Assembly: GCF_900115365.1 (NCBI RefSeq)
Contig: NZ_FOWD01000008.1
Span: forward strand, 62,001 to 126,000
Origin: Anaerocolumna aminovalerica
GTDB lineage: Bacteria; Bacillota; Clostridia; Lachnospirales; Lachnospiraceae
Length of the DNA: 64,000 bases
Direction: 5' to 3'
Below the pieces are notes generated by a model. It was not told where the DNA came from. It did not search any database and saw only the letters and a program-made list of their open reading frames with translations. Below, one piece after another: positions 1 to 64,000 of the stretch; position 1 is the first letter of the stretch; every line of letters begins with the position of its first letter. The position numbers and the translations under genes were made by a program.

Positions 1-558
1 TACCTCATCAATATACTCTAAGTCCCCGCCTACAGGAACACCGCTGGCTATTCTGCTCACTTTTATTCCGGTTGGTTTTATCAGCTTACTAATATACATT
101 GCAGTGGTTTCTCCTTCAAGGCTTGAGTTAGTTGCTATAATAACCTCATCCACATCTGCTTGAAGTCTTTGTATTAATTCCTTAAGTTTAATATCATCGG
201 GTCCAATACCTAGCATAGGAGAAATTGCCCCATGAAGAACATGATAAACCCCACCATACTTTCCTGTTTTTTCATATGCTGCCAAGTCTCTGGGATTCTC
301 CACCACCATAATTACATTCTGGCTTCTCTTATCACTTGCACAAATAGGGCATAATTCTTGATCGGTTAAGGTATAGCAATTCTTGCAGTACCGGACATTG
401 GCTTTTGCATTCGTAATTGCCTGAGATAGATTGTTCACCTGATCTTGCGGCATATTTATAATATGAAAAGCTAATCTCTGGGCTGTTTTTGCACCAACAC
501 CTGGAAGTCTGGATAATTCTTCGATTAATTTGCTAATTTGGCTGCTGTAATAATTCAT
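1..558 (-). CDS. recR: Recombination protein RecR (C-terminus cut by window edge)
   Basis: RecR works with RecF and RecO to load RecA on gapped DNA in cytosolic recombinational repair. The 186 visible codons start at ATG 558. They show a helix-hairpin-helix ([14 protein letters not shown], residues 18-31), a four-Cys zinc finger (Cys58, 61, 70, 73) and a Toprim domain from about residue 80 that includes VVENPRD. The usual family length is about 200 residues, so only about a dozen C-terminal residues lie outside the window. It sits downstream of ybaB and dnaX on the same strand, the classic Firmicutes dnaX-ybaB-recR order, but here a nucleotidase gene is inserted between ybaB and recR. The family call is secure. 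Confidence 0.95.
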
Positions 559-628
559 TGATATACCTCATATTCTTTTGATTTATAAGTCAAATCACTA
601 TTACAATTATAACATAATAGAAAAATTA

Positions 629-789
629 ATAAAAGCTTTTCTATATTATCTTAACTAAGATACGTAAAAATATGGATAAAAAATCGAACATAAAATCCAA
701 GTGTGTCTACACTCTGGATATATGCGGAATTACAAAGATTTTTTATTTATATCTTTAACGTATTAGTATAAATAAAGAAAAGCTTTTAT
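629..789. repeat. 161-bp imperfect palindrome (MITE-like or long hairpin)
   Basis: The whole gap between recR and the nucleotidase gene folds on itself. The outer 14-bp arms ATAAAAGCTTTTCT (629-642) and AGAAAAGCTTTTAT (776-789) are exact inverted copies. Inside them ACTAAGATACGT pairs with ACGTATTAGT, a run GATAAAAAATC pairs with GATTTTTTAT, and ATCCA-GTGTG pairs with CACTC-TGGAT around a centre near 708. It has no coding potential. It may be a non-autonomous mobile element or a long hairpin in the intergenic RNA; no target duplication was clear. Confidence 0.5.
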
Positions 790-820
790 CATAAAATCAT
801 TTTATAAGATTTTAAATTAC

Positions 821-2947
821 CTAATTAGGAATTACAAGAACCTGGCCAATGTATATTAGATCCTGATTCTTAATCTCTTTGTTCAGCTTAAGAATATCTG
901 AAATTGTACAGCCAAACTTCTTTGCTAAATTCCAGAGGCAGTCACCTTTTGCTACAGTATATTTTGTATCCTCAACAGGTTTCACTGTCTCTTTTTCTGC
1001 CGGTTTTTCTTTTGCCGGTTTTTCTTTTACCGGATTCTCTTTTACCGGTTCTTCTTTTACTGGTTTCTCTTTTACCGGTTTTTCTTCTGCCGGTTTTGCA
1101 GGTTGTTGGCTAACCCTCTTAGCATCTTCTGGGGTAATAACACCTGCTTTAACTAATTCATTCATATTCACAGCCTTGACGTTGGTAGTCCTGCCATCTA
1201 CAGAAGTAGGAATCGCAATTTCACCCTTACGAATCATATCATATACCTTTTCAGCACCTGCATAGTCAAAATTATATCCAATGATTTCCCAGTTCTTATC
1301 TGTTTTAGGCATGATACTTCCTTGTTTTGCAACATATTCAGATATCATATCACGTACTGCAGGAACAGATGCCGTAGCTGCTGAATCATAAACAACGTCT
1401 GCGGGATCGCTGCTGATTAATCCTGCTGCAGCTAATCCGCCGTAACGGTAATTGTTCAATGCAAGAACAAGCTGTTCATTATCCTTCAATGGAGCACCTT
1501 TGTATGTAACATTTACAATACGTTTACCTTCCGGCTTGGATATATCGATTTGATAATTTACGCCTGCAAACATATCATAATTATATAGCCTTATATTTTC
1601 ATTAAAGCTGATGGTAATATCCCCATCTTTATATTGATTGAAAAAGTTCCCTGCCTGAAGCTCCATAATGGCTTTTAGCTGTTTTCCGGTAATCTTTACA
1701 GCAAATAAGGTATTATCATATTTATATACCTTTACCCCATCTTTCATCTTGTAGTCACCTTTAGTAAGGTTAGAATTCACATCAAACAATGCTGCTAAAG
1801 ATACGTCTGCACCGGTGACTTCTAACTGTACTTCATTGATTAAATCAACCAATGGTCCATCTGCAATGACTGCATTAGGAATTCCCGGTAAGAAGAATGG
1901 ATCGTCATAAAAATTCTTGCCCACTTTGCCAACAACTGTATTAGCAGTCTTTACACTGGCTTCATGGATATCTTTTATTGCTTCCACTAATTCTGCATCT
2001 TCTTTGTATTCTGCAGTAGATATATTTCCAATCTTTTTATCTTCAACTTTCCAGCCTGCTCCATCCTTTTGAACAGAAATTGTGATTTTACCAACATTCT
2101 TTCCATTACTTCCGGTTTCAAGAAGTACAGTACTTGCATCTTTGGAATATTCATCTGTAAATTCACCATTTACAAGGTATTTTGTAAGGGTAGAATGTGC
2201 ATGGCCAATAAAAAATGCATCAACTTTGTCCTGATACTTTTTGGCTACTTCATACATACCTTCTGCTCCGTATTCACCATCTTCACCATAGTGAACAACA
2301 CCGATAATAACATCTGCCTTGCCTTCCAGCTCTTTTAAGATTTTACCCGTTTCTTCCATCGGTGTAGTGAAATTCATGTTATCATAATGGCTCTTGTCAG
2401 ATTCCCATCTGTCAACATGAGGAGCAGTTACACCAAATATAGCAACTTTAACTCCCTTTACCTCTTTTATAACATAAGGCTGTAGGAATCTGGTACCATC
2501 CTGCTTATAAATATTACCCCCAAGTACAGTTGCATTGGATTTAGCTATAATATTTTGTAAGCTTGAGAATTCATAATTGAATTCATGATTACCTAAAGTA
2601 AATGTATCATATTTCATCAGATTCATAGCTTTAACTACTGGATGAATATCATTATTACGATAATCTGATACAAAGTTACCCTGAGTAGAATCGCCGGCAT
2701 CAACTAAAAGAAGATTCGGATCTTTTGTACGTTCTTCTTTTACTACGGAAGCTACTTTTGTAAGGCCGTTAGTTGTGGGCGTATCTGTTGCATAATCGTG
2801 GGCTCTTAGGAATCCGTGCATATCACTGGTACCTAAAATATTAATTTCCACACTTTCTGCAGCTCGTACATTTATTGGTCCCAATATTCCAATAAACATA
2901 GCTAAAAATAGTACTACACTAAACAGTTTTCTTAATTTCCTGTTCAT
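821..2947 (-). CDS. Secreted 5'-nucleotidase / 2',3'-cyclic phosphodiesterase with C-terminal LysM
   Basis: An exported metallophosphoesterase that probably dephosphorylates extracellular nucleotides. A signal peptide (about residues 1-29, ending VRA-A) is followed by the calcineurin-type domain with TSDMHG, DAGDSTQG, GNHEF and GHAHS metal motifs (about 35-255). A 5'-nucleotidase C-terminal domain follows (about 340-550), including YNYDMFAGVNYQID, which resembles CpdB-type enzymes. A linker of repeated K/E-P-V-K units (about 625-660) leads to one LysM module at the C-terminus, which would hold the enzyme on peptidoglycan. The 708-residue length fits the family plus linker and LysM. AAGGAGG lies 9-10 nt before ATG 2947. 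Its own promoter is upstream, so it is a single unit inserted in the dnaX-ybaB-recR neighbourhood. Exact substrate unknown. Confidence 0.92.
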   Translation of the reverse strand: MNRKLRKLFSVVLFLAMFIGILGPINVRAAESVEINILGTSDMHGFLRAHDYATDTPTTNGLTKVASVVKEERTKDPNLLLVDAGDSTQGNFVSDYRNNDIHPVVKAMNLMKYDTFTLGNHEFNYEFSSLQNIIAKSNATVLGGNIYKQDGTRFLQPYVIKEVKGVKVAIFGVTAPHVDRWESDKSHYDNMNFTTPMEETGKILKELEGKADVIIGVVHYGEDGEYGAEGMYEVAKKYQDKVDAFFIGHAHSTLTKYLVNGEFTDEYSKDASTVLLETGSNGKNVGKITISVQKDGAGWKVEDKKIGNISTAEYKEDAELVEAIKDIHEASVKTANTVVGKVGKNFYDDPFFLPGIPNAVIADGPLVDLINEVQLEVTGADVSLAALFDVNSNLTKGDYKMKDGVKVYKYDNTLFAVKITGKQLKAIMELQAGNFFNQYKDGDITISFNENIRLYNYDMFAGVNYQIDISKPEGKRIVNVTYKGAPLKDNEQLVLALNNYRYGGLAAAGLISSDPADVVYDSAATASVPAVRDMISEYVAKQGSIMPKTDKNWEIIGYNFDYAGAEKVYDMIRKGEIAIPTSVDGRTTNVKAVNMNELVKAGVITPEDAKRVSQQPAKPAEEKPVKEKPVKEEPVKENPVKEKPAKEKPAEKETVKPVEDTKYTVAKGDCLWNLAKKFGCTISDILKLNKEIKNQDLIYIGQVLVIPN

Positions 2948-2971
2948 AAAAACACCTCCTTATAAGATATA

Positions 2972-3000
2972 ATTATAGTCCATTTATTGGTAACATTCAA
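2972..3000 (-). promoter_or_regulatory. SigA-type promoter of the nucleotidase gene
   Basis: On the minus strand TTGAAT (3000-2995) and TATAAT (2977-2972) are separated by 17 bp, about 25 bp before the ATG of the nucleotidase. Good match to the vegetative consensus. Confidence 0.6.
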
Positions 3001-3147
3001 GTAATAATTAATAAATTAACCATTTATATCATATACTTTTTTGGTAATTTTATATATAAAAAGGTTCTAAAATAAATAGCAGCCTATGCGGTAAACAAAC
3101 TGTATTTATAATAGAACCATAATCGGTACCATGGAATAAATATTTTA

Positions 3148-3186
3148 ATGCCGGAAAAATCTCAAAAATCAAGATATTTCCGGCAT
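3148..3186 (-). terminator. Terminator after ybaB
   Basis: ATGCCGGAAA (3148-3157) pairs with TTTCCGGCAT (3177-3186) around an AT-rich loop with further pairing (ATCTC/AAGAT). An A/T-rich tract follows on the minus strand. It lies just past the ybaB stop and ends the dnaX-ybaB transcript. Confidence 0.65.
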
Positions 3187-3215
3187 ATAATTTTGTATAT
3201 CAATTTATCTCTTTT

Positions 3216-3572
3216 TTAGAAAGGGAATCCCCCACCAAAGCCGCTAAGGCCTCCGGTAATTTGTCCCATAATAGCAGATGATTCTTCTTCCATTTTACGA
3301 TAAGCTTCATTAACAGCTGCCATAATTAAGTCCTGTAACATTTCGATATCATCCGGATCTACCACTTCTTTTGATAATTCTACGGATATTACTTCTTTCT
3401 TACCGGATACTTTTACGGTAACCGCTCCACCGCCAACAGATGCTTCCCATTCCTTGGTTTCCATCTCTTTCGTTTTTTCTTCCATCTGTTTTTGCATTCT
3501 TTGAGCTTGTTTCATTAGATTATTCATATTACCAGGCATTGCTCCTCCTGGAAATCCTCCACGTTTTGCCAT
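3216..3572 (-). CDS. ybaB: YbaB/EbfC nucleoid-associated protein
   Basis: A small DNA-binding protein (118 residues) of the YbaB/EbfC family, which forms dimers and coats the nucleoid. The N-terminal Gly/Met-rich stretch, the coiled helix [17 protein letters not shown] and the core sheet [17 protein letters not shown] are typical. AAGGAGA lies 7 nt before ATG 3572. It is 36 bp downstream of dnaX, so it is almost surely co-transcribed, as in most Firmicutes. A strong hairpin follows. Confidence 0.93.
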
Positions 3573-3608
3573 AACATTTCTCCTTCCATCTTACGGAATT
3601 ATAAATTC

Positions 3609-5177
3609 CTATTCCTCATATTCAATCTTTATATTTTTAAATATTTTAGAGAGGTCGGGAATATCTTCTATATTTTCCTTCCCCTGAGTTAACAGCTTAG
3701 TTTGTACTTCCACTTCTTTTCCAATGACTTTTGCTATTGTATTTTTTATTTCATTTATATGGGATTCCTCAGAAATAAAATCTTTATCCAAAGACTCTGT
3801 AAATACTAACAACAGCATATTATTATTGCCTATACTGGGCCTTCCGTTGGCTAAAAAAGATCTTACCAAGGGTGAGGTATTAGCCATAATAGTACTCCAG
3901 TTCTTAGCAACTTCCTTTAAATCTTCCGGAACTGCTTTAGGTAAAATTACTGTTTTTTTTTCTTCATCCGGTGTAACCGAAGTTGCAGCGGAAGCCACTG
4001 CTGGCAGGGGTGCTGCCACAATACCTTTTTCCAATTTATTCTCAATTGCTTTAATACGGCTTACTATATCATCCGGATTACCTTCCATTTGTGGTTTACA
4101 TAATTTAATCAGTGCTACTTCCACCATAACTCTTTTTTGGGATGCATATTTAATCTGATTTGACAAATCAGAGAATATGCGGATGTATCGAATTAACGTA
4201 TCCATATCAACCTGTTTTGCCTGCTCTTTTACTACAGCCATATTCTCGGTTGATACCTCTATAATTTCTGAAGCATCTTCAGAAGTCTGTACCAATAGAA
4301 GGTTTCTTAAATACCAGGTAAAATCAATGGTAAATTGAGTTAACTCTCTTCCTGATATAATAAGTTCTTCCAAAAGCTTCATACAGGCAGCTACGTCATT
4401 CTTTTGTATATAGGTCAACAGCCTTGAAAATACCTCTACATCCACAGCTCCTAAGACTTCAAGCACCTTATCATAAGTCAGTTTTTCACCAAAATAAAAT
4501 GCTATACATTGGTCTAACAAGCTTAAGGCGTCACGCATAGATCCGTCTCCCATTCTTGCCACGTATCGCAAGGCTTTTTCTTCCGCATCTACCTGTTCTT
4601 TTTCTGCCAGTTCTTTTAATCTGTCTGTAATGGTTTCTATGGTAATTCTCTTAAAATCATATCTTTGGCACCGGGACAGGATGGTTATAGGAATCTTGTG
4701 TGCTTCTGTAGTAGCCAAAATAAAGATGACATAAGAGGGCGGTTCCTCCAAAGTCTTTAATAAAGCGTTAAAAGCTCCCGCTGAAAGCATATGAACCTCA
4801 TCTATAATATATACCTTAAATCTGCCTTCCGTAGGGGAGTATCTTACCTCTTCTACTATTTCACGAATATTATCAACACCATTATTTGAAGCAGCATCTA
4901 TTTCAATAACATTCATGGAAGTCTGATTATTAATTGCATTACACATGGCACAATCATTACAGGGATTACCATCTATCGGATGTTCACAGTTTACTGTTTT
5001 CGCTAATACTTTTGCAATTGTAGTTTTACCGGTACCTCTTGTTCCGCAGAACAAATAGGCATGACCGATTCTGTCCGCTTTAATCTGGTTCTTCAATGTA
5101 GTCACAATATGATCCTGACCTTTTACATCGTTAAAATCAGTTGGGCGGAACTTTCTATAAAGAGCAGTATATGACAT
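3609..5177 (-). CDS. dnaX: DNA polymerase III subunit gamma/tau
   Basis: The clamp-loader ATPase subunit of the replicative polymerase. The AAA+ domain carries Walker A CGTRGTGKTT (about 44-53), a zinc module of four Cys between 64 and 80, Walker B IIDEVHML and the sensor region LLKTLEEPPSYVIFILATT. Domain III and a C-terminal tau-like extension follow, for 522 residues in total. The start ATG 5177 has GAGGAAG about 7 nt upstream. niaR lies 50 bp upstream on the same strand and ybaB 36 bp downstream. No programmed frameshift site was looked for in detail. Confidence 0.95.
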   Translation of the reverse strand: MSYTALYRKFRPTDFNDVKGQDHIVTTLKNQIKADRIGHAYLFCGTRGTGKTTIAKVLAKTVNCEHPIDGNPCNDCAMCNAINNQTSMNVIEIDAASNNGVDNIREIVEEVRYSPTEGRFKVYIIDEVHMLSAGAFNALLKTLEEPPSYVIFILATTEAHKIPITILSRCQRYDFKRITIETITDRLKELAEKEQVDAEEKALRYVARMGDGSMRDALSLLDQCIAFYFGEKLTYDKVLEVLGAVDVEVFSRLLTYIQKNDVAACMKLLEELIISGRELTQFTIDFTWYLRNLLLVQTSEDASEIIEVSTENMAVVKEQAKQVDMDTLIRYIRIFSDLSNQIKYASQKRVMVEVALIKLCKPQMEGNPDDIVSRIKAIENKLEKGIVAAPLPAVASAATSVTPDEEKKTVILPKAVPEDLKEVAKNWSTIMANTSPLVRSFLANGRPSIGNNNMLLLVFTESLDKDFISEESHINEIKNTIAKVIGKEVEVQTKLLTQGKENIEDIPDLSKIFKNIKIEYEE

Positions 5178-5227
5178 GCTTGCACTTCCTCTTCAATTAC
5201 TTTCTAAATTATTTTATCAATATCATG

Positions 5228-5743
5228 TTAGAATGTCAAAAGATAATTCTTTCTTCTCAAAGCTTCTTCTATGTTATCTAATATGGTTTCCGTATCCGCT
5301 TCTACAGTATGAAGGTGGATACCGTCCGTCAATTCCTTTAAAGGAACCGTTTTCTTATACTTGATTTTCTGAACAAAGTCATATACATCTTGCCGGTTAC
5401 TTATAATCAGATTGGTTGAAATCTCACCATATATATCATGGGAAACAATAACGTCTAATACTTTTCCTCCGTTATCCACAATAGTTAACAGTTCATCCTC
5501 TATTTGATCTGTAGTATGTTTCACCAGAAAGCAGCGGTTTACTTTTTGACTCTCCTGATAATAGAGAATATAACCCTTGGTGGTAGAAAGAATATTCTTA
5601 TTCACTGCTCTCAGCAGAGCTATATCCTGAACAATAACCTGACGACTTACTCCTAACTTCCCCGCAAGTTCGCTTCCTGAAACAGGTTCCTTAGAGCCCT
5701 TAAGTATCTCCAACAGTTTTTCTCTTCGTTCACTACCTTCCAT
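5228..5743 (-). CDS. niaR: NiaR-type 3H-domain transcriptional repressor
   Basis: A winged-helix repressor that, in its family, senses nicotinic acid and represses NAD salvage/biosynthesis and niacin-uptake genes. It has an HTH_11 domain at the N-terminus (SGSELAGKLGVSRQVIVQDI) and a 3H domain with the three conserved His in HTTDQIEDE, SHDIYGE and HLHTVEAD. The longer reading frame starts at 5773, but the promoter -10 lies only about 13 bp before that ATG. AAGGAGGAGA sits correctly before ATG 5743, so the 171-residue form is chosen. No NAD genes are next to it here. Confidence 0.85.
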   Translation of the reverse strand: MEGSERREKLLEILKGSKEPVSGSELAGKLGVSRQVIVQDIALLRAVNKNILSTTKGYILYYQESQKVNRCFLVKHTTDQIEDELLTIVDNGGKVLDVIVSHDIYGEISTNLIISNRQDVYDFVQKIKYKKTVPLKELTDGIHLHTVEADTETILDNIEEALRRKNYLLTF

Positions 5744-5785
5744 AAGCCGTTCTCCTCCTTTCAATAAAACCATACTAATAAAGTT

Positions 5786-5814
5786 ATTCTATATGAACTA
5801 ACTGGGAAATGCAA
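5786..5814 (-). promoter_or_regulatory. SigA-type promoter of niaR
   Basis: On the minus strand TTGCAT (5814-5809), a 17-bp spacer and TAGAAT (5791-5786). The predicted transcription start falls next to the upstream ATG at 5773, which supports the downstream start 5743. Confidence 0.5.
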
Positions 5815-6045
5815 GGAAAATACTTATTACCCTTCCTTTATTCTTTCCTACTTTATATTGCTTTTTTCTATATTTTGTTCTAAAATAAAGTATTATTATT
5901 TAAATACCGTAATGTCACTGCCACTCATGCATGGTATTGGGATAAGATAAGGGTTAATACAATCTAAGATTCAATAAGCAGTATTTTTATAAGTGGGATT
6001 TGTATTAATTAAATACTTTTACGACAAGATAAAGGAGCAATCATT
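5815..6045. other. Non-coding gap between niaR and the chemoreceptor gene
   Basis: AT-rich divergent intergenic region. I see no ORF, no strong hairpin and no clear sigma-28 chemotaxis promoter; only the chemoreceptor ribosome-binding site AAGGAG just before 6046 is evident. Confidence 0.5.
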
Positions 6046-7515
6046 ATGTTTAAGAAAAAGAAAGTATCTTCCTGCTCAGAAATGGGAATCATTTTGAATT
6101 ATTTTGAAGACACAATAAATGGGGTTGACGGCGTGTGTCCAACTACAAATCACCCCATGCATACGAAAGTAATTACGCAATTTGAAAAACTTATGGATAA
6201 TGAAAAAAGAATGTCAAATGCCGCAAAAGAAATACTGCAAATTACCAATGCCATAAGTTCTTTTGATGTGGGTATGACTCATATCTCTGATCAGTTGATG
6301 AAATTTGCTGAAGAACTGGCTGTTCTTAGTGAATCTAACCTTGCGATTGTAGAAGAGACCACCGCAACTATGAATCAGGTTACAGAAACCATTGATTGTA
6401 CCGCCAGTACATTAGAGACACTATCCAATGAATCAAAACAGCTGGCAGAAAAAAATAATGAAAGTAAAGATCTATTAAATGAAGTTGTCCATTTAAAAGA
6501 AAATGTTATTGAAGATACTGGCATTATGAGTAACAAAATCGAGCAATTAGTGGATTTGGCAACAGAAGTAGGTAGAATTGTAGACAGCGTACAAGGAATT
6601 GCCAATCAAACAAATTTGCTGGCATTAAACGCAGCTATAGAAGCAGCAAGAGCAGGTGAACATGGTAAAGGTTTTGCTGTTGTAGCAGAGGAAGTCCGTA
6701 AATTATCAGAAGATACCAAAATGAATTTAGACGGTATGAAAAGTTTTGTGGAACATATTTATAATGCATCACAAGAAGGTAAAGAAAGTATGCATAGAGC
6801 ATTAGAATCCACAAATCAGATGAGTGTTAAAATTGATGCCGTTTCAGAAACAGTAGGCAGTAATATAGAAATGCTCCATGGTGTTGTTTCTAACGTAGCG
6901 GATATAGATGAAAGAATGCAAGGTATTAAAATTGCTGCTAATGAAATAAATAAGGCAATGGAAACTTCAAGCATTGATGCCGAAAAGTTAAGCCAGATGA
7001 CATTAAATATTCATAATGATGCTATGGAAAGTGTTGAATATGCAAAAAGTATTGCCGAAATAGATGGTAAATTATCAATCGTGGTAGCAGAATTATATAA
7101 TAACTTAAAAAGCGGAAAAAATGCAGTAACCAATGAGGAACTTTCCAATGTTATAAATAAAGCATCCCAAGCTCATATTGAATGGCTGGAGCAGCTTAAA
7201 ACCATGAAAGATACCTTTGAAATAATCCCATTACAAACAAATCCAAATAAATGCTCTTTTGGTCATTTCTATCATGCTTTAACAGTAGACCATCCTGCTT
7301 TAAAATCGGATTGGGATAAAATCGATGGACTGCACAACGACTTCCATCATTTAGGAGATTCCATGATGAATGCAATCAAAGAAAACAGAAAGAGCGACAT
7401 TGATAGTATATATGAAGAAGCAGTTTCCATTTCTAAAAATATGTTAGCATTATTAAGCAAGGTTAATGGGAATATTGAAGAACTGACTAAAAAAGGAATT
7501 AAAGTTTTTGAATAG
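6046..7515 (+). CDS. Soluble methyl-accepting chemotaxis protein with C-terminal CZB domain
   Basis: A cytoplasmic chemoreceptor-like signalling protein with no membrane segment or HAMP domain. The N-terminal part holds coiled-coil helices. The conserved hairpin tip QTNLLALNAAIEAARAGE is at about residues 188-205 and contacts CheA/CheW. The C-terminus (about 365-445) matches the chemoreceptor zinc-binding (CZB) domain: HIEWLEQL, CSFGHFYH, HPALK and HNDFHHLG supply the His/Cys zinc set. CZB domains sense zinc, and in some systems oxidant stress. The start ATG 6046 has AAGGAG 8 nt upstream. It is a single-gene unit closed by a hairpin terminator. Ligand and partner kinase are unknown. Confidence 0.88.
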   Translation: MFKKKKVSSCSEMGIILNYFEDTINGVDGVCPTTNHPMHTKVITQFEKLMDNEKRMSNAAKEILQITNAISSFDVGMTHISDQLMKFAEELAVLSESNLAIVEETTATMNQVTETIDCTASTLETLSNESKQLAEKNNESKDLLNEVVHLKENVIEDTGIMSNKIEQLVDLATEVGRIVDSVQGIANQTNLLALNAAIEAARAGEHGKGFAVVAEEVRKLSEDTKMNLDGMKSFVEHIYNASQEGKESMHRALESTNQMSVKIDAVSETVGSNIEMLHGVVSNVADIDERMQGIKIAANEINKAMETSSIDAEKLSQMTLNIHNDAMESVEYAKSIAEIDGKLSIVVAELYNNLKSGKNAVTNEELSNVINKASQAHIEWLEQLKTMKDTFEIIPLQTNPNKCSFGHFYHALTVDHPALKSDWDKIDGLHNDFHHLGDSMMNAIKENRKSDIDSIYEEAVSISKNMLALLSKVNGNIEELTKKGIKVFE

Positions 7516-7551
7516 TGTTTAGCACATAATCATAATCAACTATGTATTAGC

Positions 7552-7589
7552 TTAAGTATCATAACTCTCAGGTAATATATGATACTTAA
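7552..7589. repeat. 12-bp perfect inverted repeat
   Basis: TTAAGTATCATA (7552-7563) and TATGATACTTAA (7578-7589) are exact inverted copies around a 14-nt loop, directly after the chemoreceptor gene and before its GC-rich terminator. It may be part of a tandem terminator or a processing hairpin. Confidence 0.5.
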
Positions 7590-7601
7590 ATTATATAAAT
7601 T

Positions 7602-7644
7602 AATAGCCCGTAACCTTAATTAATCAGGTTTTATGGGCTATTTT
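7602..7644 (+). terminator. Rho-independent terminator of the chemoreceptor gene
   Basis: AATAGCCCGTAACCT pairs with AGGTTTTATGGGCTATT around a short AT loop, then TTTTATATTGTTTT. Confidence 0.75.
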
Positions 7645-7811
7645 ATATTGTTTTCAAACCACTTTAATACCTCATAAAAGGAAATTCATACGTAAATATT
7701 ATAAAATAGTATTTTACAAGAAATAACCAGTATTTTTTATTCAAGAGGTACTCTCCAAAATAGAATAATTTAACTTCATAAGGATTACACTATACATTTT
7801 CCAAAAGAGTG

Positions 7812-7820
7812 TGCTATAAT
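7812..7820 (+). promoter_or_regulatory. Extended -10 promoter of the 89-residue protein gene
   Basis: TGCTATAAT (7812-7820) is a perfect extended -10 element; no good -35 is visible. Transcription would begin near 7827, past the ATG-like codon at 7822 and before ATG 7858. The rest of the 7645-7857 gap shows nothing else. Confidence 0.5.
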
Positions 7821-7857
7821 ATTGGACATATTTAGAATGAAAGAAATGGAGAACACT

Positions 7858-8127
7858 ATGTTTAGATTGTGGGCCAAGGTATTTAAGGACAATCGTATGC
7901 AAAAGGATCTGGTAATATGCAACGATGATACTTCCTTAAGCCGAACAAAAAAAATATTTGCAGCAGTGGATGAAATTTGTTATCAGTTTGACTTATCTAA
8001 ACCAATTTGGTTAGATGTAACTGTTTCGGACTTTAAGAAGCATGATAAAACAAGATTCACCCAGGATAATTTTATAGATTCCATTGATTTTGATTATTTG
8101 GAGATACATGTAATAGAGGAAGATTAA
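7858..8127 (+). CDS. Conserved hypothetical protein, 89 residues
   Basis: A small soluble protein I do not recognise by function. It begins MFRLWAKVFKD, has a central helix-like part (SLSRTKKIFAAVDEIC) and ends in an acidic strand (DYLEIHVIEED); there is no signal peptide or membrane segment. The start at 7858 is chosen because TGGAGA lies 7-8 nt upstream and because the promoter -10 ends at 7820, leaving the earlier in-frame start (7822) outside a normal transcript. A secreted peptidase gene follows 41 bp later, possibly co-transcribed. Function unknown. Confidence 0.65.
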   Translation: MFRLWAKVFKDNRMQKDLVICNDDTSLSRTKKIFAAVDEICYQFDLSKPIWLDVTVSDFKKHDKTRFTQDNFIDSIDFDYLEIHVIEED

Positions 8128-8140
8128 TATTCCCGGGTTA

Positions 8141-8164
8141 GGCGCTAAAGCGTCGGAATTGAGG
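8141..8164 (+). promoter_or_regulatory. Hairpin-RBS motif (GGCGC-loop-GCGTC then GGAATTGAGG)
   Basis: A 5-bp hairpin GGCGC/GCGTC with loop TAAA is fused to CGGAATTGAGG, the ribosome-binding site of the peptidase gene at 8169. Nearly the same 24-nt arrangement precedes the gene at 39820 and, on the minus strand, cbiM (21213-21236); a looser copy is at 33857-33881. Confidence 0.5.
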
Positions 8165-8168
8165 TTGT

Positions 8169-9179
8169 ATGAGAGGAATTCGCCGAAAACTAATAGTAAT
8201 ATGCCTATGTATTATTTTATTTGCAGTATTTTCCCTCTTGAGGTATAGAAAAAGCAGTAAGGATAATGATACAAAAGGAAAGCAGACACAAAGTAATCAG
8301 GTAACCAAGACAGAAGATTCAGCTTCGGATGAAAGTACAATGCCGGATAAACATTCAGTGCCGGATGAAAGTACAACACCAGATGAAAATACAACATCAG
8401 GTAAAAACACCAACTCTGCTTCAGCTAATAACAAAGAATCTTCCGAATCTCCTACTACTTCTACAGATAAAAAGCCGACTTCCGATACGGAAGTTACTAA
8501 TGTTCTGAATGAAGTACCGGATACAAGAGAAGCTTTGAATCAGCTTCCGGCAGAGACAATATTAAACATCAGCAAGGTGGAAGATATAGCAATGGATACT
8601 TATTTTTATTATGAAGAAATATCTGAGAATGTATTTAATAAAATAAAAGGGAAATCATACGGTGAAGATTGTACGGTTCCCCGGAAAGACTTAAGGTACA
8701 TAAGGGTACTCCATTATGGATTTGATGAAAAAACCCATATTGGAGAACTAATTGTAAATAAAGCAATTGCAAAGGACATAGTCGAAATATTTAAAGAACT
8801 ATATGAAGCAAAATACCCTATAGAAAAAATGGTATTGATAGATGCATATGACGCTGATGACAATACCTCCATGGCGGACAATAATACCTCTTCTTTTAAT
8901 TTCCGTCCGGTACCTGGCGGAAGCCATTTATCCAAACATGCCCTTGGGTTAGCTATCGATATAAATCCTTTGTATAATCCATATGTTCAATATATGAAAG
9001 ATAAAACAGTAATCCTGCCTGTTGAGGGCTCCAAATATGCGGACCGAAGTCTGGATAACCCTTATTATATCCGGGAGAATGATGTCTTGTTTAAAGCATT
9101 TACTAAACGGGGTTTTTCCTGGGGGGGATTCTGGAAAACCGAACCGGATTATCAGCATTTTGTAAAGAAAATAGATTAA
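8169..9179 (+). CDS. Membrane-anchored M15-family peptidoglycan peptidase
   Basis: A D-Ala-D-Ala carboxypeptidase/L-Ala-D-Glu endopeptidase-like zinc enzyme facing the cell wall. One N-terminal membrane segment (IVICLCIILFAVFSLL, about 9-24) is followed by a Ser/Thr/Asp-rich linker with repeated DEST/DENT units (about 50-115). The C-terminal M15 domain carries SKHALGLAIDINP (zinc His and Asp) and WGGFWKTEPDYQHF (third ligand His). Length 336 residues. The start ATG 8169 has TTGAGG 4 nt upstream inside the hairpin-RBS motif. It may share a transcript with the 89-residue gene before it. Substrate bond not determinable from sequence. Confidence 0.85.
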   Translation: MRGIRRKLIVICLCIILFAVFSLLRYRKSSKDNDTKGKQTQSNQVTKTEDSASDESTMPDKHSVPDESTTPDENTTSGKNTNSASANNKESSESPTTSTDKKPTSDTEVTNVLNEVPDTREALNQLPAETILNISKVEDIAMDTYFYYEEISENVFNKIKGKSYGEDCTVPRKDLRYIRVLHYGFDEKTHIGELIVNKAIAKDIVEIFKELYEAKYPIEKMVLIDAYDADDNTSMADNNTSSFNFRPVPGGSHLSKHALGLAIDINPLYNPYVQYMKDKTVILPVEGSKYADRSLDNPYYIRENDVLFKAFTKRGFSWGGFWKTEPDYQHFVKKID

Positions 9180-9183
9180 CTAA

Positions 9184-9307
9184 AGTGCCTGATACATGGC
9201 ATATATCTTTTGGGGATCACTCCTTTAAATCAAGCAGTTTTTAATCTGAACTGTTTGCTTCAAGGGGAGTATCTCAAAAGGCATTATACCACCATGTATC
9301 AGGCACT
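9184..9307. repeat. 124-bp imperfect palindrome with 16-bp perfect terminal arms
   Basis: AGTGCCTGATACATGG (9184-9199) is exactly inverted at 9292-9307. The inside continues to pair: CTTTTG-GAT-ACTCC against GGAGTATCTCAAAAG, and CAAGCAGTT against AACTGTTTGCTT, with a loop near 9245. A T-rich stretch follows on the plus strand. It could terminate the peptidase gene, or be a MITE-like element or a structured RNA. Confidence 0.55.
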
Positions 9308-9324
9308 AACTTCTTTTATTAAGC

Positions 9325-9438
9325 TTAAAAACATTTTTTAAACATTCTGAACATAATCGCACTACAATCGGTATTTGTATTCAAAATATAAACATCTAAT
9401 TCCACTTTTGCTATATCATGAACCTGAAGCATGTTCAT
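9325..9438 (-). CDS. Possible small ORF, 37 residues
   Basis: Between pgi and the palindrome the minus strand has a 37-codon frame starting MNMLQVHDIAKVELD and ending FRMFKKCF. AAGGA lies 8-9 nt before ATG 9438. The composition looks protein-like (mixed charged and hydrophobic, two Cys), and the frame is also open for a few codons upstream of the ATG. It could be a genuine small gene or the 3' remnant of a lost gene; no function can be proposed. Confidence 0.3.
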   Translation of the reverse strand: MNMLQVHDIAKVELDVYILNTNTDCSAIMFRMFKKCF

Positions 9439-9476
9439 AAACTTAGTTCCTTCATTCGTTTTTATATCATAAAGGA

Positions 9477-10826
9477 TTATAATCTTTTAAGCAATTCTTC
9501 TCTTTGCTTTTCAAACCCTGGTTTACCTAATAATGCAAACATGTTTTTCTTATAACTTTCCACACCTGGTTGATCAAAAGGATTTACTCCAAGAATGTAA
9601 CCGCTTACACCACAAGCAAATTCAAAGAAATAGAATAATTGACCTAAATAAAATTCATTTTGCTCCGGTATATTAATAATTAAGTTAGGAACACTACCGT
9701 CTGTATGTGCCAGTCTGGTTCCCTTCATAGCGCTCTTATTAATAAAGTCTACACTTTGTCCGGTTAGGTAATTTAAACCGTCCAAATCTACTTCTTCCTC
9801 TTCTATTAATATTTCACAAGTTGATTTCTCAAGATTCATCACTGTTTCAAATAAAGTTCTTTGACCATCCTGAATAAATTGTCCCATGGAGTGTAAATCT
9901 GTAGTCAAATCAACGGAGGCAGGAAAAATACCCTTTTGATCTTTTCCCTCACTCTCTCCATAAAGCTGTTTCCACCATTCCGAAACAAAATGCAAAGATG
10001 GCTCATAATTAGCCAGTATTTCTATTGTTTTTCCTTTTCTCAGTAAAATATTACGGATAGCTGCATAAAGTACTGCATCATTATTCTCATAAGAGCTGTT
10101 AATGCAATGCTCTCTCATTGCAGCTGCACCTTCCATTAATTTTACAATATCCGCACCACTTACTGCAATTGGAAGCAAGCCTACTGCTGTTAGAACAGAA
10201 TAACGGCCCCCAACTTCATCCGGAACGATAAAGCTTTCATAACCTTCCTCAGTAGCCAGGTTCTTTAGAGCTCCTCTTGCTTTATCTGTGGTTGCATAAA
10301 TTCTCTTGGCAGCCTCTTCTTTACCATATTTCTCTGTCAGCATCTTTTTAAATACTCGAAATGCAATGGCAGGTTCTGTTGTTGTACCTGATTTACTAAT
10401 CATATTGATAGAAAAGTCACGGTCTCCAATTACTTCAATTAGGTGCTTCATATAAGTACTGCTTATGTTGTTTCCAACATAATAGATTTCAGGTGTTTTT
10501 CTGATTTCTTTTGAAACAGAATTATAAAAACTATGTCTTAAAAATTCAATTGCTGCTCTGGCACCTAAATAAGAACCGCCGATACCTATTACCAATAATA
10601 CTTCCGAATCATTTTGAATCTTCTTAGCTGCGGCTTGTATACGCGCAAACTCTTCTTTATCATAATCTATGGGTAAATCAATCCAACCTAAAAATTCATT
10701 ACCAGGACCTTCCTTTTTTACCAGCTCCTCTTTTGCATTTTCTGCGATTCTTTCCATCATTGTAATTTCAGAATCGGAGATAAAACCTTTTGCTGATGAA
10801 TAATCAAACGTTACCATACTTTTCAT
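9477..10826 (-). CDS. pgi: Glucose-6-phosphate isomerase
   Basis: The cytosolic glycolytic enzyme interconverting glucose 6-phosphate and fructose 6-phosphate. Family motifs are clear: [16 protein letters not shown], the phosphate-binding [23 protein letters not shown] and [10 protein letters not shown]. About 449 residues is the usual length for the Firmicutes type. The upstream in-frame ATG at 10847 overlaps the ribosome-binding site AAAGGAG, which is correctly spaced (9 nt) for ATG 10826, so the shorter start is chosen. It is a single-gene unit with its own promoter. Confidence 0.95.
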
Positions 10827-10885
10827 TTTCTTATGCTCCTTTGACATTCCAAATGTAATTAACAGTTACTAAAATCTTTCCACTT

Positions 10886-10914
10886 ATTCTATCAAAGTCA
10901 ACTTATTTTATCAA
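10886..10914 (-). promoter_or_regulatory. SigA-type promoter of pgi
   Basis: On the minus strand TTGATA (10914-10909), a 17-bp spacer and TAGAAT (10891-10886), about 60 bp before the pgi start. Confidence 0.5.
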
Positions 10915-11030
10915 TATGCAAATCTAATAAAAGGAAATAAATGATTCTAGTCTATTTGTATTGAAATATAAATAATTTTATATTAATGCTGGTTGTACGA
11001 AATAACTCGTATACTCTAACATTTATATAT

Positions 11031-11073
11031 AAAAAATCCTCCAAGCATTAATCTATCAAACATCGCTTGGAGG
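11031..11073 (-). terminator. Rho-independent terminator of the coiled-coil protein gene
   Basis: On the minus strand a perfect 9-bp stem CCTCCAAGC/GCTTGGAGG with an 18-nt loop is followed by ATTTTTT, 13 bp after the stop codon at 11086. Confidence 0.85.
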
Positions 11074-11085
11074 TGCAATTACAGC

Positions 11086-11883
11086 TTAATTCACATCAGA
11101 ATTGGTATTGTCATCCTTGTCCTCTGTCTTTTCTGCTGTATCCCGTTTATCTTTATCCTTTAGTTCTTTCTCTAAATCATGGTTCTTAGCGGTTTTTGAG
11201 CTTACTGCTTCCGTTACTTGATTCTCATTAATGTCCTTAATTTCTTCGTACACCTTACTTAAGCTTTCACCTATTTTAGCGGTCAAATCAGATGCTTTAT
11301 TTTGTAATTCAGCAAGACGTTCATATTTAGATTTATGTACTCCCTTACGTGATGCATCAAGTTTAATTTCTGTTCCTAAAACTCTTAACTCACCCTCTGC
11401 TTTGGTTTTCACAGAAGACACCACTTTCGCTTGATCCAAGCTTGAAGACATATTTACCATTGAATGCAACCGTTCCGTTTCAATCTCATCTTCTGTTTTT
11501 GGCTTTTTGTATGCCACTTTTTTTTGTTCTTCAACTTGCTGCTTTAATTGCTCAGAGGTAATTTGAGCAATTTGATTATCTATGTTTTTAATCTGTTCCT
11601 CAAAAGTTTCAAGCCTTGTTTTAATGCTGTCCATACTTCCCCCTTTTTCAAGGGTTCTGCCGATAAGCTCATTTTTATTTTCAATTATCTTTTCTTTTTG
11701 CTTTGTTAAGGATTCAATAAGACTCTTTGCCTTTCCCAAAGAACTAATCGATATGGAATCCGAATCTTTTCCTCCTTGCTGTTCACTTCCCTTTATAGCA
11801 AAGTTTTTTTCATACAAGCCTTGATTAATAGGAGTCGAATTAAAAAAGTTGTTTTTTATAGTAATATTCATATTAGTACCCAT
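11086..11883 (-). CDS. Hypothetical coiled-coil protein, 265 residues
   Basis: I do not recognise a functional family. No signal peptide or membrane segment is visible. After an Asn-rich N-terminus (MGTNMNITIKNNFF), residues about 48-125 form a long charged coiled coil, then a second helical region (about 140-225), and the C-terminus is a Lys/Asp/Glu-rich disordered tail. Such proteins occur as structural or cell-surface-associated factors in spore-forming Clostridia, but the role here is open. GAGGAGG precedes ATG 11883 by 7-8 nt. It is a single gene with a strong terminator. Confidence 0.7.
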   Translation of the reverse strand: MGTNMNITIKNNFFNSTPINQGLYEKNFAIKGSEQQGGKDSDSISISSLGKAKSLIESLTKQKEKIIENKNELIGRTLEKGGSMDSIKTRLETFEEQIKNIDNQIAQITSEQLKQQVEEQKKVAYKKPKTEDEIETERLHSMVNMSSSLDQAKVVSSVKTKAEGELRVLGTEIKLDASRKGVHKSKYERLAELQNKASDLTAKIGESLSKVYEEIKDINENQVTEAVSSKTAKNHDLEKELKDKDKRDTAEKTEDKDDNTNSDVN

Positions 11884-12068
11884 CAGGCTTCCTCCTCTCT
11901 TATATATAATATCGTTTTAAATTTTAAAAACTTTATGACAAGGTATAATAATTTACTTATTTGTAAAATTTATTAATACTAGTTATTTTCATAAAGATTA
12001 TTAAGCAGTTTATAACATAAACCAATCTTTTATAATACCAAATTTATAAAGTTAAAGGAGGATTTATT

Positions 12069-13844
12069 ATGTATTACAGCAGTGGTAATTATGAAGCTTT
12101 TGCACGTCCGGTTAAACCAGAAGGTGTTGACCGTAAATTAGCTTATATTATAGGTTCCGGGCTTGCTGCTCTGTCCGCGGCATGTTATCTCATTCGTGAC
12201 GGCCAAATGAAAGGAGAACGGATTCATATTCTTGAAAAGGAAGATATCCCCGGTGGCGCATGTGACGGTTACGAGCACTCTGACCGGGGATTCGTAATGA
12301 GAGGCGGACGCGAAATGGATAATCACTTTGAATGTATGTGGGATTTGTTCCGATCCATTCCTTCTATTGAAACAGAAGGAGTCAGTGTCCTGGATGAATA
12401 TTACTGGCTAAATAAAGAAGACCCTAACTATTCCCTGATGCGGGCTACCATAAACCGGGGAGAGGATGCTCATACCGAAGGTAAGTTTAGTCTGTCCGAT
12501 AAAGGCAGCATGGAAATAATGCGCCTGTTCTTCACTCCGGATGAGAAGTTATATGATAAAAGTATTGAAGAATTGTTTGATGATGAAGTACTAAATTCCA
12601 ACTTCTGGCTATACTGGCGTACCATGTTTGCATTTGAAAACTGGCATAGCGCCCTTGAAATGAAAAGATATATTCACCGCTATATCCACCATATTGGAGG
12701 CCTTCCGGACTTTAAAGCTCTTAGATTCACCAAATATAACCAATATGAATCCATGATTCTCCCTATGATTAAATATCTGGAAAGTCATAATGTTCAGTTC
12801 CATTACGGAACACAAGTTGTCAATGTGGAATTTGATATTCAAAATAATAAAAAAACAGCCAAAAAAATCAGCTGTCTCCGAGAGGGGAAGGAAGATAACA
12901 TCAACTTAACAGAAGATGATTTGATATTTATAACTAATGGCGGATGTGTTGAGAACTCTACCTTAGGTGATCAGAATCACCCTGCTGAATTTAAAACGGA
13001 ATTAAAACCCGGTGGCGGTTGGGATATGTGGCGTAAGATTGCTATACAGGACTCTTCCTTTGGTTACCCGGACAAATTCTGTTCCAATCCGGAAAAAACT
13101 AACTGGATGTCTGCTACAGTAACCACCTTAGATGATAAAATCCCACCATATGTTAAGAAGATTTGTAAACGTGATCCATTCAGTGGAAAGGTTGTTACCG
13201 GTGGTATCGTTACAGTTGTTGACTCCAACTGGTTACTCAGCTGGACCTTCAATCGTCAGCCTCAGTTCCGTACACAACCTAAAGGTCAGCTGGTAGGCTG
13301 GATTTATGGGCTGTTCACAAATAAACCGGGTAACTATGTGAAGAAGACCATGACTGAGTGTACCGGAAAGGAAATATGTATGGAATGGCTCTATCATATG
13401 GGTGTTCCTGAAAATGAAATCGAAGGACTTGCAGAACACAGTGCTAATACCATTCCATGTATGATGCCTTACATTACTGCTTTCTTTATGCCTCGTTCTG
13501 CCGGTGACCGTCCTGCAGTTGTACCACAAGGAAGTGTTAACTTTGCATTCATCGGTCAGTTTGCTGAAACAGAACGGGATACCATCTTTACAACGGAATA
13601 TTCCATTCGTACTGCCATGGAAGCTGTTTATACACTTTTGGATGTAGACCGGGGGGTACCAGAGGTTTGGGGAAGTGTTTATGATATACGGGCACTTTTA
13701 AATGCAACGGTACAGTTAATGGATGGTAAGAAAATAACAGAACTTAATCTTAGTTTAAAACAGAAATTGGCACTAAAAGAAGTCCTTAAAAAAATAAAGG
13801 ATACTGAAATTGAAAGGCTGCTTAAAAAATATCATGTAATTTAA
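12069..13844 (+). CDS. ohyA: Oleate hydratase (first copy)
   Basis: FAD-dependent fatty-acid hydratase (the former myosin-cross-reactive antigen family) that adds water to the 9-double bond of oleic and linoleic acid, generally seen as detoxification of host or dietary fatty acids. The FAD fold has IIGSGLAALSAACYL (27-41) and the conserved RGGREM with the catalytic Glu82 position used in characterised OhyA proteins. The 591-residue length is normal. AAAGGAGG lies 7 nt before ATG 12069. It is a single gene ended by a hairpin. A second copy at 45738 is clearly related but distinct, for example GTGIGAL in place of GSGLAAL. Confidence 0.93.
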   Translation: MYYSSGNYEAFARPVKPEGVDRKLAYIIGSGLAALSAACYLIRDGQMKGERIHILEKEDIPGGACDGYEHSDRGFVMRGGREMDNHFECMWDLFRSIPSIETEGVSVLDEYYWLNKEDPNYSLMRATINRGEDAHTEGKFSLSDKGSMEIMRLFFTPDEKLYDKSIEELFDDEVLNSNFWLYWRTMFAFENWHSALEMKRYIHRYIHHIGGLPDFKALRFTKYNQYESMILPMIKYLESHNVQFHYGTQVVNVEFDIQNNKKTAKKISCLREGKEDNINLTEDDLIFITNGGCVENSTLGDQNHPAEFKTELKPGGGWDMWRKIAIQDSSFGYPDKFCSNPEKTNWMSATVTTLDDKIPPYVKKICKRDPFSGKVVTGGIVTVVDSNWLLSWTFNRQPQFRTQPKGQLVGWIYGLFTNKPGNYVKKTMTECTGKEICMEWLYHMGVPENEIEGLAEHSANTIPCMMPYITAFFMPRSAGDRPAVVPQGSVNFAFIGQFAETERDTIFTTEYSIRTAMEAVYTLLDVDRGVPEVWGSVYDIRALLNATVQLMDGKKITELNLSLKQKLALKEVLKKIKDTEIERLLKKYHVI

Positions 13845-13885
13845 CAGATAAGCTCAATTAGAAATTGTCAATCTAAAGCTGAAAA

Positions 13886-13918
13886 GGAAGAGCCTCACTT
13901 TAAGAGTGAGGTTCTTCC
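13886..13918 (+). terminator. Hairpin after the first oleate hydratase gene
   Basis: GGAAGAGCCTCACTT pairs with AGTGAGGTTCTTCC around TAAG; only a weak T tract follows. Confidence 0.55.
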
Positions 13919-14043
13919 GGTATATAATTCAGTTTTGCTGAAGTTATGCTCTTAGAATGACAATGTCATTTTACCACAACCTTTTAGCTGCTATTTGCTG
14001 CTAACAAATAAATGTTTTAATATAGAATAGAATATCCCTTTGT

Positions 14044-15378
14044 TTATCCTATTCCTTTATAAATAATTCCTAAAATAAAAATCAAGATAGTTATAGGAAC
14101 ATAAATATATCTTGCCACTACTGAATATACCTTCGGCAATTTTTTCTTTCTACCACAATTTAATTCTTCTTCAATCTTATTTCTTCCCAGTATATAATAA
14201 ATAGATACTGCACCAAATACTGCACCAAGGGGAACTACTAAAATTGTTATGAAATCCATAAATTTACCCACATTCAACTCATTCTCCAAAAATACACCTA
14301 TAGAAAATGATATTAAAATACTAATCAGTGCCGCTATATTTCTGGAAATCTTATATTTATACTGTAAACTTTCAATAACAGCCTCGAACATGTTGATTAA
14401 TGAAGTAATTCCTGCTACAAGCACTGAAATAAAGAAGATACATGCAAATATCCTGCCGAATGCGATCTGCCTGAAAATGTCGGGCATTACCAGGAACATA
14501 AGTGAGGGTCCTGCTGTTGGTTCAATACCAAATGAAAACACAGCTGGCATAATTACAAGTGCAGATAATAAGGCTGCTAATGTATCATATATAGAAGTCT
14601 GCAGTGAAGCATTAACTATATCCTCTTTTTTACCAAGATAAGCTCCATAAACAATCATGCCAGATCCTGTAATTGATAACGAAAAAAATGCCTGTCCCAT
14701 TGCCATAATCCATGTTTCAATCTGTAATAAAGACTGCCACTTAGGAATAAAAAGAAATTTATATCCTTCCACAGAACCTGGCAATAATAATACCCGTACC
14801 GCCAAGAAAGCAAAGAGTATGTAAAATACCGGCATTAATACTTTGCTGACTTTCTCAATTCTTGCCACTGAATCTGTAAATAATATAAGAACCGTAATTC
14901 CTAAAATCGCAATATGCCATATTACACTACCAAAATCTCCGGTTGCCTGTGAAAAATAATTCCCGCTTGAAGTTTCAAATAAGGCTCCGGTTGCAGAGCC
15001 AAATAAAGCTCTTAATACCCATCCTATTATAATTGCATATCCGGTTGCAATACCAAGAGAACCGACTAATGGAATCCACCCTAAGGCTGTTCCCGTCTTG
15101 GAATGCTTTGATTTCTTCCAGCAAACCTCATATGCTCCAAGAGTACCCGTTTTTGCCTTCCTTCCTATAGCAAACTCTGCTGATAATCCAACATAACCAA
15201 ATAGAAAAATGAATAATAGATATGGAATCAAAAATGCTGCTCCACCATACTGTCCCAGTCGGTATGGAAAAAGCCAGATATTACCCAATCCAACTGCTGA
15301 TCCGACACAGGCCAAAATAAAACCCCATTTACTTCCAAATAAATTACTATTTGAATTTGTTTGTTTCTTTTCCTTCAT
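14044..15378 (-). CDS. Sodium-dependent transporter, neurotransmitter:sodium symporter family
   Basis: A membrane symporter of the SNF/NSS (LeuT-like) family, which uses the sodium gradient to import amino acids or amines. After a short charged N-terminus the first helix shows WGFILACVGSAVGLGNIWLFPY, the family's unwound sodium-binding TM1; about eleven further hydrophobic segments follow over 444 residues. GAGG lies 8 nt before ATG 15378. It is divergent from the LysR gene at 15507, which probably controls it. Substrate not predictable. A hydrophobic C-terminus ends the protein without a soluble domain. Confidence 0.9.
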   Translation of the reverse strand: MKEKKQTNSNSNLFGSKWGFILACVGSAVGLGNIWLFPYRLGQYGGAAFLIPYLLFIFLFGYVGLSAEFAIGRKAKTGTLGAYEVCWKKSKHSKTGTALGWIPLVGSLGIATGYAIIIGWVLRALFGSATGALFETSSGNYFSQATGDFGSVIWHIAILGITVLILFTDSVARIEKVSKVLMPVFYILFAFLAVRVLLLPGSVEGYKFLFIPKWQSLLQIETWIMAMGQAFFSLSITGSGMIVYGAYLGKKEDIVNASLQTSIYDTLAALLSALVIMPAVFSFGIEPTAGPSLMFLVMPDIFRQIAFGRIFACIFFISVLVAGITSLINMFEAVIESLQYKYKISRNIAALISILISFSIGVFLENELNVGKFMDFITILVVPLGAVFGAVSIYYILGRNKIEEELNCGRKKKLPKVYSVVARYIYVPITILIFILGIIYKGIG

Positions 15379-15452
15379 ATATTTAACCTCTAAGTATTTT
15401 GATATTGAATTTCTTCATTAATTACTATACCATACTACTTAGGATAAATATA

Positions 15453-15479
15453 ATTGATAATATAGATAATATCATCAAT
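15453..15479. promoter_or_regulatory. Candidate LysR operator in the divergent region
   Basis: A 27-bp near-palindrome begins ATTGATAATAT and ends ATATCATCAAT; both ends fit the T-N11-A type of LysR site. It lies between the divergent symporter and LysR genes, just upstream of the LysR ribosome-binding site. Confidence 0.45.
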
Positions 15480-15506
15480 ATTTTTGATATGGCTTGGAGG
15501 GTAAAA

Positions 15507-16385
15507 ATGGATTTTAAGAATATACAGACCTTTATAAAAGTTGCAGAATTAAAAAGCTTTTCCTTAGCCGCTTTAGAGCTTGGTTATTCACAGTCAGCGG
15601 TCTCTACACAAATTACTAATTTAGAAAAAGAGTTAGGCCACTTACTTTTTGACCGCATCGGCCATAAAATTGCACTTACTGCAAATGGGGTTATATTTTT
15701 ACAATACACACAAAACATCCAGCTTTTAACCGAAGAATTAAAAGCACAACTAAATGGATGTACCGATGAAATATCCGGTACCATTCGAATTGCAATGGCT
15801 GATTCCATCTGTACATCCATTTTTCCAAAAATACTTACCGGATTCCAAAAACAATATTCTAATGTAAAAATTGTTATAAAAACCGGGGTAACATCGGATA
15901 TGTTCACTTTACTTAACCATAATGAGGTAGATATAGTATGCACTTTGGACTTAAAAATACAGCGTCCCGATATTGTTATATTAAAAGAATCCCCTGTCAA
16001 CGCTAATTTTTATATTTCCTCCAACCATCCTCTTGCAGGTAAGACTAATACTACCATATCTGATATTAAGCAATATCCTATCTATCTTACGGAAGAAAAT
16101 ATCAGTTATCGAAAGTATTTAGATCATATCATAGCAGAGCTTGATGAATTTATAATTCCCACATATGAAATCGGGAATGTACAGGTGATTAAGGAACTTA
16201 TCTTAAACTCTTTTGGTATAGGATTTATTCCTGACTTTGTGGTAGCAAAAGAACTAAGTGAAAAATCAATTCTTCCAATTTCCAACCCAAACTTTCTGGT
16301 TACCATATGGAAGCAATTAATATGCCATAGAGGAAAAGCACTCACTCCAGCAATGAATGCCCTGATTAATTTTATAGACATCTGA
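15507..16385 (+). CDS. LysR-family transcriptional regulator
   Basis: Begins MDFKNIQTFIKVAELKSFS, the standard LysR winged helix with SQSAVSTQITNLEKELG as recognition region, then a periplasmic-binding-like effector domain (about residues 90-290). The frame is open further upstream, but GGAGG sits 7 nt before ATG 15507, giving 292 residues, the normal size. It is divergently transcribed from the sodium symporter gene with a shared palindrome between them, so it most likely regulates that gene and itself. Effector unknown, perhaps the transported amino acid. Confidence 0.88.
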   Translation: MDFKNIQTFIKVAELKSFSLAALELGYSQSAVSTQITNLEKELGHLLFDRIGHKIALTANGVIFLQYTQNIQLLTEELKAQLNGCTDEISGTIRIAMADSICTSIFPKILTGFQKQYSNVKIVIKTGVTSDMFTLLNHNEVDIVCTLDLKIQRPDIVILKESPVNANFYISSNHPLAGKTNTTISDIKQYPIYLTEENISYRKYLDHIIAELDEFIIPTYEIGNVQVIKELILNSFGIGFIPDFVVAKELSEKSILPISNPNFLVTIWKQLICHRGKALTPAMNALINFIDI

Positions 16386-16414
16386 CATTATACAAAAACA
16401 TTTACTGTATGAAT

Positions 16415-17050
16415 CTAAATTCCATCTGCAGTCATAGCAGAGAGAACATTAGGATTATAATTGTTTGGACTTTTAATAGTCCAAACAAGAGCAGCAACTT
16501 GTTCTGAATTCAAATCCCGGGGAGAAACGCCGTAATAGTGGTAAGAAGCCTCTTTTATTCCATAGCATCCCTCACCGAAATAAATAATATTTATATATAG
16601 TTCCAATATCTGGTCTTTTGTTAAGTGCTGCTCCAGATCATGGGAGGCAAAAAGCTCAGCTACTTTTCTTTCTAATTTCTTTTCAAATGAAAAATATATA
16701 TTTTTTGCAAGCTGCTGGCTTATGGTACTTCCCCCCTGGGCAAAATATCCTAGCCTAATATTGTTAAACATTGCTCTTGTTGTTGCAATCAGATCAAAGC
16801 CGCTGTGACTATAAAATCTTTTGTCCTCCGATTTTATCAGATCTTTTATAAACTCTTCGGAAACTTCATCAAGTTTAACGTAATTATCACGGCTTTGAAC
16901 TTCTGCTATGGTTTTTTCAAGATTAACTGTATTCTTGGAATTGCGGTACATTTCATATCCACTGCGAATAACCGGATAAACCTTTATTGTAAAAACAGAA
17001 AGAAAAATAAGAAAACATACAAGTATCATAGATTTCAATATTTTTTTCAT
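16415..17050 (-). CDS. mtgA: Monofunctional peptidoglycan glycosyltransferase (GT51)
   Basis: Polymerises lipid II into glycan strands at the outer face of the membrane. One N-terminal membrane helix (about 5-25) is followed by a GT51 domain with the catalytic Glu motif SEDKRFYSHSGFD, GGSTISQQLAKN and the ERKVAELF...LEQHLTK...ELYINIIYFG set. At 211 residues it has no transpeptidase domain, so it is a monofunctional enzyme rather than a class A PBP. AAAGGAG lies 8 nt before ATG 17050. A TACAAT/ATTGTA palindrome (17074-17088) overlaps its likely -10 region. The gene symbol is by family. Confidence 0.88.
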   Translation of the reverse strand: MKKILKSMILVCFLIFLSVFTIKVYPVIRSGYEMYRNSKNTVNLEKTIAEVQSRDNYVKLDEVSEEFIKDLIKSEDKRFYSHSGFDLIATTRAMFNNIRLGYFAQGGSTISQQLAKNIYFSFEKKLERKVAELFASHDLEQHLTKDQILELYINIIYFGEGCYGIKEASYHYYGVSPRDLNSEQVAALVWTIKSPNNYNPNVLSAMTADGI

Positions 17051-17147
17051 ATTCTATACTCCTTTCAATATAATACAATTATATTGTATCACAGGAGTAT
17101 TATTATGCCATAGTCTAAACTTACAATAAACTAACATTTTTGTAAGG

Positions 17148-18005
17148 TTATTTCTTTTTTCTTACAGGAATCCATACCTCAAACTTAGCATTTTGTGGTT
17201 CTGGGTTAAGATAAACTTCTATATCCGGGCCGTTATCATATTCGTATCCGGAGGTAGGAAGCCATTCTGTTACAATCCGTTGTTCTAACTCTTGTATAGC
17301 CTGGGGGCATTGACCTTCTCCTGAGAATATTGCCCATGTAAAAGGTGAAACCACATATTCCTCCAATGCTTGATCCACTGTTTCTTTTGCACTTGCAACG
17401 GCAATAAAATATTTCCACTCTTCGAAATCATTGCAGACACTTACACCTAACACCCCCACAGGCTCCCCTTCCATTATGGAAACCAATTTAGGGATTGATC
17501 CATCCATAGCAGCTTTTTGCCACATCTGGGGTACAATCTCAAAGTTCTTATCAATTTCTTTGTGAAGGGGCTCTGCTATTCCTACAATACGAAATGCCTC
17601 TTTCTTTTCAATTCTGTAGTTCATTTTATCTGCTCCTTTAATAATTATTTTGAAGCTGATAGGAGGATAGGCTCTTAAGGACACTCCTTCTTCTTTTACA
17701 AGAGAAGGAGCAATTCCATGGACACTTTGAAACGCCCTGTTAAAGGATGTGGGAGATGTGTAACCATATTTTAAAGCAACATCAACAACTTTTTCATCTC
17801 CACTTTGCAAATCCACAGCTGCCAAAGACATACGCCTGCGGCGGATATATTCAGAAAGAGAAACATTCGCCATATAAGCAAACATTCTCTGAAAATGATA
17901 TGTTGAACAGCAAGCTACTTTTGCAACCTGGTCATAATCAATTTTCTCTCCCATATGTTCTTCAATATAATCAATCGCCTTATTTAATCTTTCAATCCAC
18001 TCCAT
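17148..18005 (-). CDS. AraC-family regulator with GyrI-like effector domain (first copy)
   Basis: Two helix-turn-helix motifs of the AraC/XylS type occupy residues 1-105 (YDQVAKVACCSTYHFQRMF and ALKYGYTSPTSFNRAFQ). A GyrI/SbmC-like small-molecule-binding domain follows from about residue 125 to the end at 285. Proteins of this layout often sense drugs or amphipathic compounds. AAGGAGT lies 8 nt before ATG 18005. It is a close structural paralogue of the protein at 55253-56131. No obvious target operon lies next to it: the neighbour downstream is the transglycosylase gene. Confidence 0.85.
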   Translation of the reverse strand: MEWIERLNKAIDYIEEHMGEKIDYDQVAKVACCSTYHFQRMFAYMANVSLSEYIRRRRMSLAAVDLQSGDEKVVDVALKYGYTSPTSFNRAFQSVHGIAPSLVKEEGVSLRAYPPISFKIIIKGADKMNYRIEKKEAFRIVGIAEPLHKEIDKNFEIVPQMWQKAAMDGSIPKLVSIMEGEPVGVLGVSVCNDFEEWKYFIAVASAKETVDQALEEYVVSPFTWAIFSGEGQCPQAIQELEQRIVTEWLPTSGYEYDNGPDIEVYLNPEPQNAKFEVWIPVRKKK

Positions 18006-18235
18006 ATAGTCAACTCCTTATTATTAGTATATTGATTTTACAAAACCATGTCCTCTCAATTGATGCACAAATAAGCGAGGCTGCTAACCACTCTGAATAT
18101 TCAACTTTTCTGGAACTTTCTTCAGGGTATATTTTATTTTACAATATCTTTTTTCTCTGAAGATAATTACATTGTATCATTAAGTCCAATGAAAGCAATT
18201 CCTTTTACTTTGTCACAGAGAACAATATATATAAA

Positions 18236-18276
18236 AATAGGCTATGTTTTTCCATTAAAGAAGAACATAGCCTATT
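18236..18276 (-). terminator. Terminator of the cobalamin operon
   Basis: AATAGGCTATGTT (18236-18248) and AACATAGCCTATT (18264-18276) form a perfect 13-bp stem. On the minus strand a T-rich run follows. It lies 11 bp after the last gene of the operon. Confidence 0.85.
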
Positions 18277-18287
18277 AAATATTATGA

Positions 18288-18524
18288 CTATAGTTTAAGC
18301 AATTTTAGTATAACCTCATAGTTTTCCGGCCGATGTGGGAATGTACAGTTAGTGCAGACTTTTATTACTTTACCGTCATATTCCTTGTATTCCGGTTTTC
18401 CCGGACAGTTTTCTCTTGTATAAAAAGGACAATAACAAAAAAGGCAGTTAAAATCCTTAAGTCCCTTATGGCACGGAAAATACTTGCAGTCCCTGTTTTC
18501 AAAAAAACGATATGAGTTCTCCAT
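18288..18524 (-). CDS. Cysteine-rich small domain protein of cobalamin loci
   Basis: A 78-residue metal-binding-like protein with eight Cys: DCKYFPCHKG, FNCLFCYCPFY, NCPG and VCTNC. This fits the Cys-rich small domain family (PF04071), known to occur alone or fused near cobalamin genes, with no firm biochemical role. The reading frame continues upstream to 18638 inside cbiL, but a Met at 18524, 17 nt after the cbiL stop and with AAGGGA and AGGA upstream, gives the normal family size, so that start is chosen. It is the last gene of the operon. A role in cobalt handling is inference. Confidence 0.75.
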   Translation of the reverse strand: MENSYRFFENRDCKYFPCHKGLKDFNCLFCYCPFYTRENCPGKPEYKEYDGKVIKVCTNCTFPHRPENYEVILKLLKL

Positions 18525-18541
18525 ATATCCTGCTATCCCTT

Positions 18542-19240
18542 TCAAACTTTCTCTTTCACTATTACAATAGTCAAATAACCACTTTCCGTATCCAGATTGT
18601 TTATCCCGATACTTATTGACTCCTCTTTCATTCCGCAATTTGATACAGCATAAACTTCCAAACCCTCTAAACCCTCATATTCCAGCAAAGTCTTCTTTAA
18701 CTGGGCAAGGTTTTTTCCTGATTTCATATAAATCTTTGTTCCATCCAGTTCCAAAGTATGGACTACATCATAGGAGCCGGGTATGATATGTATTTCGTCA
18801 CTGTTATCTCCTAAGGAAATACCAAGTGCCGCCGCAACTGCACAAAAAGAAGGAATTCCACTTATCATAACCGCTGTACCTTTATCCTCTGACACTCTGG
18901 CATGAATATAGCTATATGTGGAATATATGGAAGGATCTCCAATCACAAGAAATGCAACGGTTTTATCTTTTGCTAAAAACCCCGCAATATCTTTATATAT
19001 CTCATCATGGGTCTTTTTTAATATCTCTTTATCTTTAATCATTGGAAAAGGCATGCATTTAATTTCTTTTTCCTTAATCTGAGGATATACTTTCTCAACT
19101 ATATGGTATGCATAGCATTCCTCTTTCGATTCCGTAGGAAGAATGATTATATCACTTTCTTTGATGCATCTTAACGCTTTCAAAGTTAATAGTTCAGGGT
19201 CCCCCGGACCTACTCCAATTCCATATAAAACCTTACTCAT
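18542..19240 (-). CDS. cbiL: Cobalt-factor II / precorrin-2 C20-methyltransferase
   Basis: SAM-dependent methylation of C-20 of the corrin precursor, an early step after cobalt insertion. The tetrapyrrole methylase fold is plain: GIGVGPGDPELLTLKA at the N-terminus, FLVIGDPSIYSTYSYI and MISGIPSFCAVAAALG. The 232-residue length is typical. Its ATG 19240 overlaps the cbiK stop by 4 nt, and the ribosome-binding site GAATCGAGG lies within the end of cbiK. Because the operon uses CbiK, the substrate is more likely cobalt-factor II than metal-free precorrin-2. Confidence 0.93.
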   Translation of the reverse strand: MSKVLYGIGVGPGDPELLTLKALRCIKESDIIILPTESKEECYAYHIVEKVYPQIKEKEIKCMPFPMIKDKEILKKTHDEIYKDIAGFLAKDKTVAFLVIGDPSIYSTYSYIHARVSEDKGTAVMISGIPSFCAVAAALGISLGDNSDEIHIIPGSYDVVHTLELDGTKIYMKSGKNLAQLKKTLLEYEGLEGLEVYAVSNCGMKEESISIGINNLDTESGYLTIVIVKEKV

Positions 19241-20046
19241 TCAAACCTCGATTCCAGCGTTTTACACTTCGTATTTGCCTCTCTTAAATGTCTAATGTAA
19301 AGATTACGTATTCCTTCATATTCTCCCATTCCTCTTAAGATACATTCCGGTTCATAACCCTCATTTCTTAGTTTTGATGCTAGGGAATCTTCTTCCCCGG
19401 CCATATCATTTACAGCATGGTCTCCTGCCACCAGCATAAAAGGCAGCAGCAGTACACGTCCCTTTTCTTTCGGGGATGCCTTCAGCCTCTCTATCACAGT
19501 CTCAATCGTAACCGTTCCTTCCACGGTTGCTATATAGATTTCTTTTCCAGTATAACTCTGCAGTTCCTTCTCAACCATTGCATAACATCTGTCTGCTTCG
19601 TGAGCGGATCCGTGTCCCATAAGTATAACAGGCGCGTCTCCTGCTATTTTCTCTATTTCCTTCCAGAAAGCTTTAGCAATATACTTACAATCCTCCTCAT
19701 TTCCAAGAAGCACATCTGCTGTTTTTATATCATCAAATAACTCACGGCAGCTTTCTATAGTTTGCTTCATTCTGTTATTTTCAATTCCGTCTATGATATG
19801 TGTAGGCAGAACTACGGCATGGGTAACCCCCTCCTGGTGCATCTGCTGTAATGCCTCTTTTACATCAGGGACAATAATATTATCCCTTTTCTTTAAAATA
19901 CTTCTTACAATTCCACTGGAATAGGCCTGATAGATATTCCAGTCCGGGAAGTTTTCCCGGACTGTTTCTGCTAGCTTTTCAATATTTTTTTCCCTGGTAT
20001 CCTTATGTGTGGTTCCAAAACTAACAATTAGAATTCCCTGTTTCAT
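19237..20046 (-). CDS. cbiK: Sirohydrochlorin cobaltochelatase
   Basis: Inserts cobalt into sirohydrochlorin, the entry step of the anaerobic cobalamin route. The CbiK-type class II chelatase fold shows LIVSFGTTHKDTRE at the N-terminus, the metal-binding His in LMGHGSAHEADRC and the second His in LVAGDHAVNDMAG. An ATG four codons earlier (20058) overlaps the GGAGG that serves ATG 20046, so the latter start is used (269 residues). It lies 86 bp after cbiN; that gap holds a CCC/GGG hairpin whose flanks resemble the leader before cbiM only weakly. Confidence 0.93.
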   Translation of the reverse strand: MKQGILIVSFGTTHKDTREKNIEKLAETVRENFPDWNIYQAYSSGIVRSILKKRDNIIVPDVKEALQQMHQEGVTHAVVLPTHIIDGIENNRMKQTIESCRELFDDIKTADVLLGNEEDCKYIAKAFWKEIEKIAGDAPVILMGHGSAHEADRCYAMVEKELQSYTGKEIYIATVEGTVTIETVIERLKASPKEKGRVLLLPFMLVAGDHAVNDMAGEEDSLASKLRNEGYEPECILRGMGEYEGIRNLYIRHLREANTKCKTLESRFE

Positions 20047-20132
20047 ATATTCCTCCATGTTGCTGACCCGTTATTTGGGTATCTGTACGAATTTGCTATG
20101 TAAAATGCCCTCCAAATACATGAAGGTATATC

Positions 20133-20456
20133 CTATAACTCACTTGTCCCCTTAGTATTCGCCCACTTCTTGCGCTCTACAAAACGTCCCATACAAAAGG
20201 CCAGAATACCAATTCCGATTCCTGTCTGAAGGCAGAAGAAAAGACTTTCTACTTCACCTGGAAGTTCTCCCTTAATCATGGTTTCTAAAACCGGTGTAAA
20301 CCATGGTTCATAACTTCCTCTAATTTCTTCAATCATCACACTTCCGGCATCGTCAGAACCTCCAAACTCCGCACCTTTTAATGCGAATAGGGGTATCAGA
20401 GCTATTAATAAGGCTGCAATAATCAATAAGATAACTGTTCTCTTTGTCTTATTCAT
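20133..20456 (-). CDS. cbiN: Cobalt transport protein CbiN
   Basis: Small auxiliary membrane subunit of the cobalt ECF transporter CbiMNQO. Two hydrophobic segments (about 8-27 and 76-93) flank an extracytoplasmic loop with FGGSDDAGS...YEPWFTP, the CbiN hallmark. Length 107 residues. It begins 1 bp after cbiM, so the two are translationally linked, as expected since CbiM and CbiN act together. Confidence 0.9.
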   Translation of the reverse strand: MNKTKRTVILLIIAALLIALIPLFALKGAEFGGSDDAGSVMIEEIRGSYEPWFTPVLETMIKGELPGEVESLFFCLQTGIGIGILAFCMGRFVERKKWANTKGTSEL

Positions 20457-20457
20457 A

Positions 20458-21207
20458 TTAATTTTCCTCCAAATTTAAATTAACCAGCTTAAGCTCCTGA
20501 TTTGCATATGTTTTCAACGCAATCATAATTAAGACAGTAAGAATTCCTTCCAGTACAGCAAGAGGAAGCTGTGTTGGTGCAAAAACTCCCAAGAATTTTC
20601 CCATAGATGTAATTACTCCGCCTTCTTCCGATGGGTAAGCAATGGCAAGCTGGAAACTTGTAATGCAATATGTAAAGATATCTCCAAAGAAAGCTGCCAG
20701 AAAAACACTTACCATAGGATTTACCTTTAATTTTTTGCAAAGCTGAAAGATACCATAACTAAGAAGGGGACCTGCAATTGCCATGGAAAAGGTGTTGGCG
20801 CCCAGTGATGTCAGTCCCCCATGAGCAAGGAGAATTGCTTGGAATAACAGAACAATAACTCCCAGAATGCTGACAGCCGTGGGTCCGAATAAAATTGCTC
20901 CTAACCCAGTTCCGGTCATATGGGAACAGCTTCCTGTTACAGATGGGATCTTCAAGGAAGATATTAAAAAAATAAACGCTCCTGCCATTGCAAGCAGGGT
21001 AATATTCTTTCTGTTATCCTTCAGTTTCTTTTTAATGGATAGATATCCTGTTACTAAAAATGGAATGCTTAAAACTCCCCAAGCAATACAATATTTTGGT
21101 GAAAGATATCCTTCCATAATGTGCATCCCATAGGCTCTTTGGGAAAAACCCATGATCACTGACACCACTGCCAGTGTAAAAATCATCTTTTTTTGTTTCG
21201 TTGACAT
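20458..21207 (-). CDS. cbiM: Cobalt-specificity membrane subunit CbiM
   Basis: Substrate-binding membrane subunit of the cobalt ECF transporter. A cleavable N-terminal segment precedes MHIMEGYLSP, whose His is the metal ligand in the family; SCSHMTGTGLGAILFGP and about six hydrophobic segments follow. The frame is open to 21234, but GGAGG lies 5 nt before ATG 21207, so that start is used (249 residues). The ribosome-binding site is the 3' end of a 71-nt leader that recurs upstream of the second cobU-like gene, suggesting separate control of this part of the operon. Confidence 0.92.
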   Translation of the reverse strand: MSTKQKKMIFTLAVVSVIMGFSQRAYGMHIMEGYLSPKYCIAWGVLSIPFLVTGYLSIKKKLKDNRKNITLLAMAGAFIFLISSLKIPSVTGSCSHMTGTGLGAILFGPTAVSILGVIVLLFQAILLAHGGLTSLGANTFSMAIAGPLLSYGIFQLCKKLKVNPMVSVFLAAFFGDIFTYCITSFQLAIAYPSEEGGVITSMGKFLGVFAPTQLPLAVLEGILTVLIMIALKTYANQELKLVNLNLEEN

Positions 21208-21212
21208 ATTAA

Positions 21213-21283
21213 CCTCCATTCCGATGCTTTGCACCCTTAAAAATTTTCACAGCAATTTTTTGCTCCGGCACAAATTGCCAGTT
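21213..21283 (-). promoter_or_regulatory. Conserved leader element, copy A (upstream of cbiM)
   Basis: Between cbiO and cbiM. Read on the minus strand it contains AATTTGTG, CAAA, TTGCTGTGA, ATTT and GCAAAGCATCGGAATGGAGG in the same order and spacing as copy B (33857-33921). The 3' part forms a GGTGC/GCATC hairpin ending in the cbiM ribosome-binding site. It is not a cobalamin riboswitch: no B12 box is present. Class unknown. Confidence 0.55.
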
Positions 21284-21326
21284 GAAGAACTGATTCGGTA
21301 GCAACTAATTAGTTGTTACCATTCTT

Positions 21327-22148
21327 TTATAAAAGTAGAGCAATATCTGATAATTTTTTGGGATATTCTGTTGTCTCTTTGATTTTTCCCTTTTCCCTCA
21401 ACAGGTCATATAGTTCCATAAAAACCGGCTTTTTTAAATTCGCTTTCTTTAGTATAACCTCATCCCTAAAGATTTCCTGGGCTGTTCCGTCACCAATCAG
21501 CTCCCCGTCACAAAAAACCAGAATCCGCTTTGCAAAACGAAAAGCAAAATCCACATCATGGGTTGAAAGAAGAATTGTTTTGCCTTTCTGCTGGATTTTA
21601 TCCAGAATTTCTTCCAATGCCTGAGCATTCACCGGATCTAGAGATGCAGTAGGTTCATCAAATATCATAATTTCAGAGTCCATCGCCAGAATATCTGCAA
21701 TACTGACTCTTTTTTTCTCGCCGCCGCTAAGATAATGGGGAGGTCGGGTAATATAATCCTCCAGTTTCATTTCTCTTATGGCCTCCATGGTTTTTTCTTC
21801 AACCTCCCCTCTTGGAAGCTTCATATTCAATGGACCAAAGGCCACCTCCGCCTTTACTGTGGAAGCAATAATCTGGCTGTCGGCATCCTGAAAGACTATC
21901 CCTACATTACGTCTTAACTTGGTTTTATTTTTCTTGTCAATCATCTCCCCCCGATACCGGATCTCCCCGGATGAAGGTTCCCTCACACCGTTTAAGTTCA
22001 GAAAAAAAGTAGTTTTTCCTGCTCCATTGGCACCTAGAACCGCAATCTTTTCCTGTTCGTATATTGCAATACTGATATCCTTTAATGCCTGATGATTTCT
22101 ATCATAGGCAAAGGTCAAATGGTTTATTTCCAGAATTTTTTCCTTCAT
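21327..22148 (-). CDS. cbiO: Cobalt ECF transporter ATPase CbiO
   Basis: ATP-binding subunit energising CbiMNQ cobalt uptake. Walker A GANGAGKTT (about residues 40-48), Q-loop GIVFQDADSQI typical for ECF ATPases, signature YLSGGEKKRVSIA, Walker B EIMIFDEPTASLD and the switch His in LLSTHDVDF are all intact. Length 273 residues. The start ATG 22148 directly follows the cbiQ stop. A 119-bp gap after it holds leader element A. Confidence 0.93.
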   Translation of the reverse strand: MKEKILEINHLTFAYDRNHQALKDISIAIYEQEKIAVLGANGAGKTTFFLNLNGVREPSSGEIRYRGEMIDKKNKTKLRRNVGIVFQDADSQIIASTVKAEVAFGPLNMKLPRGEVEEKTMEAIREMKLEDYITRPPHYLSGGEKKRVSIADILAMDSEIMIFDEPTASLDPVNAQALEEILDKIQQKGKTILLSTHDVDFAFRFAKRILVFCDGELIGDGTAQEIFRDEVILKKANLKKPVFMELYDLLREKGKIKETTEYPKKLSDIALLL

Positions 22149-22949
22149 CTAAACGTTCCTCCGTAAGACTATAAAAACCAACATTAGTAATAGAGTATAT
22201 AGTGCTCCGTACATCAGCTGCTTCCCTGTTACTGTCTTGGTTTCTTCCCAAAAAATCCCGGTTCCCTCATAGCCTCTTGCTTCCATGGCATCATAATACA
22301 TATCCGCCTTTTTCATAGACAGTACTAACAGGTTAGCCATCTCACTGCTAAAGGTATGAAAAGAAGTCTTCATATCACAATATCCCAGTCTTGATTTTGC
22401 CGCATCTTTCTGTTTCTGATTGGTTTCTGACAGAATGAAAATATACCGGTAGATCAGATGCATCAGTTCCAGTATCAAGGCAGGTACATGAAGCCTTCGG
22501 AACACGGATATAATCTCTCCCATAGGTGTAGAAAGGGTAAGCATATAGAATGCACTAACGGCTGCAAGTGCCTTTAAAGTTACATTAACAGCCAGTAATA
22601 GACTGTCCTTTGTAATATATAGCTTCGTCTGAAAAAAGCTGATATAAAATATACTGTTATGCCCCCTTCCAATCTGTACCATAATTGCTGCTCCTCCCAT
22701 CAAAAGGAAAGCCGCCGGAATTTTCATCAGCCTTAAATAGGCTTTCATGGGGATTCTTCCCACCCCAACACTGAGAAATAGCATAAACAGTATGGTTACA
22801 AGTGAAATCCAAAGGGAATCCGCCCCTATTACCGTTATTAACCCTCCCATGGAGAATATTACTTTATAAACCGCATTCCAGTTCCCTAAATCAGAAATAT
22901 ATGAATAATAATCAATAGATTTTTGTTCATAAGCTTTTCCTTTTCCCAT
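22149..22949 (-). CDS. cbiQ: Cobalt ECF transporter transmembrane subunit CbiQ
   Basis: Scaffold (T) membrane subunit linking the CbiO ATPase to CbiM. About five hydrophobic helices are visible. The coupling motifs are DAAKSRLGY in the cytosolic loop, followed later by the DAMEARGYEG element that contacts the ATPase. Length 266 residues. Its start overlaps the cbiA end by 23 nt, with AGGA shortly before ATG 22949, consistent with translational coupling. Confidence 0.9.
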   Translation of the reverse strand: MGKGKAYEQKSIDYYSYISDLGNWNAVYKVIFSMGGLITVIGADSLWISLVTILFMLFLSVGVGRIPMKAYLRLMKIPAAFLLMGGAAIMVQIGRGHNSIFYISFFQTKLYITKDSLLLAVNVTLKALAAVSAFYMLTLSTPMGEIISVFRRLHVPALILELMHLIYRYIFILSETNQKQKDAAKSRLGYCDMKTSFHTFSSEMANLLVLSMKKADMYYDAMEARGYEGTGIFWEETKTVTGKQLMYGALYTLLLMLVFIVLRRNV

Positions 22950-24306
22950 ATTCCTGCGCCCTCTCCAAATAACATCTCACATAACCCGGATTAGAGTAAT
23001 AATACAGATGGGGAAAGCCCCACCAGTAGTTTTTTCCGGCGTGAATGCATTGCCATTCTTTCCCCGATACCGGCTTCCACGCGATACAGGAATCTCCATT
23101 CTCAGTACTGTCATAATAATGGAATTCATGCCCTCTAATACCGGCATTCTTACTTAGAAAGGCCTCTTTTTCTTCTGTAATATTAATGTAACCGAACCGC
23201 ACCAGTTTCCCTGTATAATGACAGCTGCCCCTTATGGCTCCCACCATGGAAAAATTCTTTCCTTCCATATCCTCCATGGATTTATGGAGATACATAAATC
23301 CGCCGCATTCGGCTATAGAAGGCATTCCATTATCAATAGCCTCTTTAATGCTTGTTTTCATCCGGCTGTTTCCGGATAGTTCCTCTATATAAAGTTCCGG
23401 ATACCCACCTCCCAGAAGAGTACCATGGATGTGCTCCGGTAGCTTTGAATCCCTTAAAGGTGAAAAGTAAATCAATTGGGCTCCTAATTTCTGAAGCAGT
23501 TTTAAATTGTCCTCATAATAAAAACAGAAAGCTTCATCTCTTGCAACTCCGATTCGTATGTTTTTTACCTGAGGGGTAATCTTAACCTCTTCCCCTTCCA
23601 ATTCAACCGCTTGTAAAGCAAGGGCCATTACTTTGTCAAGACTGACTGTAGTCTTTATAATATCCGCTGATTTTTTTACCTGCTCTTTAAGATCTTCCAC
23701 CTCATCAGGCATTTGAAGTCCCAGATGCCTGCTCTCAAGGCGGATATCCTTTTGCTTTGGAAAATACCCCAGAACAGGAACAGGTATCTGTGCCTCCAGC
23801 TCTGGTTTTAAGGTCTCATAGAACATCTTTGAAGTGTTATTTAAAATCACTCCCCGAATCAGTTGTGATCTATCATATTGCAGAAATCCACTAATTAGAG
23901 GAATGACCGACCTTCCCATGCCATGTGCATTAATAACAAGAATAATGGGGGTCTTTGTAACCTTAGCCAGATCATAGGAGGAGGCTTCTTCCTTTATTCC
24001 TCCAAGACCGTCATAAAGCCCCATTACTCCTTCGATAATCGAGATATCTTTTCCTTCTGCTTCCTCCAAAAACAGGTGCCTTGTTATATTCTCATCAGTA
24101 AAATAAGTGTCCAAATTCTTAGATGGTACACCAATCACCTTCTGGTGGAACATGGGGTCAATATAGTCAGGTCCGCATTTAAAAGCAGCCACTTTCTTAT
24201 TACAATCCACCATAGCCTGTAATAAAGAACAGGTAAGTAATGTTTTACCGCTTCCGCTGCTCACTGCTGCAATCATAATTCTTGGCGCTTTCATTCTTAT
24301 AGCCAT
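22927..24306 (-). CDS. cbiA: Cobyrinic acid a,c-diamide synthase
   Basis: Glutamine- and ATP-dependent amidation of the a and c side chains of cobyrinic acid. The N-terminal dethiobiotin-synthetase-like domain has the P-loop SSGSGKTLLTC (about 16-26) and CGPDYIDPMFH. The C-terminal class I glutamine amidotransferase domain has the nucleophile in AECGGFMYLH and the His in RGHEFHYYD. Length 459 residues. The start may be ATG 24306 or the Met four codons later (24294), since AAAGGAG lies very close to the first and 13 nt from the second. It follows cbiJ-E-T by 56 bp in the transcription order. Confidence 0.93.
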   Translation of the reverse strand: MAIRMKAPRIMIAAVSSGSGKTLLTCSLLQAMVDCNKKVAAFKCGPDYIDPMFHQKVIGVPSKNLDTYFTDENITRHLFLEEAEGKDISIIEGVMGLYDGLGGIKEEASSYDLAKVTKTPIILVINAHGMGRSVIPLISGFLQYDRSQLIRGVILNNTSKMFYETLKPELEAQIPVPVLGYFPKQKDIRLESRHLGLQMPDEVEDLKEQVKKSADIIKTTVSLDKVMALALQAVELEGEEVKITPQVKNIRIGVARDEAFCFYYEDNLKLLQKLGAQLIYFSPLRDSKLPEHIHGTLLGGGYPELYIEELSGNSRMKTSIKEAIDNGMPSIAECGGFMYLHKSMEDMEGKNFSMVGAIRGSCHYTGKLVRFGYINITEEKEAFLSKNAGIRGHEFHYYDSTENGDSCIAWKPVSGKEWQCIHAGKNYWWGFPHLYYYSNPGYVRCYLERAQEYGKRKSL

Positions 24307-24362
24307 GCTCCTTTCTGGATAATTTGTGCATAGCGGTCTTCCATTTGTGAAAATGTTTTCTT

Positions 24363-26414
24363 TTACACTTCTCCCCCTGCCATGTGAACTTTAAAGTCAA
24401 AGGAGATAATATAAACAGGATTCTCTGCCTGCATCAAATGATATCTGCCCAAAGTATTTGCCCTGCTTACCTGAACTTGGACAATCTCCTGATTTTCTAC
24501 CGGAAGAATACTTAGAAGAGCTGTTACTTCGCTGATTGTTTCCAAAGTTATTGCATTGATAACCACATGAAGCCGGGGATTTTTTTCATAAAGTTTTTCA
24601 AGAATATCCTTCATGTTTCCGCTGCTTCCACCAAGGAAGGCATGGGTAGGAGCAGGCAATCCGTTAAATACCTCCGGCGCTTCTCCCTCAATAACAGTTA
24701 TGTTGTTAAGGTTGTGCTTTAACCGGTTATCTTCCGTCAAGCCAGCAGCTTCCCTCTTTTTATCAATGGCATATACCTGTAGATGTTCCGATAATCCGGC
24801 ACACTCTACCGCTATAGAGCCTGTGCCGCTTCCGATATCATAAAGAACCCCATTCTGGTATAGCCTGAGTTTGCATATAGATATTTCCCTTATCTCTTCC
24901 TTTGTCATGGGAACCTTATCTCTGAGAAAGACTCTATCCGGCAACCCATGAGTGAGGAATCTGTTCCCTGCATTGTTATTCTCTATCAGGCAGACATAAA
25001 GTCCCTCTTCCTCAAGGGCTGAACAATCTGCTGGTGATAATACCATAATCTGTTCTTCCGGATAAGAAAGCTGATACCCTACATAGATTTTTACCTCTTT
25101 CATACCTGCTTTAATAAGAATGGATCCAAGCGCCTTCATGTCCTCTAATCCAGAGACTAAAAGAAATGTCCTCCCATTGGTTCTGACTGCCTCCGGTATA
25201 TTGGCAGTTCTTCCATGGATACTTATAATAGCTGCATCCTGCCAGCTGCATCCTAGTTTTGCTGCCAGATAGGATACGCAGGATATCCCTGGATAGATTT
25301 TTACTGTTGCTGCTAATCTTCCAGCTTTCATCTCCCTCAACAACTCTTCATAAAGCTTCCCGGCTCCGCTGTAGAAACCGGTATCTCCGGAAAATAAAAT
25401 GGCTGCCCTTAACTTTTCATTATATCCATACCCCTTTGAAGATTTTTCTATTAAACTTGGTATGATATCCTTTGCCAAATAATACGGCAGTTTTTCTACA
25501 TCTGATGAAATACCTGCCAGAAGCCGCTGCGGACCAAAAATCAGATCTGCTTCCTTAATCCGTTCCTTAGCCTCCAGGGTCAATAGTGCTTGATTCCCCA
25601 TTCCCGTACCTACCAGTGAAATATCAATTCTGCATTTCTGTTCCAGCTTAACACCTGTCAGCTTTTCCAGCTCTTTGCATACTTCATGAAAGGTATATCC
25701 ACCAATTTTTTCCGGGTTCCCTATTACCATTGTCTTAATTCCGGTATTTTGGGCAGCCTGTATCTTTTCTAAAAAACCGCCGTTATTTCCGCTTTCCTTG
25801 GTAACCATCCAACGGATAGCATACTGCCTTATGATTGCTTCATTTAATTCCAGGGAGAAAGGTCCCTGCAAAGCTAGTATCTGCTTTCCTGTAATTCCAT
25901 TCTCCTGACATAGGGCTATGCTTTCCAGTCCCGGCAATACTCTTGCATAAATCCGGGAACGTAGATTTTCTGATTTGCTGTATACTCCCAGTTCTTTACT
26001 TCCAGTCGTAAGAAGAATATTTCCCTCCGTATCTTCCAAAGCGGCAGCGCAGGTTTCATTGCTGCCAAAAAAGGTAACATCCCCCTCTTGTTCCAATCTG
26101 TTATTCGTATTCCGCTTTAGCCGGAAATAAGGAAGATGACTATCCTTCATACTTTGTATGATATTTTCTGAAACAACAGTTGCAAAGGGGTGAGTAGCAT
26201 CCACTACCCCAAGGAAGCCCCCTTCATCAATGAAGTCCTTCATTTCTTCCGCAGTCATTCTACCCTGACGAACTGTAAGTCCCTCCTGTTTATCCATGAC
26301 CTGCTCTCCGTATTCCGTAGCGACGCAGACTGTACAGTGAATGCCGTTTCTACACAGGTATTCTGCCAAGCTGCGTCCTTCTGTTGTTCCTGAAAAAATC
26401 AGTATCTGTTTCAT
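24363..26414 (-). CDS. cbiJET: Triple fusion CbiJ-CbiE-CbiT
   Basis: One 683-residue protein covering three corrin-ring steps. Residues 1-255 are cobalt-precorrin-6A reductase (ILIFSGTTEGRSLAEYL at the start, VDATHPFA). Residues about 262-465 are the C5-methyltransferase CbiE (LVGTGMGNQALLTLEA, FSGDTGFYSGAG, YPGISCVSYLAAKLG). Residues about 475-683 are the decarboxylating C15-methyltransferase CbiT (GLPDRVFLRDKVPMTKEEIR, SAM site YDIGSGTGSIAVE). CbiE-CbiT fusions are common (CobL type); the added CbiJ would channel precorrin-6A to cobalt-precorrin-8. The frame is uninterrupted. The start overlaps cbiH by 4 nt. Confidence 0.9.
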   Translation of the reverse strand: MKQILIFSGTTEGRSLAEYLCRNGIHCTVCVATEYGEQVMDKQEGLTVRQGRMTAEEMKDFIDEGGFLGVVDATHPFATVVSENIIQSMKDSHLPYFRLKRNTNNRLEQEGDVTFFGSNETCAAALEDTEGNILLTTGSKELGVYSKSENLRSRIYARVLPGLESIALCQENGITGKQILALQGPFSLELNEAIIRQYAIRWMVTKESGNNGGFLEKIQAAQNTGIKTMVIGNPEKIGGYTFHEVCKELEKLTGVKLEQKCRIDISLVGTGMGNQALLTLEAKERIKEADLIFGPQRLLAGISSDVEKLPYYLAKDIIPSLIEKSSKGYGYNEKLRAAILFSGDTGFYSGAGKLYEELLREMKAGRLAATVKIYPGISCVSYLAAKLGCSWQDAAIISIHGRTANIPEAVRTNGRTFLLVSGLEDMKALGSILIKAGMKEVKIYVGYQLSYPEEQIMVLSPADCSALEEEGLYVCLIENNNAGNRFLTHGLPDRVFLRDKVPMTKEEIREISICKLRLYQNGVLYDIGSGTGSIAVECAGLSEHLQVYAIDKKREAAGLTEDNRLKHNLNNITVIEGEAPEVFNGLPAPTHAFLGGSSGNMKDILEKLYEKNPRLHVVINAITLETISEVTALLSILPVENQEIVQVQVSRANTLGRYHLMQAENPVYIISFDFKVHMAGGEV

Positions 26415-27142
26415 AGCTGATATCCCCTTTTTGTAACTAATTTCCCTTCCAGTAGCTCTGTCTGGGAATTACCAATAAATACGGTTGTAAACATATTAAC
26501 CTGTGCTTCTCTTAACTCCCTTAGTGAACAAGTAACGGTTTTTGTTCCTTCCCGCCCTATGTTTTCCACATATCCGCAGATTCTGCTTTCCTCAAACTGC
26601 TCTAATAAGATATCACAGGCTTTTCTTAAATAATCCGCTCTCTTATAACTGGAGGGATTATAGATCGCAATGCAGAAATCTCCTGTGGCTGCCGCCCTTA
26701 ATCTTCTTTCAATGGTTTCCCAGGGAGTCAATAGATCACTTAAACTTATAACACAATAATCATGACCTAAAGGTGCTCCAAGACAAGCAGCTCCGCTATT
26801 GGCAGCGGTTATTCCCGGAATAATGGTAAGTTTACAATCCGGATATTCCGTACTCATCTCATACATCAAGGATGCCATCCCATATACCCCCGCATCTCCG
26901 CTGCAAATCATGGCTACCTTTTTTCCCTTACAAGCTTCCTCAAAGCACATCCTGCAACGCTCTGCTTCTTTTCTCATAGGTGTGGATAAGAATTCCTTCC
27001 CTGCAAAACGTTCTGTCAGCAAATCCAGGTATACCGGATAACCGATAATAACCTGGCTTTCCTCTAAAGCCCTTACTGCCTGGGATGTCATCATCTCTTC
27101 TGCCCCTGGGCCCATTCCTACAACATAAATATTATACTTCAT
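26411..27142 (-). CDS. cbiH: Cobalt-precorrin-3B / cobalt-factor III C17-methyltransferase
   Basis: Methylates C-17 with ring contraction in the anaerobic pathway. The tetrapyrrole methylase fold shows YVVGMGPGAEEMMTSQA, MICSGDAGVYGMA and IPGITAANSGAACLGAPLGHD. Length 243 residues from ATG 27142. The codon before it is TTG, and GGAG lies 11 nt upstream. The start lies within the last codons of cbiG, so the genes overlap by 11 nt. Confidence 0.92.
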   Translation of the reverse strand: MKYNIYVVGMGPGAEEMMTSQAVRALEESQVIIGYPVYLDLLTERFAGKEFLSTPMRKEAERCRMCFEEACKGKKVAMICSGDAGVYGMASLMYEMSTEYPDCKLTIIPGITAANSGAACLGAPLGHDYCVISLSDLLTPWETIERRLRAAATGDFCIAIYNPSSYKRADYLRKACDILLEQFEESRICGYVENIGREGTKTVTCSLRELREAQVNMFTTVFIGNSQTELLEGKLVTKRGYQL

Positions 27143-28214
27143 CAAAAGTCACACTCCATTTTCGTTCTGCAATTGCTACAGTAATCCCATTCTCCGGGTA
27201 TTTTCTTGTAAGCAGCCTTCCCCCCTCTCCACAAGCTGCCATGGCAGCGCGCTCACTAACATTATCCACACCCACCTGTTCCTGTACAAAAGAGGAGAAA
27301 GTGTACTCTCCTGGGATGTGCTTAAGTTCTTCCTCAGAAAAAGTCTGGTAAGGCAGGTTATATTTCTCAGCATACTCCAATAAACCTACTTCTTCCTTCT
27401 TTCGATCAATAGAGGCAAGGGACGCCACCGACTCCTGCCGGATTCCTACCTTTAACAGCTGTCTTTTTACCACTTCCTCTATCTCAAGAAGGGATTTTCC
27501 TCGTCTGCATCCAATCCCAACAATATAAACCTTGGGGCAAAGCTGCAGATCTGCTTTGACTACATCTTCCAAAAAAGGAGAGATGATAATGGAAGCCTTA
27601 CCTACCACCGGGTAGGAAATCAAGGTAAGTTCTTCCGGCAGCCTTCCCTGATAGTTACAAGCCATAGCAATGGTTACCTTTTTCCCAGCAAGCACTGCCG
27701 AGGAAACCTCTTTAATTCCTTTTCGATTACAGATTACAAGGCCATTTTTTCTGGCAAATACATCTACTGCAAATAAATTGTTTACATCTGTTGCAGTGGT
27801 AAGTACCGCTGTTCCACCCAGTTTTTCTGCTATTATTTCAGCAAGTCCATTGGCTCCGCCATAATGTCCTGACAATACCGGTATAACAAACCTACCAGCC
27901 TCATCCATTACCAGAACTGCCGGTTCCTCCAGCTTATCCTTCACAAAAGGTGCAATAGTGCGAATGGCAATGCCACAGGCTCCAATAAACAGCAGTGCAT
28001 TCTGTGACTGAAACTGCTCTCCCACCCAAGTTAGGAGATCCTTCTTAATATACTCTGGTCCTTCAATACCTTTCCCTTTCATAGGGACTTTATTTGTCTC
28101 CAGTATCTTACACTTTGTATAAACGGTAACATCTATTTCCTGCTCCAGGACATTTTGTACAGTCATGGAAAGTGCCCGTCCTCTTTCAGTAAAGCTTATT
28201 ATGCTTAACTTCAT
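27132..28214 (-). CDS. cbiG: Cobalt-precorrin-5A hydrolase CbiG
   Basis: Opens the delta-lactone of cobalt-precorrin-5A, releasing acetaldehyde. The N-terminal domain includes FIGACGIAIRTIAPFVKDK and VIPVLSGHYGGANGLAE. The C-terminal CbiG domain starts near VYIVGIGCRRGKS and ends with AAMAACGEGGRLL. Length 360 residues, with no fusion partner. The start overlaps the cbiF stop by 4 nt. Confidence 0.93.
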   Translation of the reverse strand: MKLSIISFTERGRALSMTVQNVLEQEIDVTVYTKCKILETNKVPMKGKGIEGPEYIKKDLLTWVGEQFQSQNALLFIGACGIAIRTIAPFVKDKLEEPAVLVMDEAGRFVIPVLSGHYGGANGLAEIIAEKLGGTAVLTTATDVNNLFAVDVFARKNGLVICNRKGIKEVSSAVLAGKKVTIAMACNYQGRLPEELTLISYPVVGKASIIISPFLEDVVKADLQLCPKVYIVGIGCRRGKSLLEIEEVVKRQLLKVGIRQESVASLASIDRKKEEVGLLEYAEKYNLPYQTFSEEELKHIPGEYTFSSFVQEQVGVDNVSERAAMAACGEGGRLLTRKYPENGITVAIAERKWSVTFDEV

Positions 28215-28969
28215 AAACGCATTCCTCTGAATTCTGTTTCAAAATCCGGTGCATATAGTCTGGAACGACTGTATTTTTGAGGGGCTATTGCATCTCCAAT
28301 CAGAATTATGGCGGTCTTTGTTATTCCATGAGCTTTTGCTGTCTCCTCCAGGGTTTCAATGGTACACAGATAAGCCTCTTCCTCCGGCCAGGTAGCCTTA
28401 TAAACTATAACCGCCGGCGTATCCGGCCGATATGCTCCCTTAAGCAGTCTTTTTCTCAATTCTCCAAGCATCCCTGTGCTTAGATAAATTGCCATGGAAG
28501 TTCCGTGTGATGCCAGGCTTTCTATGCTCTCCTCTTCAGGAACCGCTGTCTTTCCTTCCATCCTGGTAATAATAAGGCTTTGTGCAATCCCAGGCAGGGT
28601 ATATTCCAGATTTAATGAAGCTGCTGCTCCAAAGCAGGCACTAACCCCTGGACAACTCTCATATTCTACTCCAAGCTCATCCAAAAGATCCATCTGCTCC
28701 CTGACGGCCCCATAGATACTTGGATCACCTGTATGAAGGCGTACAGTATTTTTATTATTTTGTTCTGCCTGCTCTATAACCTGGATTACTTCTTCCAGAG
28801 TCATTTTTGCACTGTTATATATGCTGCAATCTTTTTTTGTATACTTTAAAAGCTCCGGATTTACCAAAGAACCTGCATAGATGACCACATCCGCTTTCTC
28901 CAGCATGTTCATTCCTCTTACGGTAATTAAATCTACCGCCCCTGTTCCTGCTCCTACAAAATAAACCAT
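28211..28969 (-). CDS. cbiF: Cobalt-precorrin-4 C11-methyltransferase
   Basis: SAM-dependent methylation at C-11. Family motifs: YFVGAGTGAVDLITVRG at the N-terminus, RLHTGDPSIYGAVREQ, CPGVSACFGAAASL and ITRMEGKTAVPE. Length 252 residues. It begins 2 bp after cbiD and overlaps cbiG, so the block cbiD-F-G-H-JET is translated as one coupled set. Confidence 0.94.
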   Translation of the reverse strand: MVYFVGAGTGAVDLITVRGMNMLEKADVVIYAGSLVNPELLKYTKKDCSIYNSAKMTLEEVIQVIEQAEQNNKNTVRLHTGDPSIYGAVREQMDLLDELGVEYESCPGVSACFGAAASLNLEYTLPGIAQSLIITRMEGKTAVPEEESIESLASHGTSMAIYLSTGMLGELRKRLLKGAYRPDTPAVIVYKATWPEEEAYLCTIETLEETAKAHGITKTAIILIGDAIAPQKYSRSRLYAPDFETEFRGMRL

Positions 28970-28971
28970 AG

Positions 28972-30093
28972 TTACACTTCCACCTCCTTAATTTTTTTTA
29001 ATAATTTTTCTGCGCCTTTACTCTTTGCCAATTCTCCAAAATCATTGGCATACATGATACATTCTATATGAAGCCTCCCGGCTGCCCGCTTATTCAGATA
29101 ATAACATGCTTTATCCATGATAATTTCCATAGTCTCCATAACTTTCCCATATTCCTTCAGTATCCGTACTGCTTCCTCCGTAGAGACACAGGTAAGAATA
29201 TCCTTTGCGGCCTTTAAAGATATTCCGGCTTGAATTCCTGCCGCCATCATTAGTTCCATCCTGCAATCTCCCTCTTTCGAGTGAGTATTCATCATCCCAC
29301 CGGAGAGCTTAACCAGTTTACCCACATGGCCGGTTAGGAGCATTTCCTCAAACCCCGCCTCAGATGCCATATCAATAACATCTCCGATAAAATTACTGCA
29401 TTTGACACTTCTGTCCAAATCATATTGATAAGCATTCTTCATAAAAGCCTGCCCATAATTACCCGGTGTTACAGCAACAGCTTTCTGCCCTCCTTCTTTC
29501 TTTACATTCAGCTCCACCCGTATAGTCTCAAGAAGTGCCTGACTGCTCATTGGTTCTACAATACCGGTAGTACCAAGGATGGATATTCCTCCGGTAATTC
29601 CAAGCTTTGGATTAAAGGTCTTTTCCGCAAGCATTTCCCCATGGGGGACTGATATTACCACTCGAATTTTTCCATGATAATCCGTTAGCTCACAGATTTC
29701 CTCAACCTCTTTTGTAATCATTTCCCGGGGAACATGATTAATAGCTGCATTCCCAACGGGCTGATCCAGACCTGCCTTAGTCACTCTTCCAACTCCAAGG
29801 CCTCCATCGATCAGAATTTTACCACCTTTAAAACCTGATTCTTCCCCCACTAATGAAACCTCGGCAAAGATCAACGCTCCGGTAGTAACATCCGGATCAT
29901 CTCCCCCATCTTTTCTTACTGCGCAGCTAACCCTGAATTCCTCTCTGGTAATCTCCTCGATTACTGCATCAAAAGGAATTCCCTTGGGGGTATCAATTGT
30001 AATTGTTCTTTTTTCTTTTCCGGTCAAAAGCATATAGGCACTTGCCTTTGCCGCAGCTGCTGCACAGCTTCCAGTTGTAAAACCATATCTCAT
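28972..30093 (-). CDS. cbiD: Cobalt-precorrin-5B C1-methyltransferase CbiD
   Basis: Methylates C-1 in the anaerobic pathway. The N-terminus RYGFTTGSCAAAAAKA is diagnostic; GLGVGRVTKAGLDQPVG, GTTGIVEPMS and LTGHVGKLVKLSGG follow. Length 373 residues. It starts 2 bp after the cobD-cbiC fusion gene. Presence of CbiD, CbiG and CbiK together marks the anaerobic, early-cobalt route. Confidence 0.95.
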   Translation of the reverse strand: MRYGFTTGSCAAAAAKASAYMLLTGKEKRTITIDTPKGIPFDAVIEEITREEFRVSCAVRKDGGDDPDVTTGALIFAEVSLVGEESGFKGGKILIDGGLGVGRVTKAGLDQPVGNAAINHVPREMITKEVEEICELTDYHGKIRVVISVPHGEMLAEKTFNPKLGITGGISILGTTGIVEPMSSQALLETIRVELNVKKEGGQKAVAVTPGNYGQAFMKNAYQYDLDRSVKCSNFIGDVIDMASEAGFEEMLLTGHVGKLVKLSGGMMNTHSKEGDCRMELMMAAGIQAGISLKAAKDILTCVSTEEAVRILKEYGKVMETMEIIMDKACYYLNKRAAGRLHIECIMYANDFGELAKSKGAEKLLKKIKEVEV

Positions 30094-30095
30094 TC

Positions 30096-31832
30096 CTATC
30101 TCCCAAGTTCATAAAGAATGGCATTGCATATTGCTGCCGCCACATTACTTCCGCCTTTTCTTCCGCGGTTAACGATATAAGGAACATCTGTCTTTAATAT
30201 TAACTCCTTGGCTGCTTCCACGTTGACAAAGCCAACCGGTACACCAATAATAAATGCAGGCCGGAACATCCTGCTCTCTATCATTTCATATAACTGAACC
30301 AAAGCAGTAGGAGCATTCCCAACAACAAATATTACTGGTTTCTCTATTTTGGAAGCCCACTCCATACTAACAGCCGCTCTTGTGATCTGGCGTTCCTTTG
30401 CCAGAACCGCAATCTCCTTTTCTGCCATAAAACAATGAGCACTACCTCCAAAACGTGCCAATACAGTCTTATTAATACCTGCCATTGCCATATTGGTGTC
30501 TGTAACGATATCCGCACCTTCTTTAATCAACTGCTTTCCTTTCTCAACTGCTCCTTCAGAAAACACAAGGGTATCTGCATATTCAAAATCCGCACTGGTA
30601 TGGATAACCCGCTTGGTGACCATCTCCTGCTCCGGCGGCAGCAAAATATTTCTTTCCTTAAGCTCCCTGGATATAATCTCAAAACTTCTCTTTTCTATCT
30701 CCTCAGGAAGTACAAATTCAATATTATGCATCTTTATATCCATGCTCCTTTCAACGTATTGGAAAGAATGAATTTCTTTCAACCTTCCAAACATGATATC
30801 CCCTTGCAACATCTCTTTAACCCCTTTTATCAGCATCACATTATCCGAATGCTTCTTAACCGCAATCCGGTAATATCCTCTTCCTAATCCTCTAAAATTA
30901 CTGCAATCACGAATCAGTATTTCTTTCTTAAGCAATTCATCATATAGCTGCAGATCCGTTCTTATTAGCAGATAATCCGCGTCAGAAGGATATACCTTAA
31001 TTCCCAACTGTTCCAACTGACCTTTAAGATATTGCCTCTCTGTCTCTACAACCTGTATGCTCTCTTCTATGTACTCCTTTTCCTGACAAGCTGCAATTCC
31101 GGCTGCCTGAGCAAAAACAGATAAATTCCATTCCGGCAGATGTTTTTCAATCCTGTTTCTTAATTCCTTATCACCACAGAACAGGTAACCCAGTCTTGCT
31201 CCCGGTATTGCATAGATTTTTGTAAATGCACTGACAACTATCACATGGGGGTAGGTTTCCAGTCTATTTTTGTATGTATACCTTTCTTCCTTACCTGAAA
31301 ATTCAAGAAAACATTCATCAAGTACAATAAGTATCTGCTTCCTTTTGCACTCCTCTGCAATTTGTTCCAACAGAGCGCTGTCTATCAAATTTCCTACCGG
31401 GTTATTGGGATTAGCCAGAAAAAGCAAGTCCGTTTCCTCCGTAAGATATTCCATAATCCCTTTATCAAGTGTATAACCCATCTCTTCCTTCATCTCATAG
31501 AAAAGTACTTCCCCCCGGGAAGACATCACTGCTCTTTCATATCCATAAAAGGAAGGAACCGGTATCACGATTCTCCCCGGATCCACGGCATGGATAATTG
31601 CTGTAAACAGCTCCGATGCCCCATTCCCAAGTAAGATATGTTCCTTATTAACTCCCATTCTTTCAGCAAGACTTTCTGTCAGCCTCTCTGCCTTAATATC
31701 CGGATACTGTTCACAATTTTCCACTGCCTCTAACAGTGCCTTCCTAACTGCAGCCGGCATCCCAAGAGGATTGATATTTACTGAAAAATCTATTTTAACT
31801 TTATTTCGATATATGTCACCGCCGTGAAACAT
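30096..31832 (-). CDS. cobD-cbiC: Fusion of L-threonine-O-3-phosphate decarboxylase (CobD) and precorrin-8X methylmutase (CbiC)
   Basis: Residues 1 to about 350 are a class I/II PLP enzyme of the CobD type (FSVNINPLGMP, LLGNGASELF, ANPNNPVGN, PLP-lysine region VVSAFTKIYAIPGARLGY), which makes aminopropanol phosphate for the nucleotide loop. Residues about 370-578 are CbiC, moving the C-11 methyl to C-12 to give cobyrinic acid (RVIHTSADFEYAD with the catalytic His, VTDTNMAMAGI, VGNAPTALVQL, GRKGGSNVAAAICNA). The two halves serve distant steps of the same pathway. AGGAGG precedes ATG 31832. No stop or frameshift lies between the domains. Confidence 0.9.
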   Translation of the reverse strand: MFHGGDIYRNKVKIDFSVNINPLGMPAAVRKALLEAVENCEQYPDIKAERLTESLAERMGVNKEHILLGNGASELFTAIIHAVDPGRIVIPVPSFYGYERAVMSSRGEVLFYEMKEEMGYTLDKGIMEYLTEETDLLFLANPNNPVGNLIDSALLEQIAEECKRKQILIVLDECFLEFSGKEERYTYKNRLETYPHVIVVSAFTKIYAIPGARLGYLFCGDKELRNRIEKHLPEWNLSVFAQAAGIAACQEKEYIEESIQVVETERQYLKGQLEQLGIKVYPSDADYLLIRTDLQLYDELLKKEILIRDCSNFRGLGRGYYRIAVKKHSDNVMLIKGVKEMLQGDIMFGRLKEIHSFQYVERSMDIKMHNIEFVLPEEIEKRSFEIISRELKERNILLPPEQEMVTKRVIHTSADFEYADTLVFSEGAVEKGKQLIKEGADIVTDTNMAMAGINKTVLARFGGSAHCFMAEKEIAVLAKERQITRAAVSMEWASKIEKPVIFVVGNAPTALVQLYEMIESRMFRPAFIIGVPVGFVNVEAAKELILKTDVPYIVNRGRKGGSNVAAAICNAILYELGR

Positions 31833-31845
31833 CTATTCCTCCTAA

Positions 31846-32829
31846 CTAAAAAACCATCTGCAAAATTCCCATACAAAGCAGACATATTCCTTCACAAAGC
31901 CCTGCAGTTATGTACAGCAGGCGATTTACCCGTACAATATCTTCGAATTCCACTGCCCTTAAGTCATCTCCAATATATGGCTTTTTTACAACTTTGCCAA
32001 AATAGCTGTTATCTCCGGCAAGACGTATCCCTAAAGCTCCGGCACATACTGCTTCCGTATGGGCAGAGTTTGGACTGGCATGATTTCTTCTGTCCCGCTT
32101 ATAGATCTTCCATGCATGTTTCCTATTGTATTCTTTTCCGGCAAAGGAGCAGGAAACTATCATAAGTACTGCACTGATTCTGGCAGGAAGGAAGTTTAGC
32201 ACATCATCAAGTTTAGCAGCTGCCCTTCCAAAATAAAGATACCTGTCATTCTTATATCCCACCATAGAATCCATGGTATTAACTGCCTTATAAAAAAAGC
32301 CAAGAACCGGCCCGCCAATTGCCAGACAGAGCATGGGTGCAATAATACCATCAGAAGTATTCTCGGCAACTGTTTCAATGGCGGCCTTTGCTACACCGCT
32401 TTCATCCAGTACCCGGGTGTCTCGTCCCACAATCATAGAAACCGCTTCTCTTGCACCCTGTAGATTCCCTTCCTTTAACTTTACATATACCTTCATACTT
32501 TCTACCTTTAAGCATTTTGTGGCCAGCATCTGATAGGACATAATACTTTCCACAGCCAGGCCTAGTAAGGGTGCTGCTTTATATGCAGAACATAAGATAA
32601 TAGCTGTTACAGCTACGGTAATCACTAATACCAGAACAGTAAGGCAAATCCCTTTCATGAATTCTTTTTTATAGTTTCGTTCCCTCTCACTGATATCTCC
32701 TAACAGCTTTTTGTCTAATTCTGCTATTAGTTTTCCGATTAATCGGATTGGATGAGGAAGCCAGTAAGGATCTCCAAGTAATAAGTCCATAATAAATCCA
32801 ATAAAAAAGCCAGCAATATGATAAATCAT
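31846..32829 (-). CDS. cbiB: Adenosylcobinamide-phosphate synthase CbiB
   Basis: Integral membrane enzyme joining aminopropanol (phosphate) to cobyric acid. Motifs: GFIMDLLLGDPYWLPHPIRLIG, ETVAENTSDGIIAPM, DSMVGYKNDRY and SPNSAHTEAVCAGALGIRL. About four to five hydrophobic segments; 327 residues. The next gene downstream is the cobD-cbiC fusion, which makes its aminopropanol phosphate substrate, 13 bp away. Confidence 0.93.
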   Translation of the reverse strand: MIYHIAGFFIGFIMDLLLGDPYWLPHPIRLIGKLIAELDKKLLGDISERERNYKKEFMKGICLTVLVLVITVAVTAIILCSAYKAAPLLGLAVESIMSYQMLATKCLKVESMKVYVKLKEGNLQGAREAVSMIVGRDTRVLDESGVAKAAIETVAENTSDGIIAPMLCLAIGGPVLGFFYKAVNTMDSMVGYKNDRYLYFGRAAAKLDDVLNFLPARISAVLMIVSCSFAGKEYNRKHAWKIYKRDRRNHASPNSAHTEAVCAGALGIRLAGDNSYFGKVVKKPYIGDDLRAVEFEDIVRVNRLLYITAGLCEGICLLCMGILQMVF

Positions 32830-32840
32830 TGATTATTCCT

Positions 32841-33458
32841 CTATAACTTCCGTATTATTTCTATTCTTATTTCACTGTTATTCCTGATTAAGGAGCACAC
32901 ATACCCTTCTCCATTCTTGCACCCGTAATCAAAATAATCCCCTCCGCAGTAAGCACTTAACAGCGCCATAATGCTGCCCCCATGAACTATAACTGCTGCT
33001 GTGGCCGGTGCTTCTCCTGCTTTTTGCTCCATTACTCCAAGCAGCTTATGTAAACCTTCCTTGCATCTGACTTCAAATTCCTCTCTGCTTTCTCCTTCCG
33101 GAAAGGGTAATTCCCCATTGCTGTCAATCCAGGCTTGATACTGTATATCTTCCTTCAATTCCTTATAGTTCTTACCTTCAAAACGGCCAAAATCCATCTC
33201 CTTCCATTCCTGTATCAAAATAGGTTTCCTGCAGCTATAGATAATATCTGCGGTCTGAAGGCAGCGTTTCATGGGACTTGAAAATATAATCTCTCCCTTT
33301 GGATATTTCCCTGCCATTTTATTGGTAATAAGCTTTTCTCTTCCCTTCGCTGACAGTTCTTCATCTGTTCGCCCAAGATATCTGCCAAAGGAATTGGAGG
33401 TTGTCTCTCCATGTCGTATTAGTATCAGATTTATTTGAGTCTCTGTCCGATTCCACAT
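32841..33458 (-). CDS. cobC: Alpha-ribazole phosphatase-like histidine phosphatase
   Basis: Histidine-phosphatase superfamily with catalytic LILIRHGETTSNSFGRYLG, SPMKRCLQTADII, the acid EWKEMDFGRFEGK and the second His in VIVHGGSIMALLSAY. In this context it most likely dephosphorylates alpha-ribazole phosphate or adenosylcobalamin phosphate. The frame is open to 33500, but GGTGGAG lies 8 nt before ATG 33458, giving 205 residues; it overlaps the upstream cobU-like gene by 28 nt. Confidence 0.85.
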   Translation of the reverse strand: MWNRTETQINLILIRHGETTSNSFGRYLGRTDEELSAKGREKLITNKMAGKYPKGEIIFSSPMKRCLQTADIIYSCRKPILIQEWKEMDFGRFEGKNYKELKEDIQYQAWIDSNGELPFPEGESREEFEVRCKEGLHKLLGVMEQKAGEAPATAAVIVHGGSIMALLSAYCGGDYFDYGCKNGEGYVCSLIRNNSEIRIEIIRKL

Positions 33459-33814
33459 ATGACCCGCTCCACCTTTTCTGCTTTTTCTGCCAGAGTACAA
33501 AGAATTCTTCCAAGCCGCTCCCTATACTCCCTTTCCTCTGCTTCCATGGGAACAATTCCGTTTCCAACTTCGTCGCTGATAATTATTAACCGGGGACATT
33601 TAAGTAATATCCCTTTTATTTCCTCCTCGGGATCCACACCAGCTTTCAACCAGTTCCTTACTAACATATGGAAATTGTTAAGAACTCTTACATCTTCATA
33701 AGAGGAACCGTCCGTTTCCAAAGCACCATCCAGTACCTTTTCTAAAGGTACTCCGGTCTGCTTCATCACATAACTTAATTTTCCCTGGGCATAGCCCCCA
33801 ATATATAATTCCAT
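33431..33814 (-). CDS. CobU-like protein with altered P-loop
   Basis: A 127-residue protein related to the CobU kinase/guanylyltransferase. The N-terminus MELYIGGYAQGKLSYV resembles the P-loop, but its GK is followed by Leu instead of Ser/Thr. The C-terminal half (IISDEVGNGIVPMEAEER, GRILCTLAEKAEKVERVICG, QRLK) matches the CobU end well. The CobU region with the guanylated His and following strands is missing or replaced. A full CobU lies at 34724, so this is a paralogue that may be catalytically weak or regulatory. GGAAGGG precedes ATG 33814. The 140-bp gap before it holds leader element B. Confidence 0.7.
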   Translation of the reverse strand: MELYIGGYAQGKLSYVMKQTGVPLEKVLDGALETDGSSYEDVRVLNNFHMLVRNWLKAGVDPEEEIKGILLKCPRLIIISDEVGNGIVPMEAEEREYRERLGRILCTLAEKAEKVERVICGIGQRLK

Positions 33815-33856
33815 ACTCTTTCCCTTCCATAATTTAAATATTTATTGTAATTGCAT

Positions 33857-33921
33857 CCTCGATTCCGGTACTTTGGCCGCCAAATAATCACAGCAACTTT
33901 GTGCCCCACAAATTACCGGTT
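33857..33921 (-). promoter_or_regulatory. Conserved leader element, copy B (upstream of the cobU-like gene)
   Basis: On the minus strand CCGGTA...TACCGG would close a small three-way structure with hairpins TTTGTG-GGG-CACAAA and TTTGG-CGG-CCAAA separated by GTTGCTGTGATTA. The sequence aligns over its full length with copy A at 21213-21283, including TTGCTGTGA and CGGAAT-GAGG. It lies between cobS and the cobU-like gene, about 40 nt before the start codon. Confidence 0.55.
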
Positions 33922-33954
33922 AAAAATCTTGTTTCAACCTGCCTCCCATTAACA

Positions 33955-34731
33955 TCAGATCAACCCTGCTATTGAGCAAACACCCACAATTACTACAGTA
34001 ACTCCTTCGCATAGAGTTACAAAATATCCGGAAGTATCCCCAGTAATTCCGCCAAATTCCTTATAGCAACGGTAACGGTAATAACCGAAAGTTAACAAAG
34101 TTCCGGCAATTACCGCCATGCCTGCCCATAATGACAAGGTTATCATTACAGCGAAGCATAGTATAAGCTGTATATAAAGAGAAATCTTCACAATCTTTTC
34201 ATGGGCCTTACTGGAAAATAGAAACAGTAATCCGTCCTTTTTTGCATTTTTAAAGGTTACAACTCCAATTCCGCATAAAGTACGGGAGAGAAAGAAACCG
34301 GCGCTGACTACAGCCAATGCCCTAAGGCTTATAATTTCAGAATAAGCCCCCATATACACCAAATAATATAAGACCAGTTGTATTACAGAAAAGGCACCAA
34401 TATGAGAATCCTTTAATATTTCCAACTTCCTTTCCCTGCTCTGGTAGGAATGAAAGGCATCCATAGAATCCATAAAGCCATCTACATGAAAGCCACCTGT
34501 AACAAGAAGAGGTATTGCTGTTCCAACCGTTGTGTATAATACTCTTCCTATAGATAAATTGTTGCAAATTATCCCCCAGAGCATTGTCACAAGTCCAATT
34601 ACAGCACCCACCCAAGGGAAAAAGCAAAGAACATATTTCATATCCTGATCCTTCCATTCAAGCTGTGGAACGGGAATTTTGGAATACATTGAAAATGAAA
34701 TTATAAATGATCTGATTAACAATCTAATCAT
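33955..34731 (-). CDS. cobS: Adenosylcobinamide-GDP ribazoletransferase (cobalamin synthase)
   Basis: Membrane enzyme joining adenosylcobinamide-GDP and alpha-ribazole (phosphate) in the last assembly steps. The conserved region GGFHVDGFMDSMDAFHSYQ and the RKLEILKDSHIGAF loop are clear, with six or so hydrophobic helices in 258 residues. The start overlaps the end of cobU by 8 nt. Confidence 0.93.
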   Translation of the reverse strand: MIRLLIRSFIISFSMYSKIPVPQLEWKDQDMKYVLCFFPWVGAVIGLVTMLWGIICNNLSIGRVLYTTVGTAIPLLVTGGFHVDGFMDSMDAFHSYQSRERKLEILKDSHIGAFSVIQLVLYYLVYMGAYSEIISLRALAVVSAGFFLSRTLCGIGVVTFKNAKKDGLLFLFSSKAHEKIVKISLYIQLILCFAVMITLSLWAGMAVIAGTLLTFGYYRYRCYKEFGGITGDTSGYFVTLCEGVTVVIVGVCSIAGLI

Positions 34732-35281
34732 ATTTGATCAATTCCCCCTTTACTGGAACCGGAATGCCTGCCACAACTTCTGTTACTGCATCCGCCATAG
34801 CTGCCAATTGGGTATTAATTCTTCCCAATGCTTCCATATAACTCTTTGTTGCAATTTCATAATCAATACCATCCTCAAACACATTATTAGTAACAATAAT
34901 CAGGTCATTTGTTTTTTGCCTGAGGGAACATATACTTCTACAAATTTTGTCTACTACATCCTCCACTACGTTTAATTCTCCTGAAAACATCTCATTTGCT
35001 ACCAGATTTGACATACACTCCAGCAAAACTATTTTATTACCACTCTTCATATTTTCCAGTGCTTCAAGTATATTGACCGGCTGCTCAATGGTTTCAAATC
35101 CTTTTCCAGCTCTTAATATCCGGTGCCGTTCCACCTTTTTTCTGCCTTCCTCACCGTAAACCTGCATGGTAGCAATATAATATAAGGACGGATCGTTTAG
35201 CTTATTAGCCAGCGAGACCACTGTTTTCTCTCCATAGGCGGATTTTCCGCTGCCGCTGCCTCCTGTTATTAATACAAACAT
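34724..35281 (-). CDS. cobU: Adenosylcobinamide kinase / guanylyltransferase
   Basis: Bifunctional nucleotide-loop enzyme. P-loop ITGGSGSGKSAYGE (5-18), the guanylation-site His region KVERHRILRAGKGFETIEQP, VLLECMSNLVANEMF and a C-terminal AGIPVPVKG are all present in 185 residues. It is the intact copy, in contrast with the short relative at 33431. Two bp after cobT. Confidence 0.94.
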   Translation of the reverse strand: MFVLITGGSGSGKSAYGEKTVVSLANKLNDPSLYYIATMQVYGEEGRKKVERHRILRAGKGFETIEQPVNILEALENMKSGNKIVLLECMSNLVANEMFSGELNVVEDVVDKICRSICSLRQKTNDLIIVTNNVFEDGIDYEIATKSYMEALGRINTQLAAMADAVTEVVAGIPVPVKGELIKYD

Positions 35282-35283
35282 TG

Positions 35284-36333
35284 TTATTTACCTATCCTAT
35301 TGATATCTTCAAAAGTAACGGGGTTATCATATAAGGAGAGTGCCATATCCAGTAATGAAAACATCATCACAGCACCGGTACCTTCCCCTAATGCCATTTC
35401 CCCATGGATTACCGGGTGCAGTCCAAGTTCCTCCATTATCTTTATTGCAGCTGGCTCTTTACTCAGATGAGAAGGGATGATATAATCCTTAACTCCCGGA
35501 ACAAGCCTTTCCGCAGTCAAAGCTGCTACTCCGCTGATCACACCATCCATGACTACCGGAATATGGTGAACCGCTCCGCCGATAAAAACTCCTGTTAGTC
35601 CGGCAATGTCATACCCTCCCACAGTTGCCAGGATTCGAAGAGTTTCACTCTTATGAAAGTTATAATTATCCAATGCTTCTTTAATAACTTCCACTTTACG
35701 ATTCACTCCTTCCCTGCTAAGTCCTGCACCCTTTCCTGTAACATCCTCTACCCTGCACTGGAGCAGGGCTGCTGTCATTGCACTGCTTGTGGTGGTATTG
35801 CCAATCCCCATTTCTCCTGTTGCAACAAGGCTGTAACCTTGTTCTTTACAGTCAGCAACCATTGCAATTCCAACTTCTATTGCTTTCAGGACATCTTCCT
35901 GTGACATGGCCGGTTCCTTTTTAAAATTCCTGGTTCCATGTGCAATATTACGTTGAATCATGCCCCCTATCTCATTATCCCTGTTTATTCCGATGTCCAC
36001 CGGCAGGATATCTGCCCCGGTCACTTTTGCCATTTTACACACAGAAGTATCCTTCATTACCATACTGGAGGCTATAATTGACGTCATCTCCTGGCCATAC
36101 TGGGTTACTCCCTCTTCCACAATTCCATTGTCTGCGCACATAACAATCACGGCCTTTTTTGAAATATCAATGTGTGTGGTTCCCGTTATGGCTCCAATTT
36201 GTGCGAAAATTGTTTCAAATTGGCCAAGTCCCTTTAAGGGCTTTGCAATTCCATCCCAGATATTTTTTACATTTTCCCTAATGTTTTCATCCGGTCTGTC
36301 AATATATAATTTAGATAATGCTTCTGCTGTCAT
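35284..36333 (-). CDS. cobT: Nicotinate-nucleotide-dimethylbenzimidazole phosphoribosyltransferase
   Basis: Activates the lower-ligand base by making alpha-ribazole phosphate. Typical features: [11 protein letters not shown] near the N-terminus, [28 protein letters not shown] and the catalytic Glu motif [11 protein letters not shown]. Length 349 residues. GAGGGGAAT precedes ATG 36333, inside the cbiP end (23-nt overlap). No gene for making the lower base is in the window. Confidence 0.95.
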
Positions 36334-37834
36334 ATTCCCCTCCCTCTAAAATCCTGTATATTCCATCCATGTCCAAATATTTTCTTAAAGTATCTGCAAG
36401 CTTATCATATTGGGTTTCTTTAAAGCTTCTATAATCCATCATCAGGCCCCCTTCCAAGGTAATGCCTTTTCTCTCTGCCAGACCATTCACTATAACAGAA
36501 GCAATTGTTCCTTCATCAAAAATCCCATGAACATAAGTACCATAGATATTATCTCCGAAAATTCCATCCTCTTTCCATTGACCATTCAATGCATTTGTAA
36601 GAGTACATAGGGGTTTACAGCCTTGCTCAAGCCGGGTGATTCCCATATGGATCTCATAACCTTTTAATCCCATGCCGGATAATCCTGATAGTACACCGGT
36701 TAGTTTCCCGAAACATCCTTCTACCTGAGTACGAACCTTTTCTTTCTCCAGTACCGTTTCCATTGGGAATAATTCCATTCCGCGGATTGATCCTCCCTCT
36801 TCTATAGAATAGGGATCAGATATTCTATTGCCTAACATCTGGTAGCCCCCGCAAATTCCAAATATAACACAGTCACCTTTTCCCTTTTTCACTGCTGCCT
36901 CTAAGCCATTCTGCCGCATCCATTTTAAGTCACCCATAGTATTCTTACTGCCAGGCAGAATAATCATATCCGGATGATGCAGCTGAGTAACAGAATCAAC
37001 ATACCTTACAGATACTCCTTTAATTTGTTCAAAAACAGAAAAATCACTGAAATTTGAGATTCTGGGGAATCTGATAATTGCAATATCTATCTGTGCCTCC
37101 TCTTTTTTATCAAATCGGCTTGTCAGGCTATCCTCATCTTCCAGAGATACGTTCATATACGGAACTACTCCTATTACCGGAATACCTCCCTTGTTCTCAA
37201 GCATTGTGATTCCCGGATCCAGAATTGATTTATCTCCCCTGAACTTATTGATAATAAGTCCCTTTACCCGAGCCTTTTCACAATCTTCCAAAAGCATTAA
37301 GGTACCAATAAGCTGGGCGAAGACACCGCCTCTGTCAATATCCCCCACTAAAAGTACCGGTGCGTTAAGCATTTCTGCCAGCCCCATGTTTACTATATCG
37401 TTTTCCTTTAAATTGATTTCAGCCGGACTTCCTGCACCTTCAACAACGATAATATCTGCCTGTTTCTCCAGTTCTTCATATGCTTTTTTAATATCCGGCA
37501 CAAGTTTCTTTTTAAGCTTGAAATAATCCTTAGCATTCATATTCCCCATCACTTCGCCGTTTACAATTACCTGGGAACCAATATCATTGGTAGGCTTTAA
37601 TAGTATTGGATTCATCAATACCGAGGGCTTTATTCCTGCTGCCTCTGCCTGCATTACCTGGGCTCTTCCCATTTCCAGGCCTTCCTCCGTAATATAGGAG
37701 TTCAAGGCCATATTCTGAGACTTAAAAGGAGCGACCCGGTAACCATCCTGCTTAAATATTCTGCATAAGCCTGCTACAAGCAAACTCTTCCCTGCATTTG
37801 ACATAGTTCCCTGAACCATGATTACTTTTGCCAT
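36311..37834 (-). CDS. cbiP: Cobyric acid synthase, first gene of the cobalamin operon
   Basis: Amidates four side chains of adenosylcobyrinic a,c-diamide using glutamine and ATP. The N-terminus [17 protein letters not shown] carries the P-loop; [19 protein letters not shown] and [12 protein letters not shown] follow. The amidotransferase domain has the Cys nucleophile in [10 protein letters not shown] and the His in [11 protein letters not shown]. The open frame runs 82 codons further upstream, but that part translates the B12 riboswitch, so ATG 37834, with GGAGG 7 nt upstream, is the true start (507 residues, the normal size). Confidence 0.94.
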
Positions 37835-37868
37835 AAAAAAACCTCCATTGCCACAACGGGCATGGAGG
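37835..37868 (-). terminator. Riboswitch-controlled terminator that contains the cbiP RBS
   Basis: On the minus strand CCTCCAT-GCC pairs with GGC-A-ATGGAGG, followed by seven T and then the ATG of cbiP. The GGAGG in the 3' arm is the cbiP ribosome-binding site, so folding both stops transcription and hides the RBS. Confidence 0.85.
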
Positions 37869-37924
37869 TATAAATTTAGACACAAAAAAAACGTATCATC
37901 CATTCCAAACCAGTTACTCGTGGC

Positions 37925-38100
37925 TGTAGTAGCTTCATCCAAGGCAGGTCTCCTGACTAAAAGATCATCATTAACAGCAGTCTTCCCGATTAATATCAGT
38001 GACGTATTTGCCGCAACTCCCTTATCACAGTGACGAGTTCGTACAGGATTTTCACCTGTTTCCCTTTTCATCAGAACCAATTTGGTATTCTGACACCTTA
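37925..38100 (-). promoter_or_regulatory. Cobalamin riboswitch (aptamer)
   Basis: On the minus strand the B12 box AGTCAGGAGACCTGCC is at 37958-37943. Upstream lie the core parts AAGGGAAACAGGTGAAAATC and CACTGTGATAAGGGAG of the cobalamin aptamer, with the outer stem starting near GGTGTCAG (38099). Binding of adenosylcobalamin would favour the downstream terminator and shut off the whole 20-kb operon. Confidence 0.95.
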
Positions 38101-38125
38101 AATGTATTATATTTTTAATAACAGT

Positions 38126-38155
38126 ATTGTATCACATAAATTATAATTCTGCCAA
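38126..38155 (-). promoter_or_regulatory. Promoter of the cobalamin operon
   Basis: On the minus strand TTGGCA (38155-38150), an 18-bp spacer and TACAAT (38131-38126) preceded by TGTGA. Transcription would start near 38119, just before the riboswitch. Confidence 0.6.
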
Positions 38156-38208
38156 CTTTTTTGTCCTCATCTTTCGTCAACAGAATACAAAATTGGCGTA
38201 TGTTGTCA

Positions 38209-38237
38209 TTTACAATCGTATGGTGTATGTGTATAAT
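38209..38237 (+). promoter_or_regulatory. Promoter of the DUF512 gene
   Basis: TTTACA (38209-38214), a 17-bp spacer and TATAAT (38232-38237), divergent from the cobalamin operon promoter. About 110 nt of untranslated leader follows with no clear structure. Confidence 0.5.
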
Positions 38238-38355
38238 AATCTGCAGTTAGAAGTAAATGCTCATTATAAATGATAATATGCCTATAAGCAGAAAATCACG
38301 TGCATAATTATTAATAAATTCAGCACTATTATAAATTATAGAAAGAGGTCACAAA

Positions 38356-39771
38356 ATGAAAATGAAATCCAAAGGTCATCCAATAAAAACGGTGCTGCCT
38401 AATTCCATTGGTGAAGAAATGGGTATAGAACCCGGTGACTATCTTGTAGCTATCAATGAAGAAGAAATTGACGATGTATTTGATTATCAGTATCTTATTA
38501 AGGATGATTATATTGAAGTTCTTATCAGAAAAAGCTCTGGTGAAGAATGGATTCTTGAGATAGATAAGGAATACGACGAGGATCTGGGTATTGACTTTGA
38601 GAACAGCCTTATGAGTGATTACCGTTCCTGCCATAATAAGTGCATTTTCTGTTTTATTGACCAGATGCCAAAAGGCATGCGGGAAACTCTTTATTTCAAG
38701 GATGATGATTCAAGACTTTCTTTCCTCCAAGGCAACTATATCACATTGACTAATATGTCAGAAAAAGACATCAGCAGAATCATCCGTTTTAATCTGGCTC
38801 CAATTAATATATCCGTACAGACAACCAATCCTGAACTTCGCTGTAAGATGCTTAACAATCGTTTCGCCGGAAGTGCTCTTAAGAATCTTGATAAGCTATA
38901 TGAAGGTTGTATAGAAATGAACGGTCAGATTGTCTTATGTAAAAATGTTAATGATGGCTCCGAACTTGAAAGATCCATAAAGGATCTGTCCAAATACCTT
39001 CCATTTATGAGGAGTGTATCCGTAGTACCTGCGGGGATAACCAAATACCGTAAGGGGCTGTATCCTCTCGAACTATTTACTAAGGAAGAAGCCGGTTCAG
39101 TAATCGATTTGATTGAAAGCTATCAACAGGGGCTTTATGACAAATATGGGCTTCATTTCATTCATGCCAGTGATGAGTTTTATATTATTGCTGAACGTGA
39201 ATTCCCAGAGGAAGAATTTTATGACGGTTATATACAGTTAGAAAACGGTGTAGGTATGATGAGACTGTTTATAAATGAATTTCATGAGGCATTGAATAAA
39301 GTTATTGCAGCTGAAGAATACAACAGTTTAAAGCTGTCCCTGCACAGAAACATTACAATAGCTACCGGAAAGCTGGCTTATAAGACTATACAGTCCTTTT
39401 CAGAAGAAATAATGCAGGCTTTCCCAAATGTAAAGATCAATGTATTTTGCATAAAAAACCATTTCTTCGGGGAGACAATTACCGTAGCAGGACTAATTAC
39501 TGGACAAGACCTTATTAAGCAGCTAAAAGAGCAGAAAGATAAGGGAATAGATTTGGGTACCAGCCTTCTGATTCCATCAAACATGCTAAGAACCGGCGAG
39601 AAGGTCTTCCTTGATGATATCACCGCCGATGAAGTGGAAAGTGAACTTAAAATAAAGCTTGTGCCCATAGAATCTGACGGACATGGATTTATTAATTCCA
39701 TATTAAATAAAGATTATCAAATGAAAAGAAATAATGAAAATTTTGTATATGTGAAGGCATATGAGGAATAA
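38356..39771 (+). CDS. DUF512 family protein with PDZ and radical-SAM-like domains
   Basis: A conserved Firmicutes protein of unknown reaction. The N-terminal PDZ-like module (about 8-60: IKTVLPNSIGEEMGIEPGDYLVAI) is followed by a radical-SAM-type segment with Cys triad CHNKCIFCFIDQMPKGMRET (about residues 94-113) and the C-terminal DUF512 domain (LLIPSNMLRTGEKVFLDD). Length 471 residues. AGAGG lies 8-9 nt before ATG 38356. In many Firmicutes this gene lies next to der, encoding a ribosome-assembly GTPase; here der is absent and a 77-residue gene follows. A role in RNA or protein modification is only inference. Confidence 0.85.
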   Translation: MKMKSKGHPIKTVLPNSIGEEMGIEPGDYLVAINEEEIDDVFDYQYLIKDDYIEVLIRKSSGEEWILEIDKEYDEDLGIDFENSLMSDYRSCHNKCIFCFIDQMPKGMRETLYFKDDDSRLSFLQGNYITLTNMSEKDISRIIRFNLAPINISVQTTNPELRCKMLNNRFAGSALKNLDKLYEGCIEMNGQIVLCKNVNDGSELERSIKDLSKYLPFMRSVSVVPAGITKYRKGLYPLELFTKEEAGSVIDLIESYQQGLYDKYGLHFIHASDEFYIIAEREFPEEEFYDGYIQLENGVGMMRLFINEFHEALNKVIAAEEYNSLKLSLHRNITIATGKLAYKTIQSFSEEIMQAFPNVKINVFCIKNHFFGETITVAGLITGQDLIKQLKEQKDKGIDLGTSLLIPSNMLRTGEKVFLDDITADEVESELKIKLVPIESDGHGFINSILNKDYQMKRNNENFVYVKAYEE

Positions 39772-39783
39772 TACTCTCAAAAT

Positions 39784-39807
39784 GGTGCCTAAGCACCGGA
39801 ATGGAGG
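39784..39807 (+). promoter_or_regulatory. Hairpin-RBS motif (GGTGC-loop-GCACC then GGAATGGAGG)
   Basis: Perfect 5-bp hairpin GGTGC/GCACC with loop CTAA, fused to CGGAATGGAGG, 12 nt before the ATG at 39820. It has the same design as 8141-8164 and as the 3' end of the cbiM leader. Confidence 0.5.
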
Positions 39808-39819
39808 ATATTAGATATT

Positions 39820-40053
39820 ATGAATCAAGGTCAGGAACAATTTTACAACTTTATTTTAGAAAGAGTACAAGAAGGCAAACAGGATGATGCCAAAGCACTT
39901 CTATCAGAGAGTTTCGCAAAACAAGCGGACGGCTCATTCAATACTGAGTATATGGAAAATTTCATTCCCAGAATGATGGCTATTTTAAAGCCGGAATGTA
40001 TAGAAGAAGTACAGAACATTATGCGGGAGTTTTCGCAAAATATGAAACATTAA
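39820..40053 (+). CDS. Hypothetical protein, 77 residues
   Basis: A small acidic, mostly helical protein starting MNQGQEQFYNFILERVQEG and ending MREFSQNMKH. No signal peptide, membrane helix, Cys or known motif is visible. It follows the DUF512 gene by 48 bp on the same strand and is probably co-transcribed. Translation would start after a hairpin-RBS motif shared with other loci, which argues that it is a real gene. Function unknown. Confidence 0.65.
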   Translation: MNQGQEQFYNFILERVQEGKQDDAKALLSESFAKQADGSFNTEYMENFIPRMMAILKPECIEEVQNIMREFSQNMKH

Positions 40054-40117
40054 CTTACTCCTGATAAATGAAAAATTGAACTTTTATCTTTAGTAGAAAT
40101 AATCACTTACTATATAT

Positions 40118-40205
40118 GGGGCTGTGGCACAATAGAACAGGGATACCAGAACAGGATCAACTGTTTACAATCCATGTCCGGTATGGAATATATTGCAACA
40201 ACCCC
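40118..40205. repeat. 88-nt interrupted hairpin
   Basis: GGGGCTGTGGCACAATA at the left pairs with TATATTGCAACAACCCC at the right with single mismatches. Inside, GATACC pairs with GGTAT and GGAT with ATCC. It lies in the 253-bp gap between the 77-residue gene and the end of the vWA gene, two converging genes. It could act as a terminator for either, though no T tract follows, or be a structured RNA or element end. Nothing else was seen in the gap. Confidence 0.4.
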
Positions 40206-40306
40206 TGATAGAAGTAAATAAGGTAATGATTATAGAAAATAACAGTCACCGCTTCTGCTTAACATTACCAATACTACGGGCTAAATGACTTAGATCAGCT
40301 TTCCAA

Positions 40307-42250
40307 CTAGTTTTTAAAAATAGACTGCATATTTTTTCTTACTGCCTTTAACAATTCTTTAGGCAGTTTCTCTACTTGTTCTCCAATTATTACTCCATGT
40401 GGTTGTTTATATCCTTCATTCCATACAAAGTTAAAGATTTTTTCGTTTGTTTCACTATTTTTCCCTATTTGAAATGCATAAACTTCCACATGTTTATATA
40501 ATAATTCTTGAACTGCTTCTTTTGCTGTTCCTGGGAAACTTGATGCGCCGTCCGTAATTTCAAAAACAATCTTTATTTGTTTTCCTTTTTTCAGTTCTCT
40601 TTCCTGCAGTGAGGTAATGTTATTGGATATTTCTCTAAGGCAGCTTGCATCATCTGTTGCTCCCCCTGTTGCATCCAACTTTACTATTGAGCGGATGATA
40701 TCGCTTTTTTCTTTTTCTTTCAGATTTTTATGGTTAAAATCTTTTACATTATAATACTTACTGCCAAAAAACCAGGTCTCACTTAAAACTTCTACTTTTT
40801 GATTTAGCAGTTCTGCATTGCCTTTTAAATATCCGTTAAAATCATCTATAGACAACAAAGTCACTGCCAAAGCTTTTCTGGCTGCTTCAATTTTTGACGC
40901 ATCCATTGATCCGGAATTATCTATTACAAATGAGATTTCTATTCTTTCAGGCAATACATCTGCCTGAGTCTCCAATAGATATTTATTAAAAATAGGCAGA
41001 TTTTTGTAATTTCCCTTTTTTTCAGCTTCTACAAAATCCGGATAAGTATTAATAAAGCTGTCTATATCTAATTTCCCATTTACCTGATCTTCTTTTTTTA
41101 CACTAATTTCTTTTTTTGCGTCCCCTATTAACTTTTTCCAAAATTGACGCATTTGTTCTCTTTCTGGTTTCATTTTATTAGAATAAAATTGAAACAATTG
41201 TTGATCTGATTGGCTTATACCATAAACCTCTAAATCTACCTTTCCTTGTAGCGTGTTTTGTATGCTTTCACTTGATTGGTCTTGTTGATTCTGCATCTCT
41301 TCTAAAATTTTTTCTACTTCCTCTTGTGTAGATTCCAGTGAATCCGGTATTTCATCTGATTTTGATGGTTCAAAAGAATTCTTACTACCTTTAATCAGTT
41401 CTTCTTCCTGTCCTTTTGATTTATAAAATATCATTTCATCAATTTCCTGTTTCCATAATTGTTCAAAAGTTGGAAAGATGAAAGAGCGAATGAATGGATC
41501 TCTATCTATAATTCCCCGATTATTATTAATTTGTCTTACTAATTGAGTATGAATATAATCAATTAAAGGCTGACTAAAGATTTTTTTGTCAAAAGGATTT
41601 TCAATACATTCTTCAATTTTAGGCTCTGCTTTATATAATTCAATCATTAAGAAACTGTTTGCAAAAGCTCTGTGCCTGGGCATCTGAGAAATTGACTCCA
41701 TAGTCCTGCCTGTTTGTTTCATATAATAAACAATCTTCTCAAAATTTTCTTCATCCCTGTATATAGGACACATTTGTAAAACTCTTAAAAACGCTGTCAG
41801 TTTATCCAAAAGATACAAGAAATCAAGAATTTCTTTTCTTACATAATTAGAAATAACTTTTGATTGGTATGCAGGATCATTAACCAGCCCTTCTTTTTTT
41901 ATCCTGGCTAAAACATAGTTTGTCATGTGATCAATTTCTTTCTGCCAATCGTTTTTTCTGTTCCGATATTTTTTAGCTTGTTTTTTCCAATCCGCATATA
42001 ATGCTAATTCATAGTAGATATGCCACATGATTTGATTTTCATCTAATTCTCTATCTAAAAAACTTTCCAATGGCAAATACAAGACTCCTTTAGACGGATC
42101 CAACAGAAATCTTTGTAGTTTCGGATCCGGAATATACATCAAACCAGAATCTCCTGTAAATGTGGCTAATGAGCGTTGTTCTTTCTGTAAAAATTCTTCG
42201 CAATGCCTTTTAGATTCCTCTATTAGTGCTTGTTCATCAAGTTCAAACAT
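40307..42250 (-). CDS. vWA-domain protein of a MoxR/propeller/vWA module
   Basis: A large cytosolic protein with a C-terminal von Willebrand A domain whose metal site is intact: VIDNSGSMDASK (DxSxS), GGATDDASC (Thr) and FEITDGASSF (Asp). The N-terminal two thirds are helical and charged with no family I recognise; a Glu/Gln-rich stretch lies in the middle. Two starts are possible (42256 and 42250); AGGAGG is better spaced from 42250 (about 10 nt), giving about 647 residues. It is the last gene of a three-gene set; 13 bp separates it from the propeller-like gene. vWA proteins of this kind act as adaptors of MoxR AAA+ ATPases. Confidence 0.75.
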   Translation of the reverse strand: MFELDEQALIEESKRHCEEFLQKEQRSLATFTGDSGLMYIPDPKLQRFLLDPSKGVLYLPLESFLDRELDENQIMWHIYYELALYADWKKQAKKYRNRKNDWQKEIDHMTNYVLARIKKEGLVNDPAYQSKVISNYVRKEILDFLYLLDKLTAFLRVLQMCPIYRDEENFEKIVYYMKQTGRTMESISQMPRHRAFANSFLMIELYKAEPKIEECIENPFDKKIFSQPLIDYIHTQLVRQINNNRGIIDRDPFIRSFIFPTFEQLWKQEIDEMIFYKSKGQEEELIKGSKNSFEPSKSDEIPDSLESTQEEVEKILEEMQNQQDQSSESIQNTLQGKVDLEVYGISQSDQQLFQFYSNKMKPEREQMRQFWKKLIGDAKKEISVKKEDQVNGKLDIDSFINTYPDFVEAEKKGNYKNLPIFNKYLLETQADVLPERIEISFVIDNSGSMDASKIEAARKALAVTLLSIDDFNGYLKGNAELLNQKVEVLSETWFFGSKYYNVKDFNHKNLKEKEKSDIIRSIVKLDATGGATDDASCLREISNNITSLQERELKKGKQIKIVFEITDGASSFPGTAKEAVQELLYKHVEVYAFQIGKNSETNEKIFNFVWNEGYKQPHGVIIGEQVEKLPKELLKAVRKNMQSIFKN

Positions 42251-42263
42251 ACTCATCTCCCTC

Positions 42264-43514
42264 CTACCTATAAAGTGGCATATTCCACAAATCTTTTGGT
42301 GTATTGATCCGATCAATGTATAACAAATTCAATTTACCTTCTATATCCATGACTAAATATTTTGAAATACCCAATTTAAAAACATCTGTAAAAAAGATAT
42401 CTTTCATAGTTGCCTCTTCATTTAATTTCCAATCTCCAAAATTCTCTTCCAGTAAGTATAAGATTCCATCTTCACTTACAATTACAGCTGTACCTTTTAT
42501 TGATTGAACATCAAATAAATTACCTTTCAAATTATCCAATTCCATTTTTATATCTTTTGAATCTTCATAGAAAGAAAGAACTTTAAGCTGTCCTTTATTA
42601 CCTGTTACTATAAGGGAATTCCTGCTGCCATCTTCATCTTCCAAACATTTGATTTGCCTTATCTCATCATCCAGCAAATCAACTTCTTCAGTAATAGTAA
42701 GTTGTTTGTTCTTATATTTAAGAAAGTTCAATTTTCCCGTCTTTGTTCCGACTGCAAAATAATCATCTTTTATTTTTCCTAATGTAGTCCAATTTGAAAT
42801 CATGCAGTCCATATCTTTGTGAGATATTAAACGATACTCCTCATTAACTTTTATTATTTCGAATAAACGTAATGCTTCATCTCCATTTTCCACTAAAAAC
42901 AAACCATCTCCAATTGGGAAACATCTTCCAAATCCATTCAAATCAGAATCTGCCTGAATCCTTTTCACTTCAATCTGTCCATCCACATTAGGCAGTTTAT
43001 CAAAGTTATCACTTGAAAGCAGATAACATCCCCCTCTGACTCCCAAAAGCAAAATTTCTTTGTCATTTAATTTATATATAAATGAAATTGTCTCTTTTAT
43101 TTCCTTGATAGGTGGGCTCCATTCTCCCTCCATTTGTTTATGGTTCGAAGAATCAACTTCTGTATCTATATAAAAAAACTGAACTTTTCTATCTACACTG
43201 CTTGTAATAAAAAGATTTTCATTCACCTGTAACGAAGTTTGTAAAAAGCTATCAAAGCTGAAAGCCCCCAATTGTTTTATTGGACTTATCTTCATTGAAA
43301 TCTTCCTGAAATTATTTGCGTAAACTCGGTAATAAGGAATTAAGCCAGTTAATAATGTTTCTTCTGTTTGTAAAAGTTTTTCCAGCTCTTCTTCGAAGCC
43401 TTCCTCTAAATACCCATTTCCTTGGCATTCATCCAGCTTTTTTCTCAGCTTTTCAACTTCTTCCTTAAACTTCTTTCCATCTGCTAATAAACCTTTTTTC
43501 ATTTTTATACTCAT
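42264..43514 (-). CDS. Propeller-like protein of the MoxR/vWA module
   Basis: A 416-residue soluble protein that I cannot place in a named family. After an N-terminal helical part (about 1-60) it shows repeated blade-like strands of the type FxVxxxxGxLxxL: FLVENGDEALRLFEI, FAVGTKTGKLNFLKYK, LIVTGNKGQLKVLSFYE, AVIVSEDGILYLLEE and YLVMDIEGKLNLLYID. This suggests a beta-propeller (WD40-like) scaffold. It lies between the MoxR ATPase (4-nt overlap) and the vWA gene, so the three products very probably form one complex. No catalytic motif seen. Confidence 0.65.
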   Translation of the reverse strand: MSIKMKKGLLADGKKFKEEVEKLRKKLDECQGNGYLEEGFEEELEKLLQTEETLLTGLIPYYRVYANNFRKISMKISPIKQLGAFSFDSFLQTSLQVNENLFITSSVDRKVQFFYIDTEVDSSNHKQMEGEWSPPIKEIKETISFIYKLNDKEILLLGVRGGCYLLSSDNFDKLPNVDGQIEVKRIQADSDLNGFGRCFPIGDGLFLVENGDEALRLFEIIKVNEEYRLISHKDMDCMISNWTTLGKIKDDYFAVGTKTGKLNFLKYKNKQLTITEEVDLLDDEIRQIKCLEDEDGSRNSLIVTGNKGQLKVLSFYEDSKDIKMELDNLKGNLFDVQSIKGTAVIVSEDGILYLLEENFGDWKLNEEATMKDIFFTDVFKLGISKYLVMDIEGKLNLLYIDRINTPKDLWNMPLYR

Positions 43515-45625
43515 TGCACATCTTCTCCATTACCTTCCATATATTCAAGCAGGTCTTTTGAATGCTCTAAATGAGATAATTGTTGGTCCAGTTCCTGGTA
43601 TTTCTTCCCATCAATCTGAGGTAAATCATCATTATCAATTTCAAGAGCTTCTTTTAATTCTTTTGAAAAAGCTTTCCTTGGTGTTCCTTTTCCAAATACC
43701 AGGTGAACTACATCTAAATAACTTAAGCTTTCTGTTAATGGACGAACATAGTGATATGGACAGGTACGAATTTCGTCATATGTTGTGGTTGCTTCTCCTG
43801 TGGCTTTTGTCTCTACGTTCCATCCTTCCCCTTTAGGAAAAAATCCAAACCGCACCCCTTGTGATAGAATATAGTTTTGGTCATCAGGATAAGTGATTGA
43901 ACTAATAAAGCCATCCCACAAGGCTTTGCTTAAGTCTTTTTCTTCCCCCACATTCCAATTATCTAGAACGTGCAAGATATTTCGTATTGACAATACAGAT
44001 TCCCTAAGCTCCGGTTCATCCCCTCCAAAGTCTTTTTGAGCTTCGTCATCTTTCCATTTTCCCATAAAAACATTCTGAGTAACCTTACATAATTGAGAAA
44101 ACCGAAATAATTCTTCTAATGTCCTTTTTGAGTCAGGAACATGAAGATTTCCATTTTTATCAGCCAACCGGGCTATTATGACCCTAAAAAGTTCGTTTTT
44201 CTCCGGAAACTCTTGATCTTCTAAGGAACCGGTTGTTTTTTGTGATACATAATTGTATTCAATGGTTACAAAACGTGATTTAAATGCTGGATTTAACTCA
44301 TTGGTCCCTTCATAATTAACCATTTGGCTTGACAGGTTTCCTGTGCCAATAAATCCGAATCCTGGTTTAATCAAAACAGGGCCAACTCCAGTAATATAAG
44401 CTGTATTGCCTGCATGACGCTGTAAAATATCATTTAAAGCGATTAAGTTTTGCATGGCAATTGTATTTAATTCGTCTACAATGACTGGACGTCCTTCTTT
44501 TACTGCAATCAAAATTTCTCTTTCTATTTTTTTGATTTCAGTACCGAAAGCACTATTACTTGCTACTAATAAATCAGAAAAACTTTTCCATATCTGAATC
44601 TTAAGCTGTAGCTGTTCTTCATCTGTCATCTGCTCCAGCCTGGTTTTATGCTCATCCATCCACGCATAAAAATCTCCTATAATCATGTTCAGATAGTCGG
44701 AATAAGATCCTTTGGAGAAACTGCTTTTTAAAGACAAGGTTTTCTCTACAAACATATCTTCATAAGTTAAATTATGAGAACCGGATATAAACAGTGGCTG
44801 TAAAGATTCTATTTCCTCCTCACTTCCATTAGTAAATATGTTCTTATAATAAAGTTTTCTTTCATTAAGAAATTCTCCAAACTTTCCAATCCCGTCTTTT
44901 TCTGTGGCATTTGGATTTACAGAAAACCACTCTTCCATTTTGTATTCCAATTCACTTTGTATTCTGTTTTGAACAGTAAAATCCACCGCTGCTTCCGTGG
45001 CTAATTGCGTTTTTCCACTTCCTAAATGTCCTACAATATATACCGGGACACCTAAATTCAAGGAATCTATTACTTTTTGTTTTGCATTAGCTACATAAGG
45101 GACAGTTACCAACCGCTGTTGATGTACCGTTTCTATATCACTTAACAATTGACGTCTATAATAAAACTCCCAAGCTTCCGGGGAATTTTTCAGAATCATT
45201 TCTAATTCTTTTTCCAATTCTTTTATACGGTCAACCCGGTATCTTGTAGCTGAACTACTGCCGTAATGACTGTAATTATTACTTTCGCTATTGACTCTTC
45301 TTTCCCAGCGAAGAAAAAACTTTTCATATTCTATTAAGTTCTCAATTTCTTGTATTTCTTTTCCCTTGTTTGCTGTTTCTTCTTCTACATATGCTTTGTA
45401 TTTTTTGTAATACACATTACCTTCTTTAGTATCAGAAGGAATTTTGTCAGCCCTTTTTTCAAATCTTCGGAAGGCTTTAAAAAATGCCCCTTGCTCTTCT
45501 ACTTTCTTATGATTCTCATATTCCGATGATTTTAAGGCTTCCTCCCGCAAATCATCTTCATACCGGCTTTGCATTTCTCCTATAGTAGGAATATAAACTT
45601 GCTTGAGATTTGTTTGCTCAATCAC
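43511..45625 (-). CDS. MoxR-like AAA+ ATPase
   Basis: A 704-residue ATPase leading the three-gene module. Residues about 1-165 are charged coiled coil with a Ser/Tyr-rich insert. The AAA+ core has Walker A IVGHLGSGKTQLATEAA, a long insert (about 160 residues), Walker B PVIVDELNTI, sensor 1 FGFIGTGNLSS and an arginine-finger region NPAFKSRFVTIEYNY. This is the MoxR arrangement. The start is GTG 45625 with AGGGAGGAAG 6-7 nt upstream; no other start fits better. MoxR-vWA pairs remodel protein targets; three-gene versions have been linked to conflict and stress responses, which is only a hypothesis here. Confidence 0.78.
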   Translation of the reverse strand: MIEQTNLKQVYIPTIGEMQSRYEDDLREEALKSSEYENHKKVEEQGAFFKAFRRFEKRADKIPSDTKEGNVYYKKYKAYVEEETANKGKEIQEIENLIEYEKFFLRWERRVNSESNNYSHYGSSSATRYRVDRIKELEKELEMILKNSPEAWEFYYRRQLLSDIETVHQQRLVTVPYVANAKQKVIDSLNLGVPVYIVGHLGSGKTQLATEAAVDFTVQNRIQSELEYKMEEWFSVNPNATEKDGIGKFGEFLNERKLYYKNIFTNGSEEEIESLQPLFISGSHNLTYEDMFVEKTLSLKSSFSKGSYSDYLNMIIGDFYAWMDEHKTRLEQMTDEEQLQLKIQIWKSFSDLLVASNSAFGTEIKKIEREILIAVKEGRPVIVDELNTIAMQNLIALNDILQRHAGNTAYITGVGPVLIKPGFGFIGTGNLSSQMVNYEGTNELNPAFKSRFVTIEYNYVSQKTTGSLEDQEFPEKNELFRVIIARLADKNGNLHVPDSKRTLEELFRFSQLCKVTQNVFMGKWKDDEAQKDFGGDEPELRESVLSIRNILHVLDNWNVGEEKDLSKALWDGFISSITYPDDQNYILSQGVRFGFFPKGEGWNVETKATGEATTTYDEIRTCPYHYVRPLTESLSYLDVVHLVFGKGTPRKAFSKELKEALEIDNDDLPQIDGKKYQELDQQLSHLEHSKDLLEYMEGNGEDVQ

Positions 45626-45666
45626 AGAAGCTTCCTCCCTTGCATGATGTTCTAAGCTACCATATA

Positions 45667-45705
45667 AATTAAAATCCCGATTTAAAAAAATTCGGGATTT
45701 TAATT
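45667..45705. terminator. Bidirectional-looking terminator hairpin
   Basis: AATTAAAATCCCGA pairs perfectly with TCGGGATTTTAATT around an A-rich loop. It lies right after the second oleate hydratase gene (minus strand) and just before the MoxR start, so it ends the hydratase transcript. Confidence 0.75.
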
Positions 45706-45737
45706 ATATTATCAAATTTTAGTATTAATAAATGTTG

Positions 45738-47531
45738 TTAAATAACTCCATATTCTTTCAATAAATCTTCAATTTCTGTTCCTGCTAATTGTTTTAATAT
45801 CTTACGTTTAGCCAATGGTGGTATATCAAGTTTTGGTTTTTCTCCATCTAATAGGCATGTACCTGCATTTAATAAATAGCGGATATCGTATTTGGAAGAG
45901 AACACCTCAGGAACTCCCTTTTCAACCCCGGTTAGAACATATACTGCTTCCATGGCTGTACGTCCTGAATATTCGATAGTAAATACCGTATCACGTCCCG
46001 GATCATCCAATGTTTCAGCAAATTGTCCAAGAAAAGCAAAGTTTACTCCATTCTTAGGTACAACATAAGGACGGTCACCAAGTTCACGAGGCATAAATTG
46101 AGATGTAATAAATGGCATCATAACAGGAATTGCAGTACATGATCCTGCTAATTCTTCGATTTCATCTGCTGGCACACCTATGTGATATAACCATTCTTTT
46201 GTGATTTCCTTACCAGTACAATCTCTCATTGGTTTTTTAATATAGTCTCCGGGAACATCAGAGAACAATCCATATACCCAAACAACAACATCTTTTTCAG
46301 GTTGTCCATAATATTGTTCCTGACGGTTTATAGTCCAGCTCATCAGCCATGAGGAATCAAGTGCTGTAACAATACCACCGGTTACAGTACGTCCGCCGTA
46401 TGGGGAACGTTTTGTAATCTTTTCAATATACTTAGGAACACGTTCATCATGACAAGTTACAGTACAAGACTCCCAGTTGGATTTCTCCGGATCTGTACAG
46501 AATTTATCCGGACGTCCAAATTCATCGGATTGAGCCGCTATATTTCTCCATAATGTCCAGCAGCCTTTCGCTTCCTTATTAAATGGTGCAGGGGTGTTGT
46601 CATCACCGTATCCGGAACCTTCTGTCATAGAACCATTGGTGATAAATACTAAGTCATTTTCTGTTAAGTCAATAGAAATATCCTTACCAGTCTTATCTTT
46701 TGCAACTATTCTCTTTGCAACCTTTTTATCATCTGAAATTGAGAACTCAACGTTATCAACAGTAACTCCATATTCAAATTTAGCACCATGATCCACTAAA
46801 TATTTAACCATTGGTTTAACAAATGAAGTGTATTGATCGTGGCGTGAAAATTGTAATGCAGAAAGATTTGGTAATCCTCCAACATGGTGGATGAACCGTG
46901 TCATATATAGTTTCATCTCTAAAGCACTATGCCAGTTCTCAAATGCGAACATTGTTCTCCAATATGTCCAGAAGTCAGTATTTAAAAGTTCCTCTGAAAA
47001 TATATCTTCAATAGTTTTATTTTCAAGATCTTCATCTTTCATAGTAGTAAAAGCAGCTAATTCTTTTGCCAGATCCTGACCTAAATTAAATTTACCATTG
47101 TCATAACGCTCACCTTGGTTTTTCGTAATACGGCAATTGCTAAAGTTTGGATCATCATAGTTTGTGTAATAGAAATGATCCAGCACACTCATATTAGGAT
47201 CTTCTGTAGATGGTAATGAACTAAACAAGCCCCATAAAACCTCAAAATGATGACCCATTTCACGTCCGCCACGTGCTACATAGCCCAAGTTCTGACGAAC
47301 TTCGCCGTCTAAAGATCCGCCTGGAATATCAAGTTGCTCCAAGAAAGTAATCTTGCTGCCATCCATGTGGGCATCACGAATTAGAAAGCAGCCTGCTGCC
47401 AAAGCACCAATTCCGGTACCAATTAAATATGCCTTTTTGTCTTCAATTCCTTTCGGCTTTCTTGCATTTACCAAAGCATGATATGTTCCATTTGTAAGAG
47501 TAAGCCTATCATCATGTGTTTTTAATTTCAT
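45738..47531 (-). CDS. ohyA: Oleate hydratase (second copy)
   Basis: A second FAD-dependent fatty-acid hydratase. It has AYLIGTGIGALAAGCFLIRD for FAD binding, ARGGREMGHHFEVLW with the catalytic Glu91, and FAENWHSALEMKLY-type helix motifs shared with the first copy. The frame is open to 47564, but GGGAGGAAG before ATG 47531 fixes the start (597 residues). It is flanked by its own terminators, so it is a single-gene unit. The two copies differ along their whole length, which points to an old duplication or separate acquisition, possibly with different fatty-acid preference. Confidence 0.93.
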   Translation of the reverse strand: MKLKTHDDRLTLTNGTYHALVNARKPKGIEDKKAYLIGTGIGALAAGCFLIRDAHMDGSKITFLEQLDIPGGSLDGEVRQNLGYVARGGREMGHHFEVLWGLFSSLPSTEDPNMSVLDHFYYTNYDDPNFSNCRITKNQGERYDNGKFNLGQDLAKELAAFTTMKDEDLENKTIEDIFSEELLNTDFWTYWRTMFAFENWHSALEMKLYMTRFIHHVGGLPNLSALQFSRHDQYTSFVKPMVKYLVDHGAKFEYGVTVDNVEFSISDDKKVAKRIVAKDKTGKDISIDLTENDLVFITNGSMTEGSGYGDDNTPAPFNKEAKGCWTLWRNIAAQSDEFGRPDKFCTDPEKSNWESCTVTCHDERVPKYIEKITKRSPYGGRTVTGGIVTALDSSWLMSWTINRQEQYYGQPEKDVVVWVYGLFSDVPGDYIKKPMRDCTGKEITKEWLYHIGVPADEIEELAGSCTAIPVMMPFITSQFMPRELGDRPYVVPKNGVNFAFLGQFAETLDDPGRDTVFTIEYSGRTAMEAVYVLTGVEKGVPEVFSSKYDIRYLLNAGTCLLDGEKPKLDIPPLAKRKILKQLAGTEIEDLLKEYGVI

Positions 47532-47643
47532 TATAACTTCCTCCCTTTCTTTTCCGCTAAACATTAATAATAATAAAAGTGTCTAGCATGTTTTTTTGTT
47601 ATGCACTTATAATATAGTCTTTTTTATTCTTTTTCATTAGATA

Positions 47644-47700
47644 AAATAGCTGCGGTGTTGGATTTTTGAACACCGCAGCTATTTTGCCTAATTTTTAGGC
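47644..47700 (-). terminator. Strong terminator of the LysR gene (double hairpin)
   Basis: AAATAGCTGCGGTGTT pairs with AACACCGCAGCTATTTT (47644-47685); next to it GCCTAA/TTAGGC (47686-47700). On the minus strand the stem ends in ATTTTAT. Confidence 0.85.
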
Positions 47701-47739
47701 ATTGTATTTGAATTGTCTGATTAGTAAATCTTTTGTACC

Positions 47740-48621
47740 TTAATCCCTTACACTATTCTTGATTATCTCAATAAGTGCTTTAAAACTATTTGTTTGAAAT
47801 TTATCTTTATGGAATACTATATGATTTATATTAACTAACTCAAAATCATTAACCTTTATTTCAAAGAGTTCTCCACTATTAATTTCTTCTTCTACTAGTA
47901 TTTTAGGCAGCACACTTATTCCCAAATTGTGTTTTACTCCATGAATAAGTGCCTGTGAATTTATACTTGTCCAATCCGGATTTGCTCTTAAATTATGAAG
48001 TAATAATGCGCTATCAAAAACATCACGTATTGCGCTTCCTTTTTCTCTAAGTAATAATCTTTCTTGTATTAAATTATTGATTTCTACAGGTTCTTCTATG
48101 GCTAATTTATGTTTAGGAGAACATATTACAGCTAATTTATAGGAGGAGAATGGAATTTTTATTAATTCTTCATTATAGATGACCCCTTCTATTAAGCCTA
48201 TATCAATTTCGTTATTATATAACATCTCTTCAATTGTTCCTGCATTTCCAATGGTTACTTTTGTGGGCGTATTCTTGTAAATGGCTTCAAAATTTACTAT
48301 AGCTTTAGGTAGTATAAAATTCGCTATAGTTATACTAGATCCGATTTTGATAGTGGCACTGTCTTCTAATTCTTTAACATTTTGCTCTAAATTATCATAC
48401 AAATCTAACAGCTTTATTACCTTTCCCAAAAATAACTTACCAGTTTCATTTAAATAGATCTTTCTTGAAATTCTATCAAATAAACACACCCCTAAATCAC
48501 TTTCTAATTCACTTATTGCGTTTGAAACTGCTGGCTGGGTTATAAATAATTTTTCTGCTGCCTTTGTAATGCTTTCTTCTTCGCATACCATTTTAAAAAT
48601 ACGCAGGTATCTTATATTCAT
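47740..48621 (-). CDS. LysR-family transcriptional regulator
   Basis: Starts MNIRYLRIFKMVCEEESIT; the winged helix includes TQPAVSNAISELESDLG, followed by a substrate-binding-like domain. The frame opens six codons earlier, but AAGGAG lies 7 nt before ATG 48621, giving 293 residues. It is divergent from the chromate-transporter pair (48743), so it most likely controls it. Effector unknown. Confidence 0.87.
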   Translation of the reverse strand: MNIRYLRIFKMVCEEESITKAAEKLFITQPAVSNAISELESDLGVCLFDRISRKIYLNETGKLFLGKVIKLLDLYDNLEQNVKELEDSATIKIGSSITIANFILPKAIVNFEAIYKNTPTKVTIGNAGTIEEMLYNNEIDIGLIEGVIYNEELIKIPFSSYKLAVICSPKHKLAIEEPVEINNLIQERLLLREKGSAIRDVFDSALLLHNLRANPDWTSINSQALIHGVKHNLGISVLPKILVEEEINSGELFEIKVNDFELVNINHIVFHKDKFQTNSFKALIEIIKNSVRD

Positions 48622-48742
48622 ATCTAACTCCTTATTCATTACTATTTAGTTATGTGTTTCATAAAATTATACTATTATACTTATGTCAAATCAAGGTGTA
48701 TAATAAACAAAACTGATAATTGATCTCTTGGAGGTACTATTT

Positions 48743-49309
48743 ATGATTAAAAATTTAAAGATATACTTCTCACTCTTTAAAATCACGTTTTATATCAGTG
48801 CTTTTACCTTTGGAGGAGGATATATAGTTATTCCTATGATGCGTAAATACTTCGTTAATGACCTGAAATTAATTAGTGAGCAGGAGCTATTGGACATGGC
48901 TGCAATAGCTCAATCAACTCCTGGTGCTATTGCAGTTAATATTGCAGTATTAGTGGGCTATCGTATTTCTGGAATTACAGGTTCAGTTATTACTTGTATT
49001 GGTACAGTCTTACCTCCCTTACTAATATTATCAATCATATCCTTTTTCTATAAAGCCTTTAGGGATAATAGAGTTATTTCTGCAATATTAAAAGGTATGG
49101 AAGCAGGGGTTGCTGCTACAATCGTAGATTTAATAATCGATATGGGACAGGGCCTTTTAAAAGAAAAAAATTGGCTATTGACTTTAATGGCCCCCATTGC
49201 ATTTATAGCTAGTTTCATTTTTAACATTAATGTGTTGGTTATTATTATTTCCTGCTCTATTCTATGTTTTGCTCAAACATATATTAAAAGCAGACAAGGA
49301 GGAAGATAA
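48743..49309 (+). CDS. Chromate transporter family protein, first half
   Basis: A short-chain CHR family membrane protein. The typical start FYISAFTFGGGYIVIPMMRKYFV and QSTPGAIAVNIAVLVGYR are present, with about six hydrophobic segments in 188 residues. Short CHR proteins work in pairs, and the partner starts 1 bp after this gene. Members export chromate or other anions. ATG 48743 is preceded by GGAGG at 8 nt. Confidence 0.87.
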   Translation: MIKNLKIYFSLFKITFYISAFTFGGGYIVIPMMRKYFVNDLKLISEQELLDMAAIAQSTPGAIAVNIAVLVGYRISGITGSVITCIGTVLPPLLILSIISFFYKAFRDNRVISAILKGMEAGVAATIVDLIIDMGQGLLKEKNWLLTLMAPIAFIASFIFNINVLVIIISCSILCFAQTYIKSRQGGR

Positions 49310-49310
49310 G

Positions 49311-49871
49311 ATGAGTAAAACCATTTATATATTATTTATTAGCTTTTTACAGATTGGTTTATTCAGTATTGGGGGTGGATATGCTATTATACCATTAATA
49401 CAGGAACAAGTAGTAAACTCTTACAACTGGCTTACCCTCCAAGAATACACAGATATTATAACAATCTCCCAAATGACACCTGGTCCTTTGGTTGTTAATA
49501 CTGCTTCTTTTGTAGGAATACGTCTAGCAGGTATACCTGGAGCTATAGCAGCTACTTTAGGGAGTATCCTATCTGGATTTATTATTTCTATTTTTTTATA
49601 TAAATTTTTTATGAAACATAAGGATATAGATAGTATTTCAAATATATTAAAAGGACTGCGCTCTAGTTCTGTGGGCCTTATTGCATCTGCTGCATCCACT
49701 ATTATTTTGATTGCTTTTTTCGGTACTGCATCAATTGGGGTTAAAGGTTTTAGCATAAACATTACCGCTATAATTCTATTTGTTATTTCTCTGTTTTTAT
49801 TGAGAAAGTATAAATTAAACCCAATATTGATCATGATTTTTACAGGTGTTATAGGTTTGTTTTTTTATTAA
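49311..49871 (+). CDS. Chromate transporter family protein, second half
   Basis: Partner of the previous protein, with SIGGGYAIIPLIQEQVV and MTPGPLVVNTASFVGIR. About six hydrophobic segments, 186 residues. The frame is open from 49230, but GGAGG before ATG 49311 fixes the start. Together the two act as the N and C halves of long-chain ChrA with opposite topologies. A 415-bp gap follows, holding the promoter and leader of the ABC exporter. Confidence 0.87.
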   Translation: MSKTIYILFISFLQIGLFSIGGGYAIIPLIQEQVVNSYNWLTLQEYTDIITISQMTPGPLVVNTASFVGIRLAGIPGAIAATLGSILSGFIISIFLYKFFMKHKDIDSISNILKGLRSSSVGLIASAASTIILIAFFGTASIGVKGFSINITAIILFVISLFLLRKYKLNPILIMIFTGVIGLFFY

Positions 49872-50025
49872 TAGTTTACAGAGCGGGAATAAGGCAGGTA
49901 GGGTAAAAACAAATACCTCTGGGAAAAAAATTAAAAACCATAAAATCAATAAATTAGTCTTTAACTATAATTTATAAGTAAAGGAATTTAAGTAAAAGAA
50001 CGATATAAGAATCAGAAAATAATAG

Positions 50026-50054
50026 TTGACTTTTTACGTTATTGTGGATAAAAT
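50026..50054 (+). promoter_or_regulatory. Promoter of the ABC exporter operon
   Basis: TTGACT (50026-50031), a 17-bp spacer and TAAAAT (50049-50054). Transcription would start near 50061. Nothing was recognised in 49872-50025. Confidence 0.6.
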
Positions 50055-50073
50055 AATGTAAATAAAGGACGGG

Positions 50074-50199
50074 TTGATATACAGTTATCCTGTCGCACAT
50101 ACTAACACGAGTAGTACCGGTGCCAAGTGTCTGTGCTTTTGTACAGTGCTCAAGTATTTGGTGCTCTTTTTTTGTTCTTATGTATGTCATTACTTCTAA
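50074..50199 (+). CDS. Candidate leader peptide of the ABC exporter operon, 41 residues
   Basis: A TTG-initiated frame with AAAGGA 4 nt upstream, starting about 13 nt from the predicted transcription start. It begins MIYSYPVAHTNTSSTGAK and ends in a Cys/Tyr/hydrophobic tail. It reads straight through the terminator hairpin at 50113-50173. The arrangement is that of ribosome-controlled attenuation leaders, such as the bmrB leader of the Bacillus BmrCD exporter. The peptide itself has no recognised family. Confidence 0.4.
   Translation: MIYSYPVAHTNTSSTGAKCLCFCTVLKYLVLFFCSYVCHYF
50113..50173 (+). terminator. Attenuator-type terminator in the ABC exporter leader
   Basis: AGTACC (50113-50118) pairs with GGTGCT (50160-50165). 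Inside are CCAA/TTGG and the hairpin CTGTGC-TTTT-GTACAG, and CTTTTTTT follows. Because it stands between the promoter and the ABC genes, it must be bypassed for their expression. A second hairpin (about 50202-50247, CGGG.../...CCCG with GCCTCC/GGAGG) follows it. Confidence 0.65.
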
Positions 50200-50286
50200 C
50201 TGCGGGGGAAAGACGCCTCCAATTCCGTTCTCAGGAGGTATATCCCGTAATAAAGACTAAACAAAATACCAGAGGAAGGTGTAATA

Positions 50287-52017
50287 ATGAAACTGATTTT
50301 AAACTATACTTGGCGCTATAAACACTATCTACTCCTCAGCCTTTTGGGGGTGGCCGGATTTGTAGCAATACAAATTGGAGTACCTACAATACTAAAAGAT
50401 ATAATAAATGATGCACTTCTACTTAATCAGCCAGTACTTCTTAATCGACTAGTACTACTTATGGTAGGAGTTATGGTAATTGGGCTGGGATGTGAAATCT
50501 GCATGTCTTATGCCAATAGCCGCATAGCCTCTAATGTTATAAGAGACATCCGAAATGACCAATTTATTAAAACCCAGGGATTTTCCCATAGTGAATATGA
50601 CCAGTTCAGCGTCTCATCTTTAATTACCAGTACCACCAGCGATTCCTATCAAATTATGGTTTTTGTTCAAACTATGTTACGTAGTGCCTTGATCACCCCT
50701 GTTATGACTATTAGCGGATTTATTATGATTTTAAATAATAATCCTAACCTTTTTTGGGTAGTTACAGCAAGCGTACCAGTATTGCTTCTTGGTATGTTTA
50801 CCATTAGCCGAAAAAGCCGCCCCTATTCCAAGCAGCAACAGACTACCTTAGATAAGATCAATCTTATTATGAGAGAAGGTCTAAGCGGACTCCGGGTCAT
50901 TCGCGCCTTTGGTAATGAAGAATTACAAAATGAACGGTTTGAAGAGGTAAACGAAACATACTGCGGAGTTTCCAAGCGGATGTTCCGCATTGTTTCTGTC
51001 ACTCAGCCTGGTTTCTTTCTGATTTTTAATACTATGATCGTAATTGTTTTATGGCTTGGTGCCAAGGAAATCAACCAGAGCACTATGGATGTAGGCACAT
51101 TAAGTGCATCCATAGAATATATTTTCCATATTCTCTTCAGCTTTATGATGCTGGCGGTGCTCTTTGTTATGTATCCAAGAGCCTCTGTATCCGCACAACG
51201 TATCCAGCGAGTACTTGACAGCATCCCAAGCATAGGGGAAAATTTAGAGACCGGTATTACTAAGACAGATAAAAAGGGATATATTACTTTTGAGAACGTG
51301 ACTTTTTCTTACCCTGGTTCTCCGGAAGAACCTGTTCTAAAAAACATTAGCTTTACAGCAGAACCAGGTCAGACTATTGCGTTTATTGGGAGTACCGGCT
51401 GTGGAAAGACTACATTAGTGCAGCTTATTCCCCGCATGTATGATGTGACCAGCGGCCGGGTATTAGTGAATGGAGTGGATGTTCGGGAATATAATATCCA
51501 CGCTCTACGAGATAAGCTTAGCTTTATTCCACAAAAAGCCCAGCTCTTTACGGGTACCATTGGGGAAAATCTTCGCTTTGGCAAACCCGATGCATCTATA
51601 GAAGAACTAAAGAGAGCCGCAGAAATCGCCCAAGCAGCAGATTTTATTTCAAAGAAAAAAGATGGATTTAATGAAATGATCACCGAAGGAGGTTCCAACC
51701 TCTCCGGAGGTCAAAAACAACGTCTTGCCATTGCACGGGGCATAGTGAAAAAACCTGAAATTTATATTTTCGACGATAGCTTCTCTGCTCTTGATTATGC
51801 AACTGATCTCAAGCTGCGTACCCGCCTCCGCCAGGAAATAAAGAATGCTACTATGCTTATAGTGGCCCAGCGTATCGGTACTATTCGCCATGCTGATAAG
51901 ATTATTGTTCTTAATGAAGGACGTATCGTAGGTCAGGGCACCCATGAAGAACTCATGAAGAACTGCGATGTTTACTATGATATAGCAGCAAGTCAGCTTT
52001 CAAAGGAGGAACTATAA
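50287..52017 (+). CDS. Heterodimeric ABC exporter, half-transporter 1 (degenerate ATP site half)
   Basis: A 576-residue half transporter: six membrane helices (about 1-310) and an ATPase domain with Walker A GSTGCGKTTL, canonical signature NLSGGQKQRLAIA and Walker B IYIFDDSFSALD. The residue after the Walker B Asp is Asp instead of the catalytic Glu, as in the degenerate half of BmrC/TM287-type heterodimers. It pairs with the next gene (1-nt overlap of stop and start). Likely substrates are drugs or peptides. AGGAAGG precedes ATG 50287. Controlled by the upstream attenuator. Confidence 0.9.
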   Translation: MKLILNYTWRYKHYLLLSLLGVAGFVAIQIGVPTILKDIINDALLLNQPVLLNRLVLLMVGVMVIGLGCEICMSYANSRIASNVIRDIRNDQFIKTQGFSHSEYDQFSVSSLITSTTSDSYQIMVFVQTMLRSALITPVMTISGFIMILNNNPNLFWVVTASVPVLLLGMFTISRKSRPYSKQQQTTLDKINLIMREGLSGLRVIRAFGNEELQNERFEEVNETYCGVSKRMFRIVSVTQPGFFLIFNTMIVIVLWLGAKEINQSTMDVGTLSASIEYIFHILFSFMMLAVLFVMYPRASVSAQRIQRVLDSIPSIGENLETGITKTDKKGYITFENVTFSYPGSPEEPVLKNISFTAEPGQTIAFIGSTGCGKTTLVQLIPRMYDVTSGRVLVNGVDVREYNIHALRDKLSFIPQKAQLFTGTIGENLRFGKPDASIEELKRAAEIAQAADFISKKKDGFNEMITEGGSNLSGGQKQRLAIARGIVKKPEIYIFDDSFSALDYATDLKLRTRLRQEIKNATMLIVAQRIGTIRHADKIIVLNEGRIVGQGTHEELMKNCDVYYDIAASQLSKEEL

Positions 52018-53807
52018 TGAAGAACCAAACATTACGTAAAGCTGGGCAGCTTATACAGATATGTATGAAACCTTATAAATGGAAATTTATAATTGCCTTG
52101 TTTCTACAGTTTTTCGGTGCTGTTTTAGGTACCCTCAGTCCTTTTATCAATGGATTTGCTATTACGGAGCTAGGGAAAAATGTAATGGAAATAGCCTCAG
52201 GCAAGCCTGGTGCCTCAGTCAATTTTCAATACATTTCAAAGATTGTAATAATCTTAGGCGTTTCAGCAGTAATTCGTCAAATAGGTACCTATTCTGCCAG
52301 CTTTTTAATGGCAGGATGCGTTCAGGATAGCTTTAAGGATCTGCGAAGCAAAATCAGCCTCAAAATGAACAGGATTCCTGTAAGTTATTATGACCGTAAT
52401 CAGCTTGGGGTAACACTTAACTGTATTACAAATGACGTTGATGCGGTATCGAATGCCATGCAACAGAGCCTTATGCCACTGGTCTACGCAGTTACCAACC
52501 TTTCAATGACTTTTATCATGATGCTTGTAATTTCATTACCATTAGGGCTTATCTGCCTGTTACTCTTACCCCTAACTTTCCTTCTTTCTCGATTTCTAAT
52601 GAAAAGGAGCCAGGGGCAGTTCCGTAACATGCAAAATACTCTGGCTGAGTTAAACGGTTACATCCAAGAACGGTACACAGGTTTTACAGTAATTAAACTT
52701 TATAATAACGAAGTAAATACCACCCAGAGATTCCAAGACATAAACGGTCGGCTCAATAAGGCAGGTTTTAAGGCTGGGTTCATATCCAGTCTAATTTCCC
52801 CTTTTATTGAATTTCTTCTTGGTATTGTTTATGCGGCAATGGTGCTTTTCACAGGATATTCCGTTCTATCTTCCAGTATGACCCTAGGAAATATGCAGGC
52901 TTTTGTGTTGTATATCTGGCTTATCTATGAACCTATGAACCAAATTACTCAACTTGCCACTCCAGTACAGAGTGCAGCTGCCTCTATGGAACGTATTGTA
53001 AACTTTTTGGAAGAAGAGGAAGAAGAAAACGAAGCAGAAAAACCTGAGACTTTGGACTTAAGCCATTTTGAAGGGAATGTACGTTTTAAAAATGTGAATT
53101 TTTCTTATGCAGAGGACAGACCTCTTATCACTGACCTATCCTTTGAAGCAAAATCCGGTCAGAAAATAGCCATCGTAGGTGCAACGGGAGCTGGAAAAAC
53201 AACCATTATAAATCTTTTGATGCGTTTTTATGACATCAAAGAAGGAGATATCACTATTGATGGCACATCCATCTATGCCATGAGGCGGAATAATGAAAGG
53301 GCTCTTTTTGGTATGGTCTTGCAGGATGCATGGTTATACCACAATACTATTGCAGAAAATATCCGATTTGGCCGTCTGGATGCTACTGACGACGAAGTAA
53401 TAGCAGCCGCTAAAACTGCTAATGTGCATCATTTTATCCAGTCCATGCCTGGAGGGTATCAAATGATGATCAACGAAGAGGGCAGCAATGTGTCATTGGG
53501 ACAAAAGCAGTTACTTACCATTGCCCGTGCCATCTTAGCAGACCCCCACATCCTGATTCTTGATGAGGCAACCAGCAGCGTAGATACCAGATTGGAGATG
53601 TTGATCCAAACAGCCATGAAGCGGGCCATGAAAGGGCGTACTAGCTTTGTAATTGCACACCGGTTATCCACCGTTCGTGATGCAGATCTGATACTTGTGC
53701 TTGATTCCGGTGATATCGTTGAACAAGGAACGCATGAAGAACTTTTAAAGAAAAATAGTGTCTATGCCAACCTCTATAACAGCCAGTTTGCTACTCAAGA
53801 GGAATAG
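52017..53807 (+). CDS. Heterodimeric ABC exporter, half-transporter 2 (catalytic Glu half)
   Basis: A 596-residue half transporter: membrane domain, then Walker A GATGAGKTTI, altered signature NVSLGQKQLLTIA and Walker B ILILDEATSSVD with the catalytic Glu. The complementary defects of the two subunits give one working and one degenerate ATP site, the hallmark of BmrCD-like multidrug exporters. AAAGGAGG precedes ATG 52017. The small DUF6506 gene follows 26 bp later. Confidence 0.9.
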   Translation: MKNQTLRKAGQLIQICMKPYKWKFIIALFLQFFGAVLGTLSPFINGFAITELGKNVMEIASGKPGASVNFQYISKIVIILGVSAVIRQIGTYSASFLMAGCVQDSFKDLRSKISLKMNRIPVSYYDRNQLGVTLNCITNDVDAVSNAMQQSLMPLVYAVTNLSMTFIMMLVISLPLGLICLLLLPLTFLLSRFLMKRSQGQFRNMQNTLAELNGYIQERYTGFTVIKLYNNEVNTTQRFQDINGRLNKAGFKAGFISSLISPFIEFLLGIVYAAMVLFTGYSVLSSSMTLGNMQAFVLYIWLIYEPMNQITQLATPVQSAAASMERIVNFLEEEEEENEAEKPETLDLSHFEGNVRFKNVNFSYAEDRPLITDLSFEAKSGQKIAIVGATGAGKTTIINLLMRFYDIKEGDITIDGTSIYAMRRNNERALFGMVLQDAWLYHNTIAENIRFGRLDATDDEVIAAAKTANVHHFIQSMPGGYQMMINEEGSNVSLGQKQLLTIARAILADPHILILDEATSSVDTRLEMLIQTAMKRAMKGRTSFVIAHRLSTVRDADLILVLDSGDIVEQGTHEELLKKNSVYANLYNSQFATQEE

Positions 53808-53833
53808 GCCATTAATTATAGGAGGGAATTCAT

Positions 53834-54139
53834 ATGAAGAAAAAATTCGCCTTTTTACTTATGGGAGAACATTATAATCCTCAGGAACATACCGCTTGCT
53901 TTGAAACCCAAAATCAAATAAGTTATATTTTCACAGTCAGAAATTTTGAAGAAGCATGTGAAAGACTTTCTTTCTTAGAGGAGGAAGGTGTTGGTGCAAT
54001 TGAATTATGCGGAGCATTTGGTGAAAAAAATGCTCAAAAGATGATTGAATTAACAAACAATAAAATAGCTATTGGTTATGTCACTCACAAACCGGAACAG
54101 GACAGTTTATTTGCAAGTTTCTTTTCTAATTTTGGTTGA
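53834..54139 (+). CDS. DUF6506 family protein, 101 residues
   Basis: A small soluble protein starting MKKKFAFLLMGEHYNP, with FEEACERLSFLEEEGVGAIELCGAFG in the middle and IAIGYVTHKPEQ near the end. It resembles the DUF6506 family; no biochemical role is known. GGAGGGAATTCAT precedes its ATG. It is the last gene of the ABC exporter transcript, ending before a strong terminator, so it may belong to the same response. Confidence 0.7.
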   Translation: MKKKFAFLLMGEHYNPQEHTACFETQNQISYIFTVRNFEEACERLSFLEEEGVGAIELCGAFGEKNAQKMIELTNNKIAIGYVTHKPEQDSLFASFFSNFG

Positions 54140-54168
54140 GTTTTTAACTTTTAATCTTTTACTCTATT

Positions 54169-54237
54169 AGCCCAGAGGCATTTATATGAAAATACAGGTA
54201 TCTTGATTTTTCATATAAATGGCCTTTGGGCTTTTTA
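54169..54237 (+). terminator. Strong terminator after the ABC exporter operon
   Basis: AGCCCAGAGGCATTTATATG pairs with CATATAAATGGCCTTTGGGC in a stem of over 20 bp, then TTTTTATTC. It may work in both directions with the converging SDR gene. Confidence 0.85.
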
Positions 54238-54257
54238 TTCTTCCATAAACCAACTGT

Positions 54258-55031
54258 CTAAACTGCAGTTAATCCGCCATCAACCACAATAAACTGTGCT
54301 GTCGTATAACTAGATGCATCAGAGGATAGGAACAAAATCGGCCCGTTAAGCTCTCCTTTTCTTCCCGGCCTGGAAGCTGGACAAAGTGCGTTGTACATCT
54401 GCAGGAAGCTTTCTTCTTTAAATAAGGTATCTGCAGTCATCTCTGATTCAAAAAGACCAGGACCTACGGCGTTAACAGTAATCCCGTACTGTGCCAAAGA
54501 AACCGCCATACCAGTAGTCAATCCAAGAACTGCACTCTTTGATGTATTATAAGCATGACGCACAAGTGGTTCTGGCTTATCTGCTATAACCGCATTGACA
54601 GATGAAACGTTGATAATCTTTCCATACTTTTGCTTCTTCATATGGGGAACCACATATTTACATGTCAAAAAGATACCTTTTACATTAATATCCATTGCGG
54701 TATCCCACTGCTCAACTGTCATATTTTCTACGGAGCCTGCAAAAGCGATTCCGGCATTGTTTAGTAAAATATCAATTTTACCGTAATGTGCCAAAACCTC
54801 TTTAATTGCTTTCTCAACTTCTTCCTCATTCGAAACATCACACTGTACGGCAATGGCTTTTTTACCGGTAGCTTCAATCTCTTTCACAACTTTATCAAGC
54901 TTTTCTTTTCTTCTGGCTAAAAGTGCAACATCCGCACCTTGTTCCGCATATGCTCTTGCAGCATCAGCTCCTAAACCACTGGATGCTCCTGTAACAACAG
55001 CAACTTTACCTGTCAGATCAAACAAATTCAT
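54258..55031 (-). CDS. Short-chain dehydrogenase/reductase
   Basis: A cytosolic NAD(P)-dependent oxidoreductase of the classical SDR family: TGASSGLGADAARAYAEQG cofactor motif (about 15-33), NNAGIAF, the catalytic Ser in INVSSVNA and the YNTSK pair. Length 257 residues with the terminal FIVVDGGLTAV. Closest in appearance to gluconate 5-dehydrogenase/3-ketoacyl reductase-like enzymes; substrate open. AAGGAG precedes ATG 55031. It has a strong promoter overlapping a 14-bp palindrome, so it is probably repressed by an unlinked regulator. Confidence 0.88.
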   Translation of the reverse strand: MNLFDLTGKVAVVTGASSGLGADAARAYAEQGADVALLARRKEKLDKVVKEIEATGKKAIAVQCDVSNEEEVEKAIKEVLAHYGKIDILLNNAGIAFAGSVENMTVEQWDTAMDINVKGIFLTCKYVVPHMKKQKYGKIINVSSVNAVIADKPEPLVRHAYNTSKSAVLGLTTGMAVSLAQYGITVNAVGPGLFESEMTADTLFKEESFLQMYNALCPASRPGRKGELNGPILFLSSDASSYTTAQFIVVDGGLTAV

Positions 55032-55084
55032 CTTATTATTCTCCTTTATCTTTTATACTTCGTTTTTTAATCAATAGTGAGTTC

Positions 55085-55119
55085 GTTAATATATTAACAT
55101 TCTTTTGGCTGTTTGTCAA
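55085..55119 (-). promoter_or_regulatory. SDR promoter with overlapping operator palindrome
   Basis: On the minus strand TTGACA (55119-55114), a 17-bp spacer and TAATAT (55096-55091). The -10 lies inside the perfect palindrome GTTAATATATTAAC (55085-55098), a likely repressor site. Confidence 0.6.
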
Positions 55120-55208
55120 ACTTTTAACAATGTAGTATCTGTTTTATTTCTCAGTTTATTGCAAGCCTTCTTATTGGCGGTCATTATGCAATGTCTCCAC
55201 GCGCCTTG

Positions 55209-55233
55209 AAAGGTCACTCTTGGAGTGACCTTT
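55209..55233. terminator. Hairpin after the second AraC/GyrI gene
   Basis: AAAGGTCACTC pairs with AGTGACCTTT around TTGG; the AraC gene ends at 55253. No T tract, so it is a weak terminator or an mRNA-stabilising hairpin. Confidence 0.5.
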
Positions 55234-55252
55234 AGCATGATTATTGATTTAT

Positions 55253-56131
55253 TTAACATTTCTTCTTCTTTACTGGAATCCATATTTCACTTCTATACTT
55301 CGGATTCATTGTATCCTTACTCTCATTCCATAAAATTTCTGGACCTTCAACTGCCTCATATCCTGAAGATGGGAACCACTCTGAGTATATCCTTCCCCAA
55401 ATATCTTGAAGTGTTTCAGGGAATGGTCCAATCGATTGGAATACAGCCCAGGTACTAGCATTAATTTTTAACACATCAAAATCTGCTGTTTCATCATCTG
55501 AGGTTGCAACCCCGATGTAATGATCTAATTCTCCTTTTTCCTCCATTCTTCCCTCAGAAAAATTAGTGGAAGCACTAATAATGCCTGTTGGTTCTACATT
55601 TGAAAGTGCTTTTAATTGCTTAATAACCTCTGGGGTTAAATGTTCATACATTAAAGCAATCTCAGGATTTACACCTTTAAAGGTAATTGGAACTCTCTTC
55701 TTAAACCCCACTAACTTAAATGACTCTTTCTCAACAATACGATAATTCATTTCACGTCCTCCTTTAATTGATAGTTGAAAGGTCATTCTAGGATAAGCTT
55801 TTAATTGTGTATTCTCACTTCTTGCCTCAGAAGGGAGAATGCCATGCATAGAATGAAAAGCACGGGAGAATGAATCAGCTGAACTATAACCGTATTTGAC
55901 GGCAACATCGATAATTCTCAAATTGCTATCTTTCATATCAAGCGCAGCCAGCGTTAGTCTTCTTCTTCGAATATATTCTGATAAACTTATGCCTGACAAA
56001 AAAGAAAACATCCGCTTAAAATGATACTCCGAACAGTAAGCAATTTTTGATACTTCACGATAATCAATATCCTCTGTTAAGTTCTCTTCAATATATGCCA
56101 ATGCATTATTCATACAACTTAAAGAATCCAT
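55253..56131 (-). CDS. AraC-family regulator with GyrI-like effector domain (second copy)
   Basis: Same layout as 17148-18005: AraC DNA-binding domain ([19 protein letters not shown] and [17 protein letters not shown]) in residues 1-105 and a GyrI-like ligand domain from about 130 to the end. The frame is open to 56173, but AAAGGAGG lies 7 nt before ATG 56131, giving 292 residues. The two paralogues share IDYXXV...YCSXYHF...MSLA-type segments. Likely a sensor of an amphipathic compound or drug; target unknown. Confidence 0.85.
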
Positions 56132-56274
56132 CAAACAACCTCCTTTCACCAACAATATTATCAAAGGATACATTTATTCACCCGACAATCTATGCACAGT
56201 TTAGTCGACTAGCCCTAAGAATATTACATCCGCTTAAGGGTTATGTATTGGGGGCATTCCGGCTCATATAGTAT

Positions 56275-56312
56275 GAAAACCCATAAGGTCATTAGGCCTT
56301 ATGGGTTTTCAC
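56275..56312 (-). terminator. Terminator of the acetyltransferase gene
   Basis: TGAAAACCCATAAGG pairs perfectly with CCTTATGGGTTTTCA around an 8-nt loop, 3 bp after the stop codon. Confidence 0.75.
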
Positions 56313-56314
56313 TA

Positions 56315-56926
56315 TTATAGGTAATCCTGTACATCAAATTCTTTGTCTTTAAAGTAATATTTTCGATCATCTTCCGTAATTTCTCTGATGACCTTGCATG
56401 GGCTTCCTACGGCAATCACATTATCCGGTATATTTTTGGTCACAATGCTGCCTGAACCTATAACCACATTGTTCCCTATGGTAACACCGGGATTGATTAC
56501 AACGTTGCCGCCTATCCATACATTATCTCCTATGGTTATTGGTATTCCATATTCATACCCTGAATTTCTGGAATCGGGATGAATAGGATGACCAGCCGTA
56601 TAAATGGATACATTGGGGGCAAACATAACATTATTTCCAATAATGACCTTACCTACATCAAGAATTACACAGTTGTAATTGGCATAAAAATTATTTCCAA
56701 CCTCTATATTCTTACCGTAATCACAGTGGAAGGGTTGTTCAACATGTATACTTTCTCCCGTTTTACCAAGAATTCCACGAATTAATTGGTCCATCTTTTC
56801 CTCTTCATCGGGACGCAACAAATTAAACTCATGAATTTTTAGCTTATTCTCCATTCTCGCTTCACTTAATCCATCCAGCCAGGCTTTATAAGGCAATCCG
56901 GCAAGCATTCTGTCTTTATGATTCAT
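56315..56926 (-). CDS. Maltose/galactoside O-acetyltransferase family protein
   Basis: A cytosolic left-handed beta-helix acetyltransferase (hexapeptide repeat), with the N-terminal mac domain MLAGLPYKAWLDGLSEAR, the core FHCDYGKNIEVGNNFYANYN, the catalytic His in YTAGHPIHPDSR and VWIGGNVVINPGVTIG coils. Length 203 residues. Acetyl-CoA is the donor; the acceptor sugar is not known. AAAGGAG precedes its ATG. It follows the XRE gene by 27 bp and is probably controlled by it. Confidence 0.9.
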   Translation of the reverse strand: MNHKDRMLAGLPYKAWLDGLSEARMENKLKIHEFNLLRPDEEEKMDQLIRGILGKTGESIHVEQPFHCDYGKNIEVGNNFYANYNCVILDVGKVIIGNNVMFAPNVSIYTAGHPIHPDSRNSGYEYGIPITIGDNVWIGGNVVINPGVTIGNNVVIGSGSIVTKNIPDNVIAVGSPCKVIREITEDDRKYYFKDKEFDVQDYL

Positions 56927-56953
56927 AATAAATTTCTCCTTTCATCCTGTAAT

Positions 56954-57283
56954 TTATAACGTTTCATCAATTACCCATGATATGAAATGATCAATTAATT
57001 TAAGCTTTCGATCATCACATAACTTAATCCTCTCAGTAATTTGATCCTTTAAGTTATCATCCACATATTTAGCAGTACCTAAAAGTAAATAGTCAGGTGT
57101 TGTGTTAAGAGCTTCACATAATCTCATCAACGTCTCAATACTGGGAATTGAATGATTGTTTTCTATATTCGAAATATAATTGTTACTAAGTCCGGTACTT
57201 TCTGCAACTTCATCCTGAGTCAAATTTAATACTCTTCTTCTTTTTGCTATTCTTTCACCTAAAGCTTTATAATCCATTTCCAT
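56954..57283 (-). CDS. XRE-family regulator
   Basis: A 109-residue regulator with one helix-turn-helix (LGERIAKRRRVLNLTQDEVAESTGLS...ISNIENNHSIPSIETLMRLCEALNTT) and a short C-terminal helix. The longest frame starts at 57310; AGGG lies 7 nt before ATG 57283, which is used. A 16-bp palindrome in its promoter suggests autorepression. The acetyltransferase gene follows in the same unit. Confidence 0.82.
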   Translation of the reverse strand: MEMDYKALGERIAKRRRVLNLTQDEVAESTGLSNNYISNIENNHSIPSIETLMRLCEALNTTPDYLLLGTAKYVDDNLKDQITERIKLCDDRKLKLIDHFISWVIDETL

Positions 57284-57330
57284 TTTTATCACCCTACATA
57301 AATGTACCAATTAAAAATTAAATGTGTAAT

Positions 57331-57359
57331 ATCCTATGAGTGTACTTATACACTTACAA
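57331..57359 (-). promoter_or_regulatory. Promoter with 16-bp operator for the XRE gene
   Basis: On the minus strand TTGTAA (57359-57354), a 17-bp spacer and TAGGAT (57336-57331). The spacer is filled by AGTGTA-TAAG-TACACT (57339-57354), a 6-4-6 palindrome. Confidence 0.5.
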
Positions 57360-57468
57360 TTATAGTTTATTAGGTTTATTATAAGATAAATACATTTTTA
57401 ATGCTAATAAAAATCTAAGAAGAGGTGATATTATTGATAACTATTACTATATTTTATGATAGTTTCTA

Positions 57469-57735
57469 CTATTTTAAATAGACACTCTTAACCTGGTCAG
57501 GCAATTCATCTGGCTGCACCTCCTGCCAGTAGGTAACTCCCCGAAACGGCGCAACATACAATTCTAGATACGAACCTTCTCGCAGTTGCTTGCTGCTGGT
57601 AAAGGTAAGAGATTTTTTTTCACCCTTCTCATTATAAGCATCTAATGTATATTCATATCTTTTCCAGTGGTTCAACTTCGTATCACCATTAACTATCATA
57701 GTGTAATAACTGGTTTTCCTGATTTGCTTGAGTTT
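57469..57735 (-). pseudogene. YxeA/DUF1093-like gene, 5' truncated
   Basis: About 85 codons match the C-terminal part of YxeA-type secreted proteins: KTSYYTMIVNGDTK, YEYTLDAYNEKGEKK, LTFTSSKQLREGSYLELYV and EVQPDELPDQVKSVYLK. The normal signal peptide and Gly/Tyr start are missing. Upstream of about 57735 the frame runs into antisense of a histidine-kinase fragment, so the 5' end was lost. A short Met start exists (57777) but has no ribosome-binding site and would not be exported. Confidence 0.6.
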
Positions 57736-57900
57736 CCTTATTCCTCTAAAAGAAAACATCCCCGCCAGAATGGTCATGGGTTAGGGCTGCCAATGGTTGC
57801 AAGAATTGCAAAGGCACATCAAGGACATTTGATTTTATCAAGCGATATTGGAAAAGGATTGAGAGCAGAAATTGTATTGCCTTCCATAGAGTCTGATTAA
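57736..57900 (+). pseudogene. Histidine kinase C-terminal fragment
   Basis: The plus strand encodes YSSKRKHPRQNGHGLGLPMV and then ARIAKAHQGHLILSSDIGKG, ending EIVLPSIESD and a stop: the G2-box and last strands of a HATPase_c domain. Nothing upstream belongs to a kinase; the DNA there is the truncated yxeA-like gene on the other strand. It is a remnant of a two-component sensor gene. Confidence 0.65.
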
Positions 57901-58006
57901 AAACATTTTTGATTGTTTCGCCCCACCAACCATACCCTTGTCCTTGGTTACATCTTTCCACTACTAAGGCATACTGATTTTCACAGATTAGATTGCGCTC
58001 ATGCTG

Positions 58007-58053
58007 GATTCAGGCAAAAACCGTCTGCAATTTTGCAGACGGTTGCCTGAATC
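58007..58053 (-). terminator. Terminator of the MerR gene
   Basis: GATTCAGGC...GCCTGAATC encloses ACCGTCTGC-loop-GCAGACGGT; on the minus strand the inner stem is followed by TTTTT. It lies 5 bp after the stop. Confidence 0.8.
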
Positions 58054-58057
58054 ATAA

Positions 58058-58876
58058 CTATTTCTTTTTAACCGGATAGCAAACCTCAGTGACATACTCA
58101 TCAGGGTTTTGTGTTTCATGAGGGCTGACGTGATAGATATTGAAAGACAGGCCATTAAAGTCATAACCGTTATCATTTACCCAATTTGCCACTGCCTCAT
58201 TGACAGCATCAACCTTTTCGTAACTGCCCTTGTAGGTGGCAGACGCAATCAGAACGGGAGGTTCTGTTTTAAAAACCACATTTTCGGTATTCTTATAACT
58301 GCCCCGAACTGATTTCTGTACCTCCACATCTACGTTAGATTCCTTAAACTCACCGTCATGGAAGATGGCCAGTGTATAACATGGATCCCCATCCTGCATC
58401 TCAAGGGGAGCAGTTTCCTGCATCAGAATTCCCCATAGCATTCCTTCCTGCTGGTAACTGGGGATGACCTTTCGTACGCTTGCAACATATCTTTCTGGCA
58501 ATTCCTTTAAAGTAACATTATAACTCATAACTGTTCCATCCTTTCTCAACCGCTTTATGGCTGTGTCAAGGAGCAGTAGACGGCGCTCCGCTTCTTTGGC
58601 CTCTGCCTGTACTTCAGACTGTTTCACAGCTAAAAACCCTGCCAGTGCCTGAGGGTCATCATAACTTTTTAGTATCTCCACAATAGTTGTAAGACTAAAA
58701 CCCATATCCTTTAAGGCATTGATCCGCCCCACAACCGGAAGTTGGTCTTCACTGTAAAAGCGATAGCCTGTAAAGCTGTCTGTGCTCTTTGGCACTAACA
58801 GACCAATTTCATTATAATGCCGCAGCATCCGTATACTGATCCTTGATAGTTTTGAAAAATCACCTATTTTTAGCAT
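58058..58876 (-). CDS. MerR-family regulator with GyrI-like effector domain (BmrR type)
   Basis: N-terminal MerR winged helix (IGDFSKLSRISIRMLRHYNEIGLL, then SFTGYRFYSEDQL), a coiled-coil dimerisation helix to about residue 115, and a GyrI-like ligand domain (VTLKELPERYVASVRKVIP...YEKVDAVNEAVANWV) to residue 272. The layout matches multidrug sensors such as BmrR. GTGAGGATAT precedes ATG 58876. The promoter has the long spacer typical of MerR-activated promoters, so it is probably autoregulated. No transporter is adjacent. Confidence 0.88.
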   Translation of the reverse strand: MLKIGDFSKLSRISIRMLRHYNEIGLLVPKSTDSFTGYRFYSEDQLPVVGRINALKDMGFSLTTIVEILKSYDDPQALAGFLAVKQSEVQAEAKEAERRLLLLDTAIKRLRKDGTVMSYNVTLKELPERYVASVRKVIPSYQQEGMLWGILMQETAPLEMQDGDPCYTLAIFHDGEFKESNVDVEVQKSVRGSYKNTENVVFKTEPPVLIASATYKGSYEKVDAVNEAVANWVNDNGYDFNGLSFNIYHVSPHETQNPDEYVTEVCYPVKKK

Positions 58877-58917
58877 TTTTATATCCTCACATATATGTGT
58901 TATTTGAGCTCATATTT

Positions 58918-58948
58918 ATTCTAGAGTATACCATAATGTGAGAGTCAA
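58918..58948 (-). promoter_or_regulatory. MerR-type promoter with 19-bp spacer
   Basis: On the minus strand TTGACT (58948-58943), a 19-bp spacer and TAGAAT (58923-58918). GACTCTCAC and GTATACTCTAG make an imperfect dyad across the spacer, as in promoters twisted open by MerR proteins. Confidence 0.55.
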
Positions 58949-58988
58949 TAGATAATTAAAATTTGTTTTGATCCGTAATTGCAAAGAT

Positions 58989-60023
58989 TTACTTTAATAA
59001 TTCAATGATTGACTTAAAGCGTGGTTCCTCTCTTAAAAAATCCACTTCTTTATCACTTTCCAGCCCTCTTTTTATCATCTTTTTTACTGCATCCATGTTA
59101 GATGATTCTTTCATCTTCATATGCTTATACATATCTGACCTTGCTGCTGTTTCAACGGAATCTACTCCTTTCACCAACTTTTCCATTGCATCCAAACTAC
59201 GCTCTTTATCTTGCATGGATATGCCAATAAACATATCAGGAATATTCTCCATATATGCCCCCAGATCAAATATTTTTGCTGATGTTTTTGCTATCGCTGC
59301 ATATTTTTCTGCCTTATCATACTTTTCTTCTTTACATAATAAATTAATCAATATCTGTATTACATTGCAGATTTCATTTGCATCCATATAAATCATTCTC
59401 TCATAAATCTCATATGCTTCCTCATATTTATCCTGTTTTTCAAAAAGCATTGCCTGCATTAACTTTTTATCATAACCTAACGGAGGTATCCTATCTAACA
59501 ATTGCTGGGCCTTATCAAATTCCTCTTTTTCCGTATACTTTGAAACCAAAGCAGCTATTGCTATAGAAGCTATTTCCTGTTTCTCACTGGCAGCTATTAT
59601 TTCATACCACTGAATTACCTTTGTTTCATATGCTTCTGAATTTTCAACTCCATTTATCTTTAAGAAAGCATTTAAAATCTGGGCAATGTAAAGAATCAAT
59701 CTTTCGCAATTAGAGTATTCTTTAATTAATTCTTCCCCCCTCTTATATGCTTTCTCAAAACCTTCTTTTTGGGCTAATTCTGAAACCTCTTCCACTAACT
59801 TATTAATTTCAATATCCGTTAATTCTTCATTGAAGGATAATAAAGTATCCACATTCGTTTTAAGAACACGTGCTAAAGGTGCTAATAAGGTTATGTCCGG
59901 ATATGATATGCCATTCTCCCACTTATTTACCGCAGGTGCTGTTACTCCAAGATAATTAGCCACTTGTTCCTGAGTAAGATTTGCTGCTTTTCTGTATTCA
60001 CGGATTACCTCGTTTATTCTCAT
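58989..60023 (-). CDS. XRE-family regulator with TPR-like C-terminus
   Basis: A helix-turn-helix at residues 1-60 (VIREYRKAANLTQEQVANYLGVTAPAVNKWENGISYPDI) is followed by about 280 residues of paired helices resembling tetratricopeptide repeats. Such proteins often bind a peptide pheromone or partner. GGAGATG lies before ATG 60023, six codons after other possible starts, giving 344 residues. No partner peptide gene was found nearby. Confidence 0.82.
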   Translation of the reverse strand: MRINEVIREYRKAANLTQEQVANYLGVTAPAVNKWENGISYPDITLLAPLARVLKTNVDTLLSFNEELTDIEINKLVEEVSELAQKEGFEKAYKRGEELIKEYSNCERLILYIAQILNAFLKINGVENSEAYETKVIQWYEIIAASEKQEIASIAIAALVSKYTEKEEFDKAQQLLDRIPPLGYDKKLMQAMLFEKQDKYEEAYEIYERMIYMDANEICNVIQILINLLCKEEKYDKAEKYAAIAKTSAKIFDLGAYMENIPDMFIGISMQDKERSLDAMEKLVKGVDSVETAARSDMYKHMKMKESSNMDAVKKMIKRGLESDKEVDFLREEPRFKSIIELLK

Positions 60024-60053
60024 GTTATACATCTCCAATCTTCTTAAATAGCT

Positions 60054-60088
60054 AAGGTCCTTGCTAAATATAGAATAGCAAAGACCTT
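60054..60088. repeat. Hairpin between the C45 hydrolase and XRE-TPR genes
   Basis: AAGGTCCTTGCTA pairs with TAGCAAAGACCTT, with a single mismatch and a 9-nt loop. It lies after the C45 gene and before the XRE-TPR start on the minus strand; it may end the first or control the second. Confidence 0.5.
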
Positions 60089-60170
60089 CCTTTCCAACAA
60101 GTGAACTATTATCATGTTTTATTCATAATAATTAACCAATGGTAATATTTTGTTTAGAAATCCACCGGGT

Positions 60171-61178
60171 TTATAAGAATTTCCATCTAACATCTTCCTT
60201 AAACTGTTTTCTGGAGGGATTACCTTCCACTCTCCATACTTGTTTACGTTTTAAATCATAAACAACAGACCATACGGTATCTGCATTCTTCTTACGGTTA
60301 TACTGACACATAAACCCATATTTTCCTGACAATATTGCTTTTGCATATTCAACGGAATATAATTCTTGCTTACCTTTTAATGCATTGTAAACTGTTTTAT
60401 ATCGGTCATGAGAGCGCCAATCATCAATTGTGGTATTTCTATATTGCTGCATCAGCTCTGAGTTGAAATTATTAGCCGTTGCCACAAACCTTTCACCTTC
60501 CTCTGGCCTAATGACCACTATATCTTTTGGGTTATTTTCTACAACAGCTATTTCTCCATATTTATCTGCAATAGTTATGGTTTGAGCTGAAGCAATAGGT
60601 AATCTGTGAAGCTCAGCAATTGCTTCTTCCGTTGTCCTGCACTTTTCCAAAAGATATCTAACTAACATACCTGAATTAAATCCCGGTTTTTTTATTTTAG
60701 GGTATATGAAAGTAAGTCCTACTGCCAGTCCATGTTCATTGACACCATCTTCCATCTGCACAAAAGCAGTCGTATTTCCGTTAAAAGAATTACTGTTTTT
60801 CAGATTATAAATACAGTTCATATATAGTTTTTCTATATCAACTAAAAAATCACTGTTTCTGGCAAATAGTATTTCTTCATCCGTCTTAAACGCGAAGCAT
60901 GTACATTTATTATCAAACTCAAAACAGTACATGCTGAATAGCAATGCTTGAAGCGTCTCCACAGGGATTTCATTTCCCTCCGCAATCCCTTGAATTTCTT
61001 CCAGCAGCTCAGGGAAATATCTTTTATATTCCTTTTCACATTCTTTTGCAAATATATACCTATCTTCTGTCAATTCAAAGGTAGGACAATTATCAAGTTT
61101 TTTTCCAAACTTTAATAGTGTTTTTCCCCATTTATATCCTACTTCATAATGTGTTCCTTTGAATCTTCTGTGATACAT
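60171..61178 (-). CDS. C45 family Ntn hydrolase / acyltransferase-like protein
   Basis: A member of the N-terminal-nucleophile family that includes acyl-CoA:6-aminopenicillanate acyltransferase and choloylglycine-type hydrolases. Residues 1-110 precede a Cys-rich processing site (FDNKCTCFAFKTDEEILFARNSDF, in two parts: KCTCFAFK and EEILFARNSDF); one of these Cys would be the nucleophile. VNEHGLAVGLTFI and YGEIAVVENNPKDIVVIR continue the fold. Length 335 residues; no signal peptide, so probably cytosolic. AGGAGGG precedes ATG 61178. Substrate unknown; amide-bond hydrolysis is likely. Confidence 0.8.
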   Translation of the reverse strand: MYHRRFKGTHYEVGYKWGKTLLKFGKKLDNCPTFELTEDRYIFAKECEKEYKRYFPELLEEIQGIAEGNEIPVETLQALLFSMYCFEFDNKCTCFAFKTDEEILFARNSDFLVDIEKLYMNCIYNLKNSNSFNGNTTAFVQMEDGVNEHGLAVGLTFIYPKIKKPGFNSGMLVRYLLEKCRTTEEAIAELHRLPIASAQTITIADKYGEIAVVENNPKDIVVIRPEEGERFVATANNFNSELMQQYRNTTIDDWRSHDRYKTVYNALKGKQELYSVEYAKAILSGKYGFMCQYNRKKNADTVWSVVYDLKRKQVWRVEGNPSRKQFKEDVRWKFL

Positions 61179-61308
61179 AAAATCACCCTCCTAAAATCAT
61201 TATTAAGAGGTAGCGCTATCTCTATGAACTATGGTAATTGAATAAAAATTTTAAGTCAAGAACTATATTATTCTTACCAAAGTTTTTAATTAGAAGGTGA
61301 AAAATATA

Positions 61309-61596
61309 CTAGGTATTGTCCTTTTGATCAATTTGTGATCTCCAATAACGGGAACCATCTGCCTCCCGGCACAGCAAACCGTTATCAATTAGTTCTCGCC
61401 GTAAAACAAAGTAATCCCCAAAGGTATGCCATTCATCGCAGATGTTATTAACCTCTTTTTCCGTATAAGTGCAGTTTGCCTCAAATTTCTCTGACAAATA
61501 TTCCAGTAAAGCAAAACGTGTCTTTTTATTTCGTGGTAATTGTATTATCTTGCCTGAATCATCAAGAAATCTCTTAATATTAATTCTTTGTTCCAT
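61309..61596 (-). CDS. DUF2087 domain protein, 95 residues
   Basis: Matches the DUF2087 pattern closely: INIKRFLDDSGKIIQLPRNK, FALLEYLSEKFEANCTYTE, EVNNICDEWHTFGDYFVLRR and LIDNGLLCREADGSRYWR. Such domains usually occur in small transcription-regulator-like proteins; no enzyme activity is known. GAGGAGA precedes ATG 61596. Single gene. Confidence 0.85.
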   Translation of the reverse strand: MEQRINIKRFLDDSGKIIQLPRNKKTRFALLEYLSEKFEANCTYTEKEVNNICDEWHTFGDYFVLRRELIDNGLLCREADGSRYWRSQIDQKDNT

Positions 61597-61641
61597 TATA
61601 GTCTCCTCATTTTATATCTTACTGTTTAATAGTACTGTAAT

Positions 61642-61833
61642 CCTAAGCCTCGTTTAGATTATGAAATTGCTTTATCACCTATATTCATCCTATCTGCAAT
61701 CTGCTTTACTTCATTTGCTTTTCTTTACCAGATAGAACAACAATGTCCTAACCTTTTTAATATCCAATTGTTTCGCCCCCATATACAGCATAATAATTGA
61801 TTATATTAAGATATACAATAAACGCCCCGTAGA
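61642..61833 (-). pseudogene. Decayed copy of the 5' end of the HTH-desulfoferrodoxin gene
   Basis: This stretch aligns over about 190 bp with the promoter and first about 50 codons of the gene at 63187-63804. Shared segments include ATCCAATTGT, CCATATACAGC, ATAATTGAT, ATATACAAT and CCGTAGA. In the copy, single-base deletions shift the frame near codon 18 and a stop follows, and the remainder of the gene is missing. It is the remains of a duplication about 2 kb from the intact gene. Confidence 0.7.
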
Positions 61834-61869
61834 ATTAAACGAAAACATCTCCATTTACACAGTTTTACA

Positions 61870-61899
61870 TTGAAGCTTTTTGTATAATTATGGTATAAT
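61870..61899 (+). promoter_or_regulatory. Promoter of the DUF4241 gene
   Basis: TTGAAG (61870-61875), an 18-bp spacer and extended -10 TGGTATAAT ending at 61899. A second TATAAT is at 61883. Confidence 0.5.
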
Positions 61900-61994
61900 C
61901 TTGGCATCTGTATTTAAGATTATTATTTGGCATCTGAAAATCGAGGATGTTCAGCAAATTTATTTAAGCCTATCTTTTGAAAGGAAAAAATCAC

Positions 61995-62777
61995 ATGGGA
62001 CTATTTTCAAAAAAGAAAAAAACAAATGATAAAGTAACAGAACCAGAGAAAAAACAGCCGGAAGTCCAAATATTGTTTAAAGAAAATTTAAAGTACATCA
62101 GTCAAACAGAAATCAATGTTGCTGATATAGAAGGACAATTTGTGAAAAGCCAAACGAGGTTTTATTTAACTGTTGGAGAAATTGATTGTCCCAGTGGGAA
62201 AATAATTGTATCTGATCCTCTCTGCTATCTTACCAGCGGAAAACTTTCTCCTCAACTTGCTGTAAATATTCCTATTGGTACATATCCGGTTGAAGTATCC
62301 ATATGCAGGAATCCCTATATTGGAATTCGTATGTGTACTGGGAGATTAAAAGTTAAGGATACCAAAGCTGTAAGATATAGTTGTGCCGAACCTACTGAAG
62401 AGACTGCAGTTGCAAAATGTACGAACGGTGTTATGACAGGATTTCCTGTAGATGCAGGAATGATGTCCTTTTGTGATGTACAAGTTGCAGAGGAGTATCG
62501 GGCTTTTTTAAGCAAATGGCATAAAGAAAACGAAGGTAAAAATCATTATAACGATTACTTTGCCCATTTCTTCACCGAAAGTGAAAAAGCACTGCCTGCC
62601 TATCAACGGGAGGACGGCGATTTTATAGAATGGACAAATCCGAATAGCAGAAACAAAATGGTAATGATTGCTTCTGGTTTTGGTGATGGATTTTATCAAA
62701 GCTTCTGGGGCTATGATAAAGAGAACGAATTATGTGAACTAATAGTCCCAATGGTCAATCCTGATATATTTGAATAA
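61995..62777 (+). CDS. DUF4241 domain protein, 260 residues
   Basis: After a Lys-rich N-terminus (MGLFSKKKK) the rest matches the DUF4241 family: GEIDCPSGKIIVSDPLCYL, IPIGTYPVEVSI, GFPVDAGMMSFCDVQVAEEY and the final MIASGFGDGFYQSFWGYD. The family is widespread and of unknown function; it is sometimes found as an immunity protein in toxin loci, but no toxin gene is adjacent here. A TTG-started extension (61977) is less likely than ATG 61995, which has GAAAGGA upstream. Confidence 0.82.
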   Translation: MGLFSKKKKTNDKVTEPEKKQPEVQILFKENLKYISQTEINVADIEGQFVKSQTRFYLTVGEIDCPSGKIIVSDPLCYLTSGKLSPQLAVNIPIGTYPVEVSICRNPYIGIRMCTGRLKVKDTKAVRYSCAEPTEETAVAKCTNGVMTGFPVDAGMMSFCDVQVAEEYRAFLSKWHKENEGKNHYNDYFAHFFTESEKALPAYQREDGDFIEWTNPNSRNKMVMIASGFGDGFYQSFWGYDKENELCELIVPMVNPDIFE

Positions 62778-62827
62778 ATTTCTAAAAAGGTTATGAACAT
62801 AGGATTGAAAGCAAAGCTTCAGGAAAT

Positions 62828-63166
62828 TTATATTTTACTGTCTTTGCTTTCAATCCACATTTCCAGCAGAGCGTCAATATCATCCGAAAATTCCCGTTCT
62901 GTCTGTGTTTCTCCTTTTTTTAATTCTTCAAGTACAGCAAAGGAAAATGTCTCTGATCCATACTGATTCCATTCTGCAAACATACACATTTCAGGACACG
63001 TATTTGTTTCAGTAAAAAATTCGAAACGTTTTTTTACACTTTGCATATCCTTAGTGGATTTAATCCACATACGGCCATTTGCATTGCATTTAATGCAATA
63101 TACTCCACCGATTACTACTCTATTTTTATATTGTTCTTTTAATTCTTTTCTTGAATGCTTTTCCAT
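62828..63166 (-). CDS. GIY-YIG-like protein with degenerate active site
   Basis: A 112-residue protein with the start MEKHSRKELKEQYKNR and a GIY-YIG-like core GVYCIKCNANGRMWIKST; the usual second motif YIG reads WIK. A possible Arg (KKRFEFF) and Glu (LEELKKGE) of the fold are still there. The loss of the second Tyr suggests weak or absent nuclease activity. The frame is open to 63199, but AAGG before ATG 63166 is better. It lies 20 bp after the HTH-desulfoferrodoxin gene in the same direction and may be co-transcribed. Confidence 0.7.
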   Translation of the reverse strand: MEKHSRKELKEQYKNRVVIGGVYCIKCNANGRMWIKSTKDMQSVKKRFEFFTETNTCPEMCMFAEWNQYGSETFSFAVLEELKKGETQTEREFSDDIDALLEMWIESKDSKI

Positions 63167-63186
63167 AAATATTACCTTCTTTCTAA

Positions 63187-63804
63187 CTATAAGACCCAAA
63201 GGCCATGCTTATTACAGTAATAATACAAATTACCGCCATACTTTTGCTGAAGCCTGCCTCCATTTATTTTAGGAAATCGTACTGCTGGTGATTGTTCCGG
63301 ATAAAGTTTAGTAAGTAAAATACAGTCGCTTGTAACATAAGCCATAAAGGTAATATAATGTACTTTACTCATTTCATGGGAAAAAGTAATATAATATTCA
63401 CCTTCCATGTCTTCAACCTTTGCAGTATGCATATCATCAGCCGGTTTTGGAACAAGGGGGAGTAATTTTCGTCCGCAGCAAGATATATCCGCATTGCCCA
63501 TGCTTGTAATAACACTTCCGCAATTGGGACATACATAAAATTTAATTCGCTTCAAATTACCGGATTCCACATTATTTGGTTCCAAATCACCTGCCAAAAT
63601 TCTTTCGATATTTATATCAAATATATTAGAAAGTTCTCTAAGCAGCGATACATCAGGGCACCCCAGACCTCGTTCCCATTTTGAAACTGTCTTATCACTT
63701 ATATTCATCATATCCGCAATCTGCTTTTGGGTCATTTGTTTTTCTTTACGAAGACGGTATAACAATGTTCCAACTTTTTTATTATCCAATTGTCTTACCT
63801 CCAT
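63187..63804 (-). CDS. HTH regulator fused to a desulfoferrodoxin (superoxide reductase)-like domain
   Basis: Residues about 8-75 are an XRE helix-turn-helix (LRKEKQMTQKQIADMMNISD, SKWERGLGCPDVSLL). Residues 91-111 carry CPNC...CC (Cys92, 95, 109, 110) like the desulforedoxin iron centre of desulfoferrodoxin. Residues 120-205 match the superoxide reductase core, with the five ligands of its second iron centre in order: His126, His143 and His149 (SHEMSKVHYITF), Cys197 and His200 (YYYCNKHGLW). Both metal sites look complete. A redox- or oxygen-sensing regulator is the likely role. ATG 63804 has no clear RBS, while GGAGG lies 8 nt before an in-frame TTG at 63789, so the true start may be that. 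Confidence 0.82.
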   Translation of the reverse strand: MEVRQLDNKKVGTLLYRLRKEKQMTQKQIADMMNISDKTVSKWERGLGCPDVSLLRELSNIFDINIERILAGDLEPNNVESGNLKRIKFYVCPNCGSVITSMGNADISCCGRKLLPLVPKPADDMHTAKVEDMEGEYYITFSHEMSKVHYITFMAYVTSDCILLTKLYPEQSPAVRFPKINGGRLQQKYGGNLYYYCNKHGLWVL

Positions 63805-64000
63805 ATACAGCCATAATAATTGATAATATTAAAATATACAATCAACGCTCCGTAGAGTGTATTGCCATTTCAATCTTCAGCATTAAAATTAAATGCGAAA
63901 TAACCTTTTCTTATTATACAGCTGAAATCATTTTTTATCACCATGATATATAATTCAATGATTTATTTAAGTGATCCAATTTAAAAAGGCATGAAAGTCA

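Follow-up and report, generated by a model that had tools for sequence, protein, structure and literature searches.

A MoxR-type AAA+, WD40-type propeller and vWA gene triad beside oleate hydratase: a candidate ATP-driven helper for a fatty-acid detoxifying enzyme

MoxR AAA+ proteins are common and few have a known client. In CbbQ/CbbO a MoxR AAA+ protein works with a vWA partner to remodel one enzyme, Rubisco. RavA/ViaA likewise pairs a MoxR AAA+ protein with a two-domain vWA protein and is not known to include a propeller or an oleate hydratase (OhyA). RavA/ViaA is tied to membranes and anaerobic respiration, and it binds anionic phospholipids and alters membrane lipids (PMC9489729). NorQ/NorD, also a MoxR AAA+ protein with a vWA partner, remodels its enzyme (PMC9976466). 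Kaur et al. (2020) place MoxR, vWA and propeller components in one gene group and describe such ternary systems as likely conflict systems (PMC7159879).

We have analysed a window of 64,000 nucleotides from Anaerocolumna aminovalerica (contig NZ_FOWD01000008.1, positions 62,001 to 126,000). A first-pass annotation had described a packed unit on the minus strand with a 4-nt overlap followed by a 13 bp spacing, and the ORF coordinates agree: genes for an AAA+ ATPase, a propeller protein and a vWA protein follow one another in that order (Table 1), the first two sharing the bases ATGA. For the vWA gene the start codon is ATG 42250, 13 bp past the propeller stop codon, or an alternative ATG, 42256; the listed 669-residue frame with a TTG start is too long. 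On the same strand, immediately 5' of the AAA+ gene, lies the gene for OhyA (ORF listed as 45738–47564, with the likely ATG at 47531), which did not figure in the first-pass account. We propose, with a probability only slightly above one half (about 0.52), that the triad is an AAA+/MIDAS/WD40 remodelling machine and that its client would be the OhyA encoded directly upstream. Compared with NorQ/NorD and CbbQ/CbbO, the ATPase is extended by long additional regions to 704 residues, a WD40 protein joins as third component, and the neighbouring enzyme is a surface-bound flavoenzyme instead of cNOR or Rubisco.

Table 1. Features of the OhyA–triad locus, in window coordinates
Feature	Position	Strand	Details
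Two-domain vWA protein: a helical domain at the N-terminus, then an acidic linker and a vWA domain whose MIDAS is complete	40307..42250	-	
Predicted beta-propeller of WD40 type with seven blades, preceded by a helical hairpin (putative adaptor)	42264..43514	-	416 aa, ATG start
AAA+ ATPase, MoxR/dynein-related class	43511..45625	-	704 aa, GTG start
Terminator/attenuator-like hairpin AAAATCCCGA...TCGGGATTTT in the OhyA/AAA+ gap	45671..45702	-	
Oleate hydratase (OhyA/MCRA family), first gene of the linked unit	45738..47531	-	597 aa
Inverted repeat TGCCTAA-nnn-TTAGGCA 5' of OhyA; may be an operator for the TetR regulator seen in related loci	47685..47701	.	
LysR-family regulator 5' of OhyA, in the usual place of TetR	47740..48639	-	PF03466/PF00126

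Oleate hydratase detoxifies unsaturated fatty acids. The Staphylococcus aureus enzyme sits on the anionic membrane face, extracts unsaturated fatty acids from the bilayer and must reopen for release of the hydroxy fatty acid and FAD. The window protein scores 861.9 bits against the oleate hydratase model NF010584 (cut-off 567) and 5e-203 against PF06100, and is of the same family as the oleate hydratases of known structure 7KAV and 4IA5 (E values of 8e-203 and 8e-196). The RGGRE loop, which carries the catalytic Glu, is present in 50/50 aligned OhyAs linked to a triad, and the four commonest forms of their FAD lid fit GGxxxG. OhyA attaches to membranes through its C-terminus; product release is described as unsolved and the exit route of product and FAD as an open question (PMC10847778), and the available part of that paper makes no mention of a helper protein. 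The enzyme binds FAD weakly (PMC8994360). Membrane attachment and weak FAD binding, together with the precedents of NorQ/NorD and RavA/ViaA, are consistent with an OhyA-directed machine.

A scan of public genomes found OhyA just 5' of the AAA+ gene and on the same strand in all 51 loci recovered, with a propeller-like gene in 50 and a vWA gene in 48; order and strand were constant, and the three genes that the first-pass annotation had grouped do form a constant unit. When 120 genomes from a single family were searched with a profile, 15 of 17 AAA+ genes proved to lie beside OhyA, although at least 13 of these 15 loci, having identical OhyA rows, are already among the 51; the other two belong to divergent sister triads (L151 and L152) with no OhyA alongside. 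These 120 genomes hold OhyA in 44 cases and the AAA+ gene in 17. Among 392 genomes of the order, the AAA+ gene occurs in four and OhyA in 47, and all four are among the 47. The search patterns and profile were derived from OhyA-linked sequences and the counts therefore describe that subfamily, the carriers of which are nearly all Bacillota. Within it, the adjacency, the family search and the nesting of AAA+ genomes among OhyA genomes all argue for OhyA as the client. So do the flanks, which offer no other recurring partner: among 509 flanking ORFs, the only ones seen repeatedly, in at least five loci, encode ABC-type proteins at scattered places or are a shortened version of the middle gene (ORFs of fewer than 120 residues, masked ORFs and matches to seven query proteins, which cover the unit itself and include TetR, LysR and HgdB, were dropped). 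Our literature search combining names for oleate hydratase with MoxR returned no report.

Linkage of this kind could also arise if the triad were a general chaperone travelling with OhyA in a co-transferred block and functionally unrelated to it. The block is found in many families, the window OhyA is 93% identical to that of Clostridium mobile, and nothing in the flanks is constant, as would be expected of such a block. We nevertheless regard this explanation as improbable, given that order and strand never vary, that the intergenic hairpin described below is kept while its letters change, and that linkage persists down to approximately 70% OhyA identity.

An obligate partnership was considered and rejected, since OhyAs of the same clade often lack a triad. 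Three inspected neighbourhoods (L119, L153 and L154) contain OhyA alone, and the commonness of such genes indicates that the enzyme can work by itself. On the OhyA tree the triad label requires nine changes; its 63 triad rows include 13 that repeat named loci, and L136 is the second OhyA of a genome with a triad elsewhere. Across the 30 loci in which each of the four proteins was aligned, propeller identities track those of the vWA (Spearman 0.965) and AAA+ (0.901) proteins, and OhyA identities agree with those of the propeller (0.67) and vWA (0.68) proteins less closely than identities within the triad agree among themselves. OhyA without triads, sister triads without OhyA and this weaker tracking all count against our proposal.

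Linked OhyAs group together on an OhyA tree built without L025 (OhyA cut by a contig end) and L041 (OhyA split), and they retain the catalytic Glu, which we count in favour of our proposal. They carry a four-residue insert, which in the window protein precedes the GRDT motif and is absent from 7KAV; a triad follows the window gene. The insert was considered as a triad marker and rejected. It was read in 27 of the 29 loci L122–L150, including all 16 that have no triad or are second copies, and the two remaining rows are identical to those of the insert carriers L038 and L048; it marks an OhyA clade. The last 45 residues have a median net charge of 0 in linked and +2 in unlinked OhyAs (31 unlinked entries, 30 of them distinct, the second OhyA of the window genome and L081 having the same sequence). 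The less positive C-terminus weighs against our proposal; it fits help with loading better than extraction, and may reflect plain kinship.

The first-pass assignment of the largest protein as a MoxR-type ATPase with intact Walker A and B motifs holds across the family. AAA_5 is detected at 24.4 bits in the window protein (cut-off 22) and at E 0.01 in 42/42 aligned homologues, all of which retain the P-loop GHLGSGKT and Lys205, Thr206, Asp384, Glu385, Asn430 and Arg451. We take these residues to be Walker A (Lys205/Thr206), Walker B (Asp384/Glu385), sensor-1 (Asn430) and a candidate arginine finger (Arg451). A long N-terminal region and a long insert separating Walker A from Walker B mark the protein, and its profile gave zero matches to PDB sequences at E 0.01. 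Split or cut genes were excluded from this alignment and from that of the vWA proteins (n = 41).

The complete MIDAS noted at first pass in the vWA protein is likewise general: PF00092 is found in 41/41 aligned proteins, and Asp446/Ser448/Ser450, Thr534 and Asp569, presumably the MIDAS motifs, are identical in all of them. Against PDB sequences the vWA profile gave two weak matches. Folds were predicted for two of the three triad proteins. The AF2 model of the vWA protein (pLDDT 84.6, pTM 0.53, leaving the relative domain placement unsure) ends with the vWA domain, whose range in the model runs up to residue 649. A fold search, which barely probed the N-terminal domain, ranked Rea1-MIDAS first (Z 20.7) and NorD next (18.8), with ordinary vWA domains close behind. 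Both leading matches are parts of AAA+ machines, which supports a similar role here. None of the three window proteins has a transmembrane segment (maximum 19-residue hydropathy 1.16).

The middle protein is predicted (AF2; pLDDT 88.3, pTM 0.84) to consist of a helical hairpin and a WD40-type propeller. The repeats seen at first pass are thus present, but their number, given as at least five, was too low; counted by hand from the strand list, the model has seven four-stranded blades in a closed ring. A blade profile built from a sister protein matches 25 of 39 propeller proteins and 3 of 234 shuffled or reversed sequences. It matches one stretch only of the window protein, so that the propeller assignment rests on the AF2 model. 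The 50 structural matches shown are WD-repeat subunits of assemblies, judged by their entry titles, and a scaffold-type propeller of this sort fits the proposed machine. An enzymatic role was considered and found unsupported: phytase propellers appear only at E 0.48–0.58, the structural rows read as WD-repeat chains, and a confident match to an ordinary metabolic enzyme, which the first-pass annotation had set against its own interpretation, is absent. The protein has no 19-residue segment with a mean hydropathy above 1.15. With a median pairwise identity of 0.32, against 0.55 and 0.49, it is the fastest-changing part of the triad. Glu356 is kept in 37/38 full-length and 7/7 short forms. In the model this residue sits in a strand and so may be structural.

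Rapid change in a propeller that could act as a sensor, patchy presence (4/392 genomes of the order) and the ternary propeller systems described as likely conflict systems (PMC7159879) would all suit a MoxR–vWA conflict or defence module, the role suggested by the first-pass annotation. Its chaperone-like couple with a propeller as third component stands; the defence role we consider highly improbable. A PADLOC search with the three triad proteins returned no fitting family, only weak partial matches (the best, 7e-05, spans 70 residues around the P-loop), and with ten window neighbours the matches were limited to two ABC transporters, judged to be cross-hits to mad3/mad8 (best 5.5e-25). Defence neighbours, examined in the window, were absent, and the only constant neighbours across loci are OhyA and its regulator. 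No effector-like gene recurs among the flanking ORFs. Homologues of the AAA+ protein were found neither in plasmids or phages (tblastn) nor in viral contigs (AAA+ alignment), and the sister AAA+ protein gave no plasmid or phage homologue by tblastn. Membership of the propeller-type systems of Kaur et al. was also rejected. As far as the available text shows, these fuse the propeller behind the vWA domain, often but not always have the P-loop GXXXTAKS, and have a third protein with a membrane-spanning segment, TPR and propeller (PMC7159879); the triad has a separate propeller gene, a C-terminal vWA domain, the P-loop GHLGSGKT and a third protein of hairpin and propeller only. The triad is probably a helper of OhyA rather than an anti-virus system.

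How might such a helper work? The propeller protein would dock on OhyA, and the MIDAS of the vWA protein would grip the propeller protein or OhyA itself. With the vWA protein as the coupling, the MoxR-class ATPase, acting as a hexamer, could then spend ATP on altering the shape of OhyA or the way it holds to the membrane, allowing product and FAD to exchange or the enzyme to be loaded or detached. A more specific and distinctly tentative version, which we hold to be unlikely as it stands, has the triad work on the same principle as midasin and its WD40 substrates, as a small bacterial counterpart: the MIDAS would grip the WD40 adaptor, perhaps through Glu356, the AAA+ ring would pull the adaptor and so reset the membrane-bound flavoenzyme, and other clients would fall to the sister triads. 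Midasin (Rea1) acts on Ytm1 and Rsa4 in eukaryotic ribosome assembly and the comparison is one of analogy only. It is one protein of 5000 residues, whereas the triad consists of separate proteins with no ribosome link, and the extra domain of the propeller is a helical hairpin rather than a ubiquitin-like domain. If correct, this version would mean that a fatty-acid hydratase is released or activated by an AAA+ machine, and we know of no other such machine. More generally, a subfamily that keeps to the gene of one enzyme names a testable MoxR client. Should OhyA be that client, some anaerobes and Vagococcus would use ATP to service an enzyme that detoxifies fatty acids, and triads without OhyA in other genomes would suggest an adaptor-based design with exchangeable clients.

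The hairpin between OhyA and the AAA+ gene has a best 45-nt fold of -16.2 kcal/mol (z -4.1) in the window. Forty of 52 loci, the window included, were used, those in which the AAA+ start was aligned and the OhyA ORF intact; three gaps (15–26 nt) were too short, and 34 of the 37 gaps of at least 50 nt beat all 60 dinucleotide shuffles. The hairpin is thus maintained across loci despite changed letters. By letting only part of the transcripts pass it could yield much enzyme and little machine; it would also fit full termination, with the triad transcribed separately, which counts against our proposal.

Upstream of OhyA, the inverted repeat of Table 1 recurs with at most three mismatches in 21 of 48 other regions, against 0.014 expected per region (49 of 52 upstream regions were used, and the window, from which the consensus was drawn, was not counted). 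A TetR homologue is present in 39 of 51 loci, 38 times upstream and once (L052) downstream. Shared induction is therefore plausible, and the triad might be a machine for membrane or lipid stress: unsaturated fatty acids would induce it along with OhyA, and its target would be the membrane itself or some membrane protein other than OhyA. The lipid binding and lipid changes reported for RavA/ViaA (PMC9489729), the sister triads without OhyA and the predicted peripheral nature of three proteins devoid of transmembrane segments are in line with this. We think it somewhat unlikely, since co-induction alone would allow the genes to separate and the AAA+ gene of this subfamily is always beside OhyA (51/51). 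TetR itself is a weak marker of the unit; the unlinked OhyAs L119, L120, L121, L153 and L154 also lie near TetR-like genes (28–52% identical). In the window genome the nearest TetR homologue, 43% identical, is on a different contig. An Rfam search gave no riboswitch family before OhyA or the AAA+ gene; one sub-threshold match lies within the vWA gene.

The three-gene minus-strand unit described in the first-pass annotation is borne out by the ORF listing, where the propeller (middle) gene overlaps the AAA+ gene by 4 nt and the vWA gene follows 13 bp beyond it. The middle protein gives only weak propeller matches in Pfam, and the genome holds a single AAA+ gene of this type. That annotation, which leaned towards a conflict or stress module, overlooked a gene immediately before the triad on the same strand. 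This encodes an oleate hydratase (OhyA), scoring 861.9 bits against the NF010584 cut-off of 567.

Coordinates of the features discussed (L numbers denote loci in other genomes)
Feature	Location	Coordinates	Strand	Remarks
AAA+ gene	window	43511-45625	-	704 aa; Pfam AAA_5
Propeller (middle) gene	window	42264-43514	-	416 aa
vWA gene	window	40307-42250	-	Pfam VWA
Linked OhyA gene	window	45738-47531	-	directly upstream of triad
Second oleate hydratase gene	window	12069-13844	+	no four-residue insert, no triad
LysR gene	window	47740-48639
GC-rich hairpin	window	~47640-47680		between regulator and OhyA
Cobalamin riboswitch	window	37926-38115	-
Sister triad	L151	52-5092	-	no adjoining OhyA
Sister triad	L152	6572-11314	-	no adjoining OhyA
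Dehydratase-like gene	L064	14409-15689		after vWA
Dehydratase-like gene	L066	14251-15558		after vWA

The first complete relatives to emerge, in three other genomes of the same order, each show a TetR-like gene, OhyA, AAA+, the middle gene and vWA in this sequence. The AAA+ proteins of the window and of these three genomes were aligned, and the four-row alignment was scanned against a set holding a single genome for each species (stated by the tool to cover 84,980 species); this yielded 51 loci, the three among them (L066, L021 and L037). By tblastn, OhyA lies directly upstream of the AAA+ gene in 51/51, a count that describes the OhyA-linked subfamily since the scan patterns were derived from it. 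A propeller-like middle gene follows the AAA+ gene in 50 loci and vWA is present in 48, so that the three genes do co-occur; a TetR gene occurs in 39, upstream in 38. The middle gene is deleted in L063, and the absences of vWA correspond to a contig end (L026) and masked stretches (L047 and L054). By title the loci are from Bacillota, including Clostridium, Tissierella, Peptoniphilus, Anaerococcus, Vagococcus, Erysipelothrix and Lachnospiraceae, except for one uncultured actinobacterium contig (L065).

A 42-row AAA+ profile, searched against 120 genomes of one family, found the AAA+ gene in 17; OhyA is present in 44 of the 120. By coordinates 15 of the 17 adjoin OhyA, although at least 13 of these are scan loci again (13/13 OhyA rows compared were identical to named ones) and the search therefore adds little new linkage. 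The other two AAA+ genes, with no OhyA beside them, belong to sister triads (L151 and L152). An order sample of 392 genomes gave the AAA+ gene in four, all among the 47 with OhyA; a phylum sample of 398 gave one and 19, respectively. Together with three members of the OhyA clade that lack the triad (L119, L153 and L154), these counts indicate that the triad keeps to OhyA, while OhyA can do without the triad.

Is the linked enzyme distinct? The second oleate hydratase of the window lies 32 kb away on the same contig. A quick tree built from 81 OhyA rows sets the 50 linked enzymes on one side of a branch (support 99), and a four-residue insert (GQFAET-LDxP-GRDT) is present in 50/50 linked versus 0/31 unlinked OhyAs (same order), reading LDxP in 49 and MDEP in L065. 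Wider sampling qualifies this pattern: an 87-row tree places 17 OhyAs without an adjoining triad in the same clade, the triad label requires nine changes, and all 16 such OhyAs among L122-L150 carry the insert. The net charge of the C-terminal 45 residues has a median of 0 (-5 to 3) in linked OhyAs versus +2 (-1 to 7) in unlinked ones. The linked enzyme is probably active, since its RGGRE loop keeps the catalytic Glu in 50/50. Long stem branches in the 87-row tree lead to triad-less groups (L143-L146, L147-L150, L127 and L142) and to the group with a short middle gene, as if loss or reduction of the machine had gone along with quicker change in OhyA; against this, recent triad losses lack long branches and the triad-bearing L052 also has one.

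In the 30 loci where all four proteins could be compared, OhyA has a median pairwise identity of 0.83, AAA+ of 0.55, vWA of 0.49 and the propeller of 0.32. Identities (from pairs that are not independent) correlate at 0.965 for propeller/vWA, 0.912 for AAA+/vWA and 0.901 for AAA+/propeller, and those of OhyA at 0.808 with AAA+, 0.67 with the propeller and 0.68 with vWA. Once TetR, LysR and HgdB matches were removed, 509 other ORFs remained around the 51 loci; only scattered ABC-type proteins and the short middle gene recur in at least five loci, and the unit thus seems to sit in many differing surroundings. A 2-hydroxyglutaryl-CoA-dehydratase-like gene (name read from sequence) follows vWA only in the Lachnospiraceae loci L064 and L066. 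Against a window mean G+C of 0.371, the triad genes are lower at 0.315-0.356 and the LysR gene at 0.292, which would fit a recent arrival.

A shortened middle gene of about 200-280 aa lies between AAA+ and vWA in L055, L058-L062 and L064-L066 (L066 also appears under the number L008); the seven aligned retain the helical hairpin and the final blades, with the propeller mostly gone. Genes split into at least two frames occur in single genomes (vWA in L030, L034, L043 and L048; propeller in L044; AAA+ and propeller in L057; OhyA and TetR in L041) and represent either decay or sequencing errors.

The two sister triads have the order AAA+, propeller, vWA, and their propellers match the window type over 367 columns with 97.4% probability. 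Genes named from sequence adjoin them, DUF362/ferredoxin-like upstream in L151 and adenylosuccinate-synthase-like downstream in L152.

Ytm1 and Rsa4 are WD40 proteins. Both are bound by the MIDAS of Rea1, which is described as dislodging assembly factors from pre-ribosomes (PMC6624252), whilst NorQ/NorD are reported to remodel an enzyme using ATP and a MIDAS (PMC9976466) and RavA/ViaA to bind anionic phospholipids (PMC9489729). For the hydratases weak FAD binding is reported (PMC8994360), and the C-terminus of S. aureus OhyA is reported to bind anionic membranes, with product exit an open question (PMC10847778). From these properties and precedents we infer OhyA as the putative client of the triad: the machine would remodel or recycle OhyA at the membrane, whether for activation, loading or release, with the WD40 adaptor as the route by which it might act on the enzyme.

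The open-licence literature yielded no paper combining oleate hydratase or myosin-cross-reactive antigen with MoxR. The matches listed in one broader search included two papers that contain the term oleate hydratase, both on other subjects by title and without a von Willebrand term; among those listed in another, none contains it. The available text on the surroundings of Staphylococcus OhyA mentions regulators and not the triad (PMC11669549). Propeller-containing MoxR-vWA systems, as far as the available text of Kaur et al. describes them, differ from the window triad in the three features tested.

The gap between OhyA and AAA+, examined in 40 loci, holds a hairpin, which reads AAAATCCCGA...TCGGGATTTT in the window and is of the TTGGGACG...CGTCCC type in L042. 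With L058, L059 and L066 (15-26 nt) left out, 37 gaps of at least 50 nt remain, and in 34 the hairpin is better than every one of 60 dinucleotide shuffles, with a median z of -5.0; in L039, L060 and L061 it is not. It is absent from the output of a simple terminator scan run on the window. We read the hairpin as a putative attenuator that would leave less of the machine than of the enzyme, although full termination is possible.

Not counting the window, 21/48 regions upstream of OhyA contain the palindrome TGCCTAA-nnn-TTAGGCA with up to three mismatches, where the expectation is 0.014 per region. In the window LysR takes the place that TetR occupies in other loci, and the nearest TetR relative is encoded elsewhere in the genome; TetR-like genes also lie near triad-less OhyAs. 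The GC-rich hairpin beside the palindrome, with similar ones in many loci, is probably the terminator of the regulator. Elsewhere in the window, the cobalamin riboswitch heads a gene group whose tested members are B12 genes; it overlaps the start listed for the cobQ ORF, whose true start therefore lies further in.
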